Assembly (NCBI GenBank): GCA_003332265.1
Contig: QPGA01000007.1
Coordinates: 37,640 to 101,639, forward strand
Length of the DNA: 64,000 bases
Direction: 5' to 3'
Origin: Candidatus Accumulibacter meliphilus
Lineage (GTDB): Bacteria; Pseudomonadota; Gammaproteobacteria; Burkholderiales; Rhodocyclaceae
The notes under the pieces are model-generated. The model was not told the origin of the DNA and made no database searches. It worked only from the letters and a program-made list of their open reading frames with translations. The translations under genes and the position numbers were made by a program. Of the stretch, positions 1 to 64,000 are shown one piece after another (within the stretch, counting starts at the first letter, position 1; every line of letters begins with the position of its first letter).

Positions 1-140
1 AAGTTCCCGGTTTCCGGGCGCAGCGTGCCGTAGTCCAGCAGTTCGCTTAGGCCGGGAGGGGCAAACACCTCGAGCAGCTCGCGCACCAGATCGGCGTGCG
101 AGAACAGGTATTTGTAGCCCGCGTCGTGAAGGTGAACCAT
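1..140 (-). CDS. Rpn-family nuclease, N-terminal part only (gene runs off the left edge)
   Basis: The first 46 codons, starting MVHLHDAGYKYLFSHADLV, begin at the ATG complementary to 138-140 and read off the window edge without a stop. The Rpn (YhgA-like) family are PD-(D/E)XK-fold proteins that promote RecA-independent recombination; this is family knowledge, since the catalytic part lies outside the window. The DNA is about 96% identical (roughly six differences in 140) to the start of the second copy ending at 1532, but it lacks that copy's repeat insertion. It therefore acts as a natural empty site. The reading frame in the visible part is intact. Confidence 0.75.
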   Translation of the reverse strand, partial: MVHLHDAGYKYLFSHADLVRELLEVFAPPGLSELLDYGTLRPETGN

Positions 141-196
141 GGCGTCGATTGTAGCGCCTGAGCAAGGGCGAGCAAAGGGAAGGGACGAGAAGGGAT

Positions 197-360
197 GCGT
201 GCCTTGCAGGATCCCTTTGCCTCCGCTGCCATCGAGTGCACCGGTAAACAGCGACTCCTTGAACGTCAGGGCGGACAGCATTTTTCTTCGACGGTTGCAC
301 GTACGACGATGTGTGCATGGTTGTCAGGTGGGTCGAAGGCGGCTTCGGCTGGTCGTCACT
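197..360 (-). pseudogene. Remnant of a second SNF2-type helicase gene
   Basis: Read on the minus strand, 197-281 encodes MLSALTFKESLFTGALDG followed by LQGT. This matches, without gaps, the SNF2 helicase segment at 2064-2148 (MLSVLAFKQSLFAGVLDG). I count about 65 of 85 bases identical. The match continues upstream through an IVVRATVEE stretch (FVARGTIEE in the intact gene), broken by a one-base deletion near 282-285. Beyond about 330 the similarity fades and a TGA is present. Only the segment after helicase motif VI survives, so this cannot encode a working enzyme. Left boundary is clear, right boundary approximate. Confidence 0.6.
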
Positions 361-422
361 CGACGTCGACCAGATCGCCTGCCGCTGTGTGGCCACGGGC
401 GGCCTCGACGTCCAGAGGCTTG

Positions 423-1532
423 TCAGTTCTGTGTCGGGGTGAACACGGAGGCCATATCCGGCGCGGTAAGGGCTGCATCGAACCAGGCTTCGACCTGTGC
501 GAGGTCGGCCGCTGCTATTCGCTCGCCAATGGCCATCGGGATCGTGCCAAAGCGCTGGGAAAGAAGGCGTTGCAGAGCGCGAGCCTCGCCTTCGAGTTTG
601 CCAATCTGCAGGCCTTTTTGCTCGCCCAGTAGCATGCCTTCCGCTATCGCCTTGGCTTTCCATTGATCAATATTCGTTTCCAGCATTTCGGTTCCTTTCA
701 GCATGTCATCGAGTCCCGGCAGTGGCAGTCCGGGCATCTTGCGACTGAGACGGTACTGCATCCACTGCATTACCGCGCGATCTATCGTCTGCTTGAATGG
801 CGATTGGGCGACGGCCTGGCCAAGATAGCGGATTGCCCGTTTCGCATCTTCCGTGTCGTGAGTGTGCTCCATCCGGAATATCGCCGCCATTACTCGTTGC
901 AAGCCTTCGAGGTACTCTGCACTGAAGCGCCCCTCATCCAGCAACCAGAATTTCAGTTTTGGCTGAAATTCAGTCAGCACCGCCGGGTGCGGCTGGATCA
1001 GGTCGAAGATCTCGGGGCTGTGCTTCCAGCGCGCGTCGCCGTTGTAGATCACGATCGGCAGGACTGGCGGCAGGCCGTCTGCCGGATCGACGGTCTTGCT
1101 GCGCACCAGATGGTCGTAGAGCGCTGCGACGTACTGCATCATCCGCACCGGCATGCCCTTGTCAATCGAGGCCTGAAATTCGAGCAGCAGATAGAGGTAG
1201 ATGCGTTGGCCTTTTAGTTCGATCGACCAGACCACGTCGTCTTCGCGCTTTTTCATCGCCGGCGTGATGAAGCTGCCGGTTTCCGGACGCAGCGTGCCGT
1301 AGTCCAGCAGTTCGCTTACCGTGAAAGTCGCGTACGCGACTCACGAACCTCCCTTCTCCCCTTGCGGGAGAAGGGGCAGGGGAAGAGGGAAACGGTCATG
1401 ACTTTCATAATTTGGGGTGCCTCCACGTGTCATGACCGTTACGCCGGGAGGGGCAAACACCTCGAGCAGCTCGCGCACAAGGTCGGCGTGCGAGAACAGG
1501 TATTTGTAGCCCGCGTCGTGAAGGTGAACCAT
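423..1532 (-). pseudogene. Rpn-family recombination-promoting nuclease, split by a repeat
   Basis: The first 30 codons (1532 down to 1442) are separated from the rest (1318 down to 423) by a 123-bp repeat that brings a TGA into frame. Without the insert the protein reads through as PPGVSELLDYGTLRPETGS and then MKKREDDVVW, and would be about 330 aa. The C-terminal part shows the family's core (DDVVW, then YLLLEFQ, a PD-(D/E)XK-like D...E-x-Q arrangement). A 277-codon ORF from the internal ATG at 1256 stays open and keeps the putative nuclease core, so a shortened product is possible. The intact paralogue start at 1-140 confirms the original sequence. Confidence 0.75.
1319..1441 (-). mobile_element. 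123-bp palindromic element, copy R1 (inside Rpn gene)
   Basis: A complete copy lies between TTA (1316-1318) and TTA (1439-1441). Comparison with the uninterrupted paralogue at 1-140 shows that exactly 123 bp were added and that TTA is the duplicated target. It contains the three hairpins common to all copies: GGTCATGAC arms, CTTCTCCC/GGGAGAAG arms and AGTCGC/GCGACT arms. Its sense strand is the coding strand of the Rpn gene, but the phase of insertion puts a TGA in frame. Confidence 0.85.
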
Positions 1533-1593
1533 GGCGATGATTGTAGTTCTTCGACAGGGGGTGAGCAAAGCGAACGGACAGCGGCCGGTGCTC

Positions 1594-4134
1594 CTATTTG
1601 GGCTTGGCAAACAGCGCCAGCAGTCCTTCGGCGAGGCTGTTCACGGTCTGCGGGTCCGGTACCGGCAGTCTGAGATAGCGCTGGCCGGTCGCCGGGTCGG
1701 TGTGCACCAGGGTTGATTGACGCTCGCCTTGCGACGCTGCGGCCAGTTCGCCGAGCAACTGGGCGCCGGCTGCCAGCAGCGGTGCCCAGGGATCGGCGCC
1801 GTCCGGTGCTGCCGTTTCGCCGGTGGCTGGTGCTCCTTGCGCCGTGGCGGCGGGCGAGGTGCCGGGTTCCTCATCACCCACCCCGGTGTCTGGCTGTGTC
1901 GCGGCGGCGCTCATCGCGTCGGTCGCGCGCTCGTCGGCATCGGCGTCTGTCATTTCGCCGGTAGCCGCCAACGGCGGCGTGTCCAGGCCGTCGTCTTCGC
2001 TGGCGGCCTGGCCTTCGACGGCGCTGGTGGCTTTTTCGACCGCTTCCATGAATTTCGATAGCCGCGTCCCTTGCAGGACGACTTCGCTTTCGCCGCCGTC
2101 GAGCACGCCGGCAAACAGTGACTGCTTGAAGGCCAGTACCGACAGCATGCCTTCCTCAATCGTGCCGCGGGCGACGAAGTTGATGACCTGCACGCCGCGC
2201 GTCTGGCCGAGGCGATGCACGCGGCCGATGCGTTGTTCGAGCACCGCCGGATTCCACGGCAGATCCATGTTCACGATCACCGCCGCGGCGTGTTGCAGGT
2301 TGAGGCCGACGCCACCGGCGTCGGTACTGAGAAAAACCCGGCAGTCGGGGTCGTTGTTGAAGCGGTCGATCAGCGCGCCGCGCTTTTCGCTGGGGACGCC
2401 GCCGTGGAACAGCACGTGTTGCCAGCCGCGCTCGCTGAGGCGGCGGACGATCAGCTCGTGCGTGCGCAACCACTGGCTGAAGACGACGACCTTGGCTTGC
2501 GGGTCGTCGAGGATGTCGTCGAGCAGCGCGGCCAGTTCGTCGGCCTTGTAGCCATGGTCTGTTTCGTGGTCGATCAGGAAAGTGCTGTTGCACGACATGC
2601 GCATGTTCTGCAGCGCGCAGCGCATGCGCAGCTGGTCTTTCTCGGAGAGAAAGCCGGTGTGGCGCCAGCGCTGTACGATGCGCGCCACCTGCGCGCGGTT
2701 TTCCTCGTGATGGTCGGCCTGCTGCGGGGTCATCGGTACGAACAGGGTGTTGTCGACGCGCTCGGGCAGTTGTTCGAGCACTGCCGCCTTGCGCCGCCGC
2801 AACATGATCGGGGCCAGGGTCTCGCCAATTTGATGCAGCTTGCGGTAGCCGATGACGCGGCCGCGCTCGTCGCGCTCCTGGTGTTCGTCGAGCAGGCGCC
2901 AGGTCGGGCCGAGGCGATGCTGATCGACGAACTGGACGATCGAGATGAGCTCCTCGAGGCGGTTTTCCAGCGGTGTGCCGGTGAGTACCAGGGCGTAGGG
3001 GCTGTCGACGCGCTTCAGCGCGCGCGCGGCGATGGTGTTCCAGTTCTTGATGCGCTGCGCTTCGTCGACGATCACCAGGTCCGGTGCCCAGGCCTGGATC
3101 AGGTCGAGGTCGCGGCCCAGGGTTTCGTAGTTGGTGATCTTGCAGAAATCGTCTTGCGCGTAGCGCGCCTGGCGGATCGCACGCAGACCGCCGATGACCG
3201 TCGCCTGACGTTCGCTGAAGCGCGCGATCTCGCGTTCCCACTGATGCTTGAGCGAGGTCGGGCAGACCACCAGCACGCGCTCGGCGGCGAAGTGCCGAGC
3301 AAAAATCTCCATCGCCGCGATCGCCTGCACGGTTTTGCCGAGGCCCATTTCGTCCCCGATCAGGGCGCGTCCGGCGCGCGCGGCGAATAGCGCGCCTTCG
3401 CGCTGGTAGGGATACATGCCAACCTTGAGCAGCTGCTGCAGCGCGGGGGTGTCGGCGCCGAGCGGATAGATCAGGGCGAGTGCCTTGCGGCGCGCTTCGC
3501 CGTCACGCACTTCGGCGACGTAGGCCAGGGCGTCGTCCTGGCAGCGCAGGTCGTGGCCGGTGTTGCGTACCTGGTCGATGAAGTCGGGGAGGTCGGCAAA
3601 GTGCAGCGGCGACAGCTGCCAGCCGCTGCTCGCCTCGAAAAGGGCACTTGCCCGGGCCTGCAGTTCGGCGGGGAAGTCGCCACCGAGGCGCAGGCGGACG
3701 CGTCGCTGGCCGGCGTAGTCGAGAAACAGCTCGCTGAACGATTCGCGGAAGCCTTGTTCGAGTGCGTGCTTGTCTGCCGCATTGGCGGTGATCCGGGCGA
3801 GGGCGAATTCGATGTGCTTGCAGGTGCCAAGGTCGTTGGTGGCGTAATCAGGGCAGGAGCAGCGGTTGTCGCCGGCTTGCGCGCCGCGGATGACGACCCG
3901 GTAACGGCGCCGGCTTTCGGGGTTGAAGACCGCGAAATCGGAAAAAACGCGTTCGCTGCCGAGGTTCTCCAGATCGAAAGCCTGCTCGCGGCCGAATTGG
4001 CGACGCAGTCCCCTTTGCCAGGCGTCGACCGGCAGGTCCGCCGGTTTGCGCTGGCGCGAGAGGCGCGGCTCGGTCGTGCCGCGGGAGGCGGCCTTGCGGC
4101 CTTTTGGGGTGCTTTTTTCGGAGGGCTTGGTCAT
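1594..4134 (-). CDS. SNF2-family DEAD/DEAH-box helicase with SWIM zinc finger
   Basis: An 846-aa SNF2-type ATPase, presumably a double-stranded DNA translocase. An N-terminal SWIM-type zinc finger (C92-x-C94 and C105-x-H107) is followed by the helicase core: Walker A GDEMGLGKT near residues 260-268, motif II DEAQ near 357-360, motif III LTGTP, motif V GGVGLNLQ and motif VI QRIGRVHRLGQ. The last 150 residues are Ala/Asp-rich and low in complexity. This layout is common in stand-alone bacterial SNF2 proteins whose cellular role is unknown. It sits just upstream of the split Rpn gene and in the same direction, with a 61-bp gap. A fragment of a paralogue lies at 197-360. DEAQ rather than DEAH is normal for part of the family. 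Confidence 0.92.
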   Translation of the reverse strand: MTKPSEKSTPKGRKAASRGTTEPRLSRQRKPADLPVDAWQRGLRRQFGREQAFDLENLGSERVFSDFAVFNPESRRRYRVVIRGAQAGDNRCSCPDYATNDLGTCKHIEFALARITANAADKHALEQGFRESFSELFLDYAGQRRVRLRLGGDFPAELQARASALFEASSGWQLSPLHFADLPDFIDQVRNTGHDLRCQDDALAYVAEVRDGEARRKALALIYPLGADTPALQQLLKVGMYPYQREGALFAARAGRALIGDEMGLGKTVQAIAAMEIFARHFAAERVLVVCPTSLKHQWEREIARFSERQATVIGGLRAIRQARYAQDDFCKITNYETLGRDLDLIQAWAPDLVIVDEAQRIKNWNTIAARALKRVDSPYALVLTGTPLENRLEELISIVQFVDQHRLGPTWRLLDEHQERDERGRVIGYRKLHQIGETLAPIMLRRRKAAVLEQLPERVDNTLFVPMTPQQADHHEENRAQVARIVQRWRHTGFLSEKDQLRMRCALQNMRMSCNSTFLIDHETDHGYKADELAALLDDILDDPQAKVVVFSQWLRTHELIVRRLSERGWQHVLFHGGVPSEKRGALIDRFNNDPDCRVFLSTDAGGVGLNLQHAAAVIVNMDLPWNPAVLEQRIGRVHRLGQTRGVQVINFVARGTIEEGMLSVLAFKQSLFAGVLDGGESEVVLQGTRLSKFMEAVEKATSAVEGQAASEDDGLDTPPLAATGEMTDADADERATDAMSAAATQPDTGVGDEEPGTSPAATAQGAPATGETAAPDGADPWAPLLAAGAQLLGELAAASQGERQSTLVHTDPATGQRYLRLPVPDPQTVNSLAEGLLALFAKPK

Positions 4135-4246
4135 GGTGTCGGTGGGCGTGGCTGGGTGGAGTCCAGGAGGGGCGCGTTGGCAGTGTTGGGCTGCTGCTGA
4201 TTATAGTGGGTTCGCGCAGTCTTGCAGACTGGCGCAAGGCTGCTGA

Positions 4247-4897
4247 TCAGCGTGCACTTTTTTCCTGGCTGAGGAAAGTGGCGAGTTCGCGCGGCGTGCT
4301 GAAGCGAAGCCGGTCTGCGTCGGGGAACTCGCCGTAGCCCCAGCTCACGGCCGCAAAGCGCAGGCCGTTGGCGCGCGCCGCGGCTTCGTCCTCCGGCGTG
4401 TCCCCGACATAAATGCAGTTTTGGGCATCCAGCGACTGCTCGGCGAGGAGGCGGGCGAGCATGCTGCTCTTGTCGGGTAGGCGCGGCGTTTCGCGATCGA
4501 GCGCGTACACCTCGGCGAAGTACGGCTCCCACTGCAGGTATTGCAAAATCAGGCGCGTCGGTGCAAGGCGCTTGTTGGTGGCCAGAAAGCAGCGCGCGCC
4601 GCTTGCCACCAGGGCTTCGAGCAGCTCCGGGATGTCGGCGAAGACTTCGCTGGCACGGTAGCCACTGCTGTCGTAGTGCGCCTTGAAGTTCGCGGCGAGC
4701 GCATCGAGGAGAGCCTCGTCGTCGCTGCCGCTGAGTTCGCGCAAGGTCTCGGCAAGCGGCGGGCCGATGCGTACGGCGGCGAGGGCGATCCGCGGCACGA
4801 TGCCTTTTTCCGCCAGGGCCTTGCCGAAAGCGTCCAGGATGGCGGCGCGGGAGTCGATCAGCGTGCCGTCGAGGTCGAAAATGATTGCCTGGAACAT
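4247..4897 (-). CDS. HAD-superfamily hydrolase, phosphoglycolate phosphatase-like
   Basis: A 216-aa haloacid dehalogenase-fold phosphatase. Motif I is FDLDGTLID at residues 6-14, where the first Asp is the nucleophile. Motif II is FLATNK, and motif III/IV is a conserved Lys followed by YVGDTPEDEAAA. The helical cap after motif I is of the Gph/PgpB-like C1 type. Probable substrates are small phosphomonoesters such as phosphoglycolate, but the sequence does not fix the substrate. The start at 4897 (MFQAIIFDLD) puts motif I where it normally lies; an upstream ATG at 4939 would add 14 residues that overlap a hairpin. It is downstream of tex on the same strand. Confidence 0.88.
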   Translation of the reverse strand: MFQAIIFDLDGTLIDSRAAILDAFGKALAEKGIVPRIALAAVRIGPPLAETLRELSGSDDEALLDALAANFKAHYDSSGYRASEVFADIPELLEALVASGARCFLATNKRLAPTRLILQYLQWEPYFAEVYALDRETPRLPDKSSMLARLLAEQSLDAQNCIYVGDTPEDEAAARANGLRFAAVSWGYGEFPDADRLRFSTPRELATFLSQEKSAR

Positions 4898-4918
4898 GGT
4901 GCGATCCGATCGTCGAGG

Positions 4919-4955
4919 CCATGAAATCTCGGAGTGCAAATCCGAGATTTCATGG
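4919..4955. repeat. Perfect 14-bp stem hairpin between tex and the HAD gene
   Basis: The arms CCATGAAATCTCGG (4919-4932) and its exact complement (4942-4955) flank a 9-nt loop. It lies in the 104-bp gap after the tex stop and 22 bp upstream of the HAD start. No T-run follows on either strand, so it is not a classical Rho-independent terminator. It may act as an mRNA processing or stability hairpin or a protein site. No second copy was noticed in the window. Confidence 0.7.
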
Positions 4956-5001
4956 TGTTCATGTTTGGCGAGAGTGGATGGCGCCGCTTGTCGTTGCGCG
5001 T

Positions 5002-7332
5002 TCAGCGCTTCAGTCGGGCAAACGCACTGGCCATCGCGCCGCTTGCTTGGGGCTGGTTTTGCTGGCGTTGGCGGGCCTTGGCCGAGACTGGCGCCGGCGC
5101 CGCGGGTGAGCCTGTGCCCCCCTTCGCGGTGCTCGGCAGCTCATCGGCAAGGCGCATGCTGAGCGCGATGCGCTGGCGTGGCAGGTCGACCTCGAGCACC
5201 TTGACCTTGACCACGTCGCCGGCCTTGACGACGCTGCGCGGATCCTTGACGAACTGGTTGGCGATCGCCGAGATATGCACCAGGCCGTCCTGATGGACGC
5301 CGATGTCCACGAAAGCGCCGAAGTTGGCGACATTGGTGACCACGCCTTCGAGGATCATTCCCGGCTGCAGGTCCTTGACCGTCTCGACGCCTTCCCTGAA
5401 AGCCGCGGTCTTGAACTCCGGGCGCGGGTCGCGGCCGGGCTTTTCGAGTTCCTTGAGAATGTCGCGGACGGTCGGCAGGCCAAATTTGTCGTCGGTGTAT
5501 TTCTCCGGGATCAACGCCTTGAGCAGGCGGCTGTCGCCGATGCACTCACGGATTCCCTTCTTGATGTCGGCGAGCATGCGCTCGACGAGTGGGTAGGCTT
5601 CCGGGTGTACCGCCGAACTGTCGAGTGGGTTGTCGCTGTCGTTGATGCGCAGGAAGCCGGCGGCGAGCTCGAAAGTTTTCTCGCCGAGGCGCGGCACTTC
5701 TCTGAGCGCTTGCCGGTTAGCGAAAGCGCCGTGCCGGTCGCGGTGGGCAACGATGTTCGCGGCCAGGGTCGCGCTCAGTCCGGAGACGCGGGTCAGCAGC
5801 GGCACCGAGGCGGTGTTGACGTCCACGCCGACGGCGTTGACGCAGTCTTCGACGACGGCGTTGAGCGCCTTCGCCAGGCGGGTCTGACTGACGTCGTGCT
5901 GATACTGGCCGACGCCGATCGACTTGGGATCGATCTTGACCAGTTCGGCCAGCGGATCCTGCAGGCGACGGGCGATAGATACAGCGCCGCGCAGGCTGAC
6001 GTCGACGTCCGGGAACTCGCGCGAGGCGTATTCGGACGCCGAATAGACCGAGGCGCCGGCTTCGGAGACGACGATCTTGCGCAGGCGCAGCTCGGGATGG
6101 CGGCCGATCAGCTCGCCGGCCAGGCGGTCGGTTTCGCGCGATGCCGTGCCGTTGCCGATGCTGATCAGGTCGACCTGGTGTTTGCCGGCCAGCAAGGCCA
6201 GTTGGTGCAGCGCCCCGTCCCAGTCGCGGCGCGGTTCGTGCGGGTAGATGGTGGTCGTGTCGAGCAGCTTGCCGGTGGCGTCCACGACGGCCACCTTGAC
6301 GCCGGTGCGCAGGCCGGGATCGAGGCCCATGGTGGCGTGCTTGCCGGCTGGCGCAGCGAGCAGCAGGTCGTGCAGATTGGCGCCAAAAACGCGGATCGCT
6401 TCGGCTTCGGCGCGCTCGCGCAGGGCGTTCATCAGTTCCAGTTCGAGGTGCAGCGAAACCTTGATCCGCCAGGTCCAGCGCACGGTGTCGGCGAGCCACT
6501 TGTCGGCCGGGCGGCCACGGTCGACGATGGCGAAGCGTCCGGCGATGCGTGCTTCGCAAGGGTTGCTGCCGCTGGCCTGGTCCTGCTCTTCGCTGTCGAG
6601 GACCAGCGCCAGTTGCAGCATGCCCTCGTTGCGGCCGCGCAACAGCGCCAGCGCGCGGTGCGAGGGGATCGCCAGGATCGCTTCCGAGTAGGCGAAATAG
6701 TCGCGGAATTTGGCGGCCTCGTGCTCCTTGCCGGCGACCACGCTGGCGCGCAGCACCCCGTGCTCTTCAAGGTGATTGCGTAGATGGCCGAGTAGCGCGG
6801 CGTCTTCGGAGAAACGCTCCATGAGGATCTGGCGGGCGCCGTCGAGGACGCTCTTGACGTCGGCGAAGCCGGCTTCGGCGTTGAAGTAGCGCTCGGCTTC
6901 GCTTTCGGGGGACAGCATCGGGTCGGCAAACAAGGCGTCGGCGAGCGCTTCGAGGCCGGCTTCGCGGGCGATCTGCGCCTTGCTGCGCCGCTTCGGTTTG
7001 TAGGGTAGATAGAGGTCTTCGAGACGCTGCTTGGTTTCGGCAGTCTTGATTTCCGCGCTCAGCTCGGCAGTCAGTTTGCCCTGTTCCTCGATCGACGCGA
7101 GGACTGCGCTGCGGCGCTCTTCCAGCTCGCGCAAATAGATCAGGCGCTCGTCGAGCAGGCGCAACTGGATGTCGTCAAGACCCCCGGTCACTTCCTTGCG
7201 ATAGCGGGCGATGAAGGGCACCGTCGCGCCTTCGTCGAGCAGCGCGGCGGTGGCCTGGACCTGCTGTGGGCGGCAGCCGATTTCTTCGGCAATTTTTGCG
7301 GCAATACGTTGTTCGGTGGTTGTTGATGGCAT
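5002..7332 (-). CDS. tex: Tex family RNA-binding transcription accessory protein
   Basis: A 776-aa Tex protein. N-terminal helical region with [19 protein letters not shown], a YqgF/RNase H-like domain around [16 protein letters not shown], helix-hairpin-helix repeats ([18 protein letters not shown]), and a C-terminal S1 RNA-binding domain starting [19 protein letters not shown]. The length matches the family (about 770-780). Tex binds nucleic acid and influences transcription and stress survival; the mechanism is poorly defined. The start at 7332 ([17 protein letters not shown]) is the usual one; an upstream ATG at 7374 adds 14 non-conserved residues. It is divergent from fliW, with repeat R2 between them. 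Confidence 0.95.
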
Positions 7333-7372
7333 CGGTGATTTGTTGGCAGCGTGGCTGACGGAAAAGACGCGC

Positions 7373-7401
7373 ACTATGCAGAATCAAGCGTCAGAACTCA
7401 A
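7373..7401 (-). promoter_or_regulatory. Possible sigma70 promoter for tex
   Basis: On the minus strand TTGAGT (7396-7401) and CATAGT (7373-7378) are 17 bp apart, about 40 bp upstream of the tex start. Each box matches the consensus at four of six positions. No other hexamer pair in the 80-bp gap was better. Confidence 0.35.
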
Positions 7402-7413
7402 GGAGCGCGACGC

Positions 7414-7539
7414 TAACGGTCATGACAAACGAGACACCCCGGATCATGAAAGTCATGACCGTTCCCCCTCTTCCCCTGACCCTTCTCCCGCAAGGGGAGA
7501 AGGGAGCTTCGTGAGTCGCATACGCGACTTTCACATTAA
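7414..7539 (+). mobile_element. 123-bp palindromic element, copy R2 (between tex and fliW)
   Basis: Flanked by TAA at 7414-7416 and TAA at 7537-7539, with a period of exactly 123 bp. All three hairpins are present, with hairpin 3 as AGTCGC-ATAC-GCGACT. The frame that is coding in cheZ (NGHD...ESHDR...SPARGEG...VSRIRDFHI) is open through this copy. It lies 100 bp upstream of the fliW start and probably separates fliW from its original upstream region. Confidence 0.85.
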
Positions 7540-7639
7540 GGCGACTGCGGTGGGCGCTGATCGAATTGCCGCTGCCCGACGAATGGGGTTAAATGCTGGC
7601 TCTTGGCTGCTCGCCGCAGCGGCCGCCTTGGGGGACCTC

Positions 7640-8068
7640 ATGAAAATCGATCTCGAACGCTTCGGGCTGAAAGATGTGCCCGTCGACGCGGACACCGTGT
7701 TCACTTTTGCCGAGGGGCTGGCCGGTTTTCCCGACTGCCGACAGTTCAAGATTTTTCACGAAGAAGGCAAGGCGACGGTCTTCTGGCTGCAATCGCTCGA
7801 CGATGCTGACTTGAGCTTTCCGATCGTGCCACCGCAGAGCCTGGATCTTGAATACCAGATCGAGCTTTCGGACGCCGACTGCGCCTTGCTCGCTCTCGAA
7901 AGCGCCGACGATGCGAGCGTGGGGCTGATTGTTTACCGTAACGAGGCAGCAGGCGGGACGATCGCCGCCAACACGCGCTCGCCGATCATCCTCAACGCGA
8001 GCAATCGGCGCGGAATGCAGAAGGTTCTGCAGGACGTTCATCCGACGCTGCTCTACCGTGCACGCTGA
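7640..8068 (+). CDS. fliW: Flagellar assembly factor FliW
   Basis: 142 aa. In the FliW family the protein binds flagellin and the translational regulator CsrA, so that flagellin translation rises only when the filament can be built. The family hallmark FAEGLAGFPDCRQFKI is near residues 22-37, and the C-terminal part has the NTRSPIILNASNRRGMQKVL stretch typical of the fold. The start at 7640 follows GGGGGA; the frame is open further upstream to 7211, but that part runs through repeat R2 and is not family-like. The stop overlaps the next start (TGATG). No csrA is in the window. It lies 21 kb from flgB, outside the main flagellar run. Confidence 0.9.
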   Translation: MKIDLERFGLKDVPVDADTVFTFAEGLAGFPDCRQFKIFHEEGKATVFWLQSLDDADLSFPIVPPQSLDLEYQIELSDADCALLALESADDASVGLIVYRNEAAGGTIAANTRSPIILNASNRRGMQKVLQDVHPTLLYRAR

Positions 8069-8571
8069 TGGGCGGGAGTGCGGCGAGGGCCTGTGCCATG
8101 CCGGCGATCGCCAGGCTCGCTTGTGTACTGCTCGTCTCGGCAGCCTTGTTGCTTTCTGCGTCCTCTGTCGAGGCAGCGGCGGACACTGCGCCGGCTGGCA
8201 AGGTCAAGCGCAGCGAGGGTAGCGTGACGGTCGATCACGCCGGGCAGACGCAGCCGCTGTCGGTCGGTAGCCCGCTCTTCGTCGGCGATCGTATTCGCAC
8301 CGGAAGCGATGGTTCGGTCGGTGTGACCTTGTCCGACGATACCCTGCTCACGGCGGGACCCAACAGCACGCTGCTGATCAACGAGTTCCAGTTCAATACC
8401 ACCACTGAGGAGGGCAGTCTGTTGGCGACCCTGGTCAAGGGGACGCTGAGCGTGGTCACCGGCCTGATTGCCAAACAGGCGCCGGAGAACGTGCGCTTCA
8501 AGACGCCGAACGTGGTGCTCGGGGTCAGGGGCACGGAGTTTATCGTCGAAACGCGTGGAGAAGGCCAATGA
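8068..8571 (+). CDS. Secreted FecR-domain protein
   Basis: 167 aa with a signal peptide (LACVLLVSAALLLSASSVEA) followed by one FecR-type beta domain. Supporting segments are GSVTVDHAGQTQPLSVGSPLFVGDRIRTG and VRFKTPNVVLGVRGTEFIVET, the 'GVRGTEF' motif being characteristic. It is not a sigma regulator of the FecIR type, as there is no anti-sigma N-terminus and no sigma gene nearby. Such single-domain periplasmic proteins often sit beside OmpA-like lipoproteins and CHASE2 cyclases, as here. The ATG at 8068 overlaps the fliW stop; an ATG at 8098 sits closer to the signal peptide and may be the real start. Substrate or partner unknown. Confidence 0.8.
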   Translation: MGGSAARACAMPAIARLACVLLVSAALLLSASSVEAAADTAPAGKVKRSEGSVTVDHAGQTQPLSVGSPLFVGDRIRTGSDGSVGVTLSDDTLLTAGPNSTLLINEFQFNTTTEEGSLLATLVKGTLSVVTGLIAKQAPENVRFKTPNVVLGVRGTEFIVETRGEGQ

Positions 8572-9161
8572 GCAAAGCGTGCTGTCTGTGCGCGCTGCTC
8601 TGCTCGCTGAGCCTTGCCGCGTGTGCGCCATTCTCGGATCGCGTCGTCTTGTTGCCCGGACCCGACGGGCGTACCGGCGCGGTGCTGGTCAGTGCCGACG
8701 GCGAACAAAAAGTCCTCAGCGAGCCCTATGCCGATGTTCAGGTTGCTGACGGCAAGGTCGTCCTGCTGAAGACCAGCCCGGGGATGGTTCGCGATGACTA
8801 CGGTGCGCTGCTCGCCATGCAGCCTGCCCGGCCACGCTTGTTCGTCGTCCATTTCGACGCCGGGACGAGCGTGCTGACGCCGGCGTCGCGAACCCTGCTG
8901 GCGAGCATGCGCGCGGAGCTGGCGACCCTGCCCGCGGGCGAGGCCGTGGTCATCGGGCACACCGATAGGGTCGGTGCGCTCGAGGCCAACGACCGGCTGT
9001 CCTTGCAACGCGCGACGTTGGTGCGCGACATGCTGCTCAGCGCCGGCATCGCGCCGGAGGCGATTGCGGTAGTTGGGCGCGGCGAGCGTGCGCCGGTGGT
9101 AATGACCGCCGACGAGGTCGCTGAAGCACGCAACCGGCGCGTTGAAATCAAGCTTCGCTAA
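8568..9161 (+). CDS. OmpA-family outer-membrane lipoprotein
   Basis: 197 aa with a lipoprotein signal (lipobox LAAC, Cys at residue 19). A short variable region is followed by a C-terminal OmpA-like peptidoglycan-binding domain (FVVHFDAGTSVLTPASR, then GHTDRVGALEANDRLS, then ARNRRVEIKLR). It is expected to anchor the outer membrane to the cell wall. The start overlaps the FecR-domain gene by 4 bp (ATGA), so translation is probably coupled. Its TAA stop (9159-9161) is the left target duplication of repeat R3. The next gene is a CHASE2 cyclase, suggesting an envelope-sensing module. Confidence 0.88.
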   Translation: MSKACCLCALLCSLSLAACAPFSDRVVLLPGPDGRTGAVLVSADGEQKVLSEPYADVQVADGKVVLLKTSPGMVRDDYGALLAMQPARPRLFVVHFDAGTSVLTPASRTLLASMRAELATLPAGEAVVIGHTDRVGALEANDRLSLQRATLVRDMLLSAGIAPEAIAVVGRGERAPVVMTADEVAEARNRRVEIKLR

Positions 9162-9371
9162 GGCCCATGACTTTCATGACCTGTCGAGATACCCCTGATG
9201 ATGAAAGCCATGACCGTCTACCTCTTCACTTGCAGTGCGCATTCCGGCTGGCACGTCGGAATCGTTCGACGGGCAGGGGACATGCTCACTGCATTCCCCG
9301 TCGCACCCCGGCCCTTCTCCCGCAGGGGGAGAAGGGCGGTTCGTGAGTCGCGGACGCGACTTTCAGAGTAA
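9159..9371 (+). mobile_element. Palindromic element, rearranged copy R3
   Basis: TAA at 9159-9161 (stop codon of the lipoprotein gene) and TAA at 9369-9371 bound a copy with a period of 210 bp, 87 more than the usual 123. The extra sequence is mostly a stretch of about 77 bp between hairpins 1 and 2 (about 9230-9305), plus a small duplication near the left end. Hairpins 2 (CTTCTCCC/GGGAGAAG) and 3 (GTCGC/GCGAC) are intact. The right end overlaps the probable start of the cyclase gene. Confidence 0.75.
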
Positions 9372-11409
9372 GCGGCTTGGCGAGTATCGGCGCCGGCTGG
9401 CAGCCTTCATTCCGCGCTACCTGCCGGGCGTGCTGCTGCTCGGGGTCTTGCTCGCCGACAGCCTGCACTATCTGGAGATCGCTCCACTGCAGCGCCTGGA
9501 AGCGGTGCTCTACGACGCCCGCGTGCGCTTTTTCGCGCCGGCGCCGATGGACGAACGGATCGTCATTGTCGATATCGACGAACCTTCGTTGGCCGAGCTG
9601 GGGCGCTGGCCGTGGAGCCGGGCGCGGCTGGCCGAGCTGGTCGAGCGCATTTTTGGCGAATACGGCGCCTTGCTGCTGGGTTTTGACGTCATCCTCGCCG
9701 AGCCGGACGAGAGTTCCGGCCTGGCTTCGCTGCAGGCACTGGCGAGTGGCCCGCTGCGCGGCAATGCCGGCTTTCTGGCGGCGCTTGAGGATTTGCGGCC
9801 GAGCCTGGACTACGACGCTCGTCTCGCCGACGCCATTCGTCGCTATCCGGTGGTCCTCGGCTTTCATCTTTCCAGCGGCGCAGCGGCGGCCAGCAGTGGC
9901 GCGCTGCCGACGCCGGTGGTGGGCGGCCTCGCCCCGCGCACCCTGGCAGCGCTCGGCAGCTGGACGGGCTACGGCGGCAACTTGCCGGCTCTGCAGCAAG
10001 CTGCCATGGGCGCCGGCTTCCTCAATGCACCGGTCGATGGCGATGGCGTGACGCGGCGCGCCTGGTTGCTGGCCAGCGTTCAAGGGCGGGTGTATCCGGC
10101 GTTGTCGCTGGCCATGGCGCAGGTTTTGCTGGGTAACGCCAGCCTACAACTGCAGTTTTCCGAGCCAACTCCCTGGTCGCCAGACGGTGGCGTCAAGGGC
10201 ACGGCGATCGAGGCGCTGGAGCTGCTTGGCGCGCGTGGCAGGCTGCGCATCGCCAGCGACAGCCAGGCCAGGGTGCTGTTGCCTTTTCGGGGCCCCGAGG
10301 GAAGTTTTGCCTACTATTCAGCCGCCGATGTGCTGGCCGCTCGCCTGCCCGATGAGCGTCTGCGTGGCCGTGTCGTTCTGCTTGGGACGACCGCGCCGGG
10401 GCTGCTCGACCAACGCGTGACGCCGCTGGGCGAGGCCTACCCTGGCGTCGAAGCGCATGCCAACCTGTTGTCGGCGATGCTCGACGGCCGCCTGCTGCAG
10501 TCACCCGCCTGGACGCCCGTGGTGGCGGCCGGCCTGCTGCTGATCGTCGGCAGCGGCCTGCTGCTGGCCCTGCCGCGGCTGTCGCCGCTTTGGGCGACTG
10601 CGCTGACGCTGACCACGCTGCTGCTGGTCGTGCTCAGCAACCTGGCCGTCTGGGCCTTCGCGCAACTGCTGTTGCCGATCGCCGGGCTGTTGGCGCTGGT
10701 GCTCGGCTTGTTCGCGCTGCAGCTCTTCGTCGGCTATTTTCTCGAACAGCGGGGAAAGCGGCGTCTGACGCAGCTCTTTGGCCAGTACGTGCCGCCGGAG
10801 CTGGTCGAGGAGATGAGCCGCGATCCGCAGCACTACAGCATGGCCGGGCGCAGCGCCGAGTTGACGGTTCTATTTGCCGACGTGCGCGGCTTCACCACCT
10901 TTGCCGAGACGATGCCGCCGGGCGAGCTGGCACAGTTGATGAACGATTACCTGTCGGCAATCACCGACGTCATTCGTGCGCAGCGGGGGACGCTCGACAA
11001 ATACATTGGCGATGCGGTGGTGGCTTTCTGGGGCGCGCCGCTCGCCGACCCGCAACATGCTCGGCACGCGGTCGCGGCCGGGCTGGCCATGCAGGCAGAG
11101 TTGCAGCGCGTCAATCAGGACTTCGCGGTGCGCGGCTGGCCGGCATTGCAGATCGGCATCGGCATCAACACCGGCAGCATGATCGTCGGGGACATGGGTT
11201 CGCGCCATCGGCGCGCCTATACGGTGCTCGGCGACGCAGTCAATTTGGCGTCGCGCCTGCAGGGGCTGTCGACACATTACCGGGCGGGCGTGATCATCGG
11301 TGAAGCGACTCGTCAGGCGCTTGGCGATTGGCCCTGCCGCCCGCTGGGCGAGGTCACCGTGCGTGGCCGCAAGGCGCCGGTGGCGATCCACGAAGCGCTC
11401 GCCCGCTGA
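9343..11409 (+). CDS. CHASE2-domain adenylate/guanylate cyclase
   Basis: About 688 aa from a GTG at 9343. An N-terminal membrane segment (LPGVLLLGVLLADSL) leads into a periplasmic CHASE2 sensor (VDIDEPSLAELGRWPWSR to about residue 390), then three transmembrane helices, then a class III cyclase domain. The metal-binding Asp residues are in LFADVRGFTTF and KYIGDAVVAF. The Lys in DKYIGDA and the Asp in LGDAVNLASR fit ATP, so the product is probably cAMP. The start is uncertain: the frame stays open to 9235 inside repeat R3, and the GTG at 9343, preceded by GGGGGAGAAGGG, is itself supplied by the repeat. It probably acts with the FecR and OmpA-like proteins upstream. Confidence 0.88.
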   Translation: MSRGRDFQSKRLGEYRRRLAAFIPRYLPGVLLLGVLLADSLHYLEIAPLQRLEAVLYDARVRFFAPAPMDERIVIVDIDEPSLAELGRWPWSRARLAELVERIFGEYGALLLGFDVILAEPDESSGLASLQALASGPLRGNAGFLAALEDLRPSLDYDARLADAIRRYPVVLGFHLSSGAAAASSGALPTPVVGGLAPRTLAALGSWTGYGGNLPALQQAAMGAGFLNAPVDGDGVTRRAWLLASVQGRVYPALSLAMAQVLLGNASLQLQFSEPTPWSPDGGVKGTAIEALELLGARGRLRIASDSQARVLLPFRGPEGSFAYYSAADVLAARLPDERLRGRVVLLGTTAPGLLDQRVTPLGEAYPGVEAHANLLSAMLDGRLLQSPAWTPVVAAGLLLIVGSGLLLALPRLSPLWATALTLTTLLLVVLSNLAVWAFAQLLLPIAGLLALVLGLFALQLFVGYFLEQRGKRRLTQLFGQYVPPELVEEMSRDPQHYSMAGRSAELTVLFADVRGFTTFAETMPPGELAQLMNDYLSAITDVIRAQRGTLDKYIGDAVVAFWGAPLADPQHARHAVAAGLAMQAELQRVNQDFAVRGWPALQIGIGINTGSMIVGDMGSRHRRAYTVLGDAVNLASRLQGLSTHYRAGVIIGEATRQALGDWPCRPLGEVTVRGRKAPVAIHEALAR

Positions 11410-11459
11410 GTGAACCCTGCCGTCGGGAATGCCTTTCGACGCTTTTTCGCTACGCGGGC

Positions 11460-11486
11460 TAAAGAAGACGCAAGTTACGCCGTAGC
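11460..11486 (+). promoter_or_regulatory. Possible sigma28 (FliA) promoter of the first MCP
   Basis: TAAAGAAG (11460-11467), an 11-bp spacer, then GCCGTAGC (11479-11486), 48 bp upstream of the MCP start. Spacing is identical to the strong sigma28 site before flgM. The -35 core TAAAG and -10 core GCCG match, while the last four bases of the -10 do not. Confidence 0.45.
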
Positions 11487-11533
11487 TGTCTCTATATAAC
11501 TAGATAATCGCCAATAACCAGGAGGAGCAAGGA

Positions 11534-13231
11534 ATGGCTGGAGTTGCTTGGAAGATCCGCGCCGTAATGCTGCTTCAGGTGGCTGCGGCGGCGCTGGCCG
11601 TGTGGCTGGCGAACAGCGTTCTCGGGGGCGACCTCAAGGCCTGGTTGATGGCTCTCGGCTTTCTGGCGCTGGTCGCGCTGCTGCTCGGCGTGGTCCTTGA
11701 GAAAAGCCTGGTCAGCCGTCTGAACGCCTTGAGTGCGGTGATCGCCGGCATGTACGCGGATGGCGACCTGACCGGCCGCGCTGTGGTTCAGGGGAAAGAC
11801 GAAATAGCCGCCGTGGCGGACGATTTCAACCGCCTGATCGGCAGTTTTTCGACGATCGTCGGCAAGGTGTTGTTCAACTCGCTCGAAGTGGTCAATGCGT
11901 CCAAACAACTGATGGGCGACGCCAACCGTGTTGCCGCGGGCTCCAACCAGCAGCGTGACGCGGCCCTGGCCACGGCCGGTGCGATGAGCGAGCTGACCGA
12001 GAATATGAACCAGGTCAGCAAGAGCGCGAGCGAAACGGCCGACATTTCGGAAACCTCGAGCGCGCTGTCGACCGAGGGCATGAAAATCGTCCACAGCGCT
12101 TCGGCGGAAATGGAGCAGATCGCCGCGTCGGTCAGCGAGTCGGCGCGGGTGGTTTGCGCTCTCGGCGAGCGCTCGAAGGCGATCAGCGGCATTGTTCAGA
12201 CGATTCGCGAAATCGCCGACCAGACCAATCTGCTGGCGCTCAATGCGGCCATCGAGGCGGCTCGCGCCGGCGACCAGGGGCGCGGTTTCGCGGTCGTTGC
12301 CGACGAGGTACGCAAGCTCGCCGAGCGGACCTCACAAGCCACCGGCGAAATCAGCCAGATGATCGCCGCGATTCAGGGCGAGACGCAGAGCGCGATTGCC
12401 AGCATCGAAGCCGGCAGCGGGCAGGCTCGCAACGGCGCCGAACTGGCTCAGCAGGCGGCGCAATCGCTGGAGCGCATCAACAGCGGCGCGCGGGCAACGA
12501 TGGAAAAAGTCGATTCGATCGCCGCTGCCGTGGCCCAGCAGAGTCGCACCGGGCAGAGCATCGCCGATCACGTACGGCGCATCAAGGACATGGCCGACGC
12601 CAACAACGCGGTCGCCGCGGAGACGCTGGTGGCCGTCGATCATGTCGAATGCCTGGCCGAGAATCTCCGCGAAATCAGCAACGTCTTCAAGCTTGGCCCG
12701 GCCGGCGAGCAGGCGCTGAGCACGCACGCCCGCATGCCGGCGCTGGTCAGGCAGGCGGCGCTGAGCATTGCGCAGCTCTTCGACAAGGCGGTCGATGCGG
12801 GCAGAATCAAGGTCGACGATCTGTTTGACGACCGCTACCAGCCGATCGCCAATACGCGGCCACAGAAGTACAAGACGCGTTTCGACGACTTTACCGATCA
12901 GCACCTGTCGCCCCTGCAGGAGAGCCTGCTCGAGCAATGCAAGGCGGCGGTGTACGCGATCAGCATCGACCGCAACGCCTATGTGCCGACGCACAACCGG
13001 AAATTCTCGCAGCCGCTGACCGGCAACGAGAAGATCGACTTCGTGAACAGCCGCAGCAAGCGCCTGTTCGATGACCCGGTGGGCAAGCGCTGCGGGGCGC
13101 ACCAGCAACCCTTCCTGCTGCAAACCTATCGTCGTGACACCGGAGAGGTGATGCACGACATCTCGGCGCCGATCTACGTCAAGGGTCGCCATTGGGGCGG
13201 TTTTCGGATTGGTTACAAGACCGAAGTTTGA
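11534..13231 (+). CDS. Methyl-accepting chemotaxis protein with extra C-terminal domain
   Basis: 565 aa. Two N-terminal membrane segments with almost no periplasmic loop, a HAMP-like stretch ([10 protein letters not shown]...GDLTG), then the MCP signalling domain with the conserved tip [20 protein letters not shown] near residues 230-250. About 170 residues follow the signalling domain, with [18 protein letters not shown] and [20 protein letters not shown]. This C-terminal domain resembles a cytoplasmic Cache-like or ligand-binding module seen in some MCPs; the ligand is unknown. With almost no periplasmic sensor, it probably senses an internal signal. Strong SD (AGGAGGAGC). It heads the chemotaxis cluster before two cheV genes. 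Confidence 0.9.
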
Positions 13232-13248
13232 GCGGGCTGGCGGCTTCT

Positions 13249-13282
13249 GCGGGCGGCCGCCCGCGCATGACGCCGCGGCGTC
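13249..13282. repeat. Two adjacent GC-rich palindromes after the MCP gene
   Basis: GCGGGCGGCCGCCCGC (13249-13264) and GACGCCGCGGCGTC (13269-13282) are each perfect palindromes, 4 bp apart, in the 93-bp gap between the MCP gene and cheV. No T-run follows. They may form paired hairpins in the transcript or be chance products of high GC. Confidence 0.5.
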
Positions 13283-13324
13283 GCTTGATTTAAGATGCTC
13301 GTCGCCAGGCGAAGGAAATGAACC

Positions 13325-14296
13325 ATGTCGGATCTACTAAAGAACATTGACGCGCGCACCAAGCTGGCAGGGACCAACAAGCTGGAGATTCTCTTGTTCT
13401 CGCTGGGAACCGACGCGCGCACCGGGCGCCAGGAGACTTTCGGCATCAATGTCTTCAAGGTTCGCGAAGTGATGCGTACGCCGCCGATCACGGCGGCACC
13501 GGAAATGCCGGCAGCGGTCGAGGGCATGGTCAGTCTGCGCGGGGCACTGGTACCGGTGGTCGATCTGGCGCGTTATGCGCGGGTGGATACGCAGGCGCTG
13601 CGTTCGATCATGATTGTTACCGAGTACGCCGGCCATACGCAGGGTTTTCTCGTCGCGGCGGTGGACACCATTCTGCGTCTTGACTGGAGTCAGATGCGGG
13701 TGCCGCCGGCGATGCTGCTGGCCGAGCTGGGCGGGCTGGTGACGGCGGTCACCGAGTTGCCGGACGGTCGCCTGGTGATGTTGATGGACGTCGAGAAAAT
13801 TCTCTCGGAAACCACCCGCTACGATGACGAGATTGTCTATCGCAATATCAAGCCGCTCGACAATCCCGAGCTGACGGTTTTCTTTGCCGACGACTCGGCC
13901 GTGGCGCGCAAGCAGATCGAACGTACGCTGGGCGCGATGGGTGTCAAATACGTCGCTGCGATCAATGGCCGCGAAGCCTGGAACGAACTGGAGAAAGTGG
14001 CCGCGTCGGCGCAGACGGCTGGTCAGAAAGTGAGTGAGCTGATCAGTCTGGTATTGACCGACATCGAGATGCCGGAGATGGATGGCTACATTCTCACCAG
14101 GAAGATCAAGTCGGACCCGCGCTTCGCGGGCGTGCCGGTGATCATGCATTCGTCGCTCTCCGGGATGTCGAACCAGCAACTCGGGAAGTCGGTCGGCGTT
14201 GACGAGTACGTGCCCAAATTCGAACCGCAGCGCTTGTCGGAGACGCTGACGCGCAGGCTGCTGGGTGATCTTCCGGCCACACAGTTGAGCACGTAG
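13325..14296 (+). CDS. cheV: Chemotaxis coupling protein CheV (copy 1)
   Basis: 323 aa. An N-terminal CheW-like domain (FGINVFKVREVMRTPPITAA, EGMVSLRGALVPVVDL) couples receptors to CheA. The C-terminal receiver domain shows the acidic pair in FFADDSAVARKQI, the phospho-acceptor Asp in LTDIEMPEMDGY, Ser/Thr in MHSSLSG and Lys in VPKFEP. Phosphorylation of the receiver is thought to tune coupling. The receiver carries an insertion (about KVAASAQTAGQKVSE) before the acceptor strand that is also present in the second copy. Start at 13325 follows GGCGAAGGAAATGAACC. A second cheV follows after 37 bp. Confidence 0.93.
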   Translation: MSDLLKNIDARTKLAGTNKLEILLFSLGTDARTGRQETFGINVFKVREVMRTPPITAAPEMPAAVEGMVSLRGALVPVVDLARYARVDTQALRSIMIVTEYAGHTQGFLVAAVDTILRLDWSQMRVPPAMLLAELGGLVTAVTELPDGRLVMLMDVEKILSETTRYDDEIVYRNIKPLDNPELTVFFADDSAVARKQIERTLGAMGVKYVAAINGREAWNELEKVAASAQTAGQKVSELISLVLTDIEMPEMDGYILTRKIKSDPRFAGVPVIMHSSLSGMSNQQLGKSVGVDEYVPKFEPQRLSETLTRRLLGDLPATQLST

Positions 14297-14333
14297 TCGT
14301 GACCCGATCCCGTGACCTCAGGAGCGATCATAA

Positions 14334-15275
14334 ATGATGGATTTGGCAGAACGAAAAGACCTGCTCGAGGGCATGGATGCGCGCACGAGCCTGGCCGGTT
14401 CCAACAAGATGGAGATTCTCCTGTTCTCCCTGGGAACGCGCGAGACTTTCGGGATCAACGTCTTCAAAGTGCGCGAAGTCGGGCGAACGCCGCACATTAC
14501 CAGGACCCCGAACATGCCACGCGGCGTCGAAGGCCTGATTTCCCTGCGCGGCAACGTGATTCCGGTGTTGTCTCTGATTTCCTTTCTCGAACACAAGGAG
14601 CAACCGCGGGAGCACGGCAAGACGATGATGGTCGCCGAGTATTCGAAGCGCACCCTGGGCTTCCTGGTGCACGACGTCGATCGCATCATCCGCGTCGACT
14701 GGGAAAGAGTGAAGGCGCCAGAAAGCGTCCTGTCGAGCAACCAGGGCCTGATCACGGCGATCACCGAACTCGATGATGGCAAGTTGGTGTCGATTCTCGA
14801 CGTCGAGCAGATCCTGGCCAATGCCTTTGGCGAGGCGCTGATCGTCGATATCCAGCGCGCCAACGTTGCCGACGATGTGGGGATGTTCTTCGCCGACGAT
14901 TCGATCGTCGCCCGGCGCAAGATCGTCGAGGTGCTCGACAGACTGGGCGTGAAACACAAACATGCCACCAACGGGGCCGAAGCATGGAGTCGCTTGCAGG
15001 CCATCGCTGCGCACGCCAGCCAGAGCGGGACCAGCGTGCGCGACGAAATACGCCTGATCCTGGTCGATGCCGAAATGCCGGAAATGGACGGTTATGTCCT
15101 CACCAAGAACATCAAGGGTGATGCACGTTTTGCAGGTATCCCGGTGGTGATGCACTCGTCGCTGTCGTCCGAGGCCAATCATGCGATGGGCAAGGCGGTG
15201 GGCGTCGACGCCTACGTTGCCAAGTTCGATGCGGAGGTGCTTGCCGACACCTTGCGCCCCTTGCTCGAACGTTAA
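14334..15275 (+). CDS. cheV: Chemotaxis coupling protein CheV (copy 2)
   Basis: 313 aa with the same CheW plus receiver layout as the preceding gene and clear similarity along the whole length (SNKMEILLFSLGTRETFGIN versus TNKLEILLFSLGTDARTGRQ), so this is a tandem duplication. Receiver residues: FFADDSIVARRKI, VDAEMPEMDGY, MHSSLSSEA and VAKFDAE. The copies differ mostly in the CheW surface, so they may prefer different receptors. No cheW gene is present nearby, so these two may carry the coupling role of this cluster. SD CAGGAG; ATG at 14334, with an ATG immediately after. The TAA stop lies at the left end of repeat R4. Confidence 0.93.
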   Translation: MMDLAERKDLLEGMDARTSLAGSNKMEILLFSLGTRETFGINVFKVREVGRTPHITRTPNMPRGVEGLISLRGNVIPVLSLISFLEHKEQPREHGKTMMVAEYSKRTLGFLVHDVDRIIRVDWERVKAPESVLSSNQGLITAITELDDGKLVSILDVEQILANAFGEALIVDIQRANVADDVGMFFADDSIVARRKIVEVLDRLGVKHKHATNGAEAWSRLQAIAAHASQSGTSVRDEIRLILVDAEMPEMDGYVLTKNIKGDARFAGIPVVMHSSLSSEANHAMGKAVGVDAYVAKFDAEVLADTLRPLLER

Positions 15276-15396
15276 TCTGGAAGTCGCGCAAGCGGCTCGC
15301 GAATCGCCTTTCTCCCCGCGCGGGAGAAAGGCCGGGAAAGAGGGAAACGGTCATGACTTTCATGATCTGCGGCGCCTCGACATGTCATGACCGTTG
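15272..15396 (-). mobile_element. Palindromic element, copy R4 (between cheV and cheY)
   Basis: The inverted orientation runs from TTAA at 15272-15275, which includes the cheV stop codon, to TTGA at 15394-15397, with a period of 122 bp. Hairpin 2 here has CCTTTCTCCC and GGGAGAAAGG arms, against CCCTTCTCCC and GGGAGAAGGG in most copies: both sides of one base pair changed together. The right target copy has a substitution (TTG for TTA). Confidence 0.8.
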
Positions 15397-15429
15397 AAAT
15401 AAGAATCAGGAAAGAACCAGGAGTAGAGA

Positions 15430-15819
15430 ATGGCCGATCCAAAAATGAGAATTCTGGTGGTGGACGATTTCTCGACGATGCGCCGCATCGTCAGAAATCT
15501 TTTCAAGGAGCTGGGCTTCGCCAACGTCGACGAGGCCGAGGATGGCGTCATCGCACTGCAGAAGCTGCACGCCGGCGGCTTCGAATTCGTCGTCACCGAC
15601 TGGAACATGCCGAACATGGATGGCCTGCAACTTCTCAAGGCGATTCGCGGCGCGCCGACCCTCAAACATCTGCCGGTGATGATGATCACCGCTGAAGCCA
15701 AGAAGGAGAACATTATCGCCGCGGCGCAGGCGGGGGCCAGTGGCTACATCGTCAAGCCTTTCACCGCAGCAACCCTCGCCGAGAAGCTGCAGAAAATTTT
15801 TGACAAGATGGGTGGCTGA
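15430..15819 (+). CDS. cheY: Chemotaxis response regulator CheY
   Basis: 129 aa, a stand-alone receiver domain with every key residue: acidic pair in [16 protein letters not shown], phospho-acceptor Asp in [11 protein letters not shown] (about residue 58), Thr in [11 protein letters not shown], Tyr/Lys region [12 protein letters not shown]. The match to enterobacterial CheY is close. Phospho-CheY binds the flagellar switch (FliM, not in this window) and changes rotation. SD CCAGGAGTAG; the stop almost touches the cheZ start (TGAG-ATG), so cheY and cheZ are probably co-translated. Confidence 0.97.
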
Positions 15820-15820
15820 G

Positions 15821-16834
15821 ATGAGCGACTTCGATCGCGCGGGTGATTCGACCGAACTCGAAGCCCTGTTTGACAGCGTTGCTGCAGCCGTCACCTCGAC
15901 CGGCACCGCCGCGGGGCCGGCGGCAACAGGCAAACCGTCGCTCCTGCAGCAATTGCGCGAAGTCGAAGCCAAGGAAGCCGAGGAAGCCGAGGAAGCCGAT
16001 AGCGACGACTTGCAGGCCTTGTTCGAAGCCGTGCTTGCCGCGCAAGCGCCGGCCGTTGCGACCGCGGCTAACGGTCATGACAATCGAGACACCACAGATC
16101 ATGAAAGTCATGACCGTCTCCCCCTCTTTCCCGACCCTTCTCCCGCGACGGGAGAAGGGAGGTTTGTGAGTCGCTTGCGGGACTTTCACATTAAGGAGAG
16201 CGGCGAAGGTGGCGAACAGGAAAGTGGCAACGAGAAAGTGTTTCGACGGGTGGGTCAAATGGCCCGGCAGTTGCACGACACACTCGGCGAACTCGGCTAT
16301 CACGAGCTTCTCGGCACGGCCGCTGCCGCCATCCCCGATACCCGGGACCGCCTCAACTACGTCGCCAGCTTGACGGAGAAAGCCGCCTGCCGCGTTTTGA
16401 ACGCCACCGACATCGCCAATCCGCTGCAGGACCAGCTCGAAGCAAGTTCCGCAGCCCTGGCCGCGAAATGGGATGCGTTGTATGCCAACCAGATGGGGGT
16501 CGAAGAGTTCAAGAAACTGGCCGACGACACGCGTGCCTTCCTGAAGCAGGGTTTGCCGCAGCACACGGACGCGACCAAGGCACAACTGCTCGAAATCATG
16601 ATGGCCCAGGATTTTCAGGACCTGACCGGGCAGGTGATCAAGAAGACCATCGCCGTGGCGCAGGAACTGGAGGCGCAACTGATGGGCGTGCTGATCGAAA
16701 CCATGCCTGGGGAGCGGCGCACCGAATCGGTGATGAGTCTGCTCAACGGGCCGGTGATCAACGCCGAAGGGCGCAGTGACGTCGTCGCCACGCAGCAGCA
16801 GGTCGACGATCTGCTCGGCAGCCTGGGCTTCTAG
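15821..16834 (+). CDS. cheZ: CheY-P phosphatase CheZ carrying an in-frame repeat insertion
   Basis: 337 aa, versus about 210 in enterobacteria. The phosphatase signature AQDFQDLTGQVIKKT is intact (the catalytic Gln and Asp are both present), and the C-terminal CheY-binding tail QQQVDDLLGSLGF is nearly identical to the E. coli one. The N-terminal 80 residues are Ala/Glu-rich and variable (KEAEEAEEAD comes from a 9-bp repeat). Residues about 84-124 are translated from repeat element R5, which adds exactly 41 codons without a stop. Removing it restores ...TAAKESGEGG. The insert sits ahead of the conserved helical core, in what is probably a flexible region, so activity is likely kept. Confidence 0.93.
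   Translation: MSDFDRAGDSTELEALFDSVAAAVTSTGTAAGPAATGKPSLLQQLREVEAKEAEEAEEADSDDLQALFEAVLAAQAPAVATAANGHDNRDTTDHESHDRLPLFPDPSPATGEGRFVSRLRDFHIKESGEGGEQESGNEKVFRRVGQMARQLHDTLGELGYHELLGTAAAAIPDTRDRLNYVASLTEKAACRVLNATDIANPLQDQLEASSAALAAKWDALYANQMGVEEFKKLADDTRAFLKQGLPQHTDATKAQLLEIMMAQDFQDLTGQVIKKTIAVAQELEAQLMGVLIETMPGERRTESVMSLLNGPVINAEGRSDVVATQQQVDDLLGSLGF
16069..16194 (+). mobile_element. 123-bp palindromic element, copy R5 (in frame inside cheZ)
   Basis: Flanked by TAA at 16069-16071 and TAA at 16192-16194, with a period of 123 bp (41 codons). Translated in the cheZ frame it gives NGHDNRDTTDHESHDR, then SPATGEGRFVSRLRDFHI, with no stop. The TAA repeats are split between codons (gcT AAc / atT AAg), so neither is a stop. 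All three hairpins are recognisable; hairpin 3 has one mismatch (GCGGGACT). Confidence 0.9.
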
Positions 16835-16844
16835 GAGATGCGAA

Positions 16845-18809
16845 ATGAGTGATTTTGCCGGGATGGAAGACCTGCTGCAGGATTTTCTGCAGGAAGCCGG
16901 TGACCTGCTGTCGGATGTGGACAACAAGCTCGTCGATCTCGAGAGAAGTCCTGACGACAGTCGTTTGCTCAACGACATCTTTCGTGGCTTTCACACCATC
17001 AAGGGCGGCGCCGGCTTTCTCAACGCCGGCGAACTGGTGAAGCTTTGCCACTTGACCGAAAACCTTTTCGACAAGCTCAGAAATGGCGAGCAGACGCTGA
17101 CGCCCGAGTTGATGGACACCATCATGGCGGCGACGCAGGGGGTGCGCAACATGTTTGGCGAGATCGGGCAGGGGAGGCAACCTGACCCGGCGCCCACCCC
17201 GGTAAGCGCTCACTTGCGCGCCGCACTGGCAGGGCCGGTCGCCGCACAGGAGGTCGACACGCCCGTGTCTGCACTCATGGCCGGCAAGGCGCCAACTCCG
17301 GCCGCGGCTGCTGCTGCCGGCCCCGACTGGCAGCTACTGCACCAGGCTCTGGTCGGCCGGCAAGCGGTGCCGTCGGTCGCGATGCCGCCGTCGGCGTCGG
17401 CCACTGTTTCGCCGTCGCCTGCTGCGTTGGCTGTCAGCGCGCCGCGACCGCGGACAGGGACGGCCGTGGACGCGGTCCGGATGCAGCCACATTTCCCGCC
17501 GGAAGGCCGGCGCAGCACCGATAAGCCAGGCGCCGTCGCCGGTGCGGCGCCTGCGGGCCGGCGTGGCGAAGAAAAGGCGGCCGTTCGCGAAACCACCATT
17601 CGTGTCGATACGGCGCGTCTCGACCAGGTGCTCAACCTGTCGGGAGAGATCGGCCTGACCAAGAACCGGCTGACCAGCCTGCGTGCCGACATTCTCGCCG
17701 GTAGAACCGATTCCGAAACGCTGCAGGCCCTCGACCAGGCGGTCAGCCAGCTCGACCTGCTGGTCTCCGACCTGCAAAACTCGGTGATGAAGACGCGCAT
17801 GCAGCCGATTGGCCGCCTGTTCCAGAAATACCCGCGCATTGCCCGCGATCTGGCGCGGCAGTTGGGCAAGGACATCGAGCTGGAACTGCTGGGCGAAGAG
17901 ACCGAAGTCGACAAGACGATGATCGAGGATTTGGCCGATCCTTTGGTCCACCTGATTCGTAACGCCGTCGATCACGGCGTCGAGACGGCTGCGCAGCGGC
18001 AGGCGGCCGGCAAGCCGGTGAAAAGCGTCGTGCGCCTCGAAGCGCGTCAGGAGGGCGATCACATCGTGCTGATCATTGCCGACGACGGACGCGGCATGAG
18101 CCCGGAGAAAATTCGCGCCAAGGCGATCGAAAAAAACATCATCAGTGAAGAGGAAGCCAATACGCTCGATGATCGGCAGAGCCTGAACCTGATTTTTCTG
18201 CCCGGTTTTTCGACTATGGCGCAGGCTTCGGCGGTATCGGGCCGCGGCGTCGGAATGGATGTGGTCAAGACCAATATCCAGAAGCTCAACGGCTCGATCG
18301 AGATTCGCTCCGAGCCTGGCAAGGGATCGGTGTTCAGTATTTCGCTGCCCTTGACCCTGGCCATCCTGCCGGTGCTCCTGGTGCTCCTGGGTGAGCAGCC
18401 GTTCGCCCTGCCGCTGTCCATGGTCCGGGAGATTTTGCCGATCGACCACGAGCGAATGCAGGAAGTGGGCGGCAAGGAGACGGTCGTCGTCCGCGGTGAG
18501 ATCCTGCCGGTGATCGCGCTGTCGCGCCTGCTCGGCTGGCCGCAGCTGCAGCGCCCCGAGTATGGCGTCTTGATGCAGACCGCCGAGCGCAGCTTCATTC
18601 TCGCGGTCGACAACTTTGCCGGTCGCGACGATGCGGTGATCAAGGCGCTTGACGACTTCCGTCCGCGCGGGGTAGCCGGCGTGACGACGCTGTCGAATGG
18701 GCAGATCGTGCTTATCCTCGAGATGAAGGAGTTGCTCAGCGATTTGTCGGCCAACAACGACCGCGAGGCGCGCAGCGCACCGACCAGAGCGCTCGAATTT
18801 TTTGCGTAA
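16845..18809 (+). CDS. cheA: Chemotaxis histidine kinase CheA
   Basis: 654 aa. HPt (P1) domain with the phosphorylated His50 in IFRGFHTIKGGAGFL; an Ala/Pro-rich linker (about 105-265); the P3 dimerisation helices (LDQVLNLSGEIGLTKNRL); the P4 ATPase with N-box HLIRNAVDHG, G1 DDGRGMSPEKI and G2 GRGVGMDVVKTN; and the CheW-like P5 domain. The linker shows no clear P2 CheY-binding domain, so CheY may dock differently or P2 is degenerate. The start at 16845 follows TAGGAG, which overlaps the cheZ stop. A strong terminator follows, so cheA probably ends the transcript. Confidence 0.96.
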   Translation: MSDFAGMEDLLQDFLQEAGDLLSDVDNKLVDLERSPDDSRLLNDIFRGFHTIKGGAGFLNAGELVKLCHLTENLFDKLRNGEQTLTPELMDTIMAATQGVRNMFGEIGQGRQPDPAPTPVSAHLRAALAGPVAAQEVDTPVSALMAGKAPTPAAAAAAGPDWQLLHQALVGRQAVPSVAMPPSASATVSPSPAALAVSAPRPRTGTAVDAVRMQPHFPPEGRRSTDKPGAVAGAAPAGRRGEEKAAVRETTIRVDTARLDQVLNLSGEIGLTKNRLTSLRADILAGRTDSETLQALDQAVSQLDLLVSDLQNSVMKTRMQPIGRLFQKYPRIARDLARQLGKDIELELLGEETEVDKTMIEDLADPLVHLIRNAVDHGVETAAQRQAAGKPVKSVVRLEARQEGDHIVLIIADDGRGMSPEKIRAKAIEKNIISEEEANTLDDRQSLNLIFLPGFSTMAQASAVSGRGVGMDVVKTNIQKLNGSIEIRSEPGKGSVFSISLPLTLAILPVLLVLLGEQPFALPLSMVREILPIDHERMQEVGGKETVVVRGEILPVIALSRLLGWPQLQRPEYGVLMQTAERSFILAVDNFAGRDDAVIKALDDFRPRGVAGVTTLSNGQIVLILEMKELLSDLSANNDREARSAPTRALEFFA

Positions 18810-18834
18810 ACAGGTGCATTGGCAGCTTTTTTTT

Positions 18835-18862
18835 GGGGGGGCTACGGCCCCCCATTTTTTTT
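18835..18862 (+). terminator. Rho-independent terminator after cheA
   Basis: A GGGGGG/CCCCCC stem with a 6-nt loop (CTACGG) is followed by eight T residues (18855-18862), 26 bp after the cheA stop. A second T-run also precedes the stem. Confidence 0.85.
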
Positions 18863-18892
18863 GCGCGCCAGCAACAAGTGTTGCTGGCGCGC
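18863..18892. repeat. Second hairpin directly after the cheA terminator
   Basis: A perfect 13-bp inverted repeat, GCGCGCCAGCAAC (18863-18875) and its complement (18880-18892), with loop AAGT. It begins at the base after the terminator's T-run. It could back up termination or protect the RNA 3' end. Confidence 0.8.
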
Positions 18893-18912
18893 CACTATTC
18901 GAGAATTGGCGT

Positions 18913-18959
18913 AAATAAACCGTCTTATATGTTTATTTAATATGGTTTTTTCCTATAAT
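18913..18959 (+). promoter_or_regulatory. Promoter region of the flhB operon with inverted repeat
   Basis: TATAAT at 18954-18959 lies 27 bp upstream of the flhB start, but no good -35 is seen at 17 bp (GTTTAT). Just upstream is a perfect 8-bp inverted repeat, AAATAAAC (18913-18920) and GTTTATTT (18931-18938), separated by 10 bp. This AT-rich island stands out from the GC-rich surroundings. The palindrome is a plausible site for an activator, which would explain the weak -35. Confidence 0.5.
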
Positions 18960-18985
18960 AGCCTCGGGACCACTGGGAGCTCGAA

Positions 18986-20125
18986 ATGGCTGAGGAAAGC
19001 GACCTCGAAAAAACCGAAGCAGCATCGTCAAGGCGCTTGGAGCAGGCGCGCGAGGAGGGACAGGTTCCGCGCTCGCGGGAGATTGGCACCTTCCTCGTTC
19101 TGATGGTTGGCGCGGCGGCATTCTGGCTGATGGGGCCGTGGATGGTTCAGCGGGTATCCGGGTTTTTTCGCCGCGGTCTGGTGCTCGATCGCGACCTGGC
19201 CACTGAGCCGACACTGATGCTGGTTCGCCTGGCAGATATTTCGCTCGACGCCTTGCTTTCTTTCGCACCGCTGTTCGCGGCGCTGATCGTTGCCGCGCTG
19301 CTGTCGCCGTTTTTCCTGGGCAGCTGGAACTTCTCTGCGAAAGCGCTACAACCTGACCTGAGCCGTCTCAATCTACTCAAGGGCCTGGGCCGCGTGATCT
19401 CGTGGAACGGCCTGGTGGAACTGGTCAAGGCCGTGGTCAAGTCGTCGCTGGTCGGGGGAGTTGCCGTTCTCGTCCTGTGGAACGAGAGTGGCGATCTGCT
19501 GGCGATGTTCGCGCAATCGATCGAGGTGGCTCTGGCCGGCGCGGGCCATTTGCTCAGCTTCAATTTTCTGGTCATCGTTTCGGCCATGCTCTTGATCGTA
19601 GCCGTGGACGTGCCGTTTCAAATCTGGCAATACCACGACAAGCTGAAGATGACGCGTGCGGAAGTCAAGAAGGAAGGCAAGGAACTGGAAGGCAATCCCG
19701 AAGTCAAGAGCCGCATTCGTCAGCTGCAGCGCGAGGCCGCCCGCAAGCGCATGATGTCGGCGGTGCCGGCGGCCGACGTGATTGTCACCAACCCCAGTCA
19801 CTACGCGGTGGCGCTGGTCTACAAGGCAGGCATGGGAGCGCCGAAACTGCTGGCCAAGGGGATGGGCGAGGTGGCGCTCAAAATCCGCCAGATCGGCGCC
19901 GAGAATACTGTTCCGACGGTCGAGGCTGCGCCCCTGGCGCGCGCACTTTATCGCCACGCCGAACTCGACCAGGAGATACCTGCCGCCCTTTACGCGGCGG
20001 TCGCCGAGGTGCTGGCCTACGTCTACCAGCTGAGCAGCTGGCGCGCGGTGGGCGGCGCCTATCCGTTGCCGCCGCGAGAAATCGCTGTTCCGCCCGAACT
20101 CGTCCCGGAGGCCGCGCATGGCTAA
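18986..20125 (+). CDS. flhB: Flagellar type III export switch protein FlhB
   Basis: 379 aa. Four membrane segments are followed by a cytoplasmic domain with the autocleavage site N269-P270-S271-H272. FlhB cuts itself between Asn and Pro, which lets the export gate switch from hook to filament substrates. Here the usual Thr is Ser (NPSH instead of NPTH); the catalytic Asn and the His are kept. The N-terminus (AEESDLEKTEAASSRRLEQAREEG) is typical. Start ATG at 18986. The stop overlaps flhA by 8 bp, so the genes are translationally coupled. Confidence 0.96.
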   Translation: MAEESDLEKTEAASSRRLEQAREEGQVPRSREIGTFLVLMVGAAAFWLMGPWMVQRVSGFFRRGLVLDRDLATEPTLMLVRLADISLDALLSFAPLFAALIVAALLSPFFLGSWNFSAKALQPDLSRLNLLKGLGRVISWNGLVELVKAVVKSSLVGGVAVLVLWNESGDLLAMFAQSIEVALAGAGHLLSFNFLVIVSAMLLIVAVDVPFQIWQYHDKLKMTRAEVKKEGKELEGNPEVKSRIRQLQREAARKRMMSAVPAADVIVTNPSHYAVALVYKAGMGAPKLLAKGMGEVALKIRQIGAENTVPTVEAAPLARALYRHAELDQEIPAALYAAVAEVLAYVYQLSSWRAVGGAYPLPPREIAVPPELVPEAAHG

Positions 20126-22205
20126 CGCCGGCGCCATCGTGCTGCAGGATCTCGTCGCCCGCTTCGGGCAGCGGCAGCTCGCCGGTCCGCTGCTGATCCT
20201 GGCGATCCTGGCGATGATGGTCTTGCCTCTGCCACCGTTTGTGCTGGATCTCTTTTTTACTTTCAATATCGCCATTTCGGTGATCGTCATGCTGGTTGCA
20301 ATGAGCGTGATGAAGCCGCTGGATTTCTCCGTTTTCCCGACCGTGCTGCTGGTCACCACCCTCCTGCGCCTGTCACTAAACGTTGCCTCGACGCGCATCG
20401 TGCTCCTTGACGGGCACACCGGGCCGGGCGCCGCGGGGCAGGTCATCGAGGCCTTCGGGCATTTCCTGGTTGGTGGCAACTATGCCGTCGGCCTGGTGGT
20501 GTTTACGATTCTGGTGATCATCAACTTCGTGGTCATCACCAAGGGTGCCGGTCGGGTCGCCGAAGTGGCGGCGCGCTTCACGCTGGATGCCATGCCCGGC
20601 AAGCAGATGGCCATCGACGCCGATCTCAATGCCGGCTTGATCGGTGAGGACGAGGCGCGCAAGCGCCGCGCAACGATTGCTGAAGAAGCGGACTTCTTCG
20701 GTTCCATGGACGGGGCCTCGAAGTTCGTCCGTGGCGATGCGGTCGCCGGCATCCTGATCATGTTGATCAACGTCGTCGGCGGCCTCTTCGTCGGCGTCCT
20801 GCAGCACGACATGGACATCGCGGCGGCGGCCAAGACCTACACCCTGTTGACCATTGGCGATGGCCTGGTGGCGCAGATCCCGGCGTTGATCATATCGATC
20901 GCCGCCGGCATGGTGGTGACCCGCGTCGGTGACGACCAGGATGTCTCGCAACAGTTCATCGCGCAGCTTTTCAAGAATCCCCGGCTGATCTTTCTGAGCG
21001 CCGGGATCATTGGTTTGCTGGGCCTGATTCCCGGCATGCCGAACTTCGTTTTTCTGCTCCTGGCCGGTGTTCTGGGCGCCATCGCCTGGCGAATCGAGAA
21101 AGGCGAGCGGGTCGCCGCACCGCTACCGGTTGCCGCGGCGCCGGTCGCTGCCCGAGAAACCCAGGAGGCAAGCTGGGCTGACGTCACGGCGCTCGACATC
21201 CTCGGTCTGGAGGTCGGCTACCGCCTGATTCCGCTGGTCGACAAGGCGCAGGACGGTGAGTTGCTGCGCCGCATCCGCGGCATTCGCAAGAAATTTGCCC
21301 AGGAAGTGGGCTTCCTGGTTTCCCCGGTGCACATTCGCGACAACCTGGAACTGAAACCGAATGCCTACAAGATCTTGCTCAAGGGCGTCGAAATCGGCGA
21401 CGGCGAAGCTTTCCCCGGGAATCTGCTGGCCATCAACCCCGGTCGCGTTGCCGGCGAGGTACCGGGCACGGTGACCAGGGATCCTGCCTACGGCCTGCCG
21501 GCGGTGTGGATCGAGATGGCTATGCGGGAGCAGGCGCAGGCCTATGGATACACCGTCGTCGATGCCAGCACGGTGACCGCGACGCACCTCAATCAGCTGA
21601 TCCTGTCGCACGCCGCCGAGCTACTCGGGCGCCAGGAGACGCAGGCCCTGCTCGATCACCTGGCCAAGGAGATGCCCAAGCTGGTCGAGGACGTGGTGCC
21701 CAAGCTGCTGACCCTTGGCATTTTCCAGAAAGTCTTGCGCAACCTCCTCGAAGAGGGGGTGTCGTTGCGCGACATGCGCACGATCATTGAAACCCTGGCC
21801 GAAGCGGCGCCGCGCTCGCAGGACGCGGAGGTGCTGACTGCACAGCTGCGCATTGCCCTGGGTCGTTCGATTGCTCAGGAGCTGTTCCCGGGCGGGGCTG
21901 AAATGCAGGTGATGTCGCTGGATCCGCAGCTCGAGCGGATTCTTCTCCAGGCAGTTGGCGGTGGCGGCGATGGTGCCAGTATCGAACCAGGTCTGGCTGA
22001 TACCCTGCTACGCGAGGCGGTCGCCGCGGCGCAGCGGCAGGAAGACGTCGGCTTGCCGACCGTGCTGCTGGTTCCCGGAAATCTCCGCACGCTGCTGTCC
22101 CGCTTTCTGCGTCGGAGCATCCCGCATTTGAAAGTGCTGGCGCACGGCGAAGTGCCTGAAAACAGAACCATCAAAGTTACCTCGATTATTGGAGGCAAGG
22201 TATGA
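20118..22205 (+). CDS. flhA: Flagellar export gate protein FlhA
   Basis: 695 aa, the expected size. The N-terminal half has about eight membrane helices, with the conserved cytoplasmic FHIPEP-type loop region (LDAMPGKQMAIDADLNAGLI and DFFGSMDGASKFVRGDAVAG). The C-terminal cytoplasmic domain binds chaperone-substrate complexes. It forms the nonameric gate of the flagellar type III secretion system and couples proton flow to export. It overlaps flhB upstream by 8 bp and flhF downstream by 4 bp (ATGA). Confidence 0.97.
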   Translation: MANAGAIVLQDLVARFGQRQLAGPLLILAILAMMVLPLPPFVLDLFFTFNIAISVIVMLVAMSVMKPLDFSVFPTVLLVTTLLRLSLNVASTRIVLLDGHTGPGAAGQVIEAFGHFLVGGNYAVGLVVFTILVIINFVVITKGAGRVAEVAARFTLDAMPGKQMAIDADLNAGLIGEDEARKRRATIAEEADFFGSMDGASKFVRGDAVAGILIMLINVVGGLFVGVLQHDMDIAAAAKTYTLLTIGDGLVAQIPALIISIAAGMVVTRVGDDQDVSQQFIAQLFKNPRLIFLSAGIIGLLGLIPGMPNFVFLLLAGVLGAIAWRIEKGERVAAPLPVAAAPVAARETQEASWADVTALDILGLEVGYRLIPLVDKAQDGELLRRIRGIRKKFAQEVGFLVSPVHIRDNLELKPNAYKILLKGVEIGDGEAFPGNLLAINPGRVAGEVPGTVTRDPAYGLPAVWIEMAMREQAQAYGYTVVDASTVTATHLNQLILSHAAELLGRQETQALLDHLAKEMPKLVEDVVPKLLTLGIFQKVLRNLLEEGVSLRDMRTIIETLAEAAPRSQDAEVLTAQLRIALGRSIAQELFPGGAEMQVMSLDPQLERILLQAVGGGGDGASIEPGLADTLLREAVAAAQRQEDVGLPTVLLVPGNLRTLLSRFLRRSIPHLKVLAHGEVPENRTIKVTSIIGGKV

Positions 22206-23584
22206 ACGTCAGGAAATTCATCGCCGCGACCGCGCGTGACGCATTGCGCAAGGTCAAGGAGACGCTGGGGCCCGACGCGATCATTCTCTCCAATCGTGGG
22301 ATTCCCGGAGGTGTCGAGATCATGGCGGTTGCCGCCCGCGACATGGAGATGATCGTTCCGACCGCCGAGCGCGAGCCAGGGCCACGTCGCAAGGAGGCTG
22401 CACCAGGTCCTTCGCTCGAGCCGCACGGCGAGCGCCCGGCGGCCCCGCGACAGGCGCCGGCGTCGGCCGCGTCAGCTACCAGCGCAGCGCAGAAGGCACG
22501 CCTGGGACAGCCGCGGCCGTCGCCGCCGTTGTCGGTGCGCGCCAGGCCGCAGGTCGATCTGCCGCGAGCAGTGCCGCCGAATGCGCCGCCGGCGAAAGCC
22601 GAAGTCGTTCCGGCGGCCGTGATCGACGAGATTCGCTCCTTGCGAAAAATTGTCGAGCAGCATCTGGCCGGTTTCGCCTGGGGCGAATCGGCGCGCGCCG
22701 AGCCGGTGAAGACCGAGATTCTTCGCCAGTTGCTCGACGCCGGCTTTTCGCCACAGTTCGCCCGCCACTTGCTCGCCGACCTGCCGCGCGATCTCGATGC
22801 CGCACAGGCGCTGGCATGGGTCAAGGGAGGTGCCGATCGAGGCCTGCTGACCACTGACAGCGAGAGCGATATTGTCGACCGAGGTGGCGTCTACGCGCTG
22901 GTCGGGCCGACCGGTGTCGGCAAGACCACCACCACCGCCAAACTTGCCGCCCGCTGCGTGCTGCGGCACGGCGCCAGGAAGCTGGCGCTGGTGACTACCG
23001 ACGGTTATCGGATCGGCGCGCACGAACAGCTGCGCATTTATGGGCGGATTCTCGGCGTTTCGGTTCATCTGGCCAGGGATGGCGCCGACCTGCGTGCGAC
23101 GCTGCAGGATCTGCAGCACACGCATATGGTGCTGATCGATACCATGGGCATGAGCCAGCGCGATCGGCTGGTCAGTGAGCAGGTGGCGATGTTCGCTGAT
23201 AACGACGTCAAGTCGCTGTTGTTGTTGTCGGCGACCAGTCGTGGCGATACGCTCGACGACGTGATCAAGGCGTATAACGGACTGCAGAACCTCGCCGGTT
23301 GCATTCTGACCAAGGTCGACGAAGCCGCGAGTCTGGCGTCGTCGCTCGATGTCATCATCCGTCATCGCCTGCGCCTGTACTACGTCTCGAACGGGCAGCG
23401 CGTACCGGAAGACCTGCATCTGCCCAATCGCCCTTATCTGGTACACCGTGCTTTCAAGGATTTGCCGGACAGCTCGCCGCATCGTCTCGCCGGCCTCGAA
23501 CCCGGCCTGATGATGGCCAGCGCCGCAGCCAACGCGGCCCACACGACCAAGGTCGTTTCTGCCGGAGGAGGTCAGCGTGCTTAA
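22202..23584 (+). CDS. flhF: Flagellar placement GTPase FlhF
   Basis: 460 aa. An N-terminal basic region (MNVRKFIAATARDALRKVKE), a Pro/Ala-rich linker (about 55-140), then the NG GTPase module related to SRP54/FtsY. P-loop GPTGVGKTTTTAKLAA near residue 236, DTMGMSQRD in the G3 region and TKVDEAAS in G4. FlhF marks the pole or site where the flagellum is built, together with FlhG. Its presence with flhG suggests polar flagellation. Overlaps flhA (4 bp) and flhG (8 bp). Confidence 0.95.
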   Translation: MNVRKFIAATARDALRKVKETLGPDAIILSNRGIPGGVEIMAVAARDMEMIVPTAEREPGPRRKEAAPGPSLEPHGERPAAPRQAPASAASATSAAQKARLGQPRPSPPLSVRARPQVDLPRAVPPNAPPAKAEVVPAAVIDEIRSLRKIVEQHLAGFAWGESARAEPVKTEILRQLLDAGFSPQFARHLLADLPRDLDAAQALAWVKGGADRGLLTTDSESDIVDRGGVYALVGPTGVGKTTTTAKLAARCVLRHGARKLALVTTDGYRIGAHEQLRIYGRILGVSVHLARDGADLRATLQDLQHTHMVLIDTMGMSQRDRLVSEQVAMFADNDVKSLLLLSATSRGDTLDDVIKAYNGLQNLAGCILTKVDEAASLASSLDVIIRHRLRLYYVSNGQRVPEDLHLPNRPYLVHRAFKDLPDSSPHRLAGLEPGLMMASAAANAAHTTKVVSAGGGQRA

Positions 23585-24461
23585 TCTTCGCGGCGATCAG
23601 GCGGCTGGGTTGAGGCGTCTCTTCGGCCGCCCGCGGCTGCGTATCGTCAGTTTCGCCGCCGGCAGCGTCGGTGTTGGCAAAAGCGTTTCGGTGGCCAACC
23701 TGGCGGCTTGCCTGGCCCGTCAGGGCAAGGAAGTGCTGGTGGTCGACGAGAACAGCGACGACAGCGTTGCCGCCTACTACGGCGTGCTCGTGCGCCACGA
23801 TCTGCAGCAGGTGGTGCGTTGCGAGAAGCCTTTGTCCGAGGTGATTCTTTCGGTGGCGCCAGGGGTCCGCGTTCTGCCGGCCGCGAAGGTGGTCCAACGG
23901 CTGGCGACTCTGAGTGCTGCCGAGCAGCGCATCCTGCTCGATAGTTTTGGCCAGATTGACCGACCGGCGGACATCGTTCTCGTCGATACCTCGCTTGATC
24001 ATCCGCTCGGTTTTTCGCCACTTGGCCTGGCGGCACACGATACGGTCATCGTCGTCTCGCCGAACGGCGCGTCGATTACGGACGCCTACGCGCTGATCAA
24101 GAAAGTCAGCCTGGGCTATGCCCGCAAGCATTTTCGCATTCTGGTGAATAAGGCGCGGAGCGCGAGCGATGCGCAGGCGGTCCACGACAACATTGCCGCG
24201 GTGGCGCACAGTCGCCAGCTCGCCCGTCTTGATTATGCCGGTTACGTGCCGCTCGACGAGTCTCTGCGGCAGGCGTCCCGGCTCTGCCAACCGGTCGCCG
24301 CGCTGTTTCCGGAGGCGCCGTCAGCAATGGCCTATCAAAACGTGGTCAGCGAACTGCTCAACTGGCCCGGCGACGACGCCGATACCCGCGGCCTGGAACA
24401 TTTTGTGCAACAACTGCTACACTTGAGCCAACGTATCGACCCCACAGCTATCTACGCCTGA
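23577..24461 (+). CDS. flhG: MinD-like ATPase FlhG/FleN, flagellar number control
   Basis: 294 aa, ParA/MinD family. Deviant Walker A FAAGSVGVGKSVSVANLAA near residues 24-42, then LVVDEN, and a Walker B-like DIVLVDTS. In polar flagellates FlhG (FleN) limits flagellar number by acting on FlhF and, in some groups, on the sigma54 activator FleQ. The start is GTG at 23577, placed by a strong SD (GGAGGAGG) inside the end of flhF; the 8-bp overlap implies coupling. It precedes fliA by 19 bp. Confidence 0.93.
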   Translation: MLNLRGDQAAGLRRLFGRPRLRIVSFAAGSVGVGKSVSVANLAACLARQGKEVLVVDENSDDSVAAYYGVLVRHDLQQVVRCEKPLSEVILSVAPGVRVLPAAKVVQRLATLSAAEQRILLDSFGQIDRPADIVLVDTSLDHPLGFSPLGLAAHDTVIVVSPNGASITDAYALIKKVSLGYARKHFRILVNKARSASDAQAVHDNIAAVAHSRQLARLDYAGYVPLDESLRQASRLCQPVAALFPEAPSAMAYQNVVSELLNWPGDDADTRGLEHFVQQLLHLSQRIDPTAIYA

Positions 24462-24480
24462 TAGCTCTCTCCCAAAACGT

Positions 24481-25227
24481 ATGTATAACGCCGCTGGTCA
24501 GATCAACAGGGAGCAGCTGGTCCAGCGCTTCGCGCCAATGGTCAAGCGCATCGCTTGCCATCTGATGGCACGTCTGCCGGCCAGCGTTCTGCTCGACGAT
24601 CTGGTCCAGAACGGGATGCTCGGCCTGCTCGACGCGATTGGCCGTTTCGAGGTCGGTGTGGGAGCACAATTCGAAGCCTACGCCGCGCAGCGGGTACGTG
24701 GTGCGATGCTCGACAGCCTGCGCGAGAACGACTGGTTGCCGCGCAGCTTGCGACGCAGCTGTCGCCTCATCGAGGCGGCCATCGCGCAGCTGCAACAGCA
24801 AACGGGTCGCGCGCCGACCGAAAAAGAGCTCGCCGACGCTCTCGACATGACGCTGGCGGACTATCAGAAGATGCTGCAGAGCGCTCGCGGGCACCAGTTG
24901 GTTTATCTCGAAGACCTGATCAGCGAGGAGGGTGAGGATTTTCTGGAGCGTCATCAGGTTGAGGAGAACAGCGATCCGGCGCAGCTCTTCGAGGACGAGA
25001 TGACCCGTCAGGCGCTGGTCAGGGCGATTGCCGATCTGCCCGAGCGTGAAAAGCTGATGATGGCGCTCTACTATGAGCGGGATCTCAATCTGCGTGAAAT
25101 CGGGGAAGTGATGGGCGTCAGCGAATCACGCGTTTGTCAGCTGCACAGTCAGGCCGTGATGCGCTTGCGCACGCGCCTGGCTGGCGCTGTGGACAAGAAG
25201 CGAAAGAAAATCGAAAAGAATGGATAG
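24481..25227 (+). CDS. fliA: Sigma factor FliA (sigma28)
   Basis: 248 aa, flagellar sigma-70-type factor. Region 2 is VQRFAPMVKRIACHL through DDLVQNGMLGLLDAI and FEAYAAQRVRGAMLDSLR. Region 3 is RAPTEKELADALDM. Region 4 is LPEREKLMMALYYERDLNLREIGEVMGVSESRVCQLHSQA. It directs late flagellar, motor and chemotaxis genes, and candidate target promoters are seen before flgM, flgK and two MCP genes. FlgM, its inhibitor, is encoded at 27470-27757. Overlaps motC by 8 bp. Confidence 0.97.
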   Translation: MYNAAGQINREQLVQRFAPMVKRIACHLMARLPASVLLDDLVQNGMLGLLDAIGRFEVGVGAQFEAYAAQRVRGAMLDSLRENDWLPRSLRRSCRLIEAAIAQLQQQTGRAPTEKELADALDMTLADYQKMLQSARGHQLVYLEDLISEEGEDFLERHQVEENSDPAQLFEDEMTRQALVRAIADLPEREKLMMALYYERDLNLREIGEVMGVSESRVCQLHSQAVMRLRTRLAGAVDKKRKKIEKNG

Positions 25228-25960
25228 GACCAGTGTTCTCGGTCTGCTGATCGGCGTGCTGGCGATTGTCGGCGGGCAAATTCTCGAAGGTGGCCACGTC
25301 GGCTCCTTGTCGCAGCCGACAGCGCTGCTCATCGTCGTTGGCGGCACCTTGGGGGCGGTCATGTTGCAGAGTCCGTATGCGACCTTCGTCCGCGGCATCC
25401 GCATGGTGAAGTGGGTTTTTCGCCCGCCAGTTTCGGATCCGCAGCGACTGATCCAGCAAATTGCCCACTGGAGCCAGGTGTCGCGGCGTGAGGGCTTGCT
25501 GGCACTCGATGCGCTGGTCAATGAGCTGGCGGACGAGTTCACCCGCAAGGGATTGCAGCTGCTCGTCGATGGCGCCGAACCGGAGCGCCTGCGTGAGGTT
25601 CTGGAGGTCGAAATAAACACCTTCGACCAGGAAATGAAACTCTCGGCCAGAATCTGGGAGGCGGCTGGCGGCTACTCGCCGACGATCGGCATCCTCGGCG
25701 CGGTGATGGGTCTGATTCACGTGATGGAGAACCTGTCCGATCCGTCCAAACTTGGCGCCGGCATCGCCGTGGCCTTCGTGGCCACGATCTACGGCGTCGG
25801 CCTGGCCAACCTGGTCTATCTACCGATGGCCGGCAAGTTGAAGGCGCACATCAATCGCATGATCACAGAGCGCGAAATGATCGTCGACGGGCTGGTCGGT
25901 ATCGCTAATGGCGATAATCCACGCATCATTGAAAGCCGTCTGCGCGGCTATATTTTCTAG
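25220..25960 (+). CDS. motC: Flagellar motor stator protein MotC (MotA family)
   Basis: 246 aa with four membrane segments (VLGLLIGVLAIVGGQIL, PTALLIVVGGTLGAV, ILGAVMGLIHVMENL, GIAVAFVATIYGVGLANL) and the large cytoplasmic loop typical of MotA/PomA. The two Pro residues next to the membrane (YSPTIGILGA and LVYLPMAGKL) are kept. With its partner downstream it forms an ion channel around the rotor. Length (about 246) and position after fliA match the MotCD second stator set of pseudomonads, so it is called MotC rather than MotA; the sequence alone does not settle this. Confidence 0.9.
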   Translation: MDRTSVLGLLIGVLAIVGGQILEGGHVGSLSQPTALLIVVGGTLGAVMLQSPYATFVRGIRMVKWVFRPPVSDPQRLIQQIAHWSQVSRREGLLALDALVNELADEFTRKGLQLLVDGAEPERLREVLEVEINTFDQEMKLSARIWEAAGGYSPTIGILGAVMGLIHVMENLSDPSKLGAGIAVAFVATIYGVGLANLVYLPMAGKLKAHINRMITEREMIVDGLVGIANGDNPRIIESRLRGYIF

Positions 25961-25963
25961 ACT

Positions 25964-26833
25964 GTGGCACGTCGAAAACGCGCCGAGGAAGGGCACGAAA
26001 ACCACGAGCGTTGGCTGGTTTCGTACGCGGATTTCATTACCCTGCTGTTCGCTTTCTTTGTTGTGATGTACGCCCTTTCCTCCGTCAATGAAGGCAAGTA
26101 CCGAATTCTGAGCGATTCGATGGCCAGCGCTTTTCGCAATGTACCGGCCAACAGCGCTGGCCAGCTGGCGCTGATCGTGCCGACACCGGCGTCCGTGGCG
26201 AAGCCCAGTCTGGCCAGCAAGGCGCAGGAGGCCGTCAAACAGAAACAGCGCGAGAGTATGCGCAGCATTGCCAAGGACATTCTTGAGGTGATGGCGCCCC
26301 TGGTCGCGCAGGGGAAGGTGCGGGTCCTTGAAACCAGTCGCGGGGTGACCATAGAAATCAACGACAGCATCCTGTTCTCGCCAGGGCAGGCCTTGATTCA
26401 ACCGCCACTGGCACGCGCCATGGAGGCGGTGGCCGAGGTGCTGGTGGGGACCGATTTCCCGATTACCATCGAGGGACACACCGACGATGTGCCGATCAGC
26501 AATACACAGTTCCCGTCCAACTGGGAGCTGTCGGCGGTGCGTGCTACGACCGTTCTGCGCCTCTTCGCGGCAGCCGGCATCGCCGCGCCGCGGCTGACCG
26601 CGATCGGCTATGCCGATACGCGCCCGGTCGAGCCGAATGCACTGGCGGACGGGCGGGCGCGCAATCGTCGGGTCTCGATTCTGATCGACTCGGCGATCCC
26701 GGAAAAAGGCACCGAAGTCGATCTGCAGGGGCAGGGCGAGAGCGCCGCGGTGGCCGCCGATCCGGCGCCAGCGGAACCACCACTGCCACCGGCACCACCG
26801 GCAAGTACAGCAGCTCCGCTGCCAGCACGTTAA
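25964..26833 (+). CDS. motD: Flagellar motor stator protein MotD (MotB family)
   Basis: 289 aa from a GTG at 25964, 3 bp after motC. A single N-terminal membrane segment contains the proton-path Asp (WLVSYADFITLLFAFFVVMYALS). The C-terminal OmpA-like domain binds peptidoglycan (TIEGHTDDVPI, then SNWELSAVRA). A Pro/Ala-rich tail of about 30 residues ends the protein. The stop TAA (26831-26833) overlaps the left end of repeat R6. Before the insertion the gene would have ended at a TAG at the same place. Confidence 0.92.
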   Translation: MARRKRAEEGHENHERWLVSYADFITLLFAFFVVMYALSSVNEGKYRILSDSMASAFRNVPANSAGQLALIVPTPASVAKPSLASKAQEAVKQKQRESMRSIAKDILEVMAPLVAQGKVRVLETSRGVTIEINDSILFSPGQALIQPPLARAMEAVAEVLVGTDFPITIEGHTDDVPISNTQFPSNWELSAVRATTVLRLFAAAGIAAPRLTAIGYADTRPVEPNALADGRARNRRVSILIDSAIPEKGTEVDLQGQGESAAVAADPAPAEPPLPPAPPASTAAPLPAR

Positions 26834-26957
26834 TGTGAAAGTCGCGCAAGCGACTCACGAAACTCCCTTCTCCCCTTGCGGGAGAAGGGTCAGGGGAAGA
26901 GGGGAAACGGTCATGACTTTCATGACTTGGGGGTGTCTCCACGCCTCATGACCGTTA
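26830..26957 (-). mobile_element. Palindromic element, copy R6 (between convergent motD and flgN)
   Basis: TTA at 26830-26832 and TTA at 26955-26957 bound a copy with a period of 125 bp in inverted orientation. The left TTAA contains the motD stop (TAA) and the right TTA is the flgN stop read on the minus strand. Both neighbouring genes thus end inside the target duplication. All three hairpins are present. Confidence 0.85.
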
Positions 26958-27455
26958 GGCACTATCGCTGATGCGGCGGCCGCTGGGTGGTGCGCTTTGT
27001 CCGTCCGGGCCATAGAGATTGCTGGCCGCGTTGCTTCCCAGGAGCACTTCGAGCGCCTGCGCATTGTTCTGCATACGTTCCTGGATCAGCTCGCCATTGA
27101 CGCGATTCAGTTCGCGCGCCTGGCCGGCGACGGCCAGCAAGGCCGACCAGACGCTGTGCACGCTTGTTTCGACGGGGTGTGCAGCGAGCCAGGCGGCCAT
27201 GCCCGCGCGATCATTGAGCAGGCCGCTGGCGGCCAGCAAGCGTTGGCGTTGGGTGGCGAGCCTTGCCAGTTCGGCGGCGATGCTGTTCTTCTGGCGCACC
27301 AGATCGAGAAGGTCGTCGACTTCGCCTTTGACCAGCATTTGCTGTTCGCGCTCGAGCAGGGCAACAAAGTTCTGCGCCGCGGCGATCTCGCTGTCGACGG
27401 TCTGCGCGAACTCGGCACTAGCGCTGAGCTCGCTTCCCTCTGGTTTCGCGGCCAT
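26955..27455 (-). CDS. flgN: Flagellar export chaperone FlgN
   Basis: 166 aa, helical. Conserved features of the family: LEREQQMLVKGEVDDLLDL near residues 34-52 and a C-terminal helix (NRVNGELIQERMQNNAQALE) that binds the hook-filament junction proteins FlgK and FlgL. FlgN escorts these to the export gate. It follows flgM by 14 bp on the same strand, the usual gene order. Its TAA stop coincides with the right target repeat of element R6, so the C-terminal end may originally have been the same or almost the same. Confidence 0.88.
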   Translation of the reverse strand: MAAKPEGSELSASAEFAQTVDSEIAAAQNFVALLEREQQMLVKGEVDDLLDLVRQKNSIAAELARLATQRQRLLAASGLLNDRAGMAAWLAAHPVETSVHSVWSALLAVAGQARELNRVNGELIQERMQNNAQALEVLLGSNAASNLYGPDGQSAPPSGRRISDSA

Positions 27456-27469
27456 TGGCTCGCCGACGA

Positions 27470-27757
27470 TCAGGTCTGCCGTTGCGCAGCGATCAGTTCG
27501 CTGGCCGACTCGATGAGGCGGTCGGCAATGGCTTCGGCGTTGATCGTGAAGCGACCCTCGGCGATGGCCTGTTTGATCTCGGCCACGCGGGTGGCATCAA
27601 AGGCCGGGGCCTCTCCCGACGAATGCAGATGGGTTGCCAATTCACTGAGATGCACTTCGGCAGCCGCATTGCTGGTCGGTTTGCTGATGTTGCCGCGCGT
27701 GCGGGTGTCACTGCTGACGGTGGCGCTGGCCGTCGTGCTGGTGCTGTCGATCTTCAC
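27470..27757 (-). CDS. flgM: Anti-sigma28 factor FlgM
   Basis: 95 aa, the usual size. The N-terminal half is Ser/Thr-rich and probably disordered. The C-terminal half has the FliA-binding helices (ATRVAEIKQAIAEGRFTINAEAIADRLIES). FlgM holds sigma28 inactive until the hook is finished and is then exported. A strong sigma28 promoter is seen 35 bp upstream, giving feedback control of FliA by its own inhibitor. Gene order flgA-flgM-flgN. Confidence 0.93.
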   Translation of the reverse strand: MKIDSTSTTASATVSSDTRTRGNISKPTSNAAAEVHLSELATHLHSSGEAPAFDATRVAEIKQAIAEGRFTINAEAIADRLIESASELIAAQRQT

Positions 27758-27791
27758 GGTGTTGCCTCTTGAGCGGTTGTTCTCAATTCAT

Positions 27792-27818
27792 CTATCGGCG
27801 CAGAACGGCAAAACTTTA
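27792..27818 (-). promoter_or_regulatory. Sigma28 (FliA) promoter of flgM
   Basis: Read on the minus strand: TAAAGTTT, 11 bp, GCCGATAG. This matches the enterobacterial consensus (TAAAGTTT-N11-GCCGATAA) at 15 of 16 positions. It lies between flgA and flgM, 35 bp before the flgM start, so flgMN can be transcribed apart from flgA. Confidence 0.92.
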
Positions 27819-27849
27819 ACATTATTTTCAGCAACATCCTGCAGATAGC

Positions 27850-28560
27850 TCAATAGCTCACTTCAACGATGCCGCCGGGACGTGCGACGCCGCTGACGAC
27901 CTGCCCGGAAGCGGTGCTTACCCGGACGATCTCGCCGTCGCTGGCGTTGTTGAGGGCCTTGCCTTCGTTGCTGACCGAGAAACCCGCGCCTTTCGACTGC
28001 AGCTTTACGCTTTGTCCCTGCTGCACTGCCAAGGGTGCGGTGAGCAGGTCGTTGCGCAGGGGTTGGCCGGCCGCGACGCCGTTCTTGACCGTTTTGCCGA
28101 TGGCCTGCGCCGGATCGGTCACGATACTGGCCGGCAGACTGCCGAGATCGCCCTGCTGCGCAAAGACGTCCGCGGCGCTGATCACCTGGCCACGATTGAG
28201 CTGGCGCGCCGTGACCAGGTAGCTTCCCGAGATTCTGATCTGCACCGGCACATAAATCGTCCATGTCTCGGGTGCCAGGCAACGTACGCCGATGGTGGTT
28301 CTTCCCCAGAGCCGACTACCCTGCGGCAGGAAAGGCTCGTAAGCGCTGCATGGCGCCTCCTGCGCGTGCTGGTCGAGACGGCCGATGCTGTAGCTTGCCT
28401 TGCCCGGCAAGCCTTGGGTCTGAATGCGCAGATAGTTGTCGAGAGCGGCGCTCAGTGACTCCTGGGCGCTGACCCCGCTGCTCGCGGCGGCGAGAAGAAG
28501 AGCGAGCAGCGATTTGGCAAGGCGGGTGGCGCGATGGCGGACGAGCTTGGAGATAGGCAT
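27850..28560 (-). CDS. flgA: Flagellar P-ring assembly chaperone FlgA
   Basis: 236 aa. Signal peptide (LAKSLLALLLAAASSGVSAQ), then a variable domain with a Cys pair, then the SAF-type domain (SYLVTARQLNRGQVISAADV) and the conserved end GQVVSGVARPGGIVEVSY. FlgA is periplasmic and helps FlgI assemble into the P ring. The ATG at 28560 is preferred, with a GTG one codon upstream as an alternative. It is divergent from flgB; the 213-bp gap holds a sigma54 promoter facing flgB. Confidence 0.93.
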   Translation of the reverse strand: MPISKLVRHRATRLAKSLLALLLAAASSGVSAQESLSAALDNYLRIQTQGLPGKASYSIGRLDQHAQEAPCSAYEPFLPQGSRLWGRTTIGVRCLAPETWTIYVPVQIRISGSYLVTARQLNRGQVISAADVFAQQGDLGSLPASIVTDPAQAIGKTVKNGVAAGQPLRNDLLTAPLAVQQGQSVKLQSKGAGFSVSNEGKALNNASDGEIVRVSTASGQVVSGVARPGGIVEVSY

Positions 28561-28627
28561 CACGTCATTCTGCCTGATTCCGGCCGCCTCGCGAAGCGGC
28601 CCGGAGATGAATGCCCGGCGAGGAGGG

Positions 28628-28700
28628 CGGCAAATTTTGCCGTGGGGCCGGCAAATGCCGGTCGGCGGTTACAGCAGAGCTCCGGCAAATGCCTGCCGGC
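28628..28700. promoter_or_regulatory. Three CGGCAAAT palindromic sites upstream of the flgB promoter
   Basis: CGGCAAAT occurs at 28628, 28649 and 28683. Each lies within an inverted repeat: CGGCAAA-T-TTTGCCG (28628-28642), CCGGCA-AA-TGCCGG (28648-28661) and CCGGCA-N6-TGCCGG (28682-28699). Such clustering just upstream of a sigma54 promoter suggests enhancer-binding-protein sites (FleQ/FlrC-type regulator). No such regulator gene lies in the window. Confidence 0.6.
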
Positions 28701-28716
28701 TCGCCGTTGACGGAGA

Positions 28717-28733
28717 TGGCACGGCTATTGCTT
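28717..28733 (+). promoter_or_regulatory. Sigma54 promoter of the flgB operon
   Basis: TGGCACG-GCTA-TTGCTT has the invariant GG (28718-28719) and GC (28730-28731) exactly 10 bp apart and matches the sigma54 consensus (TGGCACG-N4-TTGCW) fully. The expected transcript start is about 30 bp before the flgB ATG. Confidence 0.93.
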
Positions 28734-28773
28734 ATTGACTGTCCATGAGAACAGAGCACGGAGGGGCACGCTG

Positions 28774-29214
28774 ATGGTCGGCAAAATCCAGGAGGCGCTT
28801 TCCTTCCAGCTGCAGGCATTGACTCTGCGTGCCGAGCGGCAGCAGGTGCTGGCCGCCAATATTGCCAACGCCGATACGCCGCATTACCAGGCCCGCGACT
28901 TTGATTTCGCAAGCACCCTGCAGCAGGCGGTCAGTGGTCGCGAGCAGGCGGGTCTGCGTCTGGCGACCCTGGGCCTGGCCTCCTTGGCCACCTTGGCCAA
29001 CACTTCCCCGCAGCATTTGCCGGGCACGGCGGCGGCAGCCGATCCACTGCAGCTGCTCTATCGGCAGCCGACGCAGGCCAGTGCCGATGGCAACACGGTG
29101 GACATGGATGTCGAGCGGGCGCAGTTTGCCGAGAATTCGTTCTTCTACGAAGCGGGCCTGAGCTTTCTGACCGGGCGTATCAATACCTTGCGCTCGGCGA
29201 TCCAGGGGCAATAA
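28774..29214 (+). CDS. flgB: Flagellar proximal rod protein FlgB
   Basis: 146 aa. The rod-protein N-terminal motif RQQVLAANIANADTPHYQARDFDF is near residues 22-45; the C-terminal helix (FAENSFFYEAGLSFLTGRINTLRSAI) packs with it in the rod. There is no signal peptide because it is exported by the flagellar type III system. The ATG at 28774 follows GGAGGGGC; an upstream ATG at 28735 would start almost at the transcription start and is unlikely. First gene of a long flg operon. Confidence 0.94.
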   Translation: MVGKIQEALSFQLQALTLRAERQQVLAANIANADTPHYQARDFDFASTLQQAVSGREQAGLRLATLGLASLATLANTSPQHLPGTAAAADPLQLLYRQPTQASADGNTVDMDVERAQFAENSFFYEAGLSFLTGRINTLRSAIQGQ

Positions 29215-29217
29215 GGA

Positions 29218-29622
29218 ATGAGTGTTTTCAACACCTTCAAAGTGGCCGGTAGCGCCATGACCGCGCAGGCGCTGCGCCTCAACGTGGTGGCCAGCAACCT
29301 GGCCAATGCGGATAGCGTGATCAGCTCTGACGGCCAGCCGTATCGCGCCAAGCAGGTGGTGTTCGCGGCGACGCCGATGGGCAGTGCGGCGGCGCAGGGC
29401 GTTCGGGTGACGCAGGTCGTCGAGGACAGCAGCCCTGGGCGCCTGCTCTATGACCCGCGTAATCCGGCGGCCGACGCAAGTGGCTACGTGACCATGCCCA
29501 ATGTGAGCGTCGTCGACGAGATGACCAACATGATCTCGGCGTCGCGCGCCTACCAGACCAACGCCGAAGTCATGAATACCGCCAAACAATTGCTGCTCAA
29601 GACCCTGGCGCTTGGCCAGTAG
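29218..29622 (+). CDS. flgC: Flagellar proximal rod protein FlgC
   Basis: 134 aa, the usual length. Rod motif [19 protein letters not shown] near residues 15-33. The C-terminal segment [31 protein letters not shown] is the axial-protein coiled-coil signature. Builds the proximal rod with FlgB and FlgF. Starts 3 bp after flgB; SD ATAAGGA. Confidence 0.96.
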
Positions 29623-29650
29623 TCACGACGACACCCTGGAGAAAGAAACG

Positions 29651-30334
29651 ATGGAAAGCGTGCAATCGAGCACTTCAAGCAGCGACATCCTGGCGTCGCT
29701 CAACGCTCAGACCAGGTCCGGCACCAATCAGCTCTTGTCGACGACCGAGGAGGTCCAGAATCGCTTCCTCAAGCTGCTGGTAACGCAGTTGAAGAATCAG
29801 GATCCGCTCAATCCGCTCGACAACGCGGCAGTCACCAGCCAGATTTCACAGATAAATACGGTCACCGGCATAGAGCGGCTGAATACGACGCTCGAGACTT
29901 TGCTCAGCACCTTCAACGAGGGACAGGCAGTGCAGGCCGCCGGGCTTATCGGCAAGAACGTCCTGGTCGGCGGTTCCGGGCTGGCTCTGGTCAATGGTCA
30001 GGCGAATGGGGGAGTCAATCTTGCCACGCCTGCCGACAACGTGACCCTGACGATTTTCGGTGCTGGCGACAACGTCATTCAGAGCGAGCGCCTCGGCGCC
30101 CACGACGCCGGCAGCTTTGCGTTCACCTGGGATGGGATGACTGCTCAGGGCATCCCTGCGCCAGATGGTACTTATCGTTTCACGGTGAACGCGGTGCGCG
30201 GTAGTGAAACGGTGGCCGCTGAGGCTCTGCAGATTGGCACGGTAAATGCTTTGGTTAGAGAAAAAGGCAGCTACCAGCTCGACCTGGGTGGGCTGGGACG
30301 GGTCGCTTTCGACAAGGTTCAACAGATTCTCTAG
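29651..30334 (+). CDS. flgD: Flagellar hook cap protein FlgD
   Basis: 227 aa. The N-terminal family hallmark FLKLLVTQLKNQDPLNPLD is at about 39-57, followed by SQISQINTVTGIERLN. The C-terminal part holds the FlgD Ig/tudor-like region (FAFTWDGMTAQGIPAPDGTY). It caps the growing hook and is discarded later. The ATG at 29651 follows GGAGAAAGAAACG; an in-frame upstream ATG at 29612 overlaps flgC and is not needed. Confidence 0.95.
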   Translation: MESVQSSTSSSDILASLNAQTRSGTNQLLSTTEEVQNRFLKLLVTQLKNQDPLNPLDNAAVTSQISQINTVTGIERLNTTLETLLSTFNEGQAVQAAGLIGKNVLVGGSGLALVNGQANGGVNLATPADNVTLTIFGAGDNVIQSERLGAHDAGSFAFTWDGMTAQGIPAPDGTYRFTVNAVRGSETVAAEALQIGTVNALVREKGSYQLDLGGLGRVAFDKVQQIL

Positions 30335-30349
30335 GCGTAGGAGGCAAGA

Positions 30350-31597
30350 ATGAGTTTTCAGCAGGGTTTGAGCGGCCTGAACGCGGCGTCTTCGTCGCTG
30401 GACGTGATCGGCAACAATATTGCCAACTCCAGTACGGTTGGTTTCAAGAGCGGCAGCGCGAACTTCTCGGACATCTACGCCGCCTCGCTGGGCATCGTCT
30501 CCGGTGCCAAGATCGGTATCGGTGTCGGCGTCGGGGCGGTGCAGCAGCAGTTTACGCAGGGCAATCTGACGACCACCAACAATCCGCTCGACCTGGCGCT
30601 CAACGGTGGCGGTTTCTTTCGCCTGAGCGACGAAGGCGCGATCAGCTATACCCGCAACGGTCAGTTTCACATCGACAATGACGGCTATGTGATCAACGAT
30701 CAGCGCTCTCGCCTGACCGGTTACCCGGTCGCGGCCAGCGGGGCGATAACCCCTTCGAATCCGGTCGAATTGCAGATTTCGGCGGGCCAGATTGCGCCGC
30801 TGGCGAGCAGCGACCCACTCGCTGGTGAACTGCGGGCGGTGCTCAATCTCGACTCGCGCGACTCGGCTCCGGCCGTGGGGCCCTTCGACTACAGCAATCC
30901 GGAAACCTACAATTTCTCGACGGCATTGACGGTTTTCGACACCCTCGGCGTGGTCCACAATCTGACCACTTTCTACGTTCTCAATGGCACGACGGCTCCC
31001 GGCGAGTGGACCGTGCACGCCACTCTCGATGGTGCCGATCCGCAAGTCGTGCCGGGCGGCAATCTGCGCTTCAACACGTCGGGTGCCCTCGACCCGGGCT
31101 CGGCGGTGCACGATCTGCCCTCGTGGAACCTGACCACCGGTGCCGCGTCGCCGTGGCGGCCGGGGGTCATGGATTTCACCGGCACTACCCAGTACGGCAG
31201 CGGCTCGAACGTCGATCGCCTGACGCAGGGAGGTTTCACTTCCGGCAGCCTGGTCGGGGTGGGTGTGAACGCCGATGGCATCGTCCAGGGGCGTTACAGC
31301 AATGGCCAGACGCGCAACATGGGGCAGGTGGTGCTGGCCACTTTTGCCGATCCGAATGGACTCTTGAGTCTGGGCAACAACCAGTGGAGCCTGACTTCGC
31401 TGTCCGGGCCGGAGCTGATTGGTGCGCCGGCGTCGGGCAGTCGCGGGGTGATTCAGTCGGCGGCCGTCGAGGATTCGAACGTTGATCTGACCAAGGAGCT
31501 GGTGGACATGATTACCGCCCAGCGCAACTACCAGGCCAATGCACAGACCATCAAGACCCAGGATCAGATCATGCAGACGCTGGTCAATCTGCGCTAG
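30350..31597 (+). CDS. flgE: Flagellar hook protein FlgE
   Basis: 415 aa. N-terminal axial motif LDVIGNNIANSSTVGFKSG, a central hook domain, and the C-terminal axial signature KELVDMITAQRNYQANAQTIKTQDQIMQTL. About 415 residues is normal for a short hook protein of the Salmonella type. Assembles under the FlgD cap. SD GTAGGAGG. A 595-codon ORF lies antisense here and is not real. Confidence 0.96.
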   Translation: MSFQQGLSGLNAASSSLDVIGNNIANSSTVGFKSGSANFSDIYAASLGIVSGAKIGIGVGVGAVQQQFTQGNLTTTNNPLDLALNGGGFFRLSDEGAISYTRNGQFHIDNDGYVINDQRSRLTGYPVAASGAITPSNPVELQISAGQIAPLASSDPLAGELRAVLNLDSRDSAPAVGPFDYSNPETYNFSTALTVFDTLGVVHNLTTFYVLNGTTAPGEWTVHATLDGADPQVVPGGNLRFNTSGALDPGSAVHDLPSWNLTTGAASPWRPGVMDFTGTTQYGSGSNVDRLTQGGFTSGSLVGVGVNADGIVQGRYSNGQTRNMGQVVLATFADPNGLLSLGNNQWSLTSLSGPELIGAPASGSRGVIQSAAVEDSNVDLTKELVDMITAQRNYQANAQTIKTQDQIMQTLVNLR

Positions 31598-31631
31598 TGA
31601 TCGACACTGAGCGAAGGACTGCGGAGGAGCC

Positions 31632-32381
31632 ATGGATCGCCTGATCTACACCGCGATGAGTGGTGCCAAGCAGGTCGTTCTGCAGCAGGCTGGCATCGCC
31701 CAGAATCTGGCCAATGCCACGAGCACCGGCTATCGGGCAATGGAGCATCGTTTCCGCGCCGTGCCGGTGCTGGGCGAAGGTGCGCCGACCCGGGCTTTCG
31801 TCGCTGACGCCTCGGTGGCCGACGTTTTCGAACAGGGGCCGATCGTGGTCACCGGTCGGCCGCTCGACGTCGCGGTAGACGGCAATGGCTGGATTGCCGT
31901 GCAGGCTGCGGACGGTCGTGAGGCCTACACGCGTGCCGGCAATCTCAAGACCGACGCCAATGGCATGCTGAAGACCAGCAGTGGCTTGAATGTCGTCGGT
32001 GAGGGGGGACCGATCTCGCTACCGCCCGACAACAACATTGTCATCGCTACTGACGGGACGGTGTCGAGCATTCCGCGCCTGGGTGCCGGGGCCATCAACA
32101 GTGTCAACGTGGTCGGCCGGATCAAGCTGGTCAATCCACCGGAAAACGATCTGCTGCGCGGCGATGACGGACTCTTCCGGACGCGCAACGGCTTCGGCGC
32201 CCCTGCCGACGAGGACGTCAAACTGGTGCCCGAGGCGCTCGAGGGAAGCAACGTCAACTCGGTTGAAGCAATGGTCAGAATGATCAGTCTCGCTCGCCAG
32301 TTCGAGATGCAGATCAAGATGTTGCAGACGGCCGACACCAATGCGCAGGCGGCCAGCCAGCTTCTCTCCATGAACCGCTGA
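31632..32381 (+). CDS. flgF: Flagellar rod protein FlgF
   Basis: 249 aa. The start MDRLIYTAMSGAKQVVLQQ is typical of FlgF. LNVVGEGGPISLPPD in the middle separates it from FlgG, and it ends with the axial helix VEAMVRMISLARQFEMQIKMLQTADTN. Part of the proximal rod. SD GGAGGAG; 16-bp gap to flgG. Confidence 0.95.
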   Translation: MDRLIYTAMSGAKQVVLQQAGIAQNLANATSTGYRAMEHRFRAVPVLGEGAPTRAFVADASVADVFEQGPIVVTGRPLDVAVDGNGWIAVQAADGREAYTRAGNLKTDANGMLKTSSGLNVVGEGGPISLPPDNNIVIATDGTVSSIPRLGAGAINSVNVVGRIKLVNPPENDLLRGDDGLFRTRNGFGAPADEDVKLVPEALEGSNVNSVEAMVRMISLARQFEMQIKMLQTADTNAQAASQLLSMNR

Positions 32382-32396
32382 TAGGACAGGACAAGC

Positions 32397-33179
32397 ATGA
32401 TCCGCTCGCTGTGGACCGCCAGTACCGGCCTTACTGCCCAACAGGTGCAGATTGACGTCATTGCCAACAACCTGGCCAACGTCAGCACCAATGGTTTCAA
32501 GCAGGCACGCGGGATTTTTGCCGATCTGCTTTATCAGACCCTGCGTCAGCCCGGTGCCCAGTCGTCGCAGACGACGCAGATTCCGGACGGGCTGCAGATC
32601 GGCCTGGGCGTGACCCCCGTTTCCACGGGGCGGATTTTCACCCAGGGTGCTCTGCAGCAAACCGGTAACAGTCTCGACATGGCCATCGACGGGGCGGGCT
32701 TCTTTCAGGTCCTGCTGCCCGACGGGACCACTGCTTACACGCGTGATGGTTCGTTTCAGAAGGACAACCAGGGCCAGATCGTCACCACCAGCGGCAATCC
32801 GCTGCAACCGGCGATCACCATCCCCGAGAATGCCTTGACGGTGACCGTCGGTACCGATGGCGTGGTCAGCATCACCCAGCCGGGGACTCCAGCCACGGTG
32901 CAGATCGGCATCATTCAGGTGGCCACCTTCATCAACAATGGCGGCCTGCAGAGCGTTGGCGACAATCTCTACCTGGAGACTGCGTCGAGCGGCACGCCGA
33001 CGCCGAATACCCCGGGAAACAATGGCTCGGGGGTCGTGGTACAGAACTATGTCGAAGCCTCCAACGTCAATGCCGCGCAGGAGCTGGTACTGATGATTCA
33101 GACCCAACGGGCGTACGAACTGAACTCGAAAGTGGTGGCGGTCTCGGATCAGATGCTGGCGCGTCTGACGCAGCTGTAA
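32397..33179 (+). CDS. flgG: Flagellar distal rod protein FlgG
   Basis: 260 aa. The start [35 protein letters not shown] and the end [32 protein letters not shown] are characteristic and strongly conserved. It forms the distal rod across the peptidoglycan and outer membrane. It lies between flgF and flgH, the standard order. Confidence 0.97.
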
Positions 33180-33186
33180 GGGCTCG

Positions 33187-33888
33187 ATGATGAGTACTGG
33201 CCGGGTGAAGGTGAACAAGACAGCGCTGTTGCTGCTTCCCGTGGCCCTGCTGATGGCCGCGTGCACCACTGTGCCGCCGACCAATATCCACCAGCCGATG
33301 ACCGCGCGCCCGCAGTATCGAAGCGATGCCCTGGCGGCCAATCTGGCAGCTACCGGCAGCATTTATCAGGCGGGGGCCTCGAGAACCCTGTTCGAAGATC
33401 GCCGTGCGCGTTATGTCGGCGACACGATCACGGTGACCATCAGCGAGAACAACAACGCGGCGACCAAATCGAACACCAACGTCAGCAAGACCGGCAGCAT
33501 CAGCGCCACCGCCGGGCCGTTCGCGGGTTCGCCGGCCAACTGGTTCCGGCCCGGGGAGCTGAACGCCAGCAGCAGCAATGTCGCCGCCGGCAAAGGCGAT
33601 TCGGCGGCCAACAACGTGTTCACCGGGACCATTACGGTGACCGTCATCGAGGTCCTGCCGAACGGCAATCTGCTGGTTTCCGGCGAGAAGCAGGTGGCCA
33701 TTGGTCAGGGGCAGGAATACATCCGGCTTTCGGGAATCGTCAATCCGTATTTCGTCAACGCCGCCAATACCATCCCCTCGTCACAGATTGCCGATGCACG
33801 CATCGAATACAAGGAGAGCGGGGCGATCAGCGAAGCGCAGGTGATGGGCTGGCTGGCACGATTCTTCCTTACCGTCCTGCCATTCTAA
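33187..33888 (+). CDS. flgH: Flagellar L-ring lipoprotein FlgH
   Basis: 233 aa with a lipoprotein signal (KTALLLLPVALLMAAC, lipidated Cys near residue 26). The L-ring domain shows DTITVTISENNNAATKSNT and NLLVSGEKQVAIGQGQEYIRLSGIVNP. Forms the outer-membrane bushing of the rod. Its TAA stop (33886-33888) is also the left target repeat of element R7. Before the insertion the stop and the SD of flgI shared one TAAGGAG. Confidence 0.96.
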   Translation: MMSTGRVKVNKTALLLLPVALLMAACTTVPPTNIHQPMTARPQYRSDALAANLAATGSIYQAGASRTLFEDRRARYVGDTITVTISENNNAATKSNTNVSKTGSISATAGPFAGSPANWFRPGELNASSSNVAAGKGDSAANNVFTGTITVTVIEVLPNGNLLVSGEKQVAIGQGQEYIRLSGIVNPYFVNAANTIPSSQIADARIEYKESGAISEAQVMGWLARFFLTVLPF

Positions 33889-34011
33889 GGGTCATGACAT
33901 GTCGAGATTTCCGAGATCATGAAAGTCCTGACCGTCCCCCCTCTTCCCCGACCCTTCTCCCACGAGGGGCGACGGGAGGTTCGTGAGTCGCGTACGCGAC
34001 TTCCACAGTAA
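33886..34011 (+). mobile_element. 123-bp palindromic element, copy R7 (between flgH and flgI)
   Basis: TAA at 33886-33888 (flgH stop) and TAA at 34009-34011, with a period of 123 bp. The right TAA continues into GGAG, the SD of flgI. This copy is slightly decayed: hairpin 1 has CTGAC in one arm and hairpin 2 has GGGGCGACGGG. Hairpin 3 (AGTCGC-GTAC-GCGACT) is perfect. Confidence 0.85.
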
Positions 34012-34021
34012 GGAGAACACA

Positions 34022-35170
34022 GTGGCCCCGACTATCGTCAGGCAAACCGGCAAAACGCAGGGTCGTGCGGCGGTTTTTGCCGCTCTTGCCGGTTTTCTCG
34101 CCCTTTCATTGCTGAGTTTTCCGGTAGCGGCCGAACGGATCAAGGATCTGGCCTCGGTGCAGGGCGTGCGCAGCAACCAGTTGGTCGGTTACGGGCTGGT
34201 CGTCGGCCTGGACGGTAGCGGAGACCAGACCACGCAAACGCCGTTTACCACCCAGAGCATCATCAACATGCTGGCGCAGCTGGGCACCACCCTGCCGACG
34301 ACGCAATCCCTGCAACTGAAGAATGTTGCCGCGGTAATGGTGACCGCCAATCTGCCGTCATTTGCCAGGATCGGGCAGGCCATCGACATTACCGTATCGT
34401 CCATGGGTAACGCCAAGAGCTTGCGTGGTGGGACGCTGGTGATGACGCCGCTGAAAGGCGCCGATGGTCAGATCTACGCGCAAGCCCAGGGCAATGTGCT
34501 GGTTCCCGGGGTCGGCGCGGGCTCCGCCGGCAGTCGGGTGACAATCAATCACCTGCTTGCCGGCCGTATCGTCGGCGGCGCAACCGTCGAGCGCGAAGTG
34601 CCCACGGCCTTGGGGCAGGGCCCCTTTGTTCACTACGAGATGCGGACGACCGACTTCGGAACGACGCAGCGGGTGGTCGAGGTGATCAACCGCGCCATCG
34701 GTCCCGGCACCGCGCAGGCGCTCGACGGTCGGCGGGTGCAGGTGATCGCCCCCGAAGACGCGAACAGTCGGGTCGCTTTCCTGGGGCATCTGGAGAGTCT
34801 CGAAGTACGGCCGACCAAAGGAATCGCCAAGGTGATCATCAACCCGCGTACCGGCTCGGTGGTGATGAACCAGATGGTGACCATCGAATCCTGCGCCGTC
34901 GCGCACGGCAATCTTTCGGTGGTCATCAATACCGAACAGCAAGTCAGCCAGCCGAATGCGCTGGCGGCGGGGCAGACGGTGACCACCACGCAGAGCGAGA
35001 TCGAGATCAAGCAGGGGGGCGGTACCTTGATGTCGCTGAAGGCGGGTGTCAATCTCGCTGATGTCGTCAAGGCGATCAATGCGCTCGGTGCCGGACCACA
35101 GGATCTGCTTTCCATCCTGCAGTCCATGAAAGCGGCCGGCGCCTTGCGTGCCGAGCTGGAGATCATCTGA
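34022..35170 (+). CDS. flgI: Flagellar P-ring protein FlgI
   Basis: 382 aa from the GTG at 34022, with SD TAAGGAG. Signal peptide (ALAGFLALSLLSFPVAAE), then the conserved ERIKDLASVQGVRSNQLVGYGLVVGL and the C-terminal GAGPQDLLSILQSMKAAGALRAELEII. Forms the periplasmic P ring with FlgA's help. An in-frame GTG at 33983, carried by repeat R7 and preceded by GGGAGG, would add 13 residues (VSRVRDFHSKENT) ahead of the signal peptide; I consider that less likely. Confidence 0.95.
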   Translation: MAPTIVRQTGKTQGRAAVFAALAGFLALSLLSFPVAAERIKDLASVQGVRSNQLVGYGLVVGLDGSGDQTTQTPFTTQSIINMLAQLGTTLPTTQSLQLKNVAAVMVTANLPSFARIGQAIDITVSSMGNAKSLRGGTLVMTPLKGADGQIYAQAQGNVLVPGVGAGSAGSRVTINHLLAGRIVGGATVEREVPTALGQGPFVHYEMRTTDFGTTQRVVEVINRAIGPGTAQALDGRRVQVIAPEDANSRVAFLGHLESLEVRPTKGIAKVIINPRTGSVVMNQMVTIESCAVAHGNLSVVINTEQQVSQPNALAAGQTVTTTQSEIEIKQGGGTLMSLKAGVNLADVVKAINALGAGPQDLLSILQSMKAAGALRAELEII

Positions 35171-35209
35171 GTCCTCGTTCAAGACCCCATCCCACCAGCA
35201 CATCCGCCC

Positions 35210-36202
35210 ATGCAATCAATCACGCTTGCCAGCGATACTGCCAACACTCGCCTTGCCATCGATCCCGCCGCGGTCGCCGATCTGCGCGCCCGGCTTGCTC
35301 AGGATTCGCAAGGCGGCATGAAGCAGGTAGCACAGCAGTTCGAAGGCATGCTCCTGCAGTTGCTGCTAAAAAGCATGCGTGATGCGACGATCAGTGGCGG
35401 CATGCTGGACAGCCAACAAAGCAGCTTCTTTACCGCCCTTGGCGATCAGCAAATGGCCCTGAACCTGGCCACCCAAATGCCCATGGGCCTGGCAGAATTG
35501 ATCGAACAACAGCAGTCGGGGCGAGCGGCCAAGGCCGGCGAAGCCGAGGCCACGCATTCAACCAGCGCAAACCTCGCAACCCGCGCAACTCTTGACGCCT
35601 TGCAGCAGTCGTTGAGTTCCCTGTCGCCGGCAACTGCGGCTGGCTTTCTCGGTGGCGCTCGCCACCGGGCGGGCCTGCTGGCGAGCACGGCGGGCAGCAG
35701 TCGCGCAGCAGCGCTGGCCGTGGAATCGCCTTCGGCGCCACGTGACTTTGTCGATCGTGTCTGGCCACACGCCCAGGCCGCGGCCGCGGCCACCGGTGTC
35801 CCGGCACGTTTCCTGGTCGCCCACTCGGCGCTGGAGAGCGGCTGGGGACGGCGCGAGATCAGCCGTGCCGATGGTTCGCCGAGTTTCAACGTCTTCGGGA
35901 TCAAGGCCGGGCGCAACTGGTCGGGAGCGACGGTTGAGGTCGACACGACGGAGTTTGTCAATGGCGTGGCGCAGTCCGAACGCGCGACGTTTCGCGCCTA
36001 TGCTTCCTACGCCGAGGCGTTTCGCGACTACGCCGAGCTGCTCTCCAGCAAGCCACGCTATGCGGGCGTGCGTGGCCAGCAGGATGCCGTACAGTTCGCC
36101 CGTTCATTGCAGGAGGCGGGCTACGCGACGGACCCGATGTACGCCGACAAGCTGGCGCGCATCATTGCCGGCAACACCCTGCGCCAGGCCCTGGCCGGCT
36201 AG
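35210..36202 (+). CDS. flgJ: Flagellar rod-capping peptidoglycan hydrolase FlgJ
   Basis: 330 aa, bifunctional. The N-terminal rod-cap domain has GGMKQVAQQFEGMLLQLLLKSMRDA near residues 34-58. An Ala-rich linker is followed by the C-terminal glucosaminidase/muramidase domain (PARFLVAHSALESGWGRREI, with the catalytic Glu; then NVFGIKAGRNW; FRDYAELLSSKPRYA). It opens the cell wall so the rod can pass. Two-domain FlgJ is the beta/gamma-proteobacterial form. The gap of 39 bp after flgI has no clear SD. Confidence 0.94.
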   Translation: MQSITLASDTANTRLAIDPAAVADLRARLAQDSQGGMKQVAQQFEGMLLQLLLKSMRDATISGGMLDSQQSSFFTALGDQQMALNLATQMPMGLAELIEQQQSGRAAKAGEAEATHSTSANLATRATLDALQQSLSSLSPATAAGFLGGARHRAGLLASTAGSSRAAALAVESPSAPRDFVDRVWPHAQAAAAATGVPARFLVAHSALESGWGRREISRADGSPSFNVFGIKAGRNWSGATVEVDTTEFVNGVAQSERATFRAYASYAEAFRDYAELLSSKPRYAGVRGQQDAVQFARSLQEAGYATDPMYADKLARIIAGNTLRQALAG

Positions 36203-36231
36203 GCGCTCGACGGCGCGCGCCGGCAATCGCC

Positions 36232-36258
36232 TAAATATTCGCGCGGCCCTGCCGTTAA
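36232..36258 (+). promoter_or_regulatory. Sigma28 (FliA) promoter of flgK
   Basis: TAAATATT (36232-36239), 11 bp, GCCGTTAA (36251-36258): 13 of 16 positions match the consensus with exact spacing. It lies 27 bp before the flgK ATG in the 83-bp gap after flgJ, so flgKL can be expressed late. Confidence 0.88.
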
Positions 36259-36285
36259 CAGAACAATCAAACAGGAGTTCACCGC

Positions 36286-38334
36286 ATGGGCTCAGGAATC
36301 ATCAATACCGCAGTGACCGGTCTGCACGTCGCTCAGTATGGGCTGCTGACCACCGAACACAATATTGCCAACGTCAACACCCCGGGCTTCTCACGCCAGC
36401 GGAGCATCCAGGCGAGCAATGCCGGCTTGCTGACCGGCGCTGGCTTTGTTGGCCAGGGTGCGCACGTGGCCACGGTCGAGCGCATGTACAGCCGTTTTCT
36501 GACCGAGCAGGTGGATCGTTCGCAGAGCAGCGCCAGTGAACTGGAGACCTACTACGCACAAATCAGCCGGATCGATGATTTGCTCGCCGACCCGGGCACC
36601 GGGCTGTCGCCAGCGCTGCAGGCCTTCTTCGCCAGCGTTCAGGACCTTGCCGCCAATCCTTCGCGGTTGGAGAACCGCCAGGCGATGGTCTCGACGGCGC
36701 AGTCACTGAGCGCCCGCTATCAGTCCTTGAGCGATCAACTGGCCGAGATGTACGATGGCATCAACAGTGGAATCACGGCTGCCGTCGCCAGCGTCAATTC
36801 CTACGGCGAACAGATCGCCTCGCTGAACGGTCGCATTGCGGTTGCCGAAGCTTCGACCGGCCAACCGCCGAACGACCTGCTCGATACGCGCGACCAGATG
36901 GTGCTCGAACTGAACCAACTGATCCGTACCCGCACGACGACCAATACCGATGGCAGCTACAACGTCTTCGTCGGCAGCGGCCAGCAACTGGTTGTCGGCT
37001 CACAGCTGGTCGGCATGGCGACCATGGCGTCGAGCGCCGATTCCTCCCGCCTGGTCGTCGGTTTGCGAACCACGGCCGGGGTCCAGGAGATGCCGGAGTC
37101 CTTGATCAGCGGTGGCAGTTTGAGCGGCTTGCTGGCTTTCCGCAGCGAGTCCCTGGATAGGGCGAGCAACGAACTGGGCAGCAACGCGGCTTCGCTGGCC
37201 TTGACCTTCAATGCGCAACACGCGCTCGGTCAGGATTTCTTCGGTCAGTCGCAGCTCGCCTCGTCGTCATCGTCGACCAGCTTTACGCCGCAGTTCTTTT
37301 CGGTTTCTCCGCCAGTGGTGATCGGCAACACCCGGAATCCGCCGGGTAGCCCCCTGGTCAGCGCTGCTTTCGTCAGCCCGCAGCCGTTCAATGGCAATTT
37401 CTACGCCGATCTGGGCAACAGTGATTACCGACTCAATGCCGACGGCGCTGGCCTCACCCTGACCCGCCTGACGGACAACAAGCAATGGACGGGGGCCGAC
37501 CTGGCGGCGGTGAACGCACAGCTGAGCAGTGATCCGCAGGGTTTTGAGCTGGCTTCACCGGTCGCCCTGGTGGCGGGTTCCAGCTATCTGATTCAGCCGA
37601 CGCGGGGAGCGGCGCGCGGCATCGTGGTGAATCCTGCGCTGATCGCCGACTCGCGTCTGGTCGCCGCGGCCGGACCGCTGCGGGCCGCCGTCGGCACGGC
37701 CAATACCGGTTCGGCCACCATTTCATCGGGCCAGGCCGGACCCGGCTATGCGGACGCCGTGGCCGGATTGCCGATCAGTCTGGAATACAACGCTGGCGAA
37801 CTGCGCAACTTCCCGGTCGGTGCGCGGGTGTCGATCGATGGTGCAGCGCCGGTGAACATCACCGCCAGCGACCAGGGCATTGCCTACAGCAGCGGCGCAA
37901 CGGTCACCCTGGTGGGCTCGGCCAGCGTCAGTCCGCCCACCGGCTTCAGCTTTGTGATGACCGGTTTGCCCAATAATGGCGACCGCTTCACGGTCGAGAT
38001 CAACAGCGGGGCCACGGCCGACGGGCGCAACGCGCTGACCCTTGCGCAGCTGCAAACGCAGCACACGATGTCCGGGCAGACGGCTTCCTATCAGGACGCT
38101 TATGCGCGCCTGGTGAGCGAAACCGGCAACAAGACACGCCAGTTGCAGGTCAGCTCCGAAGCGCAACAGAACTTGTTGGCGCAGGCACAAGCGAGTCGCG
38201 ACTCGCTGTCGGCGGTCAATCTGGACGAGGAAGCGGCGAACCTCATTCGCTATCAGCAGGCCTACCAGGCGTCGGCGAAGGCATTTCAGATTGGCGCCTC
38301 CCTGTTCGACACGATTCTCGAACTGGCGGCTTAA
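36286..38334 (+). CDS. flgK: Flagellar hook-filament junction protein FlgK (HAP1)
   Basis: 682 aa, somewhat longer than the enterobacterial form (547). N-terminal axial motif GLHVAQYGLLTTEHNIANVNTPGFSRQ. C-terminal signature SAVNLDEEAANLIRYQQAYQASAKAFQIGASLFDTILEL. The middle is a variable surface domain that accounts for the extra length. Sits between hook and filament with FlgL and is escorted by FlgN. Strong SD (CAGGAG). Its TAA stop is the left end of repeat R8. Confidence 0.96.
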   Translation: MGSGIINTAVTGLHVAQYGLLTTEHNIANVNTPGFSRQRSIQASNAGLLTGAGFVGQGAHVATVERMYSRFLTEQVDRSQSSASELETYYAQISRIDDLLADPGTGLSPALQAFFASVQDLAANPSRLENRQAMVSTAQSLSARYQSLSDQLAEMYDGINSGITAAVASVNSYGEQIASLNGRIAVAEASTGQPPNDLLDTRDQMVLELNQLIRTRTTTNTDGSYNVFVGSGQQLVVGSQLVGMATMASSADSSRLVVGLRTTAGVQEMPESLISGGSLSGLLAFRSESLDRASNELGSNAASLALTFNAQHALGQDFFGQSQLASSSSSTSFTPQFFSVSPPVVIGNTRNPPGSPLVSAAFVSPQPFNGNFYADLGNSDYRLNADGAGLTLTRLTDNKQWTGADLAAVNAQLSSDPQGFELASPVALVAGSSYLIQPTRGAARGIVVNPALIADSRLVAAAGPLRAAVGTANTGSATISSGQAGPGYADAVAGLPISLEYNAGELRNFPVGARVSIDGAAPVNITASDQGIAYSSGATVTLVGSASVSPPTGFSFVMTGLPNNGDRFTVEINSGATADGRNALTLAQLQTQHTMSGQTASYQDAYARLVSETGNKTRQLQVSSEAQQNLLAQAQASRDSLSAVNLDEEAANLIRYQQAYQASAKAFQIGASLFDTILELAA

Positions 38335-38456
38335 TGTGAAAGTCGCGCAAGCGACTCACAAACCTCCCTTCTCCCCTCGCGGGAGAAGGGTCGGGGAAGA
38401 GGGGGAAACGGTCATGACTTTCATGATCTGGGGTGTTTCGATTGTCATGACCGTTA
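38331..38456 (-). mobile_element. 123-bp palindromic element, copy R8 (between flgK and flgL)
   Basis: TTA at 38331-38333 and TTA at 38454-38456, with a period of 123 bp, inverted relative to the flg genes. The left TTAA holds the flgK stop codon and the right TTAA leads into GGAG, the flgL SD. Hairpins 2 and 3 are perfect. On the minus strand the cheZ-type frame (NGHDNRNTPDHESHDR...SPARGEG...) is open across the whole copy. Confidence 0.88.
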
Positions 38457-38467
38457 AGGAGACGTAG

Positions 38468-39799
38468 ATGCGGATCAGCAGCAATCAACTTTATGATGCC
38501 GGTGTGCGTGGCATGGAGCGCAACCAGAGCCAGCTGCTCAAGCTGCAGGAGCAGATTTCAAGCGGCCGGCGAATCCTTACGCCGGCCGACGATCCGGTCG
38601 GCGCGGCGCGAGCGCTCACCGTCACGCAGACTCGTGAGGTCGCCGCTCAGTACGCGCGTAATCAGGGCGCGGCAGCCGATCGCCTGGGACTGGTCGACAG
38701 TCAGCTCGGCGCGGTGACCGATCTGCTGCAGAGCGTTCGTGAGCGCGTCATTCAGGCCGGGAATACGATTCTCGGTGACAGTGACCGCCAGGCCGTGGCC
38801 AGCGAACTCGAGGCGCGCTTCGCGGAATTGTTGGGAATTGCCAACAGCAAGAATGCCGACGGTGATTACCTCTTTGCCGGTCACCAGGGCGCGACGACGC
38901 CATTCGTGCTCAGTGCGGCGACATCGTCGGCAGCACCGACCTCGGTCCGCTATTTCGGTGACGATGGCGAGCGTCTGATGCAGGTCGGGCCGGCACAGCA
39001 GATGCCGAGCAGCGTTGCCGGCAGCGATCTTTTCATGAACATCCGTGAAGGTAATGGCAGCTTCCTGGCCGCCGCTGGCGGTGACGGTGGCACCCTTGCC
39101 AACCGGGGTGCCGGGGTGATCGACGGCGGCTCGGTGCTTGACCCGCAGAAGTGGCAGCGTGCCTTGAATTCGGATTTCTGGCAGGGAAGCAGTAATCAGG
39201 CGCTGGAAATACGATTCTCGTCGCTCGCCGGGACCAGTCAGTACCAGCTGTTCGACGTCTCGACGCCGCCGCCGCCGGCCGCCGCTTTGCCGGCCAGGTC
39301 AGTCAGTGGGCTGCTGCCATTTACTGCCGGACAGGCTATTCCACTGCTGAGCAGCGCGCCGGCGGCGGACTTTGGCGCACAGGTGGTAATCAACGGCCTG
39401 CCGGCCGATGGCGACAGCTTCAGCGTCACGCCGAGTGGCAACAAAAGCGTTTTCCAGACGATGCAGGAGCTGATCGGCCTGCTCAACTCGCCACTCGCTT
39501 CGAGCCAGGCGAGGAGCGAATTCACCGGCCAGCTGGCAGCTCACCTGAACCATCTCGACCAGGCGCAGGCCAACGTCAGTCGCGTGCAGGCATCGGTCGG
39601 TGCACGCCTGCAGGCACTGGATGGTCTGAGCAGCAACTCGGCGGCCGTCGATATTCTGCATCAGCAGAGCCTGTCGGCTCTTCAGGACCTGGACTACGCG
39701 CAAGCGCTCTCGGACTTCACGCGTCAGCAGTTGAGTCTCGAAGCCGCCCAGAAGTCCTTTGTCACGATCAGTGGCCTGAGCCTGTTCAGCTATCTGTAA
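38468..39799 (+). CDS. flgL: Flagellar hook-filament junction protein FlgL (HAP3)
   Basis: 443 aa. Starts MRISSNQLYDAGVRGMERNQSQLLKLQEQISSGRRI, the flagellin-like N-terminal helix, and ends with LDYAQALSDFTRQQLSLEAAQKSFVTISGLSLFSYL. The middle domain is variable. SD AAGGAG directly from the right end of repeat R8. It forms the junction between FlgK and the filament. A lipoprotein gene follows immediately. Confidence 0.95.
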   Translation: MRISSNQLYDAGVRGMERNQSQLLKLQEQISSGRRILTPADDPVGAARALTVTQTREVAAQYARNQGAAADRLGLVDSQLGAVTDLLQSVRERVIQAGNTILGDSDRQAVASELEARFAELLGIANSKNADGDYLFAGHQGATTPFVLSAATSSAAPTSVRYFGDDGERLMQVGPAQQMPSSVAGSDLFMNIREGNGSFLAAAGGDGGTLANRGAGVIDGGSVLDPQKWQRALNSDFWQGSSNQALEIRFSSLAGTSQYQLFDVSTPPPPAAALPARSVSGLLPFTAGQAIPLLSSAPAADFGAQVVINGLPADGDSFSVTPSGNKSVFQTMQELIGLLNSPLASSQARSEFTGQLAAHLNHLDQAQANVSRVQASVGARLQALDGLSSNSAAVDILHQQSLSALQDLDYAQALSDFTRQQLSLEAAQKSFVTISGLSLFSYL

Positions 39800-39802
39800 G
39801 TG

Positions 39803-40351
39803 ATGAACATGCCCAGGCTTCTCCCTGCCGCTCTTTTCCTCGTCACTCTGCTGATGACGGGCTGTGGCAGTGTCGACGTGCAGCCGCCGCCGCGGGCAGC
39901 GAGCAGTCCCCCCGACAGCCGCTTTGCGCAGTCACCCGACCCGACCGTCAGCGTCGAGCCTGGCAAGGCAGTCGCCATGGTCGGGGCGGTGGGCCATGCC
40001 GCCTCCGCCTATACCGGGCCGGCGGCGAATCTCGGCTTGGCCGCTGCTGGTGCGATCATCGCCTATGTGGTCTACGATCCGCTGGCACCGAACTGGACTA
40101 TCGAAGAGCGGATGATCGGCAGCGACACTTACCTGCTGTCGATGCGCGCCAAGAGTTTCCGCACCGGCGGCGATGGTGAGTCCGGATTGATTCTCCAGCG
40201 GCGAGCGCTGCAGTTGCAGCGCAAACATGGCTTCCTGGGCTTCCGGATTCTGGACTATTCCGAGGGTGTCGAATCGAGCACGCCTTTTACGCATCGCTAC
40301 GCGGAAGGCACTTTCCAGTTGGTCCGAAGTCATCCCGAGACGGTGCATTAG
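39803..40351 (+). CDS. Uncharacterised lipoprotein after flgL
   Basis: 182 aa. A lipoprotein signal (LPAALFLVTLLMTGC) is followed by a Pro/Ser-rich linker, a Gly/Ala-rich hydrophobic stretch (GPAANLGLAAAGAIIAYVVYDPLAP, perhaps membrane-interacting), and a C-terminal part (WTIEERMIGSDTYLLSMRAKSFRTGG...ALQLQRKHGFLGFRILDY). I do not recognise the family. It starts 3 bp after flgL (GTG at 39800 or ATG at 39803), so it is probably co-transcribed with the flagellar genes. Convergent with fliR, overlapping its end by 4 bp. Role unknown. Confidence 0.75.
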   Translation: MNMPRLLPAALFLVTLLMTGCGSVDVQPPPRAASSPPDSRFAQSPDPTVSVEPGKAVAMVGAVGHAASAYTGPAANLGLAAAGAIIAYVVYDPLAPNWTIEERMIGSDTYLLSMRAKSFRTGGDGESGLILQRRALQLQRKHGFLGFRILDYSEGVESSTPFTHRYAEGTFQLVRSHPETVH

Positions 40352-41133
40352 GGCGCGGCTGGGGAGAAATTGCCGAGCATGGCCTGCAGGCCGTACTCAA
40401 AAATATGCTGCATGGGTTGGCTCAGATACGACAGACCGAACACCAATCCAGCGAAGCCGAGAGTGATGGTCAGCGGAAAGCCGATGACGATCAGGTTGAG
40501 TTGCGGTGCGGCGCGGCTCAGGATGGCCAGCGCCAGGTTGGTGACCAGCAGCGCGACAAGAATCGGTAGCGCCAGGAGTAGCCCCGACGAGAAGATCAAC
40601 GCACCGGAACGCGCCAGCTGCCACCAGCTGCCGGTTTCCGGTAGTCCTGCACCGACGGGGATGGCGGTGAAGCTGTGCGCCAAGGTGGCGATGACCATCA
40701 GGTGACCATTGATGGCCATGAAAATCAGCAGTGCCAGCAGCCCGAGGAATTCCGAGACCACCCCGGTCTGACCGGCGGTCAGAGGGTCGTAGGCGGTGGC
40801 GAAGCCGAGACCCATCTGCAGGCTGATCATGCTGCCCGCCAGGTCGACTGCGGCGAGCACCAGGCGTATGGCGAAACCCATGGCAAAGCCGATGAGCATT
40901 TGTTGCGCGAGGATCAGGAGACCTGCACCTGACGCCGGGTCGACCGCGGGCATCGGCGGCAGCGCCGGGGCGATGGCCAGGGTGATCGCCAGGCCGAGGA
41001 TGAGCCGGATGCGGACGGTCAGGGCGGGGTTGTTGAAAGGCGGCGCGCTGACCAGGACGGCGAGGACGCGTGCTAGCGGGAAGAAGAAGGCGACGATCCA
41101 GGCGTTGATCTCGGCCGAAGTCAGGCTGATCAT
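40348..41133 (-). CDS. fliR: Flagellar export apparatus protein FliR
   Basis: 261 aa, about seven hydrophobic segments. Conserved stretches include FFLPLARVLAVLVSAPPFNN-like N-terminus, SLQMGLGFATAYDPLTAGQ and LVTNLALAILSRAAPQLNLIVIGFPLTI. FliR, FliQ and FliP form the export gate core inside the MS ring. Seven bases separate it from fliQ. It converges on the lipoprotein gene. Confidence 0.95.
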   Translation of the reverse strand: MISLTSAEINAWIVAFFFPLARVLAVLVSAPPFNNPALTVRIRLILGLAITLAIAPALPPMPAVDPASGAGLLILAQQMLIGFAMGFAIRLVLAAVDLAGSMISLQMGLGFATAYDPLTAGQTGVVSEFLGLLALLIFMAINGHLMVIATLAHSFTAIPVGAGLPETGSWWQLARSGALIFSSGLLLALPILVALLVTNLALAILSRAAPQLNLIVIGFPLTITLGFAGLVFGLSYLSQPMQHIFEYGLQAMLGNFSPAAP

Positions 41134-41140
41134 CGCCGCC

Positions 41141-41410
41141 CTAGCCGACCAGTAGAGGAATGCTCTCGAACAGTCGGCGCACGTAGTCGACCATCAGCCC
41201 CAGCATCCAGGGGCCGGCCAGGAGGAGGATCAGAAAGACCCCGACGAGCTTGGGAATGAAGGACAGTGTCTGCTCGTTGATCTGCGTCGCGGCCTGAAAA
41301 ACACTGACGATCAGGCCAATCAGCAGCGCCGCGAGGAGCAGTGGCGCGGCCAGCAGCAAGGTCATCTCGACCGCCTGACGCGCGATATCCATGACCAGTT
41401 CGGGCGTCAT
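41141..41410 (-). CDS. fliQ: Flagellar export apparatus protein FliQ
   Basis: 89 aa with two membrane helices ([23 protein letters not shown] and [22 protein letters not shown]) and the conserved link [13 protein letters not shown]. Size and sequence match FliQ. Overlaps fliP by 4 bp. Confidence 0.96.
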
Positions 41411-42180
41411 GTGGCGAAACTGGCGACCAGCGAACCGAGGATCAGATGCCAGCCATCGACGAGCACGAAGAGCATCAGCTTGAAGGGCAGGGCGATCATC
41501 ACTGGCGACATCATCATCATGCCCATCGACATCAGCACGCTGGCGACGACCATGTCGACGATCAAAAAGGGAATGAAGATGATGAAGCCGATCTGGAAAG
41601 CCGTCTTCAGCTCGCTGGTAACGAAGGCCGGGACCAGCAGCCGCATGGGGATGTCGTCGGCAGACTGGAAGCGCGGTGCGTTGGCCATGCGCGCAAAGAG
41701 CGCGATATCTGCTTCGCGCGTCTGCTTGAGCATGAACTTGCGCAGGGGCACGGCGCCGCGTTCGATCGCCTGCAGATAGGTGATTCTGTTTTCCGACAGG
41801 GGTAGATAGGCTTCGCTATAGACGCTGTCGAGCACTGGCGACATGATGAAAAAAGTCAGGAAAAGCGCCAGACCGAGCAGTACCTGATTGGGCGGCGAGG
41901 TTTGCGTCCCGAGCGCATGCCTGAGCAGCGACAGGACAATGATGATCCGGGTGAAGCTGGTCATCATCAGCAGCGCCGCCGGGATGAAGGTCAGTGCCGT
42001 CAGTGTCAGCAGGGTCTGCACCGACAGCGTGAAAGTCTGGCTGCCAGCCGCGCCCGGGGTGCTGGTCAGCGCCGGCAGGCCGCCGGCCTGAGCCCAGGCC
42101 GCCAGTGGCGCGAGCGAAGCCAGCACCACCGCCAGTACCACGCGCAGCACGCCGCCGCGGCTGCGTCTAGCGGCCTTCAT
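41407..42180 (-). CDS. fliP: Flagellar export apparatus protein FliP
   Basis: 257 aa. Signal peptide ([21 protein letters not shown]), then family segments [37 protein letters not shown], then [40 protein letters not shown] and the end [14 protein letters not shown]. Start at 42180 ([10 protein letters not shown]) chosen because it gives a normal signal peptide; the frame is open to 42321 but only within fliO. Overlaps fliO by 14 bp. Confidence 0.95.
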
Positions 42181-42619
42181 TCCTGCGCTCGGCGACTTGC
42201 TTGAGCCATTGCGAGAAAGGTTTTTCGCCGTCGCCGGCCGCTGGCAACTCGCCTTTCGGTAGCGTATGCAAGGTTCGGATCTGGCCGGGTACCAGGCCGA
42301 CAACGAGCCAGGTATCACCAATCTCGACCAGCACGATGCGTTCTCTGCTGCCGATGATCAGACCGCCAACGACGCGCATCGGGCCATTGCTGCCGAAACC
42401 ACGGCCGCCGTTGAGCCGGCGCAGAAAGTAGGCGGCCAGAAACAGGACAGCGATGACCAGTGCCAGTCCGAGAACGCTTTGCAGCATCGTCGCCAGCGAC
42501 AGGCCAGGGGGCTCGGGAAGCGCGGTCTGCGCCAGCGTGCTGCGTGAAAACAGCGCGCACAGCAGCCAACACGCATTGAACGTCGGGTGGTAAGCAAGGG
42601 GCTTGAGGTATCGAAGCAA
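42167..42619 (-). CDS. fliO: Flagellar biosynthesis protein FliO (start uncertain)
   Basis: One membrane helix ([23 protein letters not shown]) after a signal-like stretch ([14 protein letters not shown]), then a FliO domain ([39 protein letters not shown]). FliO helps FliP assemble. No ATG sits at a sensible place: the frame is open to an ATG at 42787, but codons above about 42680 are antisense to a toxin-gene remnant, so that ATG is unlikely. A TTG at 42619 is given as a compromise. The original 5' end was perhaps disturbed when the remnant arrived. No fliM or fliN is adjacent, which is unusual. Confidence 0.75.
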
Positions 42620-42683
42620 GAGGGTCGGCCAGCTCGGAATGCTGTTCGCTATCTTAAAGCAAGCGTGGCGAAGCGCATACGCC

Positions 42684-42812
42684 GTGATTCGCAAAGTCCG
42701 TTGGGGAAGGGCCGGTTCGGGAAAGGCCGGCGGTGTGCGGGTGATCCATTTCACTGGCACCAGAGAAGCCGAGGTGGTCTTGCTCACGCTCTACGCGAAG
42801 GTTCACCGCACT
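42684..42812 (+). pseudogene. Remnant of a RelE/HigB-type toxin gene
   Basis: The plus strand encodes RKVRWGRAGSGKAGGVRVIHF, then TGTREAEVVLLTLYAKVHR. This is the central and C-terminal part of the RelE/ParE toxin fold (the KxRW...GKxGGxRVIYF...LLTLYAK pattern). The N-terminal third is not recognisable upstream, the frame runs on into unrelated sequence, and no antitoxin follows. It is therefore a decayed fragment of a type II toxin gene. It lies between fliO and the mnmC-like gene, antisense to the open frame upstream of fliO. Confidence 0.7.
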
Positions 42813-44008
42813 TTGTCGACGCGCTGCCGTCGGCTTCGGCCGCGTAGCAGAAAGCGGCCGGGGTCGACGGCGTCGACCAGATCGTCGGGCAGCGGCAGAG
42901 GGGCAGCGGTGACCAGGCAGGCGAGCAGTTCGCCGGCGAGAGCCGACCAGACGATGCCGCGGGCGCCGAAGCCGTTGATCAGGTAGAGACCCGGCAGGCG
43001 CGGCATTTCGGCGAGTGCTTGGGAGGGGGCGTCGGGGTCGATCGCTGCGGCGTCGCCAATGGCGCCGATCATCGGCAGGCGATCGGGGGACAGGGGGCGG
43101 AAGCCGACGCGTCCGGCGAGGTCGCGTGCCTGAATCCCGTTGCCGTAGCCGGGCAGGATGAAGTCGAGTTTGGCCAGGTTTTCGGCGTGGTCGCTTTCGC
43201 GCAGCGCGGCTTCGCCATCATCGACGCTGAAAGTGGCGCCAGCGCAGCGCAGGCCGTCGATGGCTGGGGTCACGTAGCCGAGGCGGCAGACGACGACGTC
43301 AGGCACCGACCCGGCTGCTGCGGCGAGATGCGACACCTGTCCGCGGGCGGCGCGCAGGGGCAGGTGGGCGGTAACGGCGAAATGTCGGGCGGTCGTCGCA
43401 TTGGCGAGGATCAGTACCGGCGCTGCGGCGATGACGTCGCCGGCGGCATTGCGGGCGCGCCAGAGATCGGCCGGGCGGTCGATCTGCGCGACCTCCGCGG
43501 CGTAATGGGTAGTGATGGCCGTGGCATAGCGGGCGAGATTGGCGCGGCACAGCGACCCCGGATCGACCCAGCCTCCGCCGGGGAACCACCAGCCGCCGCT
43601 GGCCACCGGCCAGGCGGCGAGTTTCCGCGCCTGCTGACGATCGACGAAGTAGAGTTGGTCGGCTGCCGCCTTCCGGATTTCGACGACCCGCTGCTGGGTG
43701 GCCGCGTGCGTTTCGTCGCGAGCCAGATGCAGGACGCCGGTTTGTCCCCAGCGCAGCGGCTGGCCGGCGGCGGTCAAGGCTGCGAAATGGCGGCAGGCGT
43801 GTTCGAAGCCGGCCCGGGTCAGGCGCGCCAGGCGGTTGTCGTCGAGCGAAGGGAGCGGGCGCAAGACGCCGGCGACGTTGCCCGAGGCGCCCTGGGCGGG
43901 CGCGTGGGCGCGCTCGATGAGGTCGATTTTCCAGCCGCGCGCGGCCAGGCGTTCGGCGGCGCTGCTGCCGGCCAGGCCGGCGCCGATGACGATCGCGTGC
44001 GCGTTCAT
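42803..44008 (-). CDS. FAD-dependent oxidoreductase, MnmC C-terminal-domain type
   Basis: 401 aa. An N-terminal Rossmann dinucleotide site (IVIGAGLAGSSAAERLAARGW, GxGxxG) is followed by the DAO fold. APAQGASGNVAGVLRPLPS and GGGWVDPGSLCRAN resemble the oxidoreductase half of MnmC, which converts cmnm5 to nm5 on the wobble uridine of some tRNAs. The methyltransferase half of MnmC is missing, so this is a stand-alone C-terminal domain form or a related amino-acid oxidase. The start at 44008 is clear (MNAHAIVIG); the frame is open upstream only as a shadow of lysS. 20 bp after lysS, same strand. Confidence 0.8.
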   Translation of the reverse strand: MNAHAIVIGAGLAGSSAAERLAARGWKIDLIERAHAPAQGASGNVAGVLRPLPSLDDNRLARLTRAGFEHACRHFAALTAAGQPLRWGQTGVLHLARDETHAATQQRVVEIRKAAADQLYFVDRQQARKLAAWPVASGGWWFPGGGWVDPGSLCRANLARYATAITTHYAAEVAQIDRPADLWRARNAAGDVIAAAPVLILANATTARHFAVTAHLPLRAARGQVSHLAAAAGSVPDVVVCRLGYVTPAIDGLRCAGATFSVDDGEAALRESDHAENLAKLDFILPGYGNGIQARDLAGRVGFRPLSPDRLPMIGAIGDAAAIDPDAPSQALAEMPRLPGLYLINGFGARGIVWSALAGELLACLVTAAPLPLPDDLVDAVDPGRFLLRGRSRRQRVDKVR

Positions 44009-44028
44009 GACCGGGCGGTGCACGGCAC

Positions 44029-45543
44029 TTACTCGGGCCGCATCTGCGGGAAGAGGATCACGTCGCGAATGTTCGCCGAGTCGGTGAGCAGCATGATCAG
44101 GCGGTCGATGCCGATGCCGCAACCGGCGGTCGGCGGTAGACCGTATTCGAGCGCGCGCACGTAATCGGCGTCGTAGTACATGGCTTCTTCGTCGCCGGCG
44201 TCCTTGGCCCTGGCCTGTTCGAGAAAGCGGGCTGCCTGATCCTCGGGGTCGTTCAGCTCGGAGAAGCCGTTGGCGATTTCGCGGCCGGCGATGAACAGCT
44301 CGAAGCGCTCGGCGATTTCCGGGTTGCGGTCGCTGCGTCGGGCCAGGGGGCTGACCTCGGCCGGGTAGTCGATGATGAAAGTCGGGTCCCACAGCTCGGC
44401 TTCGGCGGTCTCTTCGAAGAGCAGTAGCTGCAGGGTGCCGAGGCCGGCGGCAGCACTCACCTCGACTTTCATCGCGCTCAGCTTCGCGCGCAGCCAGGCG
44501 GCGTCATCAAGTTGTTCGACGCTGTAGCCGGGATGGTCCTTGCGGATCGCTTCGATGATCGTCAGGCGCGCAAAAGGCTTGGCGAAGTCGAGGGTCCGGC
44601 CCTGGTACACGAAGGTTTCGCTGCCCAGCGCCTCGCGCGCGCTGTGGCGCAACAGCCCTTCGGTGAAGTTCATCAGGCGGCGATACTCGGAGTACGCTTC
44701 GTAGAACTCCATCATCGTGAATTCGGGGTTGTGCCGCGGGCTGATGCCTTCGTTGCGGAAGTTGCGATTGATTTCGAAGACTTTTTCGAGCCCACCGACG
44801 ACCAGCCGCTTGAGGTATAGCTCCGGCGCGATGCGCAGGAAGAGCTCCATGTCGAGGGCGTTGTGGTGCGTCTTGAAGGGCTTCGCCGAGGCGCCACCGG
44901 GGATGGGATGCATCATCGGCGTTTCGACTTCGAGGAAACCGTCGTTGACCATGTAGCTGCGGATCGACTGCACGATGCGACTGCGGACGGCGAAAGTGAA
45001 GCGCGAGCGCTCGTTGGTGATCAGGTCGACATAGCGCATGCGGTACTTCTGTTCCTGGTCGGTCAGGCCGTGGAACTTCTCCGGCAGCGGCCGCAGCGAC
45101 TTGGCCAGTAGCCGTACTTGCGAGCATTCGACGGTCAGTTCGCCGCTGCGGGTGCGAAAGAGGGTGCCGACAGCGCCGACCATATCGCCCATGTCCCAGC
45201 GTTTGAATGCCGCGTAGGCTTCTTCGCCGATCAGGTCGCGGCTGACGTAGGCCTGGATACGTCCCGAAAGGTCCTGCAGAGTGATGAACGAGGCCTTGCC
45301 CATGACCCGCTTGAGCATGATGCGACCGGCGACGCGCACTTCGACCGGCAAGGCGGCGAGCTCTTCGCGGTCTTTTTCCTCGTACAGTTCGACGATTTTG
45401 CCGGCGGTGTTCTCGCGTGCGAAGTCGTTCGGATAGGCGCTGCCGGTCTGCCGCCATTCGGCGAGCTTGGCGCGTCGTTCGGCAATGATGCGGTTCTCGT
45501 CGTGCTGCGCGGAGCTGTCCTGCGGGGTGTCGGTGTCGGGCAT
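44029..45543 (-). CDS. lysS: Lysyl-tRNA synthetase, class II
   Basis: 504 aa, normal length. The N-terminal OB-fold anticodon-binding domain ([21 protein letters not shown]) is followed by the class II catalytic core: motif 1 [15 protein letters not shown], motif 2 [22 protein letters not shown], motif 3 [13 protein letters not shown]. Charges tRNA-Lys. Gene order prfB-x-lysS on one strand matches the common prfB-lysS pairing, with the Ivy-like gene in between. Confidence 0.97.
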
Positions 45544-45576
45544 GATGGCGGTCGGTCTCGGGTGATCAGCGGGGTA

Positions 45577-46086
45577 TCACTGCTTTGCGGGGTTGGCCAG
45601 GGTCTGTGCATCGGTGGCTGCACGCTCGAGCAGGAAAGCGCCGATGGCCTGGGCCGTAGCCTTGTCGGCAGGCATGCCGTACCAGCGTGAAAACGCGGTA
45701 CGCGTGTCGCCCGGATCGTCGCTCGCTGGCGGCAGGTAGAAGAGGCCGCTGGCGCGCCCGCTTTGCGGGTCGAAGAGGATGTAGAGGTGTTCGTCGAGGC
45801 AGCCCGCGGAGCTGCAGGCCGAAGTCAGGACGTAGGCGGTGCCGTTGATGTCGACGCGCTCGGCTCGCTTGCCGGCAGCGAGTCGCTGCGTCCATGCCGG
45901 GAAGTCGAGTTCGCCGACCGCGCTGCGGTAAGCTTTGGCAAACTCCGGCTTTGCCTTGAGCAGTGCTTCCGGCTGCTGGCCGACATAGGCGTCGAGCGAG
46001 CTGTCGAGCGCGGCGGCGAAGGTCGGTACAAAGCTAGGCACAAGCAGCAGGCTGGCCAGGGCGATGGTGAGGAAGGCTCGTGGCAT
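45577..46086 (-). CDS. Ivy-like periplasmic lysozyme inhibitor
   Basis: 169 aa with a signal peptide (AFLTIALASLLLVPSFVPTFAAA). The Ivy-type core shows FPAWTQRLAAGKRAERVDINGTAYVLTSACSSAGCLDEHLYILFDP and SGLFYLPP. In E. coli Ivy the loop CKPHDC, held by a disulfide, puts its His into the lysozyme active site. Here the loop is CSSAGC: the Cys pair is kept but the His is not. It may inhibit by another contact or bind a different partner. It lies between lysS and prfB, all on the minus strand. Confidence 0.75.
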   Translation of the reverse strand: MPRAFLTIALASLLLVPSFVPTFAAALDSSLDAYVGQQPEALLKAKPEFAKAYRSAVGELDFPAWTQRLAAGKRAERVDINGTAYVLTSACSSAGCLDEHLYILFDPQSGRASGLFYLPPASDDPGDTRTAFSRWYGMPADKATAQAIGAFLLERAATDAQTLANPAKQ

Positions 46087-46089
46087 GGG

Positions 46090-47194
46090 TCAGACTCCCT
46101 GTTTGAGACTTGCTTCGATGAACTGATCGAGGTCGCCATCGAGCACGCCCTGCGTATTGCCAACCTCGACGTTGGTCCGCAGGTCCTTGATTCGCGACTG
46201 GTCGAGAACGTAGGAGCGGATCTGATGGCCCCAGCCGATATCGGACTTGGCGTCTTCGAGTTTCTGCTGCTCGGCCTGGCGATTGCGCATTTCAGCCTCG
46301 TAGATGCGCGATTTGAGCATGGCCATCGCTTCGGCGCGGTTGCGGTGCTGCGAGCGATCGTTCTGGCACTGGACAACGATATTCGTCGGCAGGTGCGTGA
46401 TGCGTACCGCCGAATCGGTCTTGTTGATGTGCTGACCGCCGGCCCCGGACGCCCGGTAGGTATCGATGCGCAGGTCGGACGGGTTGATGTCGACTTCGAA
46501 GGAGTCGTCGATTTCCGGGTAGGCGGTTACCGAGCAAAAGCTGGTGTGGCGGCGCGCGTTCGAGTCGAAAGGTGACTTGCGCACCAGGCGGTGAATGCCG
46601 GTTTCCGAGCGCAGCATGCCGTAGGCGTACTCGCCGTTGAGCTTGATGCTGGCTGTCTTGATGCCGGCAATGTCGCCTTCGGACTCCTCGAGCACTTCGA
46701 CCGTGTAGCCTTTGCGTTCGCCGTAGCGCACATACATGCGCAGCAGCATGGCCGCCCAGTCCTGCGCTTCGGTACCGCCGGCGCCGGCCTGGATGTCGAC
46801 GAAGCAATTGAGCGGGTCGGCGGGGTTGTTGAACATGCGCCGGAACTCAAGGCCGGCGACATCCTTCTCGATGCCGTCGATGTCGGCCGTAATCGCCTGC
46901 AGCGTTTCGTCATCATCTTCTTCGCGGGCCATGGCGAAGAGTTCGCCAGCGTCGCGCAGGACCTTGCCGACCGTATCCAGCGTCAGCACGATATTTTCGA
47001 GCGAGCGCTTCTCGCGGCCCAGTTCCTGCGCGCGCTCGGCGTCGTCCCAGACTTTCGGATCTTCGAGTTCTAGAGAGACGGCCTTGAGTTCATCGGCTTT
47101 CTGATCGTAGTCAAAGATACCTCCGCAGTTCGGCGGCCCGCTGACCGAGGTCGTCGAGTCGGTTTTCGATGAGGTTGAGCTGTTCGGCTTCCAT
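46090..47194 (-). CDS. prfB: Peptide chain release factor 2 with programmed +1 frameshift
   Basis: About 367 aa after frameshifting. The first 26 codons ([20 protein letters not shown]...RRYL) end at an in-frame TGA (47113-47111); translation resumes in the +1 frame as [18 protein letters not shown]. The GGQ motif ([19 protein letters not shown]) and the stop-codon-recognising SPF motif ([15 protein letters not shown]) are intact. RF2 ends translation at UGA and UAA, and low RF2 lets the ribosome shift, which makes its own supply self-regulating. A plain ORF search sees only the 46090-46989 part. Confidence 0.96.
47111..47124 (-). promoter_or_regulatory. prfB: prfB programmed frameshift site
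   Basis: On the minus strand GGAGGT-AT-CTT-TGA-C: an internal SD-like GGAGGT (47119-47124) sits at the tight spacing needed before the slippery CTT and the TGA stop. It matches the classic prfB signal closely. Confidence 0.95.
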
Positions 47195-47559
47195 GTTTTT
47201 TCTGATCACTTGAAGAATGAACCGCCCATTATATACGCCCGCCACCAGCTGCCGGGCGGCAGCTTAGGCGCGCGGACGCTGGGTAGCGTCGCCGCTGTTC
47301 ACTAGTGATGGTGTATCAGGGCTCGCTCACCCTGCTTGGCCACTTCGCTTGCGCAGGCCAAAGCAAGCCCCGTCTTGTGTCTGCTCGGCCAGGGTTTAAG
47401 TGCTGATATTAGTGAGATTTCTTGTTATTCTAATGCGCAGGCCGAAGTCGGGAAGTCTCTCTGTGGCCGGCCCCAGCACGCTCTTGACCATGCACTACGA
47501 ACTGCGTGCTCTGACTTTCAGAGTGGTCAAGAAAAGGAAACTGATCTCGGGAGGAAAGC
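47195..47559. other. Intergenic region between prfB and the small membrane protein gene
   Basis: 365 bp between divergent genes. On the minus strand TATAAT (47228-47233) lies 34 bp before the prfB ATG and may be its -10; no -35 of note is seen at 17 bp. On the plus side an AT-rich stretch around 47400-47435 (TTAGTGAGATTTCTTG) may hold the promoter of the next gene. No RNA gene, repeat or ORF with support was seen. Confidence 0.5.
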
Positions 47560-47949
47560 ATGTCAATTTGGCTGGTTGTTCTTTCTTGCGTGTGTGGCGT
47601 CGTCGCCTGGTCTTTCAGGTGCGCCCGTGTGCGACCGAGGTCGACGAGGGAAAAGAGGGTGCCTTATTCCCAGCTGCCGTTCCGCGGCCTTGTGATCAGG
47701 CCGGGCAGCCACACCTGTGCCGCGGTACGGCAGCTCGCCGGGACACGATTTCTGGCCAAAGAGGTGCCGCGTTTGCCGTTGAATGCCTGTGACGGGGCTG
47801 CGTGTCAATGCAGTTACAGCCATTTCGACGACCGCCGGGAAAAGGATCGCCGAGGGACAGCGGCCTTGCCGCAGGGCGTCATGGACGCGCTGGTTAACAT
47901 CGAACGCCGCGTCGACCGGGACCGCAGAAAGGCCGTGGAGTGCGCCTGA
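47560..47949 (+). CDS. Small conserved-looking membrane protein with CxC...DDRR motif
   Basis: 129 aa. One N-terminal membrane segment (MSIWLVVLSCVCGVVAWSF) is followed by a basic soluble part. The middle has RFLAKEVPRLPLNACDGAACQCSYSHFDDRREKDRR: three Cys, a Tyr/His and an Arg-rich end, in a pattern that looks like a small metal site or RNA-contact patch. The SD is excellent (GGGAGGAAAGC). I do not recognise a named family. It stands alone on the plus strand between prfB and recJ. Confidence 0.7.
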   Translation: MSIWLVVLSCVCGVVAWSFRCARVRPRSTREKRVPYSQLPFRGLVIRPGSHTCAAVRQLAGTRFLAKEVPRLPLNACDGAACQCSYSHFDDRREKDRRGTAALPQGVMDALVNIERRVDRDRRKAVECA

Positions 47950-48039
47950 GCGGTGGCTATTGCTGCCTGGGCGGTCGGGTCGCAAGACCGGGGGCAGACT
48001 GGGCAAGCGCACCGCTGCGCCTGCTCGTCGGCGGCTGGT

Positions 48040-49779
48040 TCACGCCGAGGGGTTCTCGATATGCTCGATCATCAACTGCGGCGTCTGCACGCCGTTATAG
48101 TCGTTGATCGCCAGCCGGTAGGCGGCGCGGATGGTGTTTCCCGGGGGGTGGGAAAAGTTGAACTGGATGGCGTCCAGTCTTTGCGCGCCTTTGCGCAGGC
48201 GCAGCTTGAGATGCTTGTCCTTGAGGATGCGCTGGCTTTCGACGACGAACTCGTCCTCGAACAGCGGTGCCGGAAAACCCTGGCCCCAGACTTCTGCTTC
48301 GAGCAGGCGGGCAGTGGCGATCGAGTAATAGCCTGATTCGAGGCCGCCGTCGGTTTCCAGGGTGCGCGTGCGATCGGCCGGAGCCAGTAACTCTTCGGCG
48401 ACCTGCGCGAAGAGTTCGCGAAAACGCGGCAAATCGCACTCCCTGATGGTCACCCCGGCGGCCATGGCGTGGCCGCCGAAGCGCAGCAGCAGGCCGGGTG
48501 CGCGTTTGCCGACCAGGTCGAGCGCGTCGCGCAGATGCAGACCGGGGACTGAACGGCCAGAGCCCTTGATTTCGCCACCATCCCCCTCGCCGCGGGCGAA
48601 GGCGAAAACCGGGCGGTGCAGCCTTTCCTTGATGCGCGCGGCGACGATGCCGACGACGCCCTGGTGCCAGTCGGCGTCAAAAAGCGAAACGCCGACTGCT
48701 GCCGAGTGAGGGTCCGCAGACGTGGCGGCGTCGGCGCCGGCTTTTTCGATCAGCAGCAGCGCCTGTTCCTGCATGCCGGCTTCGATTTCGCGGCGCTCGC
48801 GATTGAGGGCGTCGAGTTGCTGGGCGATGTTCATCGCCCGTCCCGGGTCGTCGGTGATCAGGCACTCGATGCCCAGCGACATGTCGGCGAGGCGGCCGGC
48901 GGCGTTCAGGCGCGGACCGATGATGAAACCGAGGTCGCTGCTCGAAGCCTGTGCCGGCGTGCGTCCGGCGGCGCGAAAAATGGCCGCGATGCCGGGCGTC
49001 AGCCGACCCTGGCGGATGCGCTGCAGGCCCTGACTGACCAGCACGCGGTTGTTGTGGTCGAGCTTGACGACGTCGGCGACGGTGCCCAGCGCGACCAGGT
49101 CGAGCAGGGCCGCCAGCTTCGGTTCGCCGCGGCCGCTGGCGGCCGCGAACCAGTCGCGCTGGCGCAACTCGGCGCGTAGCGCCAGCATCACGTAGAACAT
49201 CACGCCGACACCGGCCAGTGCCTTGCTCGGGAAGTCGCAGCCGGGCTGGTTGGGGTTGACGATGCATGCGGCAGCGGGCAGTTCGTCGCCCGGCAGGTGG
49301 TGATCGGTGATCAGCGTGGCGATGCCCAGTTCGCGGGCGCGGGCGACGCCGTCGACGCTGGCAATGCCGTTGTCGACGGTGACGATCAGCTCGGGGCTGC
49401 TTTTTGCTGCCAGATCGACAATGTCCGGCGACAGGCCGTAGCCGTAGGTGAAGCGGTTCGGCACCAGGTAATCGACGCGCGCGCCGAAGGCGCGCAGCGC
49501 GCGGATGCCGACCGCGCAGGCGGTCGCGCCGTCACAATCGTAGTCGGCGACGATGAGAATTTTCGCTTGCCGGGCGATGGCGTCGGCGAGCAGCACCGCG
49601 GCTTCGCCGGCATGCGTCAGGCGCGCGGGTGGCAGCAGCGACGGGAAGTCGTAGTCGAGTTCGTGGCGCATGACGATGCCGCGGGCCGCGTAGATGCGCG
49701 CCAACAGTGGGTGCAGGCCCTGTTGTTCGAGTTGCCACTGGACGCGCGGCGAGACGCGACGGCTGTGCAGGGTGGTCAT
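48040..49779 (-). CDS. recJ: Single-stranded-DNA exonuclease RecJ
   Basis: 579 aa, the usual size. DHH-family motifs: VADYDCDGATACAVGIRALR (motif I), DNGIASVDGV, TDHHLPGDELP (DHH, motif III) and NPNQPGCDFPSK; DHHA1 domain with GRSVPGLHLRDALD and GGHAMAAGVTI. RecJ is a 5'-3' exonuclease that acts in recombination and mismatch repair. The start at 49779 (MTTLHSRRVSPR) overlaps the stop of the upstream gene by one base (TGATG). Confidence 0.96.
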   Translation of the reverse strand: MTTLHSRRVSPRVQWQLEQQGLHPLLARIYAARGIVMRHELDYDFPSLLPPARLTHAGEAAVLLADAIARQAKILIVADYDCDGATACAVGIRALRAFGARVDYLVPNRFTYGYGLSPDIVDLAAKSSPELIVTVDNGIASVDGVARARELGIATLITDHHLPGDELPAAACIVNPNQPGCDFPSKALAGVGVMFYVMLALRAELRQRDWFAAASGRGEPKLAALLDLVALGTVADVVKLDHNNRVLVSQGLQRIRQGRLTPGIAAIFRAAGRTPAQASSSDLGFIIGPRLNAAGRLADMSLGIECLITDDPGRAMNIAQQLDALNRERREIEAGMQEQALLLIEKAGADAATSADPHSAAVGVSLFDADWHQGVVGIVAARIKERLHRPVFAFARGEGDGGEIKGSGRSVPGLHLRDALDLVGKRAPGLLLRFGGHAMAAGVTIRECDLPRFRELFAQVAEELLAPADRTRTLETDGGLESGYYSIATARLLEAEVWGQGFPAPLFEDEFVVESQRILKDKHLKLRLRKGAQRLDAIQFNFSHPPGNTIRAAYRLAINDYNGVQTPQLMIEHIENPSA

Positions 49780-50849
49780 CACTTGCCTCGGGCGAGCGCT
49801 TGCGCGGTTGCCGCCAGCGGCTGTGGGCGACGCCAAAGTTGCCACTGCTCGCCGCGGCCGCTTTCCCAGGCCAGCGCCGCGTAGGCGGTCGCGGCTTCAA
49901 GGCGCAGGCGTTTGATCCTGCCGCTGGCGAGCGCTTTCTGCAGTGGCGCAAACCAGTGTTTGTCGAGCCTGGCCAGTTCTTTGCCGTAGGCGTCGGCGTC
50001 TTCGTACTGCACCGGGCGCTGCAGCGTGTCGAGAATCACCAGCTGTCGGCTGCCGGCGGGTGTCTGTGCGAGCAGCGCGCCGAGGTCGGCGGGAAGTGGC
50101 TGCGTCGGGATGCCGTAAGCGCGGCCCAGGCCGCAGGCTAGTACGTCTGCGCCCCAGATGCCGGCGAAATTGCCGGCGTCGGCGCTGCTGTTCGCTGCGG
50201 CTTGCGCGCCAGCGCCCCACAACCACAGGCTGTTGATCGTCGAGCGGCCGGCCTCCTCGCGTTTTTCGTTGGCCGGCTGCCCGTAGAGGACCATTTGCAC
50301 TTCGTTGAGCAGTTGCCGCAGGTGGCGCGCCTCCGGCGTTTCAGGCAACTGCCGGCCGAGCTTGCGCCCGGCGACGACCGACAGCGGCGGGACGTCGAAA
50401 TGGCCCAGATTGGTTTCGCCAGCGAGCTGCAGATACCAGCGATCGGCCGTGGCGACATGGAAAGTGCCGACATCCGCGAACTGGCGATTGAGTTCGGCGA
50501 TGAGCTCCCGCGCCTCGTCGAGGCTGATGTCGAGGCTGCTGCCGTCGGCAAGAATGAGTTTCTCCTGGTGCAGGCGCAGATGTACCGGGTCGGCACACAG
50601 CCAGCACGGGTCGGCTCCGGCGGCGGGCGGCGCCTGGCTCTCGCCGAGGACCCGGAAAGCCGCCCAGGGGACGCTGCCGTTGAGGCCAAAGGCGTCGCCG
50701 AGGCTTGCTTCAAAGGACTGTGGCGCCCGTCGCTGCAGTCGGCAGCGCGCGATCAGCGTGTTCAGTCCGGGGCAGACGAGGGCGTCGAAAGTTGCGCGGT
50801 CGTCGGGTTCGGGCCAGACGAGTTCGGGGACGACAAGAGTGAGCTGCAT
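49779..50849 (-). CDS. RpfE-like/phosphoglycerate-mutase-like protein upstream of recJ
   Basis: 356 aa, cytoplasmic, no membrane segments. Starts MQLTLVVPELVWPEPDDR. In the middle: DISLDEARELIAELNRQFAD, WYLQLAGETNLGHFDVPP, INSLWLWGAGA, then WGADVLACGLGRAYGIP. Proteins of this kind sit directly before recJ in many beta- and gamma-proteobacteria and were named RpfE in Xanthomonas; some are annotated as phosphoglycerate-mutase-like, but the alkaline-phosphatase-fold metal ligands are not evident. The biochemical role is unknown. The start at 50849 is preferred; the frame is open to 51050 through low-complexity sequence. Confidence 0.8.
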   Translation of the reverse strand: MQLTLVVPELVWPEPDDRATFDALVCPGLNTLIARCRLQRRAPQSFEASLGDAFGLNGSVPWAAFRVLGESQAPPAAGADPCWLCADPVHLRLHQEKLILADGSSLDISLDEARELIAELNRQFADVGTFHVATADRWYLQLAGETNLGHFDVPPLSVVAGRKLGRQLPETPEARHLRQLLNEVQMVLYGQPANEKREEAGRSTINSLWLWGAGAQAAANSSADAGNFAGIWGADVLACGLGRAYGIPTQPLPADLGALLAQTPAGSRQLVILDTLQRPVQYEDADAYGKELARLDKHWFAPLQKALASGRIKRLRLEAATAYAALAWESGRGEQWQLWRRPQPLAATAQALARGK

Positions 50850-51073
50850 GCGGGTGGGCCGGAGGAAGCGAGACAGTGGAGGAGGCGCTGGGCGGGAAAG
50901 TGGGGGAGAGGGTGGGCTGTATGTAGCGCGGGCAGGTGGTTTGAATGCGGCCCCGCGCTTTCCCTGGAAGCCTGAACGGTTGAACGGGCAGCCGCTGGCG
51001 GAAAAAGTGTAGCATAGCGGCTTTGCCGTTTCGGCGCTTCGAAGTACCAACCTGAGATGAGTTCCCGCCGCTG

Positions 51074-52321
51074 ATGGCCCTTCCTTACGAGTTGCTGATC
51101 GGCCTGCGCTACACGCGCGCCAAAAAGCACAATCACTTCATTTCCTTCATCTCGCTGATTTCCATGCTCGGTATCGCGCTCGGCGTCGCCGCGCTGATTG
51201 TCGTCCTGTCGGTGATGAACGGCTTTCAGACCGAGCTGCGCTCGCGCATTCTGGCCGTCGTCTCGCATGTCCAGATCACCGGCGGCAGCGGCGAAATGGC
51301 GGGCTGGCAAGTGGTCGCCGAGCAGGCGGCCGGACAGCCGCACGTGCTCGCCAGCGCGCCCTTCGTGCAGGCGCAGGCGATGCTTACCTCAGGGCAGGCG
51401 GTGCGCGGTGCACTGGTGCGCGGCATTCTGCCCGACCAGGAAGACCGGGTCGCCGATTTTCGCCCGCACATGAAGAGCGGCAAGCTCGACGATCTGACTC
51501 CCGACAGCTTCAATATCGTCCTCGGCAGCGAGCTGGCGCGCGCGCTCGACGTCCGCGTTGGCGACCGGGTGACGCTGATCGCACCGCAGGGCGTGGTGAC
51601 GCCGGCCGGGGTGATCCCGCGTCTGAAGACTTTCAACGTCGTCGGCCTGTTCGAAGTCGGTATGTACGAGTACGACAGTGGTCTGGCGCTGATTGACCTC
51701 GCCGACGCGCAGCGCCTGTATCGCATGGACGATCGTGTTTCCGGCGTGCGCCTTAAGCTCGACGACCTGTTCAAGGCGCCGCAGGTGGCGCGCGCTCTGG
51801 CCAGTTCCCTGCCGATCAATGCCTTCATCAGCGACTGGACGCGCAGCCACGCCAATTTCTTTCGCGCCGTACAAATCGAGAAAAACATGATGTTCATCAT
51901 TCTCTCGCTGATCGTCGCCGTCGCTGCGTTCAACATCGTGTCGACGCTGGTCATGGCGGTGACCGACAAACAGGCCGACATTGCCATCCTGCGCACCCTC
52001 GGTGCCAGCCCGATGAGCATTATGCTGGTGTTCATCGTGCAGGGTGCGCTGATCGGCTTCATCGGTCTCGGCCTTGGCGTCGCCGGCGGCGTCGCCCTGG
52101 CGCTCAACGTCGATGTCGTCGTGCCTTTCATCGAGCGCCTGCTCGGCACGCAGTTTCTCGCCAAGGAGGTTTATTACATCTCGAACCTGCCTTCGGAACT
52201 GCAGTGGAGCGATGTGACGACGATCGTCGGCGTTGCTTTCGTGCTCGCGCTGGTGGCGACGATCTATCCGAGCTGGCGAGCGAGCCGGGTCAATCCAGCG
52301 GAAGCCCTGCGCTATGAGTGA
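51074..52321 (+). CDS. lolC: Lipoprotein-releasing system permease LolC/LolE
   Basis: 415 aa. An N-terminal membrane segment ([27 protein letters not shown]) is followed by a periplasmic MacB-like domain of about 200 residues and three C-terminal helices, with the end [18 protein letters not shown]. With LolD it extracts lipoproteins from the inner membrane for delivery to LolA. Only one permease gene is present, so it may work as a homodimer (LolF-type) or pair with a copy elsewhere. Overlaps lolD by 8 bp. Confidence 0.93.
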
Positions 52322-53000
52322 GCCGGTTCTGGCCTGTCAAGGGCTGAGCAAGATCTATCGCCAGGGTGATAGCGAAGTCGAGGTGCTGCTTGGCGTCGAT
52401 CTTGAAATCCAGGTCGGCGAACGGGTGGCCATCGTCGGCGCCTCGGGTTCGGGCAAGAGCACTTTGCTGCATCTGCTCGGTGGCCTGGACGCGCCGAGCG
52501 CCGGCAACGTGCAGTTGATGGGCAAGGATCTGAACAGCATCAGCGACGCGCAACGGGGGACGCTGCGCAACCACCACCTCGGTTTCGTCTATCAGTTTCA
52601 TCATCTGCTGGCCGAATTTACTGCCCTCGAGAACGTCGCCATGCCGCTGATCATCCGCCGCCTGGCGAAAGCGGAAGCAGAAGCACGGGCCGCGGCGATA
52701 CTCGGCGAAGTCGGTCTCGGCCACCGCTTGCAGCACACGCCTTCGGAACTGTCAGGAGGTGAGCGGCAGCGGGCGGCGATCGCTCGCGCGCTGGTTACCG
52801 AGCCGGCGTGCGTGCTCGCTGACGAGCCGACCGGCAACCTCGATCGGCAAACCGCCGCCGGCGTCTTCGAGCTGATGCTGGCGCTCAACCGCTCGCGGCA
52901 GACCAGTTTCGTCGTCGTCACCCACGACCCGGCCCTTGCCGGCCGTGCCGAACGCATCCTGACCCTGAACGACGGTCGCTTGCAGTCGTCGGAGGGCTGA
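52314..53000 (+). CDS. lolD: Lipoprotein-releasing system ATPase LolD
   Basis: 228 aa ABC ATPase. Walker [19 protein letters not shown], the LolD/MacB-type Q-loop region [18 protein letters not shown], signature [15 protein letters not shown], Walker [13 protein letters not shown], and H-loop THDPAL. The ATG at 52314 overlaps the permease stop, so they are co-translated. Followed by the tandem repeats R9 and R10. Confidence 0.96.
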
Positions 53001-53025
53001 GATTCTGCCTGGCGCGCCAATCGCC

Positions 53026-53151
53026 TAACGGTCATGACATGTCGAGATAGCCCGAATCATGCAAGTCATGACCGTTTCCCTCTTCCCCAGACCCTTCTCC
53101 CGCGAGGGGAGAAGGGCGCTTCGTGAGTCGCTTGCGCAACTTTCACATTAA
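53026..53151 (+). mobile_element. 123-bp palindromic element, copy R9 (first of a tandem pair)
   Basis: TAA at 53026-53028 to TAA at 53149-53151, with a period of 123 bp. It is nearly identical to R10 next to it (five or so differences). The TAA in the middle is shared by both copies. Confidence 0.88.
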
Positions 53152-53274
53152 CGGTCATGACATGTCGAGATACCCCGAATCATGAAAGTCATGACCGTTT
53201 CCCTCTTCCCCAGACCCTTCTCCCGCGAGGGGAGAAGGGCGCTTCGTGAGTCGCTTGCGCGACTTTCACATTAA
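53149..53274 (+). mobile_element. 123-bp palindromic element, copy R10 (second of a tandem pair)
   Basis: TAA at 53149-53151 to TAA at 53272-53274, with a period of 123 bp. Closest to the consensus: all three hairpins are perfect, with 11-bp arms (ACGGTCATGAC) in hairpin 1 and 10-bp arms (CCCTTCTCCC) in hairpin 2. Its right TTAA is also the beginning of the sigma28 -35 box TAAAGTTT of the next gene. Confidence 0.88.
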
Positions 53275-53298
53275 AGTTTCGGCGCCTGCTGTCGTTAA
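53272..53298 (+). promoter_or_regulatory. Sigma28 (FliA) promoter of the second MCP
   Basis: TAAAGTTT (53272-53279), 11 bp, GTCGTTAA (53291-53298): the -35 is perfect and the -10 matches at six of eight positions. It lies 33 bp before the MCP start. The first three bases are the target repeat of element R10. Confidence 0.85.
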
Positions 53299-53331
53299 GG
53301 GTCTTGTGGCACCCTTTGGAGACGGATCACC

Positions 53332-55353
53332 ATGCAGACCCTGTTCGCCCCGGCCATTGCCCTGCTCAACCGCCTTGGCTACACGAAGAAGTTTACGGTC
53401 ATGGGGATGCTGGCGCTGATCGCGATCGGTCTTCTGGCGGTTAATCTTTACCATGTCACGCAGCAAGTGATCGAGCGTTCGCAGAGCGAGCTGGCCGGTC
53501 TCGAAATAATCAAGCCGATCGCCACTCTGGTGCAGCACCTGCAGGTCCATCGTGGACTCTCGTCAGGGGTTCTGAATGGCGACGAGAAAATGGAATACCG
53601 GCGCGCAGCCAGGGAAAAAGACATCCAGCAAGCGCTGCAGGCCGTCGCCGCGAGCCTGCCGCCGCAGCTGGCCGTGGCGGATCCGTGGCCGCAGCTCGTC
53701 GCCGCCTGGGCGACGATCGAGAAGGAAGGCCTCAAGCTGCCGGTAGGCGAGAACTTCTCGACGCATACCGCCCTGATCGACGAGCTTGCCCGTTTTCAGC
53801 GCGTCATCGCCGATCAGAACTCCCTTACCAACGATCCTGACATCGACTCGAGCTATCTCATTGATACACTGGTTGACGAGTTGCCGCTGGCGCTGGAGAA
53901 CATGGGCCAGCTGCGCGCGATCGGCACCGGCGCGCTGAGCCGGAAGGAGCCATTGGCGATGGCGCAACAGGTCGAGTTGGCGTCTGCGCTGGGCAGGCTC
54001 AATGCAGCGGTGGATGGTCTGCGGCGAAATCTCGCCAAGACCGCGCACTACAATCCGGGCTTGCAGGCGGCGCTCGACGCTGCGGGCAAGGACATGGGCG
54101 CGGCGGCGGAAAAGTTCGGCGCCATGGTGAACGAAGACATCCTCAGCGAGCGCTACGAAATGCTGCCGGCGGTCTATTTCGCGGTGACGACGCGGGCGAT
54201 CGAGACGGGTTACAAGGAGATGTTCGACAGCCTGTTCCCGACCCTCGAACAGCTACTGCAGCAGCGCCTACAGCGAGCACAGCGGGAATTGGCCATCAGT
54301 ATCGCCGTCGCCGCGATTATTCTGCTGATCTACGCTTATGTGTCGATCGCTTTCTATTTTGCAACGCTTGGCAGTATCAAGCGCCTGGCAGCGAACGCGC
54401 GAATGATTGCCACCGGCGATCTCAGCGTCAGGGTGGATCTCGGGACGCGTGACGAGCTGAAGCTGGTCGGCGACAGCCTGAACGAAATGAGCGAGGGTTT
54501 TCGTGTCCTGATCCAGAAAGTCCAGCGCAGTGCCGGCGAGGTGCTCGGGGCCACCCAGAACCTTGCTGCCTCGGCGGGGAACATTACCAGCAGCAGCACA
54601 CAGCAGAGGGATGCCGCTTCGGCAATGGCGGCGGCGGTGGAAGAAATGACGGTGGGCATCGAAAACCTCTCGGCCAGCGCCCAGGACGCCAATCAGCTGG
54701 CCAGCCGCGCTGGCGAGTTGTCGACCGACGGCAGCCGCGTCGTCGGCGACGTCGTGCACGAGATCGAGCGCATTGCGGAGATCGTGAACCATGCGGCGTC
54801 GGTCATCGCCGACTTGGGTGGGCGCTCGGAGAAGATCTCGGCGATCGTCAATGTGATCAAGGAAATTGCCGATCAGACCAACCTGCTGGCGCTCAACGCG
54901 GCGATCGAAGCGGCGCGCGCCGGCGAGTCGGGGCGTGGTTTCGCGGTCGTCGCCGACGAGGTACGCAAGCTGGCCGAGCGGACGACGCGCTCCACGAAGG
55001 AGATCTCGAGCATGATTGACGCCATTCAGAACGGCTCTCGTGATGCCGTGAGCAGCATGCAGCTGGGCGTCAGCCGGGTCAGCGCGGGCGTCGCGCTGGC
55101 CACCCAGGCCGGCGAAGCGATCGGCGAAATTGGCGGCAATGCCAGCAAGGTGGTGGACAGCGTGGCGCGTATCTCGAGCGCACTGCGCGAACAGAGCGTC
55201 GTCAGCGCCGAGATTGCCCGCAACGTCGAGCGTGTTGCCCGGATGGCCGGGGAGAACTGCGCGGCAGTGGCCGGCAATGCCGGGACTGCCGCGCAGCTGG
55301 CAAGCCTTTCGGAAGGCCTCGACGCCGAAGTCCGCCGCTTCAAACTCGCCTGA
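53332..55353 (+). CDS. Methyl-accepting chemotaxis protein with NIT-like sensor
   Basis: 673 aa. Membrane segment ([20 protein letters not shown]), a periplasmic helical domain of about 270 residues that begins [18 protein letters not shown], a second membrane segment ([24 protein letters not shown]), HAMP ([18 protein letters not shown]) and the signalling domain with tip [21 protein letters not shown]. The QxxRGLSSG motif and all-helical sensor resemble the nitrate/nitrite-sensing (NIT) domain; this is a fold-level guess, not proof of the ligand. Preceded by a sigma28 promoter, so it belongs to the flagellar regulon. Confidence 0.92.
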
Positions 55354-55401
55354 CTCCCGTTGAAGCGCGCGCGTGACGGCGATTTTCCGTTCTAATGCGG
55401 C

Positions 55402-57786
55402 ATGCGCGCCAACATTCTCGCCTTTGCCATGGGGGTCGGGCTTCTCCAGACTTGGGGAAGTTTGCCGCCTTTCGTGCTGGTCGTGGCGATGCTTTTCGGC
55501 GCTTCCGCCTGGCTGATCTGGGCGGCTTCGCGTCGGCAGCCGGCGCCGCTCGCCTGGCGGAGCATTTCGGTACTGGCCTGCGCCGTGCTGGGCGTGGCGT
55601 GGGCCGCGCTGCTCGCCGAGCAGCGCTTGCAGGAGCGCTTGCCGGCCGATTGGGAGGGCCGTGATCTAGAGGTCGTCGGGGTGGTCGCCGGCTTGCCACA
55701 GGACTTCGAGAACGGCGAGCGCTTCGCCTTCGTCGTCGAGGCGGTCGAGGCGGTCGATTCGCTTGATTCGCTTGATTCCCCGCAGCCACTGGTGCCGCCG
55801 CGAATCATGCTCTCCTGGTACCAGGGCCAGCGCGCCGACGAGCGGCACGAAGCGCTGACCGCAGTGCCCAGCGCAGTGCCCAGCACTCGTCCGGGCGAGC
55901 GCTGGCGATTCACCGTGCGCCTAAAAAAACCGCACGGCAATGCCAACCCGCACGGTTTCGACTACGAAGCCTGGCTCTTCGAGCGCGGCCTGCGGGCGAC
56001 AGGCTATGTGCGCCCGAAAGGCGTGGCGCAGCGCCTCGATGACTTCGTTTTCGGGCCGGGCTATGCGATCGAGCGCCTGCGCGAGCGGATTCGCAGCTCT
56101 TTCCGCACCGCCTTGCCGGAGGCGCCCTACGTGGGGATTCTTGCCGCACTGGCGATCGGCGACCAGCAGGCAATTTCGACAGAGCAGTGGCGCGTCTTCC
56201 GGCAGACCGGCGTCACTCATCTGATGTCGATATCCGGGCTGCACGTGACTATGGTCGCCGCGCTTTTTGCGGCACTGGTCGGCTGGCTCTGGCGGCGCAG
56301 CGAACGCTTGCTGTTGTGGCTGCCGGCAGCGAAAGCAGCGATCGCCGCCGGCTGGCTGGCCGCTTTCGCCTACGCCCTGCTCGCCGGCTTTGCCGTACCG
56401 ACGCAGCGCACGCTCTACATGTTGAGCGTGGTGGCGCTGGCGTTATGGTCGGGGCGTAATCTCGGCGCCAGCCGCAGCCTCTTGCTGGCCTTGTTGCTGG
56501 TACTGGTGCTTGATCCCTGGGCGGTTCTCGCGCCGGGTTTCTGGCTCTCCTTCGCGGCGGTCGGGGTGCTCTTTTTTGTCGGTACGGCGCGCCTCGGAGT
56601 GCGGCCTGGCTGGCGTGCGACACTGGCCCGCTGGGGGACGACGCAGTGGGCGGTGACGGTCGGTACGCTGCCTTTCTTGTTGCTTCTCTTTCAGCAGTTT
56701 TCGCTGGTCTCGCCGCTGGCCAATGCCCTGGCCATCCCGGTGGTCAGCTTCCTGATCACTCCGCTCGCCCTGCTCTATGCCCTCGTCCCCTGGCCGCCGC
56801 TACTGCAGCTCGACCACTGGCTGTTGTCGCTGCTGATGATCGTCCTGGAATGGCTGGCGCGCTGGCCGCTCTGGCAACAGCCGGCACCGCCGCTGCTGGC
56901 GACGCTGCTGGCCCTGCTCGGGGTGCTGTGCCTGCTGCTGCCGCGCGGCTTTCCGGCACGCTGGCTTGGTTTCTGCCTGCTGCTGCCGGCCTTGTTCTGG
57001 CCGGCCGCAAGACCTGCGCCGGGCGACGCCTGGGTCGATGTGCTCGACGTCGGCCAGGGGCTGGCGGTCGTCGTGCGCACCGCCGAGCACACCCTGCTCT
57101 ACGATACCGGGCCGCTGTACAGCGCCGACTCCGACTCCGACGCCGGGCAGCGCATCGTCCTCCCTTACCTGCGAGCGATCGGCGTCGACCGGCTCGATGC
57201 ACTGATTGTCACGCATCGCGACAAGGATCATTCGGGCGGCCTGGTCGCCATCCGGGAAGCCTTGCCGGTCGGCCGCCTGCTCAGCTCGCTGCCGGAACTG
57301 GACGGCGAGCGCTGTGCGGCCGGCCAGAGCTGGGAGTGGGATGGCGTTCGCTTCACGATGCTGCACCCTGACGCCGCCGCTTACCGACTCCAGACCGCCA
57401 AAACCAACAACATGAGCTGCGTGCTGCGCCTGGAAAATGCCTCCGGGAGCATGCTGCTCAGCGCGGACATCGAGGCTCGCGACGAGCAGGAACTGCTTGA
57501 TCGTGCGCCAGAGCTGTTGCGCAGCGAAGTCCTGCTGGTGCCGCATCACGGCAGCGGCACCTCGTCGACGCCGGCGTTCATTGCTGCCGTTGCTGCCCGC
57601 GACGTGATCATCCCCGTTGGCTATCGCAACCGCTACCAGCATCCACGGCCGGATGTCGTCGCGCGCTATGCAGGAAGTCGCGTGTGGCGCAGCGATGTCG
57701 ACGGCGCGGTGCGCATCGAGCTCGCCGGCGGCGTGGCGCTTGCCGCGTATCGCAGCGAACATCGGCGTTACTGGTATGGACAGTGA
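55402..57786 (+). CDS. comEC: DNA uptake channel protein ComEC/Rec2
   Basis: 794 aa. N-terminal membrane segments and an OB-like domain (about 30-200), then the competence domain of several helices (HLMSISGLHVTMVAALFAAL), and a C-terminal metallo-beta-lactamase-fold domain (VLDVGQGLAVVVRT, VTHRDKDHSGGL, LLVPHHGSGTSS). ComEC carries single-stranded DNA across the inner membrane during natural transformation. The frame is complete, so it may be functional. The N-terminal domain includes small in-frame tandem repeats (9 bp near 55741-55780, 12 bp near 55861-55884). Confidence 0.95.
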   Translation: MRANILAFAMGVGLLQTWGSLPPFVLVVAMLFGASAWLIWAASRRQPAPLAWRSISVLACAVLGVAWAALLAEQRLQERLPADWEGRDLEVVGVVAGLPQDFENGERFAFVVEAVEAVDSLDSLDSPQPLVPPRIMLSWYQGQRADERHEALTAVPSAVPSTRPGERWRFTVRLKKPHGNANPHGFDYEAWLFERGLRATGYVRPKGVAQRLDDFVFGPGYAIERLRERIRSSFRTALPEAPYVGILAALAIGDQQAISTEQWRVFRQTGVTHLMSISGLHVTMVAALFAALVGWLWRRSERLLLWLPAAKAAIAAGWLAAFAYALLAGFAVPTQRTLYMLSVVALALWSGRNLGASRSLLLALLLVLVLDPWAVLAPGFWLSFAAVGVLFFVGTARLGVRPGWRATLARWGTTQWAVTVGTLPFLLLLFQQFSLVSPLANALAIPVVSFLITPLALLYALVPWPPLLQLDHWLLSLLMIVLEWLARWPLWQQPAPPLLATLLALLGVLCLLLPRGFPARWLGFCLLLPALFWPAARPAPGDAWVDVLDVGQGLAVVVRTAEHTLLYDTGPLYSADSDSDAGQRIVLPYLRAIGVDRLDALIVTHRDKDHSGGLVAIREALPVGRLLSSLPELDGERCAAGQSWEWDGVRFTMLHPDAAAYRLQTAKTNNMSCVLRLENASGSMLLSADIEARDEQELLDRAPELLRSEVLLVPHHGSGTSSTPAFIAAVAARDVIIPVGYRNRYQHPRPDVVARYAGSRVWRSDVDGAVRIELAGGVALAAYRSEHRRYWYGQ

Positions 57787-57856
57787 GCGGAATGGGCAGC
57801 GCAAAGCTATCTGACCCGCGGCCGCTTGTCGCCGACCTGCTTGCCCAGCCAGAGCA

Positions 57857-57887
57857 CTGACCACGGTAGGGTCTTGGCGGCTACAAT
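57857..57887 (+). promoter_or_regulatory. Weak promoter candidate upstream of the sensor cyclase
   Basis: TACAAT (57882-57887) is a good -10; CTGACC (57857-57862) is the nearest -35-like box, 19 bp away. It lies 78 bp before the first possible start of the next gene, in the 178-bp gap after comEC, which holds nothing else recognisable. Confidence 0.3.
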
Positions 57888-57964
57888 GTGGCATGTCTGC
57901 GAGATCACCATTGCCTGCGGCGTGCGAGTCTGTTCGCTCACCGCTCACCGCTTAGCGCCGCCCG

Positions 57965-60900
57965 ATGAAGAGCGCTGGCGATCGATTTTCATCGGGCGCT
58001 GGCCTGTTTTGGGGAACGCGATTGCCGGCAGGAAGCGTTGTCTTCATGCCGCCCTGCACAGCGCTGCTGGCGTCGTCCGTCGGCGTCGCCTGCCTCCCCC
58101 TGGTCGGGCTTCTGCGGCTGCTGGCGCTCCTGCTGCTCACCGTCACGGCGCTGCACGCCGACCCCCTGCTTCCTCTCAACCTGGGCAATCCGCTGGCCGA
58201 GCCACGTTTCGAGTCGGTGGGAGTCGGCATCATTCCGCGCGATGTCGTTCCGACGATGGTCCAGGACCGGGCCGGGTTTTTGTGGGTGGCGACCGGCGAC
58301 GGTCTGGTGCGCTTTGACGGTTATCGCTTCCGTGCGCAGGAACGTGAGAGTGCGAACCCGGCGGCGCGCAACCTGGGCTGGATCCGCGCCCTGCTCGCCG
58401 GCAGCGATGGTCGTCTGTGGATAGGTACCGAATGGGATGGCCTGGCGGTCTATGACCCGGCGACCGAGGGTGTCACTTCCTGGCGCGGCGACAGCAAGGA
58501 GAATGCGGGCGTGCTGCCGACCATCCGCGCCCTGGCCGAGGATCGCGACGGCAGTATCTGGGCGGGTAGCGAGGGCGGCGGGCTGGACCACTTTCAGCCG
58601 AGCAACGGCAGTGTCGTCAACTACCGACATTCGCCGCAGGCGGGAAGCTTGCCCGATGATCGTGTGCAGGCACTGCTGATCGACGATCAGGGCTCGCTGT
58701 GGGTGGGTAGCTGGGCCGGCTTGAGCCGTCGCAAGGCCGGTAGTGATCGCTTCGAGTCGGTTTTCTCAGGCGACGGGGAGGGCCATGCGAGCCTCGCCGG
58801 GCGCATCGTGCAGGCCTTGTTCCAGGCATCGGACGGGCGCATCTGGGTGGGCACGCAGCAGGGCGATGTGGCGATCGTCGACCCGGCGACGGACAAGGGC
58901 CTGTTCCTCGACTACGCGCAGGACATTGCCAACCAGGGCGCCGTTTCCAGTCTGATCGAGGCGTCGGGCGAGCAAATGTGGGTCGGTCGATCGACTGGCA
59001 TCGATCTGCACACGGTCGCCGACGGTCGCCTGGTGCAGCGCTTGCGGCACGATCCGCGCCGGCGCTCGGGCCTGGCGGGCAACGAAGTGACGGCGCTGCT
59101 CCGCGATCAGGCCGGCCTGATCTGGGTGGGTGGTTTTGGTGTCGGTCTGCAGCGCAATGATCCGAATAACCAGAGCATCTGGTTGCGCGGCGCCGATGCG
59201 CAAATCGGTAGCCCTTTTTCTCAGGCCGACGTGCGCAGCCTGCTGCAAGTCGACAATGGCGAAATCTGGGCGGCGACCAACAGGGGCGGCGTGGCGGTCA
59301 TGGACAGCCTGCTGCGCGTCACCGGCGCGCTGTGGCCGCGGACACCGAAACAGGCGCTGGCGGCCAGCCAGGCAGAAGGGCAGCCGTCGCCACCGGTACG
59401 CGTCGAGGCGATGGCCCAGGCCGGCGATGGCAGCGTCTGGCTGGGGGCCGATTCAATGCTCTATCAGTTCAGCCGGGATCATCGGCAAGTGCAAACGCTG
59501 CCGCATGCTGGCGGCCTGGTACGACGTTTGCTCGCCGCCAGCGATGGTTCTCTATGGGTGGCTACGCAGGATGGCGTCTTCCGCTGGCGGCCCGGCTCGG
59601 CCGAAGTCGTGCGCATCAGTCAGCCGCAGGGGCAAGCGTTGCGCGCCGATATCAATGCTCTTGCCGAGGCGTCTGATGGGAGCGTTTGGGTGGGTAGCGG
59701 CAAGGGGCTGTTTCGCGTTGCCGCTGGCGGCGACGAGCTGTTGCCGGTCGAAGCGCCTGCCGGCGCCGGGCTTGGCAACCCTAGTGTCATTGGCCTTCTC
59801 TTCGACAGCGAGCAGACGCTGTGGGTGGACACGGCCGTGAGTGGTCTGCATCGTATGCGCGGTTGGGATGGCCGGCAGGCAATTTTCGAGCGCGTCAGCG
59901 AACGCCATGGCATCGTCGGGCGGCCGTTTGGTGGCAATTTGCTGGAAGATGCGCGCGGACGCATCTGGACGCAGATGTATGTTTACGATCCCGCCAACGA
60001 TCGGCTCGACGAGTTGACTGCCGCCGACGGTGCCGATCTGGGCACCGGCTGGTTTCTCTCACGAGCCAAGACGCTTGATGGGCGACTACTGTTTGGCGGC
60101 AGCAAGGGCATTCTGGTGGTCAGGCCCGAGCGCTTCGACGCCTCGGCCTACGCGCCACCGTTGTTGATCGCCGAGCTGACCATCAACGGCCAGCGCCAGC
60201 CGGCTGGAGGAATCCTCGACGGTCTCGAACTGGCGCCCGATCAGCGCAGCTTCAGCCTGGCTTTTACGGCGGTCGATTTCAGCGACTCGGGCCGTGTGCG
60301 CTATGCCTACCAACTGCAGGGTTTCGACCCTGAATGGATCGAAACCAGCGCCGATTCCAGGGTCGCCAGTTACAGTAATCTGTACCCCGGCGACTACGTT
60401 CTGCGCGTGCGCGCCAGCAATCGCAGCGGCGCCTGGAGTCCGCATCAACTGGCGATCAAGGTGCATGTGATGCCCGCCTGGTGGCAGAGCTGGTGGTTTC
60501 GGCTGCTCATGCTGGCCCTGCTGCTGGCGATGGTCAACGCGCTGGTGCGCTTGCGAACCCGCCATCTGCGCTTGCACCAGATCGAACTGAAACAGATGGT
60601 GCACGAGCGCACGGCCGAACTGGAGGCGCTGGCGCTGGCGTTGCAGGGAAAGTCGGTCGCCCTGGAAGAGTCGAGCTTGACCGACCCCTTGACCGGCCTG
60701 CGCAACCGCCGCTTCCTGGCCCAGCACATCGACGCCGATGCTGCCCTGGCGGTACGCGAGTACGAGAGTCACTTCAAGTACGGGGCAAAGCTGCGCGCTG
60801 AGGCTGGCTTGATATTCTTTCTGTTCGATATCGATTGCTTCAAGCAGGTCAACGACCGCTATGGCCATGCCGCGGGTGACGCGGTGATCAGGGAAATGGG

Positions 60901-61399
60901 TGCGCGATTGGTTGCGGCGTTTCGCGACACCGACTATCTGGTGCGTTGGGGTGGTGAGGAATTCCTTGTCGTGGCGCGAGCGACGCCGCGCTCGCACGCG
61001 GCGGACCTCGCCGAGCGGGCGCGGGCGGCGGTGGCCGATCAGGCTTTCCAACTGGAGGATGGCAGCTTCCTGTCGAAGACCTGCTCGATCGGCTTTTGCT
61101 GCTTTCCGCTGTCAATGCAGCATGCCGCCGCTCTGGATTGGGCCGCCGCGGTAAAGATTGCGGATGCAGCGCTCTACGCGGTCAAGGGCGCTGGTCGCAA
61201 TGGCTGGCTCGGGGCGCTCAGTGCTGGCGGCGAGTCGGCCGAAGCCCTGCTTGCCCGGTCGCGCAGGCCTTTGGCTGAGTGGACGCGCTCGGGTGGCTTG
61301 AAGCTCGTCTGCTCGCCGCATCACGACGGTCTGCGGGCAGCCGGTTTTCCGAACACGGTGTCCTCGACTGAGATCAGCTCAGCTGCCGCCGTGGAGTGA
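57965..61399 (+). CDS. Sensor diguanylate cyclase with beta-propeller (Reg_prop-Y_Y_Y-GGDEF)
   Basis: Up to 1144 aa. A signal peptide (LLALLLLTVTALHA) is followed by two periplasmic seven-bladed propeller halves built of repeated two-component-regulator blades (DRAGFLWVATGDGLVRFDGY, then GRLWIGTEWDGL, SIWAGSEGGGLDHF, and so on). Then a Y_Y_Y domain (YAYQLQGFDPEW), one membrane helix (WWFRLLMLALLLAMVNAL), a coiled coil and a GGDEF domain. The active site is GGEEF, with an RxxD inhibitory site (RDTD) five residues before it, and LTDPLTGLRNRRF. It probably makes c-di-GMP in response to an external signal. A start at 58046 is equally possible. Confidence 0.92.
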   Translation: MKSAGDRFSSGAGLFWGTRLPAGSVVFMPPCTALLASSVGVACLPLVGLLRLLALLLLTVTALHADPLLPLNLGNPLAEPRFESVGVGIIPRDVVPTMVQDRAGFLWVATGDGLVRFDGYRFRAQERESANPAARNLGWIRALLAGSDGRLWIGTEWDGLAVYDPATEGVTSWRGDSKENAGVLPTIRALAEDRDGSIWAGSEGGGLDHFQPSNGSVVNYRHSPQAGSLPDDRVQALLIDDQGSLWVGSWAGLSRRKAGSDRFESVFSGDGEGHASLAGRIVQALFQASDGRIWVGTQQGDVAIVDPATDKGLFLDYAQDIANQGAVSSLIEASGEQMWVGRSTGIDLHTVADGRLVQRLRHDPRRRSGLAGNEVTALLRDQAGLIWVGGFGVGLQRNDPNNQSIWLRGADAQIGSPFSQADVRSLLQVDNGEIWAATNRGGVAVMDSLLRVTGALWPRTPKQALAASQAEGQPSPPVRVEAMAQAGDGSVWLGADSMLYQFSRDHRQVQTLPHAGGLVRRLLAASDGSLWVATQDGVFRWRPGSAEVVRISQPQGQALRADINALAEASDGSVWVGSGKGLFRVAAGGDELLPVEAPAGAGLGNPSVIGLLFDSEQTLWVDTAVSGLHRMRGWDGRQAIFERVSERHGIVGRPFGGNLLEDARGRIWTQMYVYDPANDRLDELTAADGADLGTGWFLSRAKTLDGRLLFGGSKGILVVRPERFDASAYAPPLLIAELTINGQRQPAGGILDGLELAPDQRSFSLAFTAVDFSDSGRVRYAYQLQGFDPEWIETSADSRVASYSNLYPGDYVLRVRASNRSGAWSPHQLAIKVHVMPAWWQSWWFRLLMLALLLAMVNALVRLRTRHLRLHQIELKQMVHERTAELEALALALQGKSVALEESSLTDPLTGLRNRRFLAQHIDADAALAVREYESHFKYGAKLRAEAGLIFFLFDIDCFKQVNDRYGHAAGDAVIREMGARLVAAFRDTDYLVRWGGEEFLVVARATPRSHAADLAERARAAVADQAFQLEDGSFLSKTCSIGFCCFPLSMQHAAALDWAAAVKIADAALYAVKGAGRNGWLGALSAGGESAEALLARSRRPLAEWTRSGGLKLVCSPHHDGLRAAGFPNTVSSTEISSAAAVE

Positions 61400-61434
61400 G
61401 CTTGGGCTTGTCGGTGCGCTTGCGCAAGAGGGGA

Positions 61435-61692
61435 TTAGTGGCTGAGATTGGATTGCATCTGGCGTCCGCCGCTTGCCGCCTGCAGGTGCCACTGCTGACG
61501 GTACTGCCCGGCGTTGGCCTCGATCCATGCCAGCGCCCGGGAGTCCCTCTCGTTTGCCGGGAAGTGCTCTACATACGCTTCGATCACGGCGTATTGCTGC
61601 TGGAGAAATTCCGCCTCCGAGAAATGCGGTTGCGAAAAGTCGCGGACGAGATCGCGAAAGAATTGCAGCACGGTGTCATCTGAAATGTTCAT
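61435..61692 (-). CDS. Small hypothetical protein (85 aa)
   Basis: 85 aa, acidic and helical (MNISDDTVLQFFRDLVRDFSQPHFSEAEFLQQQYAVIEAYVEHFPANERDSRALAWIEANAGQYRQQW). A good SD (AAGGAG, 8 nt from the ATG) and amphipathic helices argue for a real gene. No signal peptide, membrane segment or Cys. I do not recognise it. It converges on the sensor cyclase, 35 bp away, and faces away from the hydrolase gene. Confidence 0.6.
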   Translation of the reverse strand: MNISDDTVLQFFRDLVRDFSQPHFSEAEFLQQQYAVIEAYVEHFPANERDSRALAWIEANAGQYRQQWHLQAASGGRQMQSNLSH

Positions 61693-62132
61693 GGGCTTCG
61701 CTCCTTGAGGAGAGTATTACTGGCCGCAATGATCTGGCTGATACTTCTGCAACGGCCATCCTGAGTCGTTCTTGAAGCGTTTCTTGGGTCCAGCGTTCGA
61801 GTTTCAGAGTCTATGAGGTGATAAGCGACTTTAACTGTGGTCGCTAAGCTTATGTAAGCTCGGCTTATTGTTTTCCATGGCTGGGGGGGGTTGTCAAGCC
61901 TGATCCGACGCTGACAAGCATTTGTCGCCACTAGTGGTAAAAAACTGACACAGGTGCAGATTCGGGCGGGGTAGTTCCGGTACTGACCGCGTCGGGTCCG
62001 TGGGCGCAGATTCCAGGCCTGTGCTAGAGTCTCGCCCTTCGCGCCGGGGCAAGCGCTGCCGGCGGCAGGCACGACGCAAGCTCGAGCGGCCGACTAGCCA
62101 GGGAAAATGAAACTTGCAGGGAGATTTACCAG
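61693..62132. other. Intergenic region before the alpha/beta hydrolase gene
   Basis: 440 bp between divergent genes. The part at 61820-61880 is AT-rich for this genome and holds two inverted repeats: AGCGAC/GTCGCT (61824-61829 and 61840-61845) and AGCTTA-TG-TAAGCT (61847-61860). They could be regulator sites. GGGGGGGG near 61884-61892 follows. Around 62020-62030, TAGAGT may be a weak -10 for the hydrolase gene. No ORF or RNA gene with support. Confidence 0.5.
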
Positions 62133-63032
62133 ATGAACGTCCGCGCTGACCGCTCACCTTGGCTCATTGGGCCGACGCCGGGAATCCTTGAACGTGAGGT
62201 GTGCTGTGCCTCAGCCACCGGCTTGCATCGCATGGCCTATACCGAGTGGGGTGAGCGCGACAATCCGAAAGTCCTGGTCTGCGCGCATGGCCTGACCCGC
62301 AATGGGCGCGATTTCGACGATCTGGCGCGGGCGATGGCTGCCGACTACCGTGTCATTTGCCCCGATGTTGTCGGGCGGGGGCGCAGCGATTGGTTACGCG
62401 ACTCGGCGCACTACGTTTTTCCGCAGTACGTGGCCGACCTGATGGTGCTGCTCGCGCGCCTCGATGTCGACAGGGTCCATTGGCTGGGTACTTCGATGGG
62501 CGGGCTGCTCGGCATGTGGATTGCCAGCCAGGACGATTCGCCGATTTCCCGCCTGGTGCTCAACGATGTCGGCCCACTTATTCCGGTGGCCTCGCTGCAA
62601 CTGATTGGCGACTACGTCGGTCGGGCACCGAAGTTCGCGACCTACGAAGACGCCGAAAAGTATGTGCGCCTGGTCAGCGAGCCCTTTGGCCAGCTGACTG
62701 ACGCGCAGTGGCGCCATCTTACCGAGTACAGCTTGCAGCGGGCCGACGATGGCCGCCTCGAGATGCGCTACGACCCGGCAATCGGTGACCCGTTCCGGCG
62801 CCAGATCAGCGTTGGCGACGTCGATCTGTGGCCGCTCTACGATGCCATTCGCTGCCCGACGCTGGTCGTTCGTGGCGCTGACTCGACTGTCCTGACGCGC
62901 GCGACGCTTCAGGAAATGGCGAGCCGCGGTCCGCGCCCGCAGACTGTCGAGATTCCCGGCGTCGGACACGCGCCAACTTTTCTCGACGCTCAGCAGATCG
63001 CTGCGGTGCGCGATTTCCTGCTGCTCGTCTGA
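62133..63032 (+). CDS. Alpha/beta-fold hydrolase
   Basis: 299 aa. Oxyanion region CAHGLTRNGRDFDDLARAMA, nucleophile elbow GTSMGGLLG (Ser), a Lys-free lid of about 75 residues, the acid in VVRGADSTVLT and the catalytic His in PGVGHAPTF. All three residues of the triad are in place. The family includes esterases, haloperoxidase-like and ring-cleavage-product hydrolases; the substrate cannot be told from sequence. SD CAGGGAG. No operon partner. Confidence 0.9.
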   Translation: MNVRADRSPWLIGPTPGILEREVCCASATGLHRMAYTEWGERDNPKVLVCAHGLTRNGRDFDDLARAMAADYRVICPDVVGRGRSDWLRDSAHYVFPQYVADLMVLLARLDVDRVHWLGTSMGGLLGMWIASQDDSPISRLVLNDVGPLIPVASLQLIGDYVGRAPKFATYEDAEKYVRLVSEPFGQLTDAQWRHLTEYSLQRADDGRLEMRYDPAIGDPFRRQISVGDVDLWPLYDAIRCPTLVVRGADSTVLTRATLQEMASRGPRPQTVEIPGVGHAPTFLDAQQIAAVRDFLLLV

Positions 63033-63057
63033 GCCAGCTGAACGCGCCCTTCGTCGA

Positions 63058-63579
63058 TCAGCCGCCGATCACGCCACATGCGACACGAGCGCCACCGCCG
63101 CCGAGCGGCGCCGGGTGGTCCGAGTGATTGTCGCCGCCGGCGTGCATCATCAGCGAACGATTGCGCACGTCAGCGAGCTTCAGCCTTGGCGCCAGCACCG
63201 GGGTGCTGGCCGTTCCGTCGGCGGCAACGTAGAGCGCTGGCAGGTCGCCGAGATGCCCGTCGCCCCACGGTTCGCCGTGCCGCTGCGTTCCCTGCGGGTC
63301 TAAATGCCCACCCGCCGCCAGCGCTGCGACTGGCACGCCCTCCTTGTCAGCGGGGGTGCACGCCGGCTTTTCGTGTACGTGGAAGCCATGCAGACCAGGC
63401 GGCAAGCCCTTGAGGTCAGGATAGAACGCGAGGCCGTACGGTGTTTCGACGATGCGTACCGTTCCCACGGCAGAGCCGACGCCCTGGCTGCTCGCCAGGT
63501 TCATAGTGACGCTTGTCTCGGCTGCGAAAACGAGAGCCGGGCACAGCAGGCAGACTACAACGCTAAGGGGAGCTTTCAT
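63058..63579 (-). CDS. sodC: Periplasmic Cu,Zn superoxide dismutase
   Basis: 173 aa with a signal peptide ([18 protein letters not shown]). Copper and zinc ligands: [41 protein letters not shown] and [11 protein letters not shown]. The Cys pair for the disulfide is in PACTP and VACGV. The C-terminal end [14 protein letters not shown] is the usual one. Converts superoxide to hydrogen peroxide and oxygen in the periplasm. All residues needed for activity are present. Confidence 0.95.
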
Positions 63580-64000
63580 GGGTGACTCCTTGGGTGGAAG
63601 AGCGGTTCACTCGGCGGGCCAGTGCTTGTGAGCAGCTTTGTTGAACGCTGCGCCAGCAGCGGCGGGAAGGGATGCGGACCGGTCACGGTGCGAGAGGCCG
63701 CCAGGACGGGTCGTGCGGCCATGATAACGACTTGCTGAAGCCGAGCGCAAGGCCGCTGCCGGGGCAAGTACTTTTTCGGCTGCGCTTAAATCCCACTTAA
63801 CGGTCATTGCAGTTGCGGCCGCCCCGGATCATGAAAGAAAATTCGAGTTGGGAAGCGATGGGTAGAGGTCGCGCAAAGCTTTGGCGGCTCGACCCCGAAC
63901 TTTAACGTGACCCGCTGAACCGACTCGTACCCCGGATTGCTGCCATCGAGCGCACACATTAAAAGGGCCGTTGGCGACCTGTCGCCTTCAGGCAACTTCG
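63580..64000. other. Right-end intergenic sequence
   Basis: 421 bp upstream of sodC to the window edge. It contains a truncated repeat (63798-63838). A 63-codon minus-strand frame (63804-63995) passes through the repeat and has no SD or recognisable similarity, so it is not called a gene. No tRNA, terminator or clear promoter was seen. Confidence 0.4.
63798..63838 (+). mobile_element. Truncated palindromic element, copy R11
   Basis: TTAACGGTCATTGCAG followed by CCCCGGATCATGAAAG matches only the left third of the element. Hairpin 1 is cut before its second arm, and hairpins 2 and 3 are absent. It shows that partial copies persist. Confidence 0.65.

What the first reader, a model, noticed from the sequence alone, without database searches (positions are those of the whole stretch)
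53026..53274. A dispersed 123-bp three-hairpin element: ten near-complete copies and one fragment in 64 kb
Copies at 1319-1441, 7414-7539, 9159-9371, 15272-15396, 16069-16194, 26830-26957, 33886-34011, 38331-38456, 53026-53151, 53149-53274 and a fragment at 63798. Seven have a period of exactly 123 bp from one target TAA/TTA to the next; the others are 122, 125 and 210. Each has three consecutive hairpins: ACGGTCATGAC/GTCATGACCGT arms; CCCTTCTCCC/GGGAGAAGGG arms; AGTCGC/GCGACT arms. The ends are not inverted repeats of each other apart from the TTAA, so it is not a usual terminal-inverted-repeat MITE. It carries no transposase, and no transposase gene is in the window. The length of 41 codons and protein insertion recall the Rickettsia palindromic elements, but the sequence differs.
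Basis: partly seen in the sequence, partly recalled or inferred. Interest (0 to 1): 0.9.

Follow-up and report, generated by a model that had tools for sequence, protein, structure and literature searches.

The report
Hitchhiker DNA of bridge-RNA transposons
A wastewater bacterium carries hundreds of copies of a tiny gene-less DNA element whose two ends are those of a larger jumping gene that uses an RNA guide to choose where it lands, so the small one probably hitchhikes on the large one's machinery.

Summary
The repeat is real: ten full copies in the window, about 250 projected for the genome, and model hits in 22 of 28 genomes of the genus, Candidatus Accumulibacter. It is mobile: one empty site lies in duplicated DNA of the window itself, five more in a close relative. 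The 'fragment' at 63798 is not a fragment. It is the left end of a ~1.55-kb IS110-family element whose recombinase gene starts just past the window. The terminal boxes of the IS (TAACGGTCAT / CTTTCACATTAA) are those of the repeat, and the left-end likeness runs ~35 bases further (0 of 2000 shuffles, 5 of 5 elements). Upstream of the recombinase lies a guide-RNA region whose donor guide covaries with the right end (11 of 12 lineages) and whose target guide covaries with insertion sites. The repeat is best read as a non-autonomous IS110 derivative moved in trans by a bridge-RNA recombinase; that last step is inferred. Against a simple story: in one relative 17 of 17 sampled repeats do not match the resident IS, and right-end likeness beyond 12 bases is weak. 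Hairpins with compensatory changes over three genera are not explained by the donor role. I found no natural IS110 hitchhiker in the papers searched.

The parts
1316..1441 (-). 123-bp element; right end of the CACGG type; duplicated DNA with an empty TTA lies at 47-49
7414..7539 (+). 123-bp element, upstream of the FliW domain of ORF 7211-8068
9159..9371 (+). long form (~210 bp, ~85 bp extra in the middle) at the stop codon of an OmpA-like gene
15272..15396 (-). 122-bp copy at the stop codon of a gene with CheW and receiver domains
16069..16194 (+). 123-bp element in frame within the cheZ reading frame (41 extra codons before the CheZ domain)
26830..26957 (-). 125-bp copy at the stop codon of a motB-like gene
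33886..34011 (+). 123-bp element at the stop codon of flgH; site empty in G001
38331..38456 (-). 123-bp element at the stop codon of flgK; site empty in G001
53026..53151 (+). first copy of a tandem pair
53149..53274 (+). second copy, sharing one TAA; the pair is absent in G001
63798..64000 (+). left end of an IS110-family element: terminal TAACGGTCAT box and most of the guide-RNA region; runs out of the window
63896..63904 (+). proposed left target guide, ending in the TA core (length taken from IS621)
63953..63961 (+). proposed left donor guide (CACACATTA), like the right ends of the IS and of the 123-bp element

Best explanation
The 123-bp element is a non-autonomous miniature of an IS110-family insertion sequence. 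It keeps the left end (about 45 bp), the right end (12 bp strictly, about 35 bp loosely) and filler hairpins, but no recombinase and none of the guide region. Proposed mechanism: when its right and left ends are joined (in a circle or a tandem dimer) they form the junction CTTTCACAT-TA-ACGGTCAT, the donor sequence of the resident IS110. The donor loop of that IS's bridge RNA pairs with it, the target loop pairs with a YTAA site, and the DEDD recombinase exchanges strands at the TA core. TA then flanks both sides and looks like a TAA duplication. Shown: the repeats, their presence/absence at the same site, the shared ends, the guide covariation in the IS. Inferred: that the IS moves the repeat, circles, and copy gain.
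For: Shared ends at the exact insertion boundaries, fixed independently by the six of nine G011 IS copies that show both ends, with different flanks. Left-end likeness inside the terminal box: 0 of 2000 shuffles in 5 of 5 IS. Guide covariation in the IS: dinucleotide before the core equal in donor guide and right end in 11 of 12 lineages, five types AT, GG, GC, GT, AC (4 of 100,000 shuffles); target guide versus target 1.98 of 3 matches against 1.26 (2 of 20,000). Target base -1: T in 4 of 4 own IS copies whose guide has T (3 of the 4 beside a 123-bp copy, so not independent); C in 23 of 23 others, whose guide has C. The 123-bp element uses the same kind of site: 39 solo copies, base -1 C 26, T 11, G 1, A 1. 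T is commoner in the genome with the T-guide IS: 11 of 39 against 1 of 30 in G010+G011, p 0.009; dropping further flanks that look like another copy, 10 of 37 against 1 of 29, p 0.017; dropping none, 11 of 39 against 2 of 31, p 0.029. Young copies with unequal flanks (L016 GAA/TAA, L007 TAA/TAG) fit a 2-bp core better than a copied target. Empty sites: window 47-49, and G001 for 9159, 15272, 33886, 38331, 53026, read by eye. Right ends of the 123-bp element in the own genome: CACAT in 68 of 85, as in the own IS. Plausibility: IS621 integrates a 22-bp donor with recombinase and bridge RNA in trans (PMC11208160, passages).
Against: No movement was observed. Own-genome IS copies contain runs of N, so an intact recombinase there is not shown. 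In G011 the IS ends in CACGG but 0 of 17 sampled 123-bp copies do (11 CACAT, 5 CACAG, 1 CAAAT; picked by similarity to a CACAT query). In G061 the one IS found ends CACGT while 6 of its 8 repeats end CACGC, and G094 has 89 model hits but no IS match at 1e-60. Right-end likeness beyond the last 12 bases: 37 (G001), 112 (G011), 428 (G023), 430 (G024) and 298 (G010) of 2000 shuffles. The guide region of G001 folds no better than its shuffles (z -0.25). G032 breaks the donor-guide match; in G023a the guide's core reads GA. Hairpin covariation is not required by a double-stranded donor.
Confidence: 0.8

Rival explanations
1. The IS110 element only uses the repeat as a landing site, as IS1111 does in the Coxiella QMITE2 repeat; the repeat itself was spread by something else.
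For: 3 of 5 own IS copies sit at the TTAA end of a 123-bp copy; of 11 complete copies in relatives one (L117) abuts a 123-bp left end and one more (L127) may. Coxiella precedent: PMC5896051, passages.
Against: The other 9 of 11 complete copies lie at plain CTAA sites, yet have the same ends; likeness extends ~35 bases into the left end; G232 and G176 have IS of this type but no model hit.
Confidence: 0.1
2. A miniature moved by an unknown DDE transposase with a 3-bp TAA target duplication.
For: 29 of 39 solo copies have TAA on both sides.
Against: No terminal inverted repeats; unequal flanks in young copies; a partner with the same ends already found in IS110.
Confidence: 0.05
3. A single-strand (Y1, REP or IS200/IS605 type) element, using the hairpins near both ends.
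For: Hairpins near both ends with compensatory changes; 4 Y1 matches in the genome.
Against: No element copy in the four Y1 loci (three lie at contig ends); the ends match IS110 instead.
Confidence: 0.04

Closest known systems
IS110 family (IS621, ISEc21) with bridge RNA / seekRNA
   Same: The partner has DEDD and Transposase_20 domains, an upstream non-coding region with donor and target guides, no inverted repeats, and a 2-bp core at both junctions.
   Different: The 123-bp element has no recombinase and no guide region. The core is TA; the target is short and loose (YTAA).
Mini-IS and 22-bp donors built in the laboratory (PMC11208160, PMC11187229, passages)
   Same: Cargo with IS ends moved by recombinase and guide RNA in trans.
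   Different: Those are engineered; this is natural and present in hundreds of copies.
MITEs (e.g. MITEPye1 with IS1182, SMN1 and SM3A of Sulfolobus; passages in PMC11578231, PMC3718332)
   Same: Short, gene-less, multi-copy, ends shared with an autonomous partner.
   Different: No terminal inverted repeats, probably no true target duplication, partner of the IS110 family.
Coxiella QMITE2 and IS1111 (PMC5896051, passages)
   Same: A small repeat and an IS1111/IS110-type element found together.
   Different: There the repeat is described as a target of the IS, not as its derivative.

Membership tests
Non-autonomous IS110-family derivative | Left and right ends shared with an IS110 element at its insertion boundaries | tested here: met
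   (right end beyond 12 bases weak)
Non-autonomous IS110-family derivative | Donor junction matches the donor guide of a resident IS | tested here: inconclusive
   met in G000 (68 of 85 CACAT); not met in G011 (0 of 17) nor G061
Non-autonomous IS110-family derivative | Mobilised in trans by the IS recombinase and RNA | not testable with these tools
   needs an experiment
IS110 family (the partner) | DEDD_Tnp_IS110 and Transposase_20 domains | tested here: met
   G011 copy, PF01548 5.9e-26 and PF02371 1.1e-21
IS110 family (the partner) | Non-coding region with guides covarying with donor and target | tested here: met
   a right target guide was not identified
IS110 family (the partner) | Circular intermediate with a junction promoter | not tested
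   -
Classical MITE | Terminal inverted repeats | tested here: not met
REP/REPIN with RAYT | Y1 transposase gene flanked by the repeat | tested here: not met
   (4 loci, three of them cut by contig ends)
Any Rfam family | Gathering-score match | tested here: not met
   0 matches in the window

The most novel reading that the evidence does not exclude
A natural parasite of a bridge-RNA recombinase that also makes its own RNA: the inner arm of its left hairpin is an exact reverse complement of its right-donor half (AACGGTCATGAC / GTCATGACCGTT), the relation of a right donor guide to its donor, and the two covary over three genera. The transcript could act as a partial guide or as a decoy for the recombinase, not only as cargo.
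Probability: 0.12. Interest if true: 0.88.

Novelty: new variant of a known kind. Interest (0 to 1): 0.74.

Why it matters
Bridge-RNA recombinases are being developed as genome-editing tools, but the small donors that I saw described for them (passages) are man-made. A natural element in hundreds of copies would show which end sequences suffice in a cell, how donor specificity separates resident elements, and how natural target guides have been re-aimed (own IS: T instead of C). It also explains a main repeat of Ca. Accumulibacter, known (recalled) as the phosphate-removing bacterium of wastewater plants, including an in-frame insertion in cheZ.

Tried and rejected
Rfam: no match in the window. 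Y1 transposases: four loci, no copy of the element. ORF 423-1256 with a Transposase_31 (YhgA-like) match lies next to the 1316 copy; that family is recalled as a nuclease rather than a transposase with ends, and I did not test it as a mobiliser. The G001 hit L043 is a decayed long form; the G008 hit L044 looks like chance. Stop codons: five of the ten window copies lie at a stop codon (ORFs 8568-9161, 14334-15275, 25964-26833, 33187-33888, 36286-38334), but over 76 full copies 24 do, against 106 of 441 background YTAA sites, p 0.20, so site choice needs no other cause than YTAA. A target duplication as the sole explanation: unequal flanks in young copies. Literature: (IS110 or IS1111 with bridge RNA, seekRNA, MITE, miniature, non-autonomous or nonautonomous; Accumulibacter with MITE, IS110 or repeat words) gave no IS110 miniature; I opened passages of nine papers and saw the rest as listings; of 2,081 papers only 15 were listed. 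The library is open-licence PMC only; ISfinder was not searched.

Full report
What is there. The ten copies are real. From TAA to TAA seven have a period of 123 bp, the others 122, 125 and about 210. A 400-kb sample of another contig of the genome holds 21 full and 6 partial copies, which projects to about 247 full copies in 4.70 Mb. Among 76 full copies with readable flanks (a set that includes loci picked by similarity), 37 touch another copy on at least one side by a strict flank motif and 39 do not ('solo'; at least two of these, L106 and L010, still look like neighbours of a copy); 49 of the 76 are 123 bp long.

Who has it. The model hits 22 of 28 genomes of the genus, own included, at E 1e-6. 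With DNA alone, 11 of 13 same-genus genomes (own included; the G008 hit looks like chance) and 0 of 8 others had a match. Of ten genomes outside the genus six had some match: G094 (same family) 89, G061 (another family) 8; the other four had one or two at 3e-4 to 7e-3, not inspected. I read all 8 of G061 and 12 of 89 of G094: they have the same plan.

It moves. Window bases 1-154 and 1300-1546 hold duplicated DNA; one side has an empty TTA (47-49), the other the 1316 element. G001, the closest in protein identity of the relatives compared and with one decayed hit, lacks the element at 9159, 15272, 33886, 38331 and 53026; at 1316, 7414, 16069 and 26830 the flanks are too diverged for a clean reading. 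In 400 kb of stretches taken around orthologous genes of seven relatives the model found 0 copies.

The partner. The 'fragment' at 63798 occurs four times identical and once at 94% in the genome. L097 and L099 show the start of an IS110-type gene behind it; L099 and the window copy (L102) show the C-terminal part and the right end; between them are runs of N. A search of 28 genus genomes with the visible C-terminus hit 13. Twelve of the 28 loci gave a left and a right end at 1.3-1.7 kb; one (L130) paired with neighbouring 123-bp left ends and was dropped, leaving 11: G001, G010, G011 (6), G023, G024 (2), each 1,547-1,568 bp. The own copies did not pass that distance filter, their N runs being of uncertain length. 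G011 has a 406-aa open recombinase with both Pfam domains; the G001 copy is frameshifted.

The same ends. IS: TAACGGTCAT ... CTTTCACATTAA; 123-bp element: the same. Inside the left box the likeness is beyond all 2000 shuffles in all five IS tested. Inside the right box it is good only for G001 (37 of 2000) and marginal for G011 (112).

The guide. In the non-coding region before the recombinase a CAC-NN-TAA motif (AATAC-TAA in G176) repeats the right end: AT, GG, GC, GT, AC in different lineages, 11 of 12 equal. Related lineages were shuffled as if independent; counted by clade it is six of six, with G032, of the AT clade, as the miss. Upstream, a motif ending in TA resembles the target left of the core; L129 matches it over GATGCC, G176 over TTC in 4 of 4 copies. 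G032 (different core), L132 and L144 (no left end) were left out of the target count. The donor loop is closed by a 6-bp helix, 4 pairs of which show compensatory changes; overall stability is not above shuffles. This is the published arrangement of IS110 bridge RNAs (PMC11208160, passages; PMC11187229, passages), found here by comparison. I did not identify a right target guide, and the right donor guide only tentatively.

Sites of the 123-bp element. Solo copies: base -1 C 26, T 11, G 1, A 1; left TAA 31 of 39, right TAA 35 of 39. The left third A and the right T are 39 of 39, as expected if they belong to the element and TA is the core. The own IS guide has T at -1, and own 123-bp copies have T more often than those of G010 and G011 (p 0.009 to 0.029 by what is dropped).

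What does not fit. In G011 and G061 resident IS and repeats have different right ends. Either the repeats were spread by an earlier IS of another donor type, now lost there, or the donor guide is not the whole story. The three hairpins are kept by compensatory changes over 31 copies from three genera of two families (69 cells with both sides changed, 0 of 500 shuffles; the number of further pair types, 22, is not above shuffles, 497 of 500; the middle helix of G061 is poorly aligned). A double-stranded donor does not need this, so the hairpins probably do something more, such as ending transcripts, folding as single strand, or acting as an RNA.

Genes. The window is largely a flagellar and chemotaxis region (cheZ, flgK, flgH, motB, flhA, fliP, fliW, chemoreceptors). 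Copy 16069 adds 41 codons to cheZ in frame.

Noticed in passing
window 1-154 and 1300-1546: Duplicated DNA, one side with and one without the 123-bp element: an empty site inside the window.
   Followed up: yes
window 423-1256: Reading frame with a Transposase_31 (YhgA-like) match at 1.4e-19, 60 bp from the 1316 copy and between the two duplicated stretches.
   Followed up: no
window 9159-9371; L077, L080, L043: A long form (~210 bp) with a further ~85-bp middle piece; four copies in the 464 kb searched, and the form of the single decayed hit in G001.
   Followed up: partly
L096 1501-1534: A solitary 34-bp left end of the IS110 element, followed by unrelated sequence, before what looks by eye like a chemoreceptor gene.
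   Followed up: no
L115: In G030 an IS110 right end of the CACGG type abuts the target-guide motif of another copy, as if one IS had landed in the guide region of another.
   Followed up: no
L031, L033, L034: Y1 transposase matches at or near three contig ends, perhaps another multi-copy element.
   Followed up: no
window 16069-16194: In-frame copy upstream of the CheZ domain, open through all 41 codons.
   Followed up: partly
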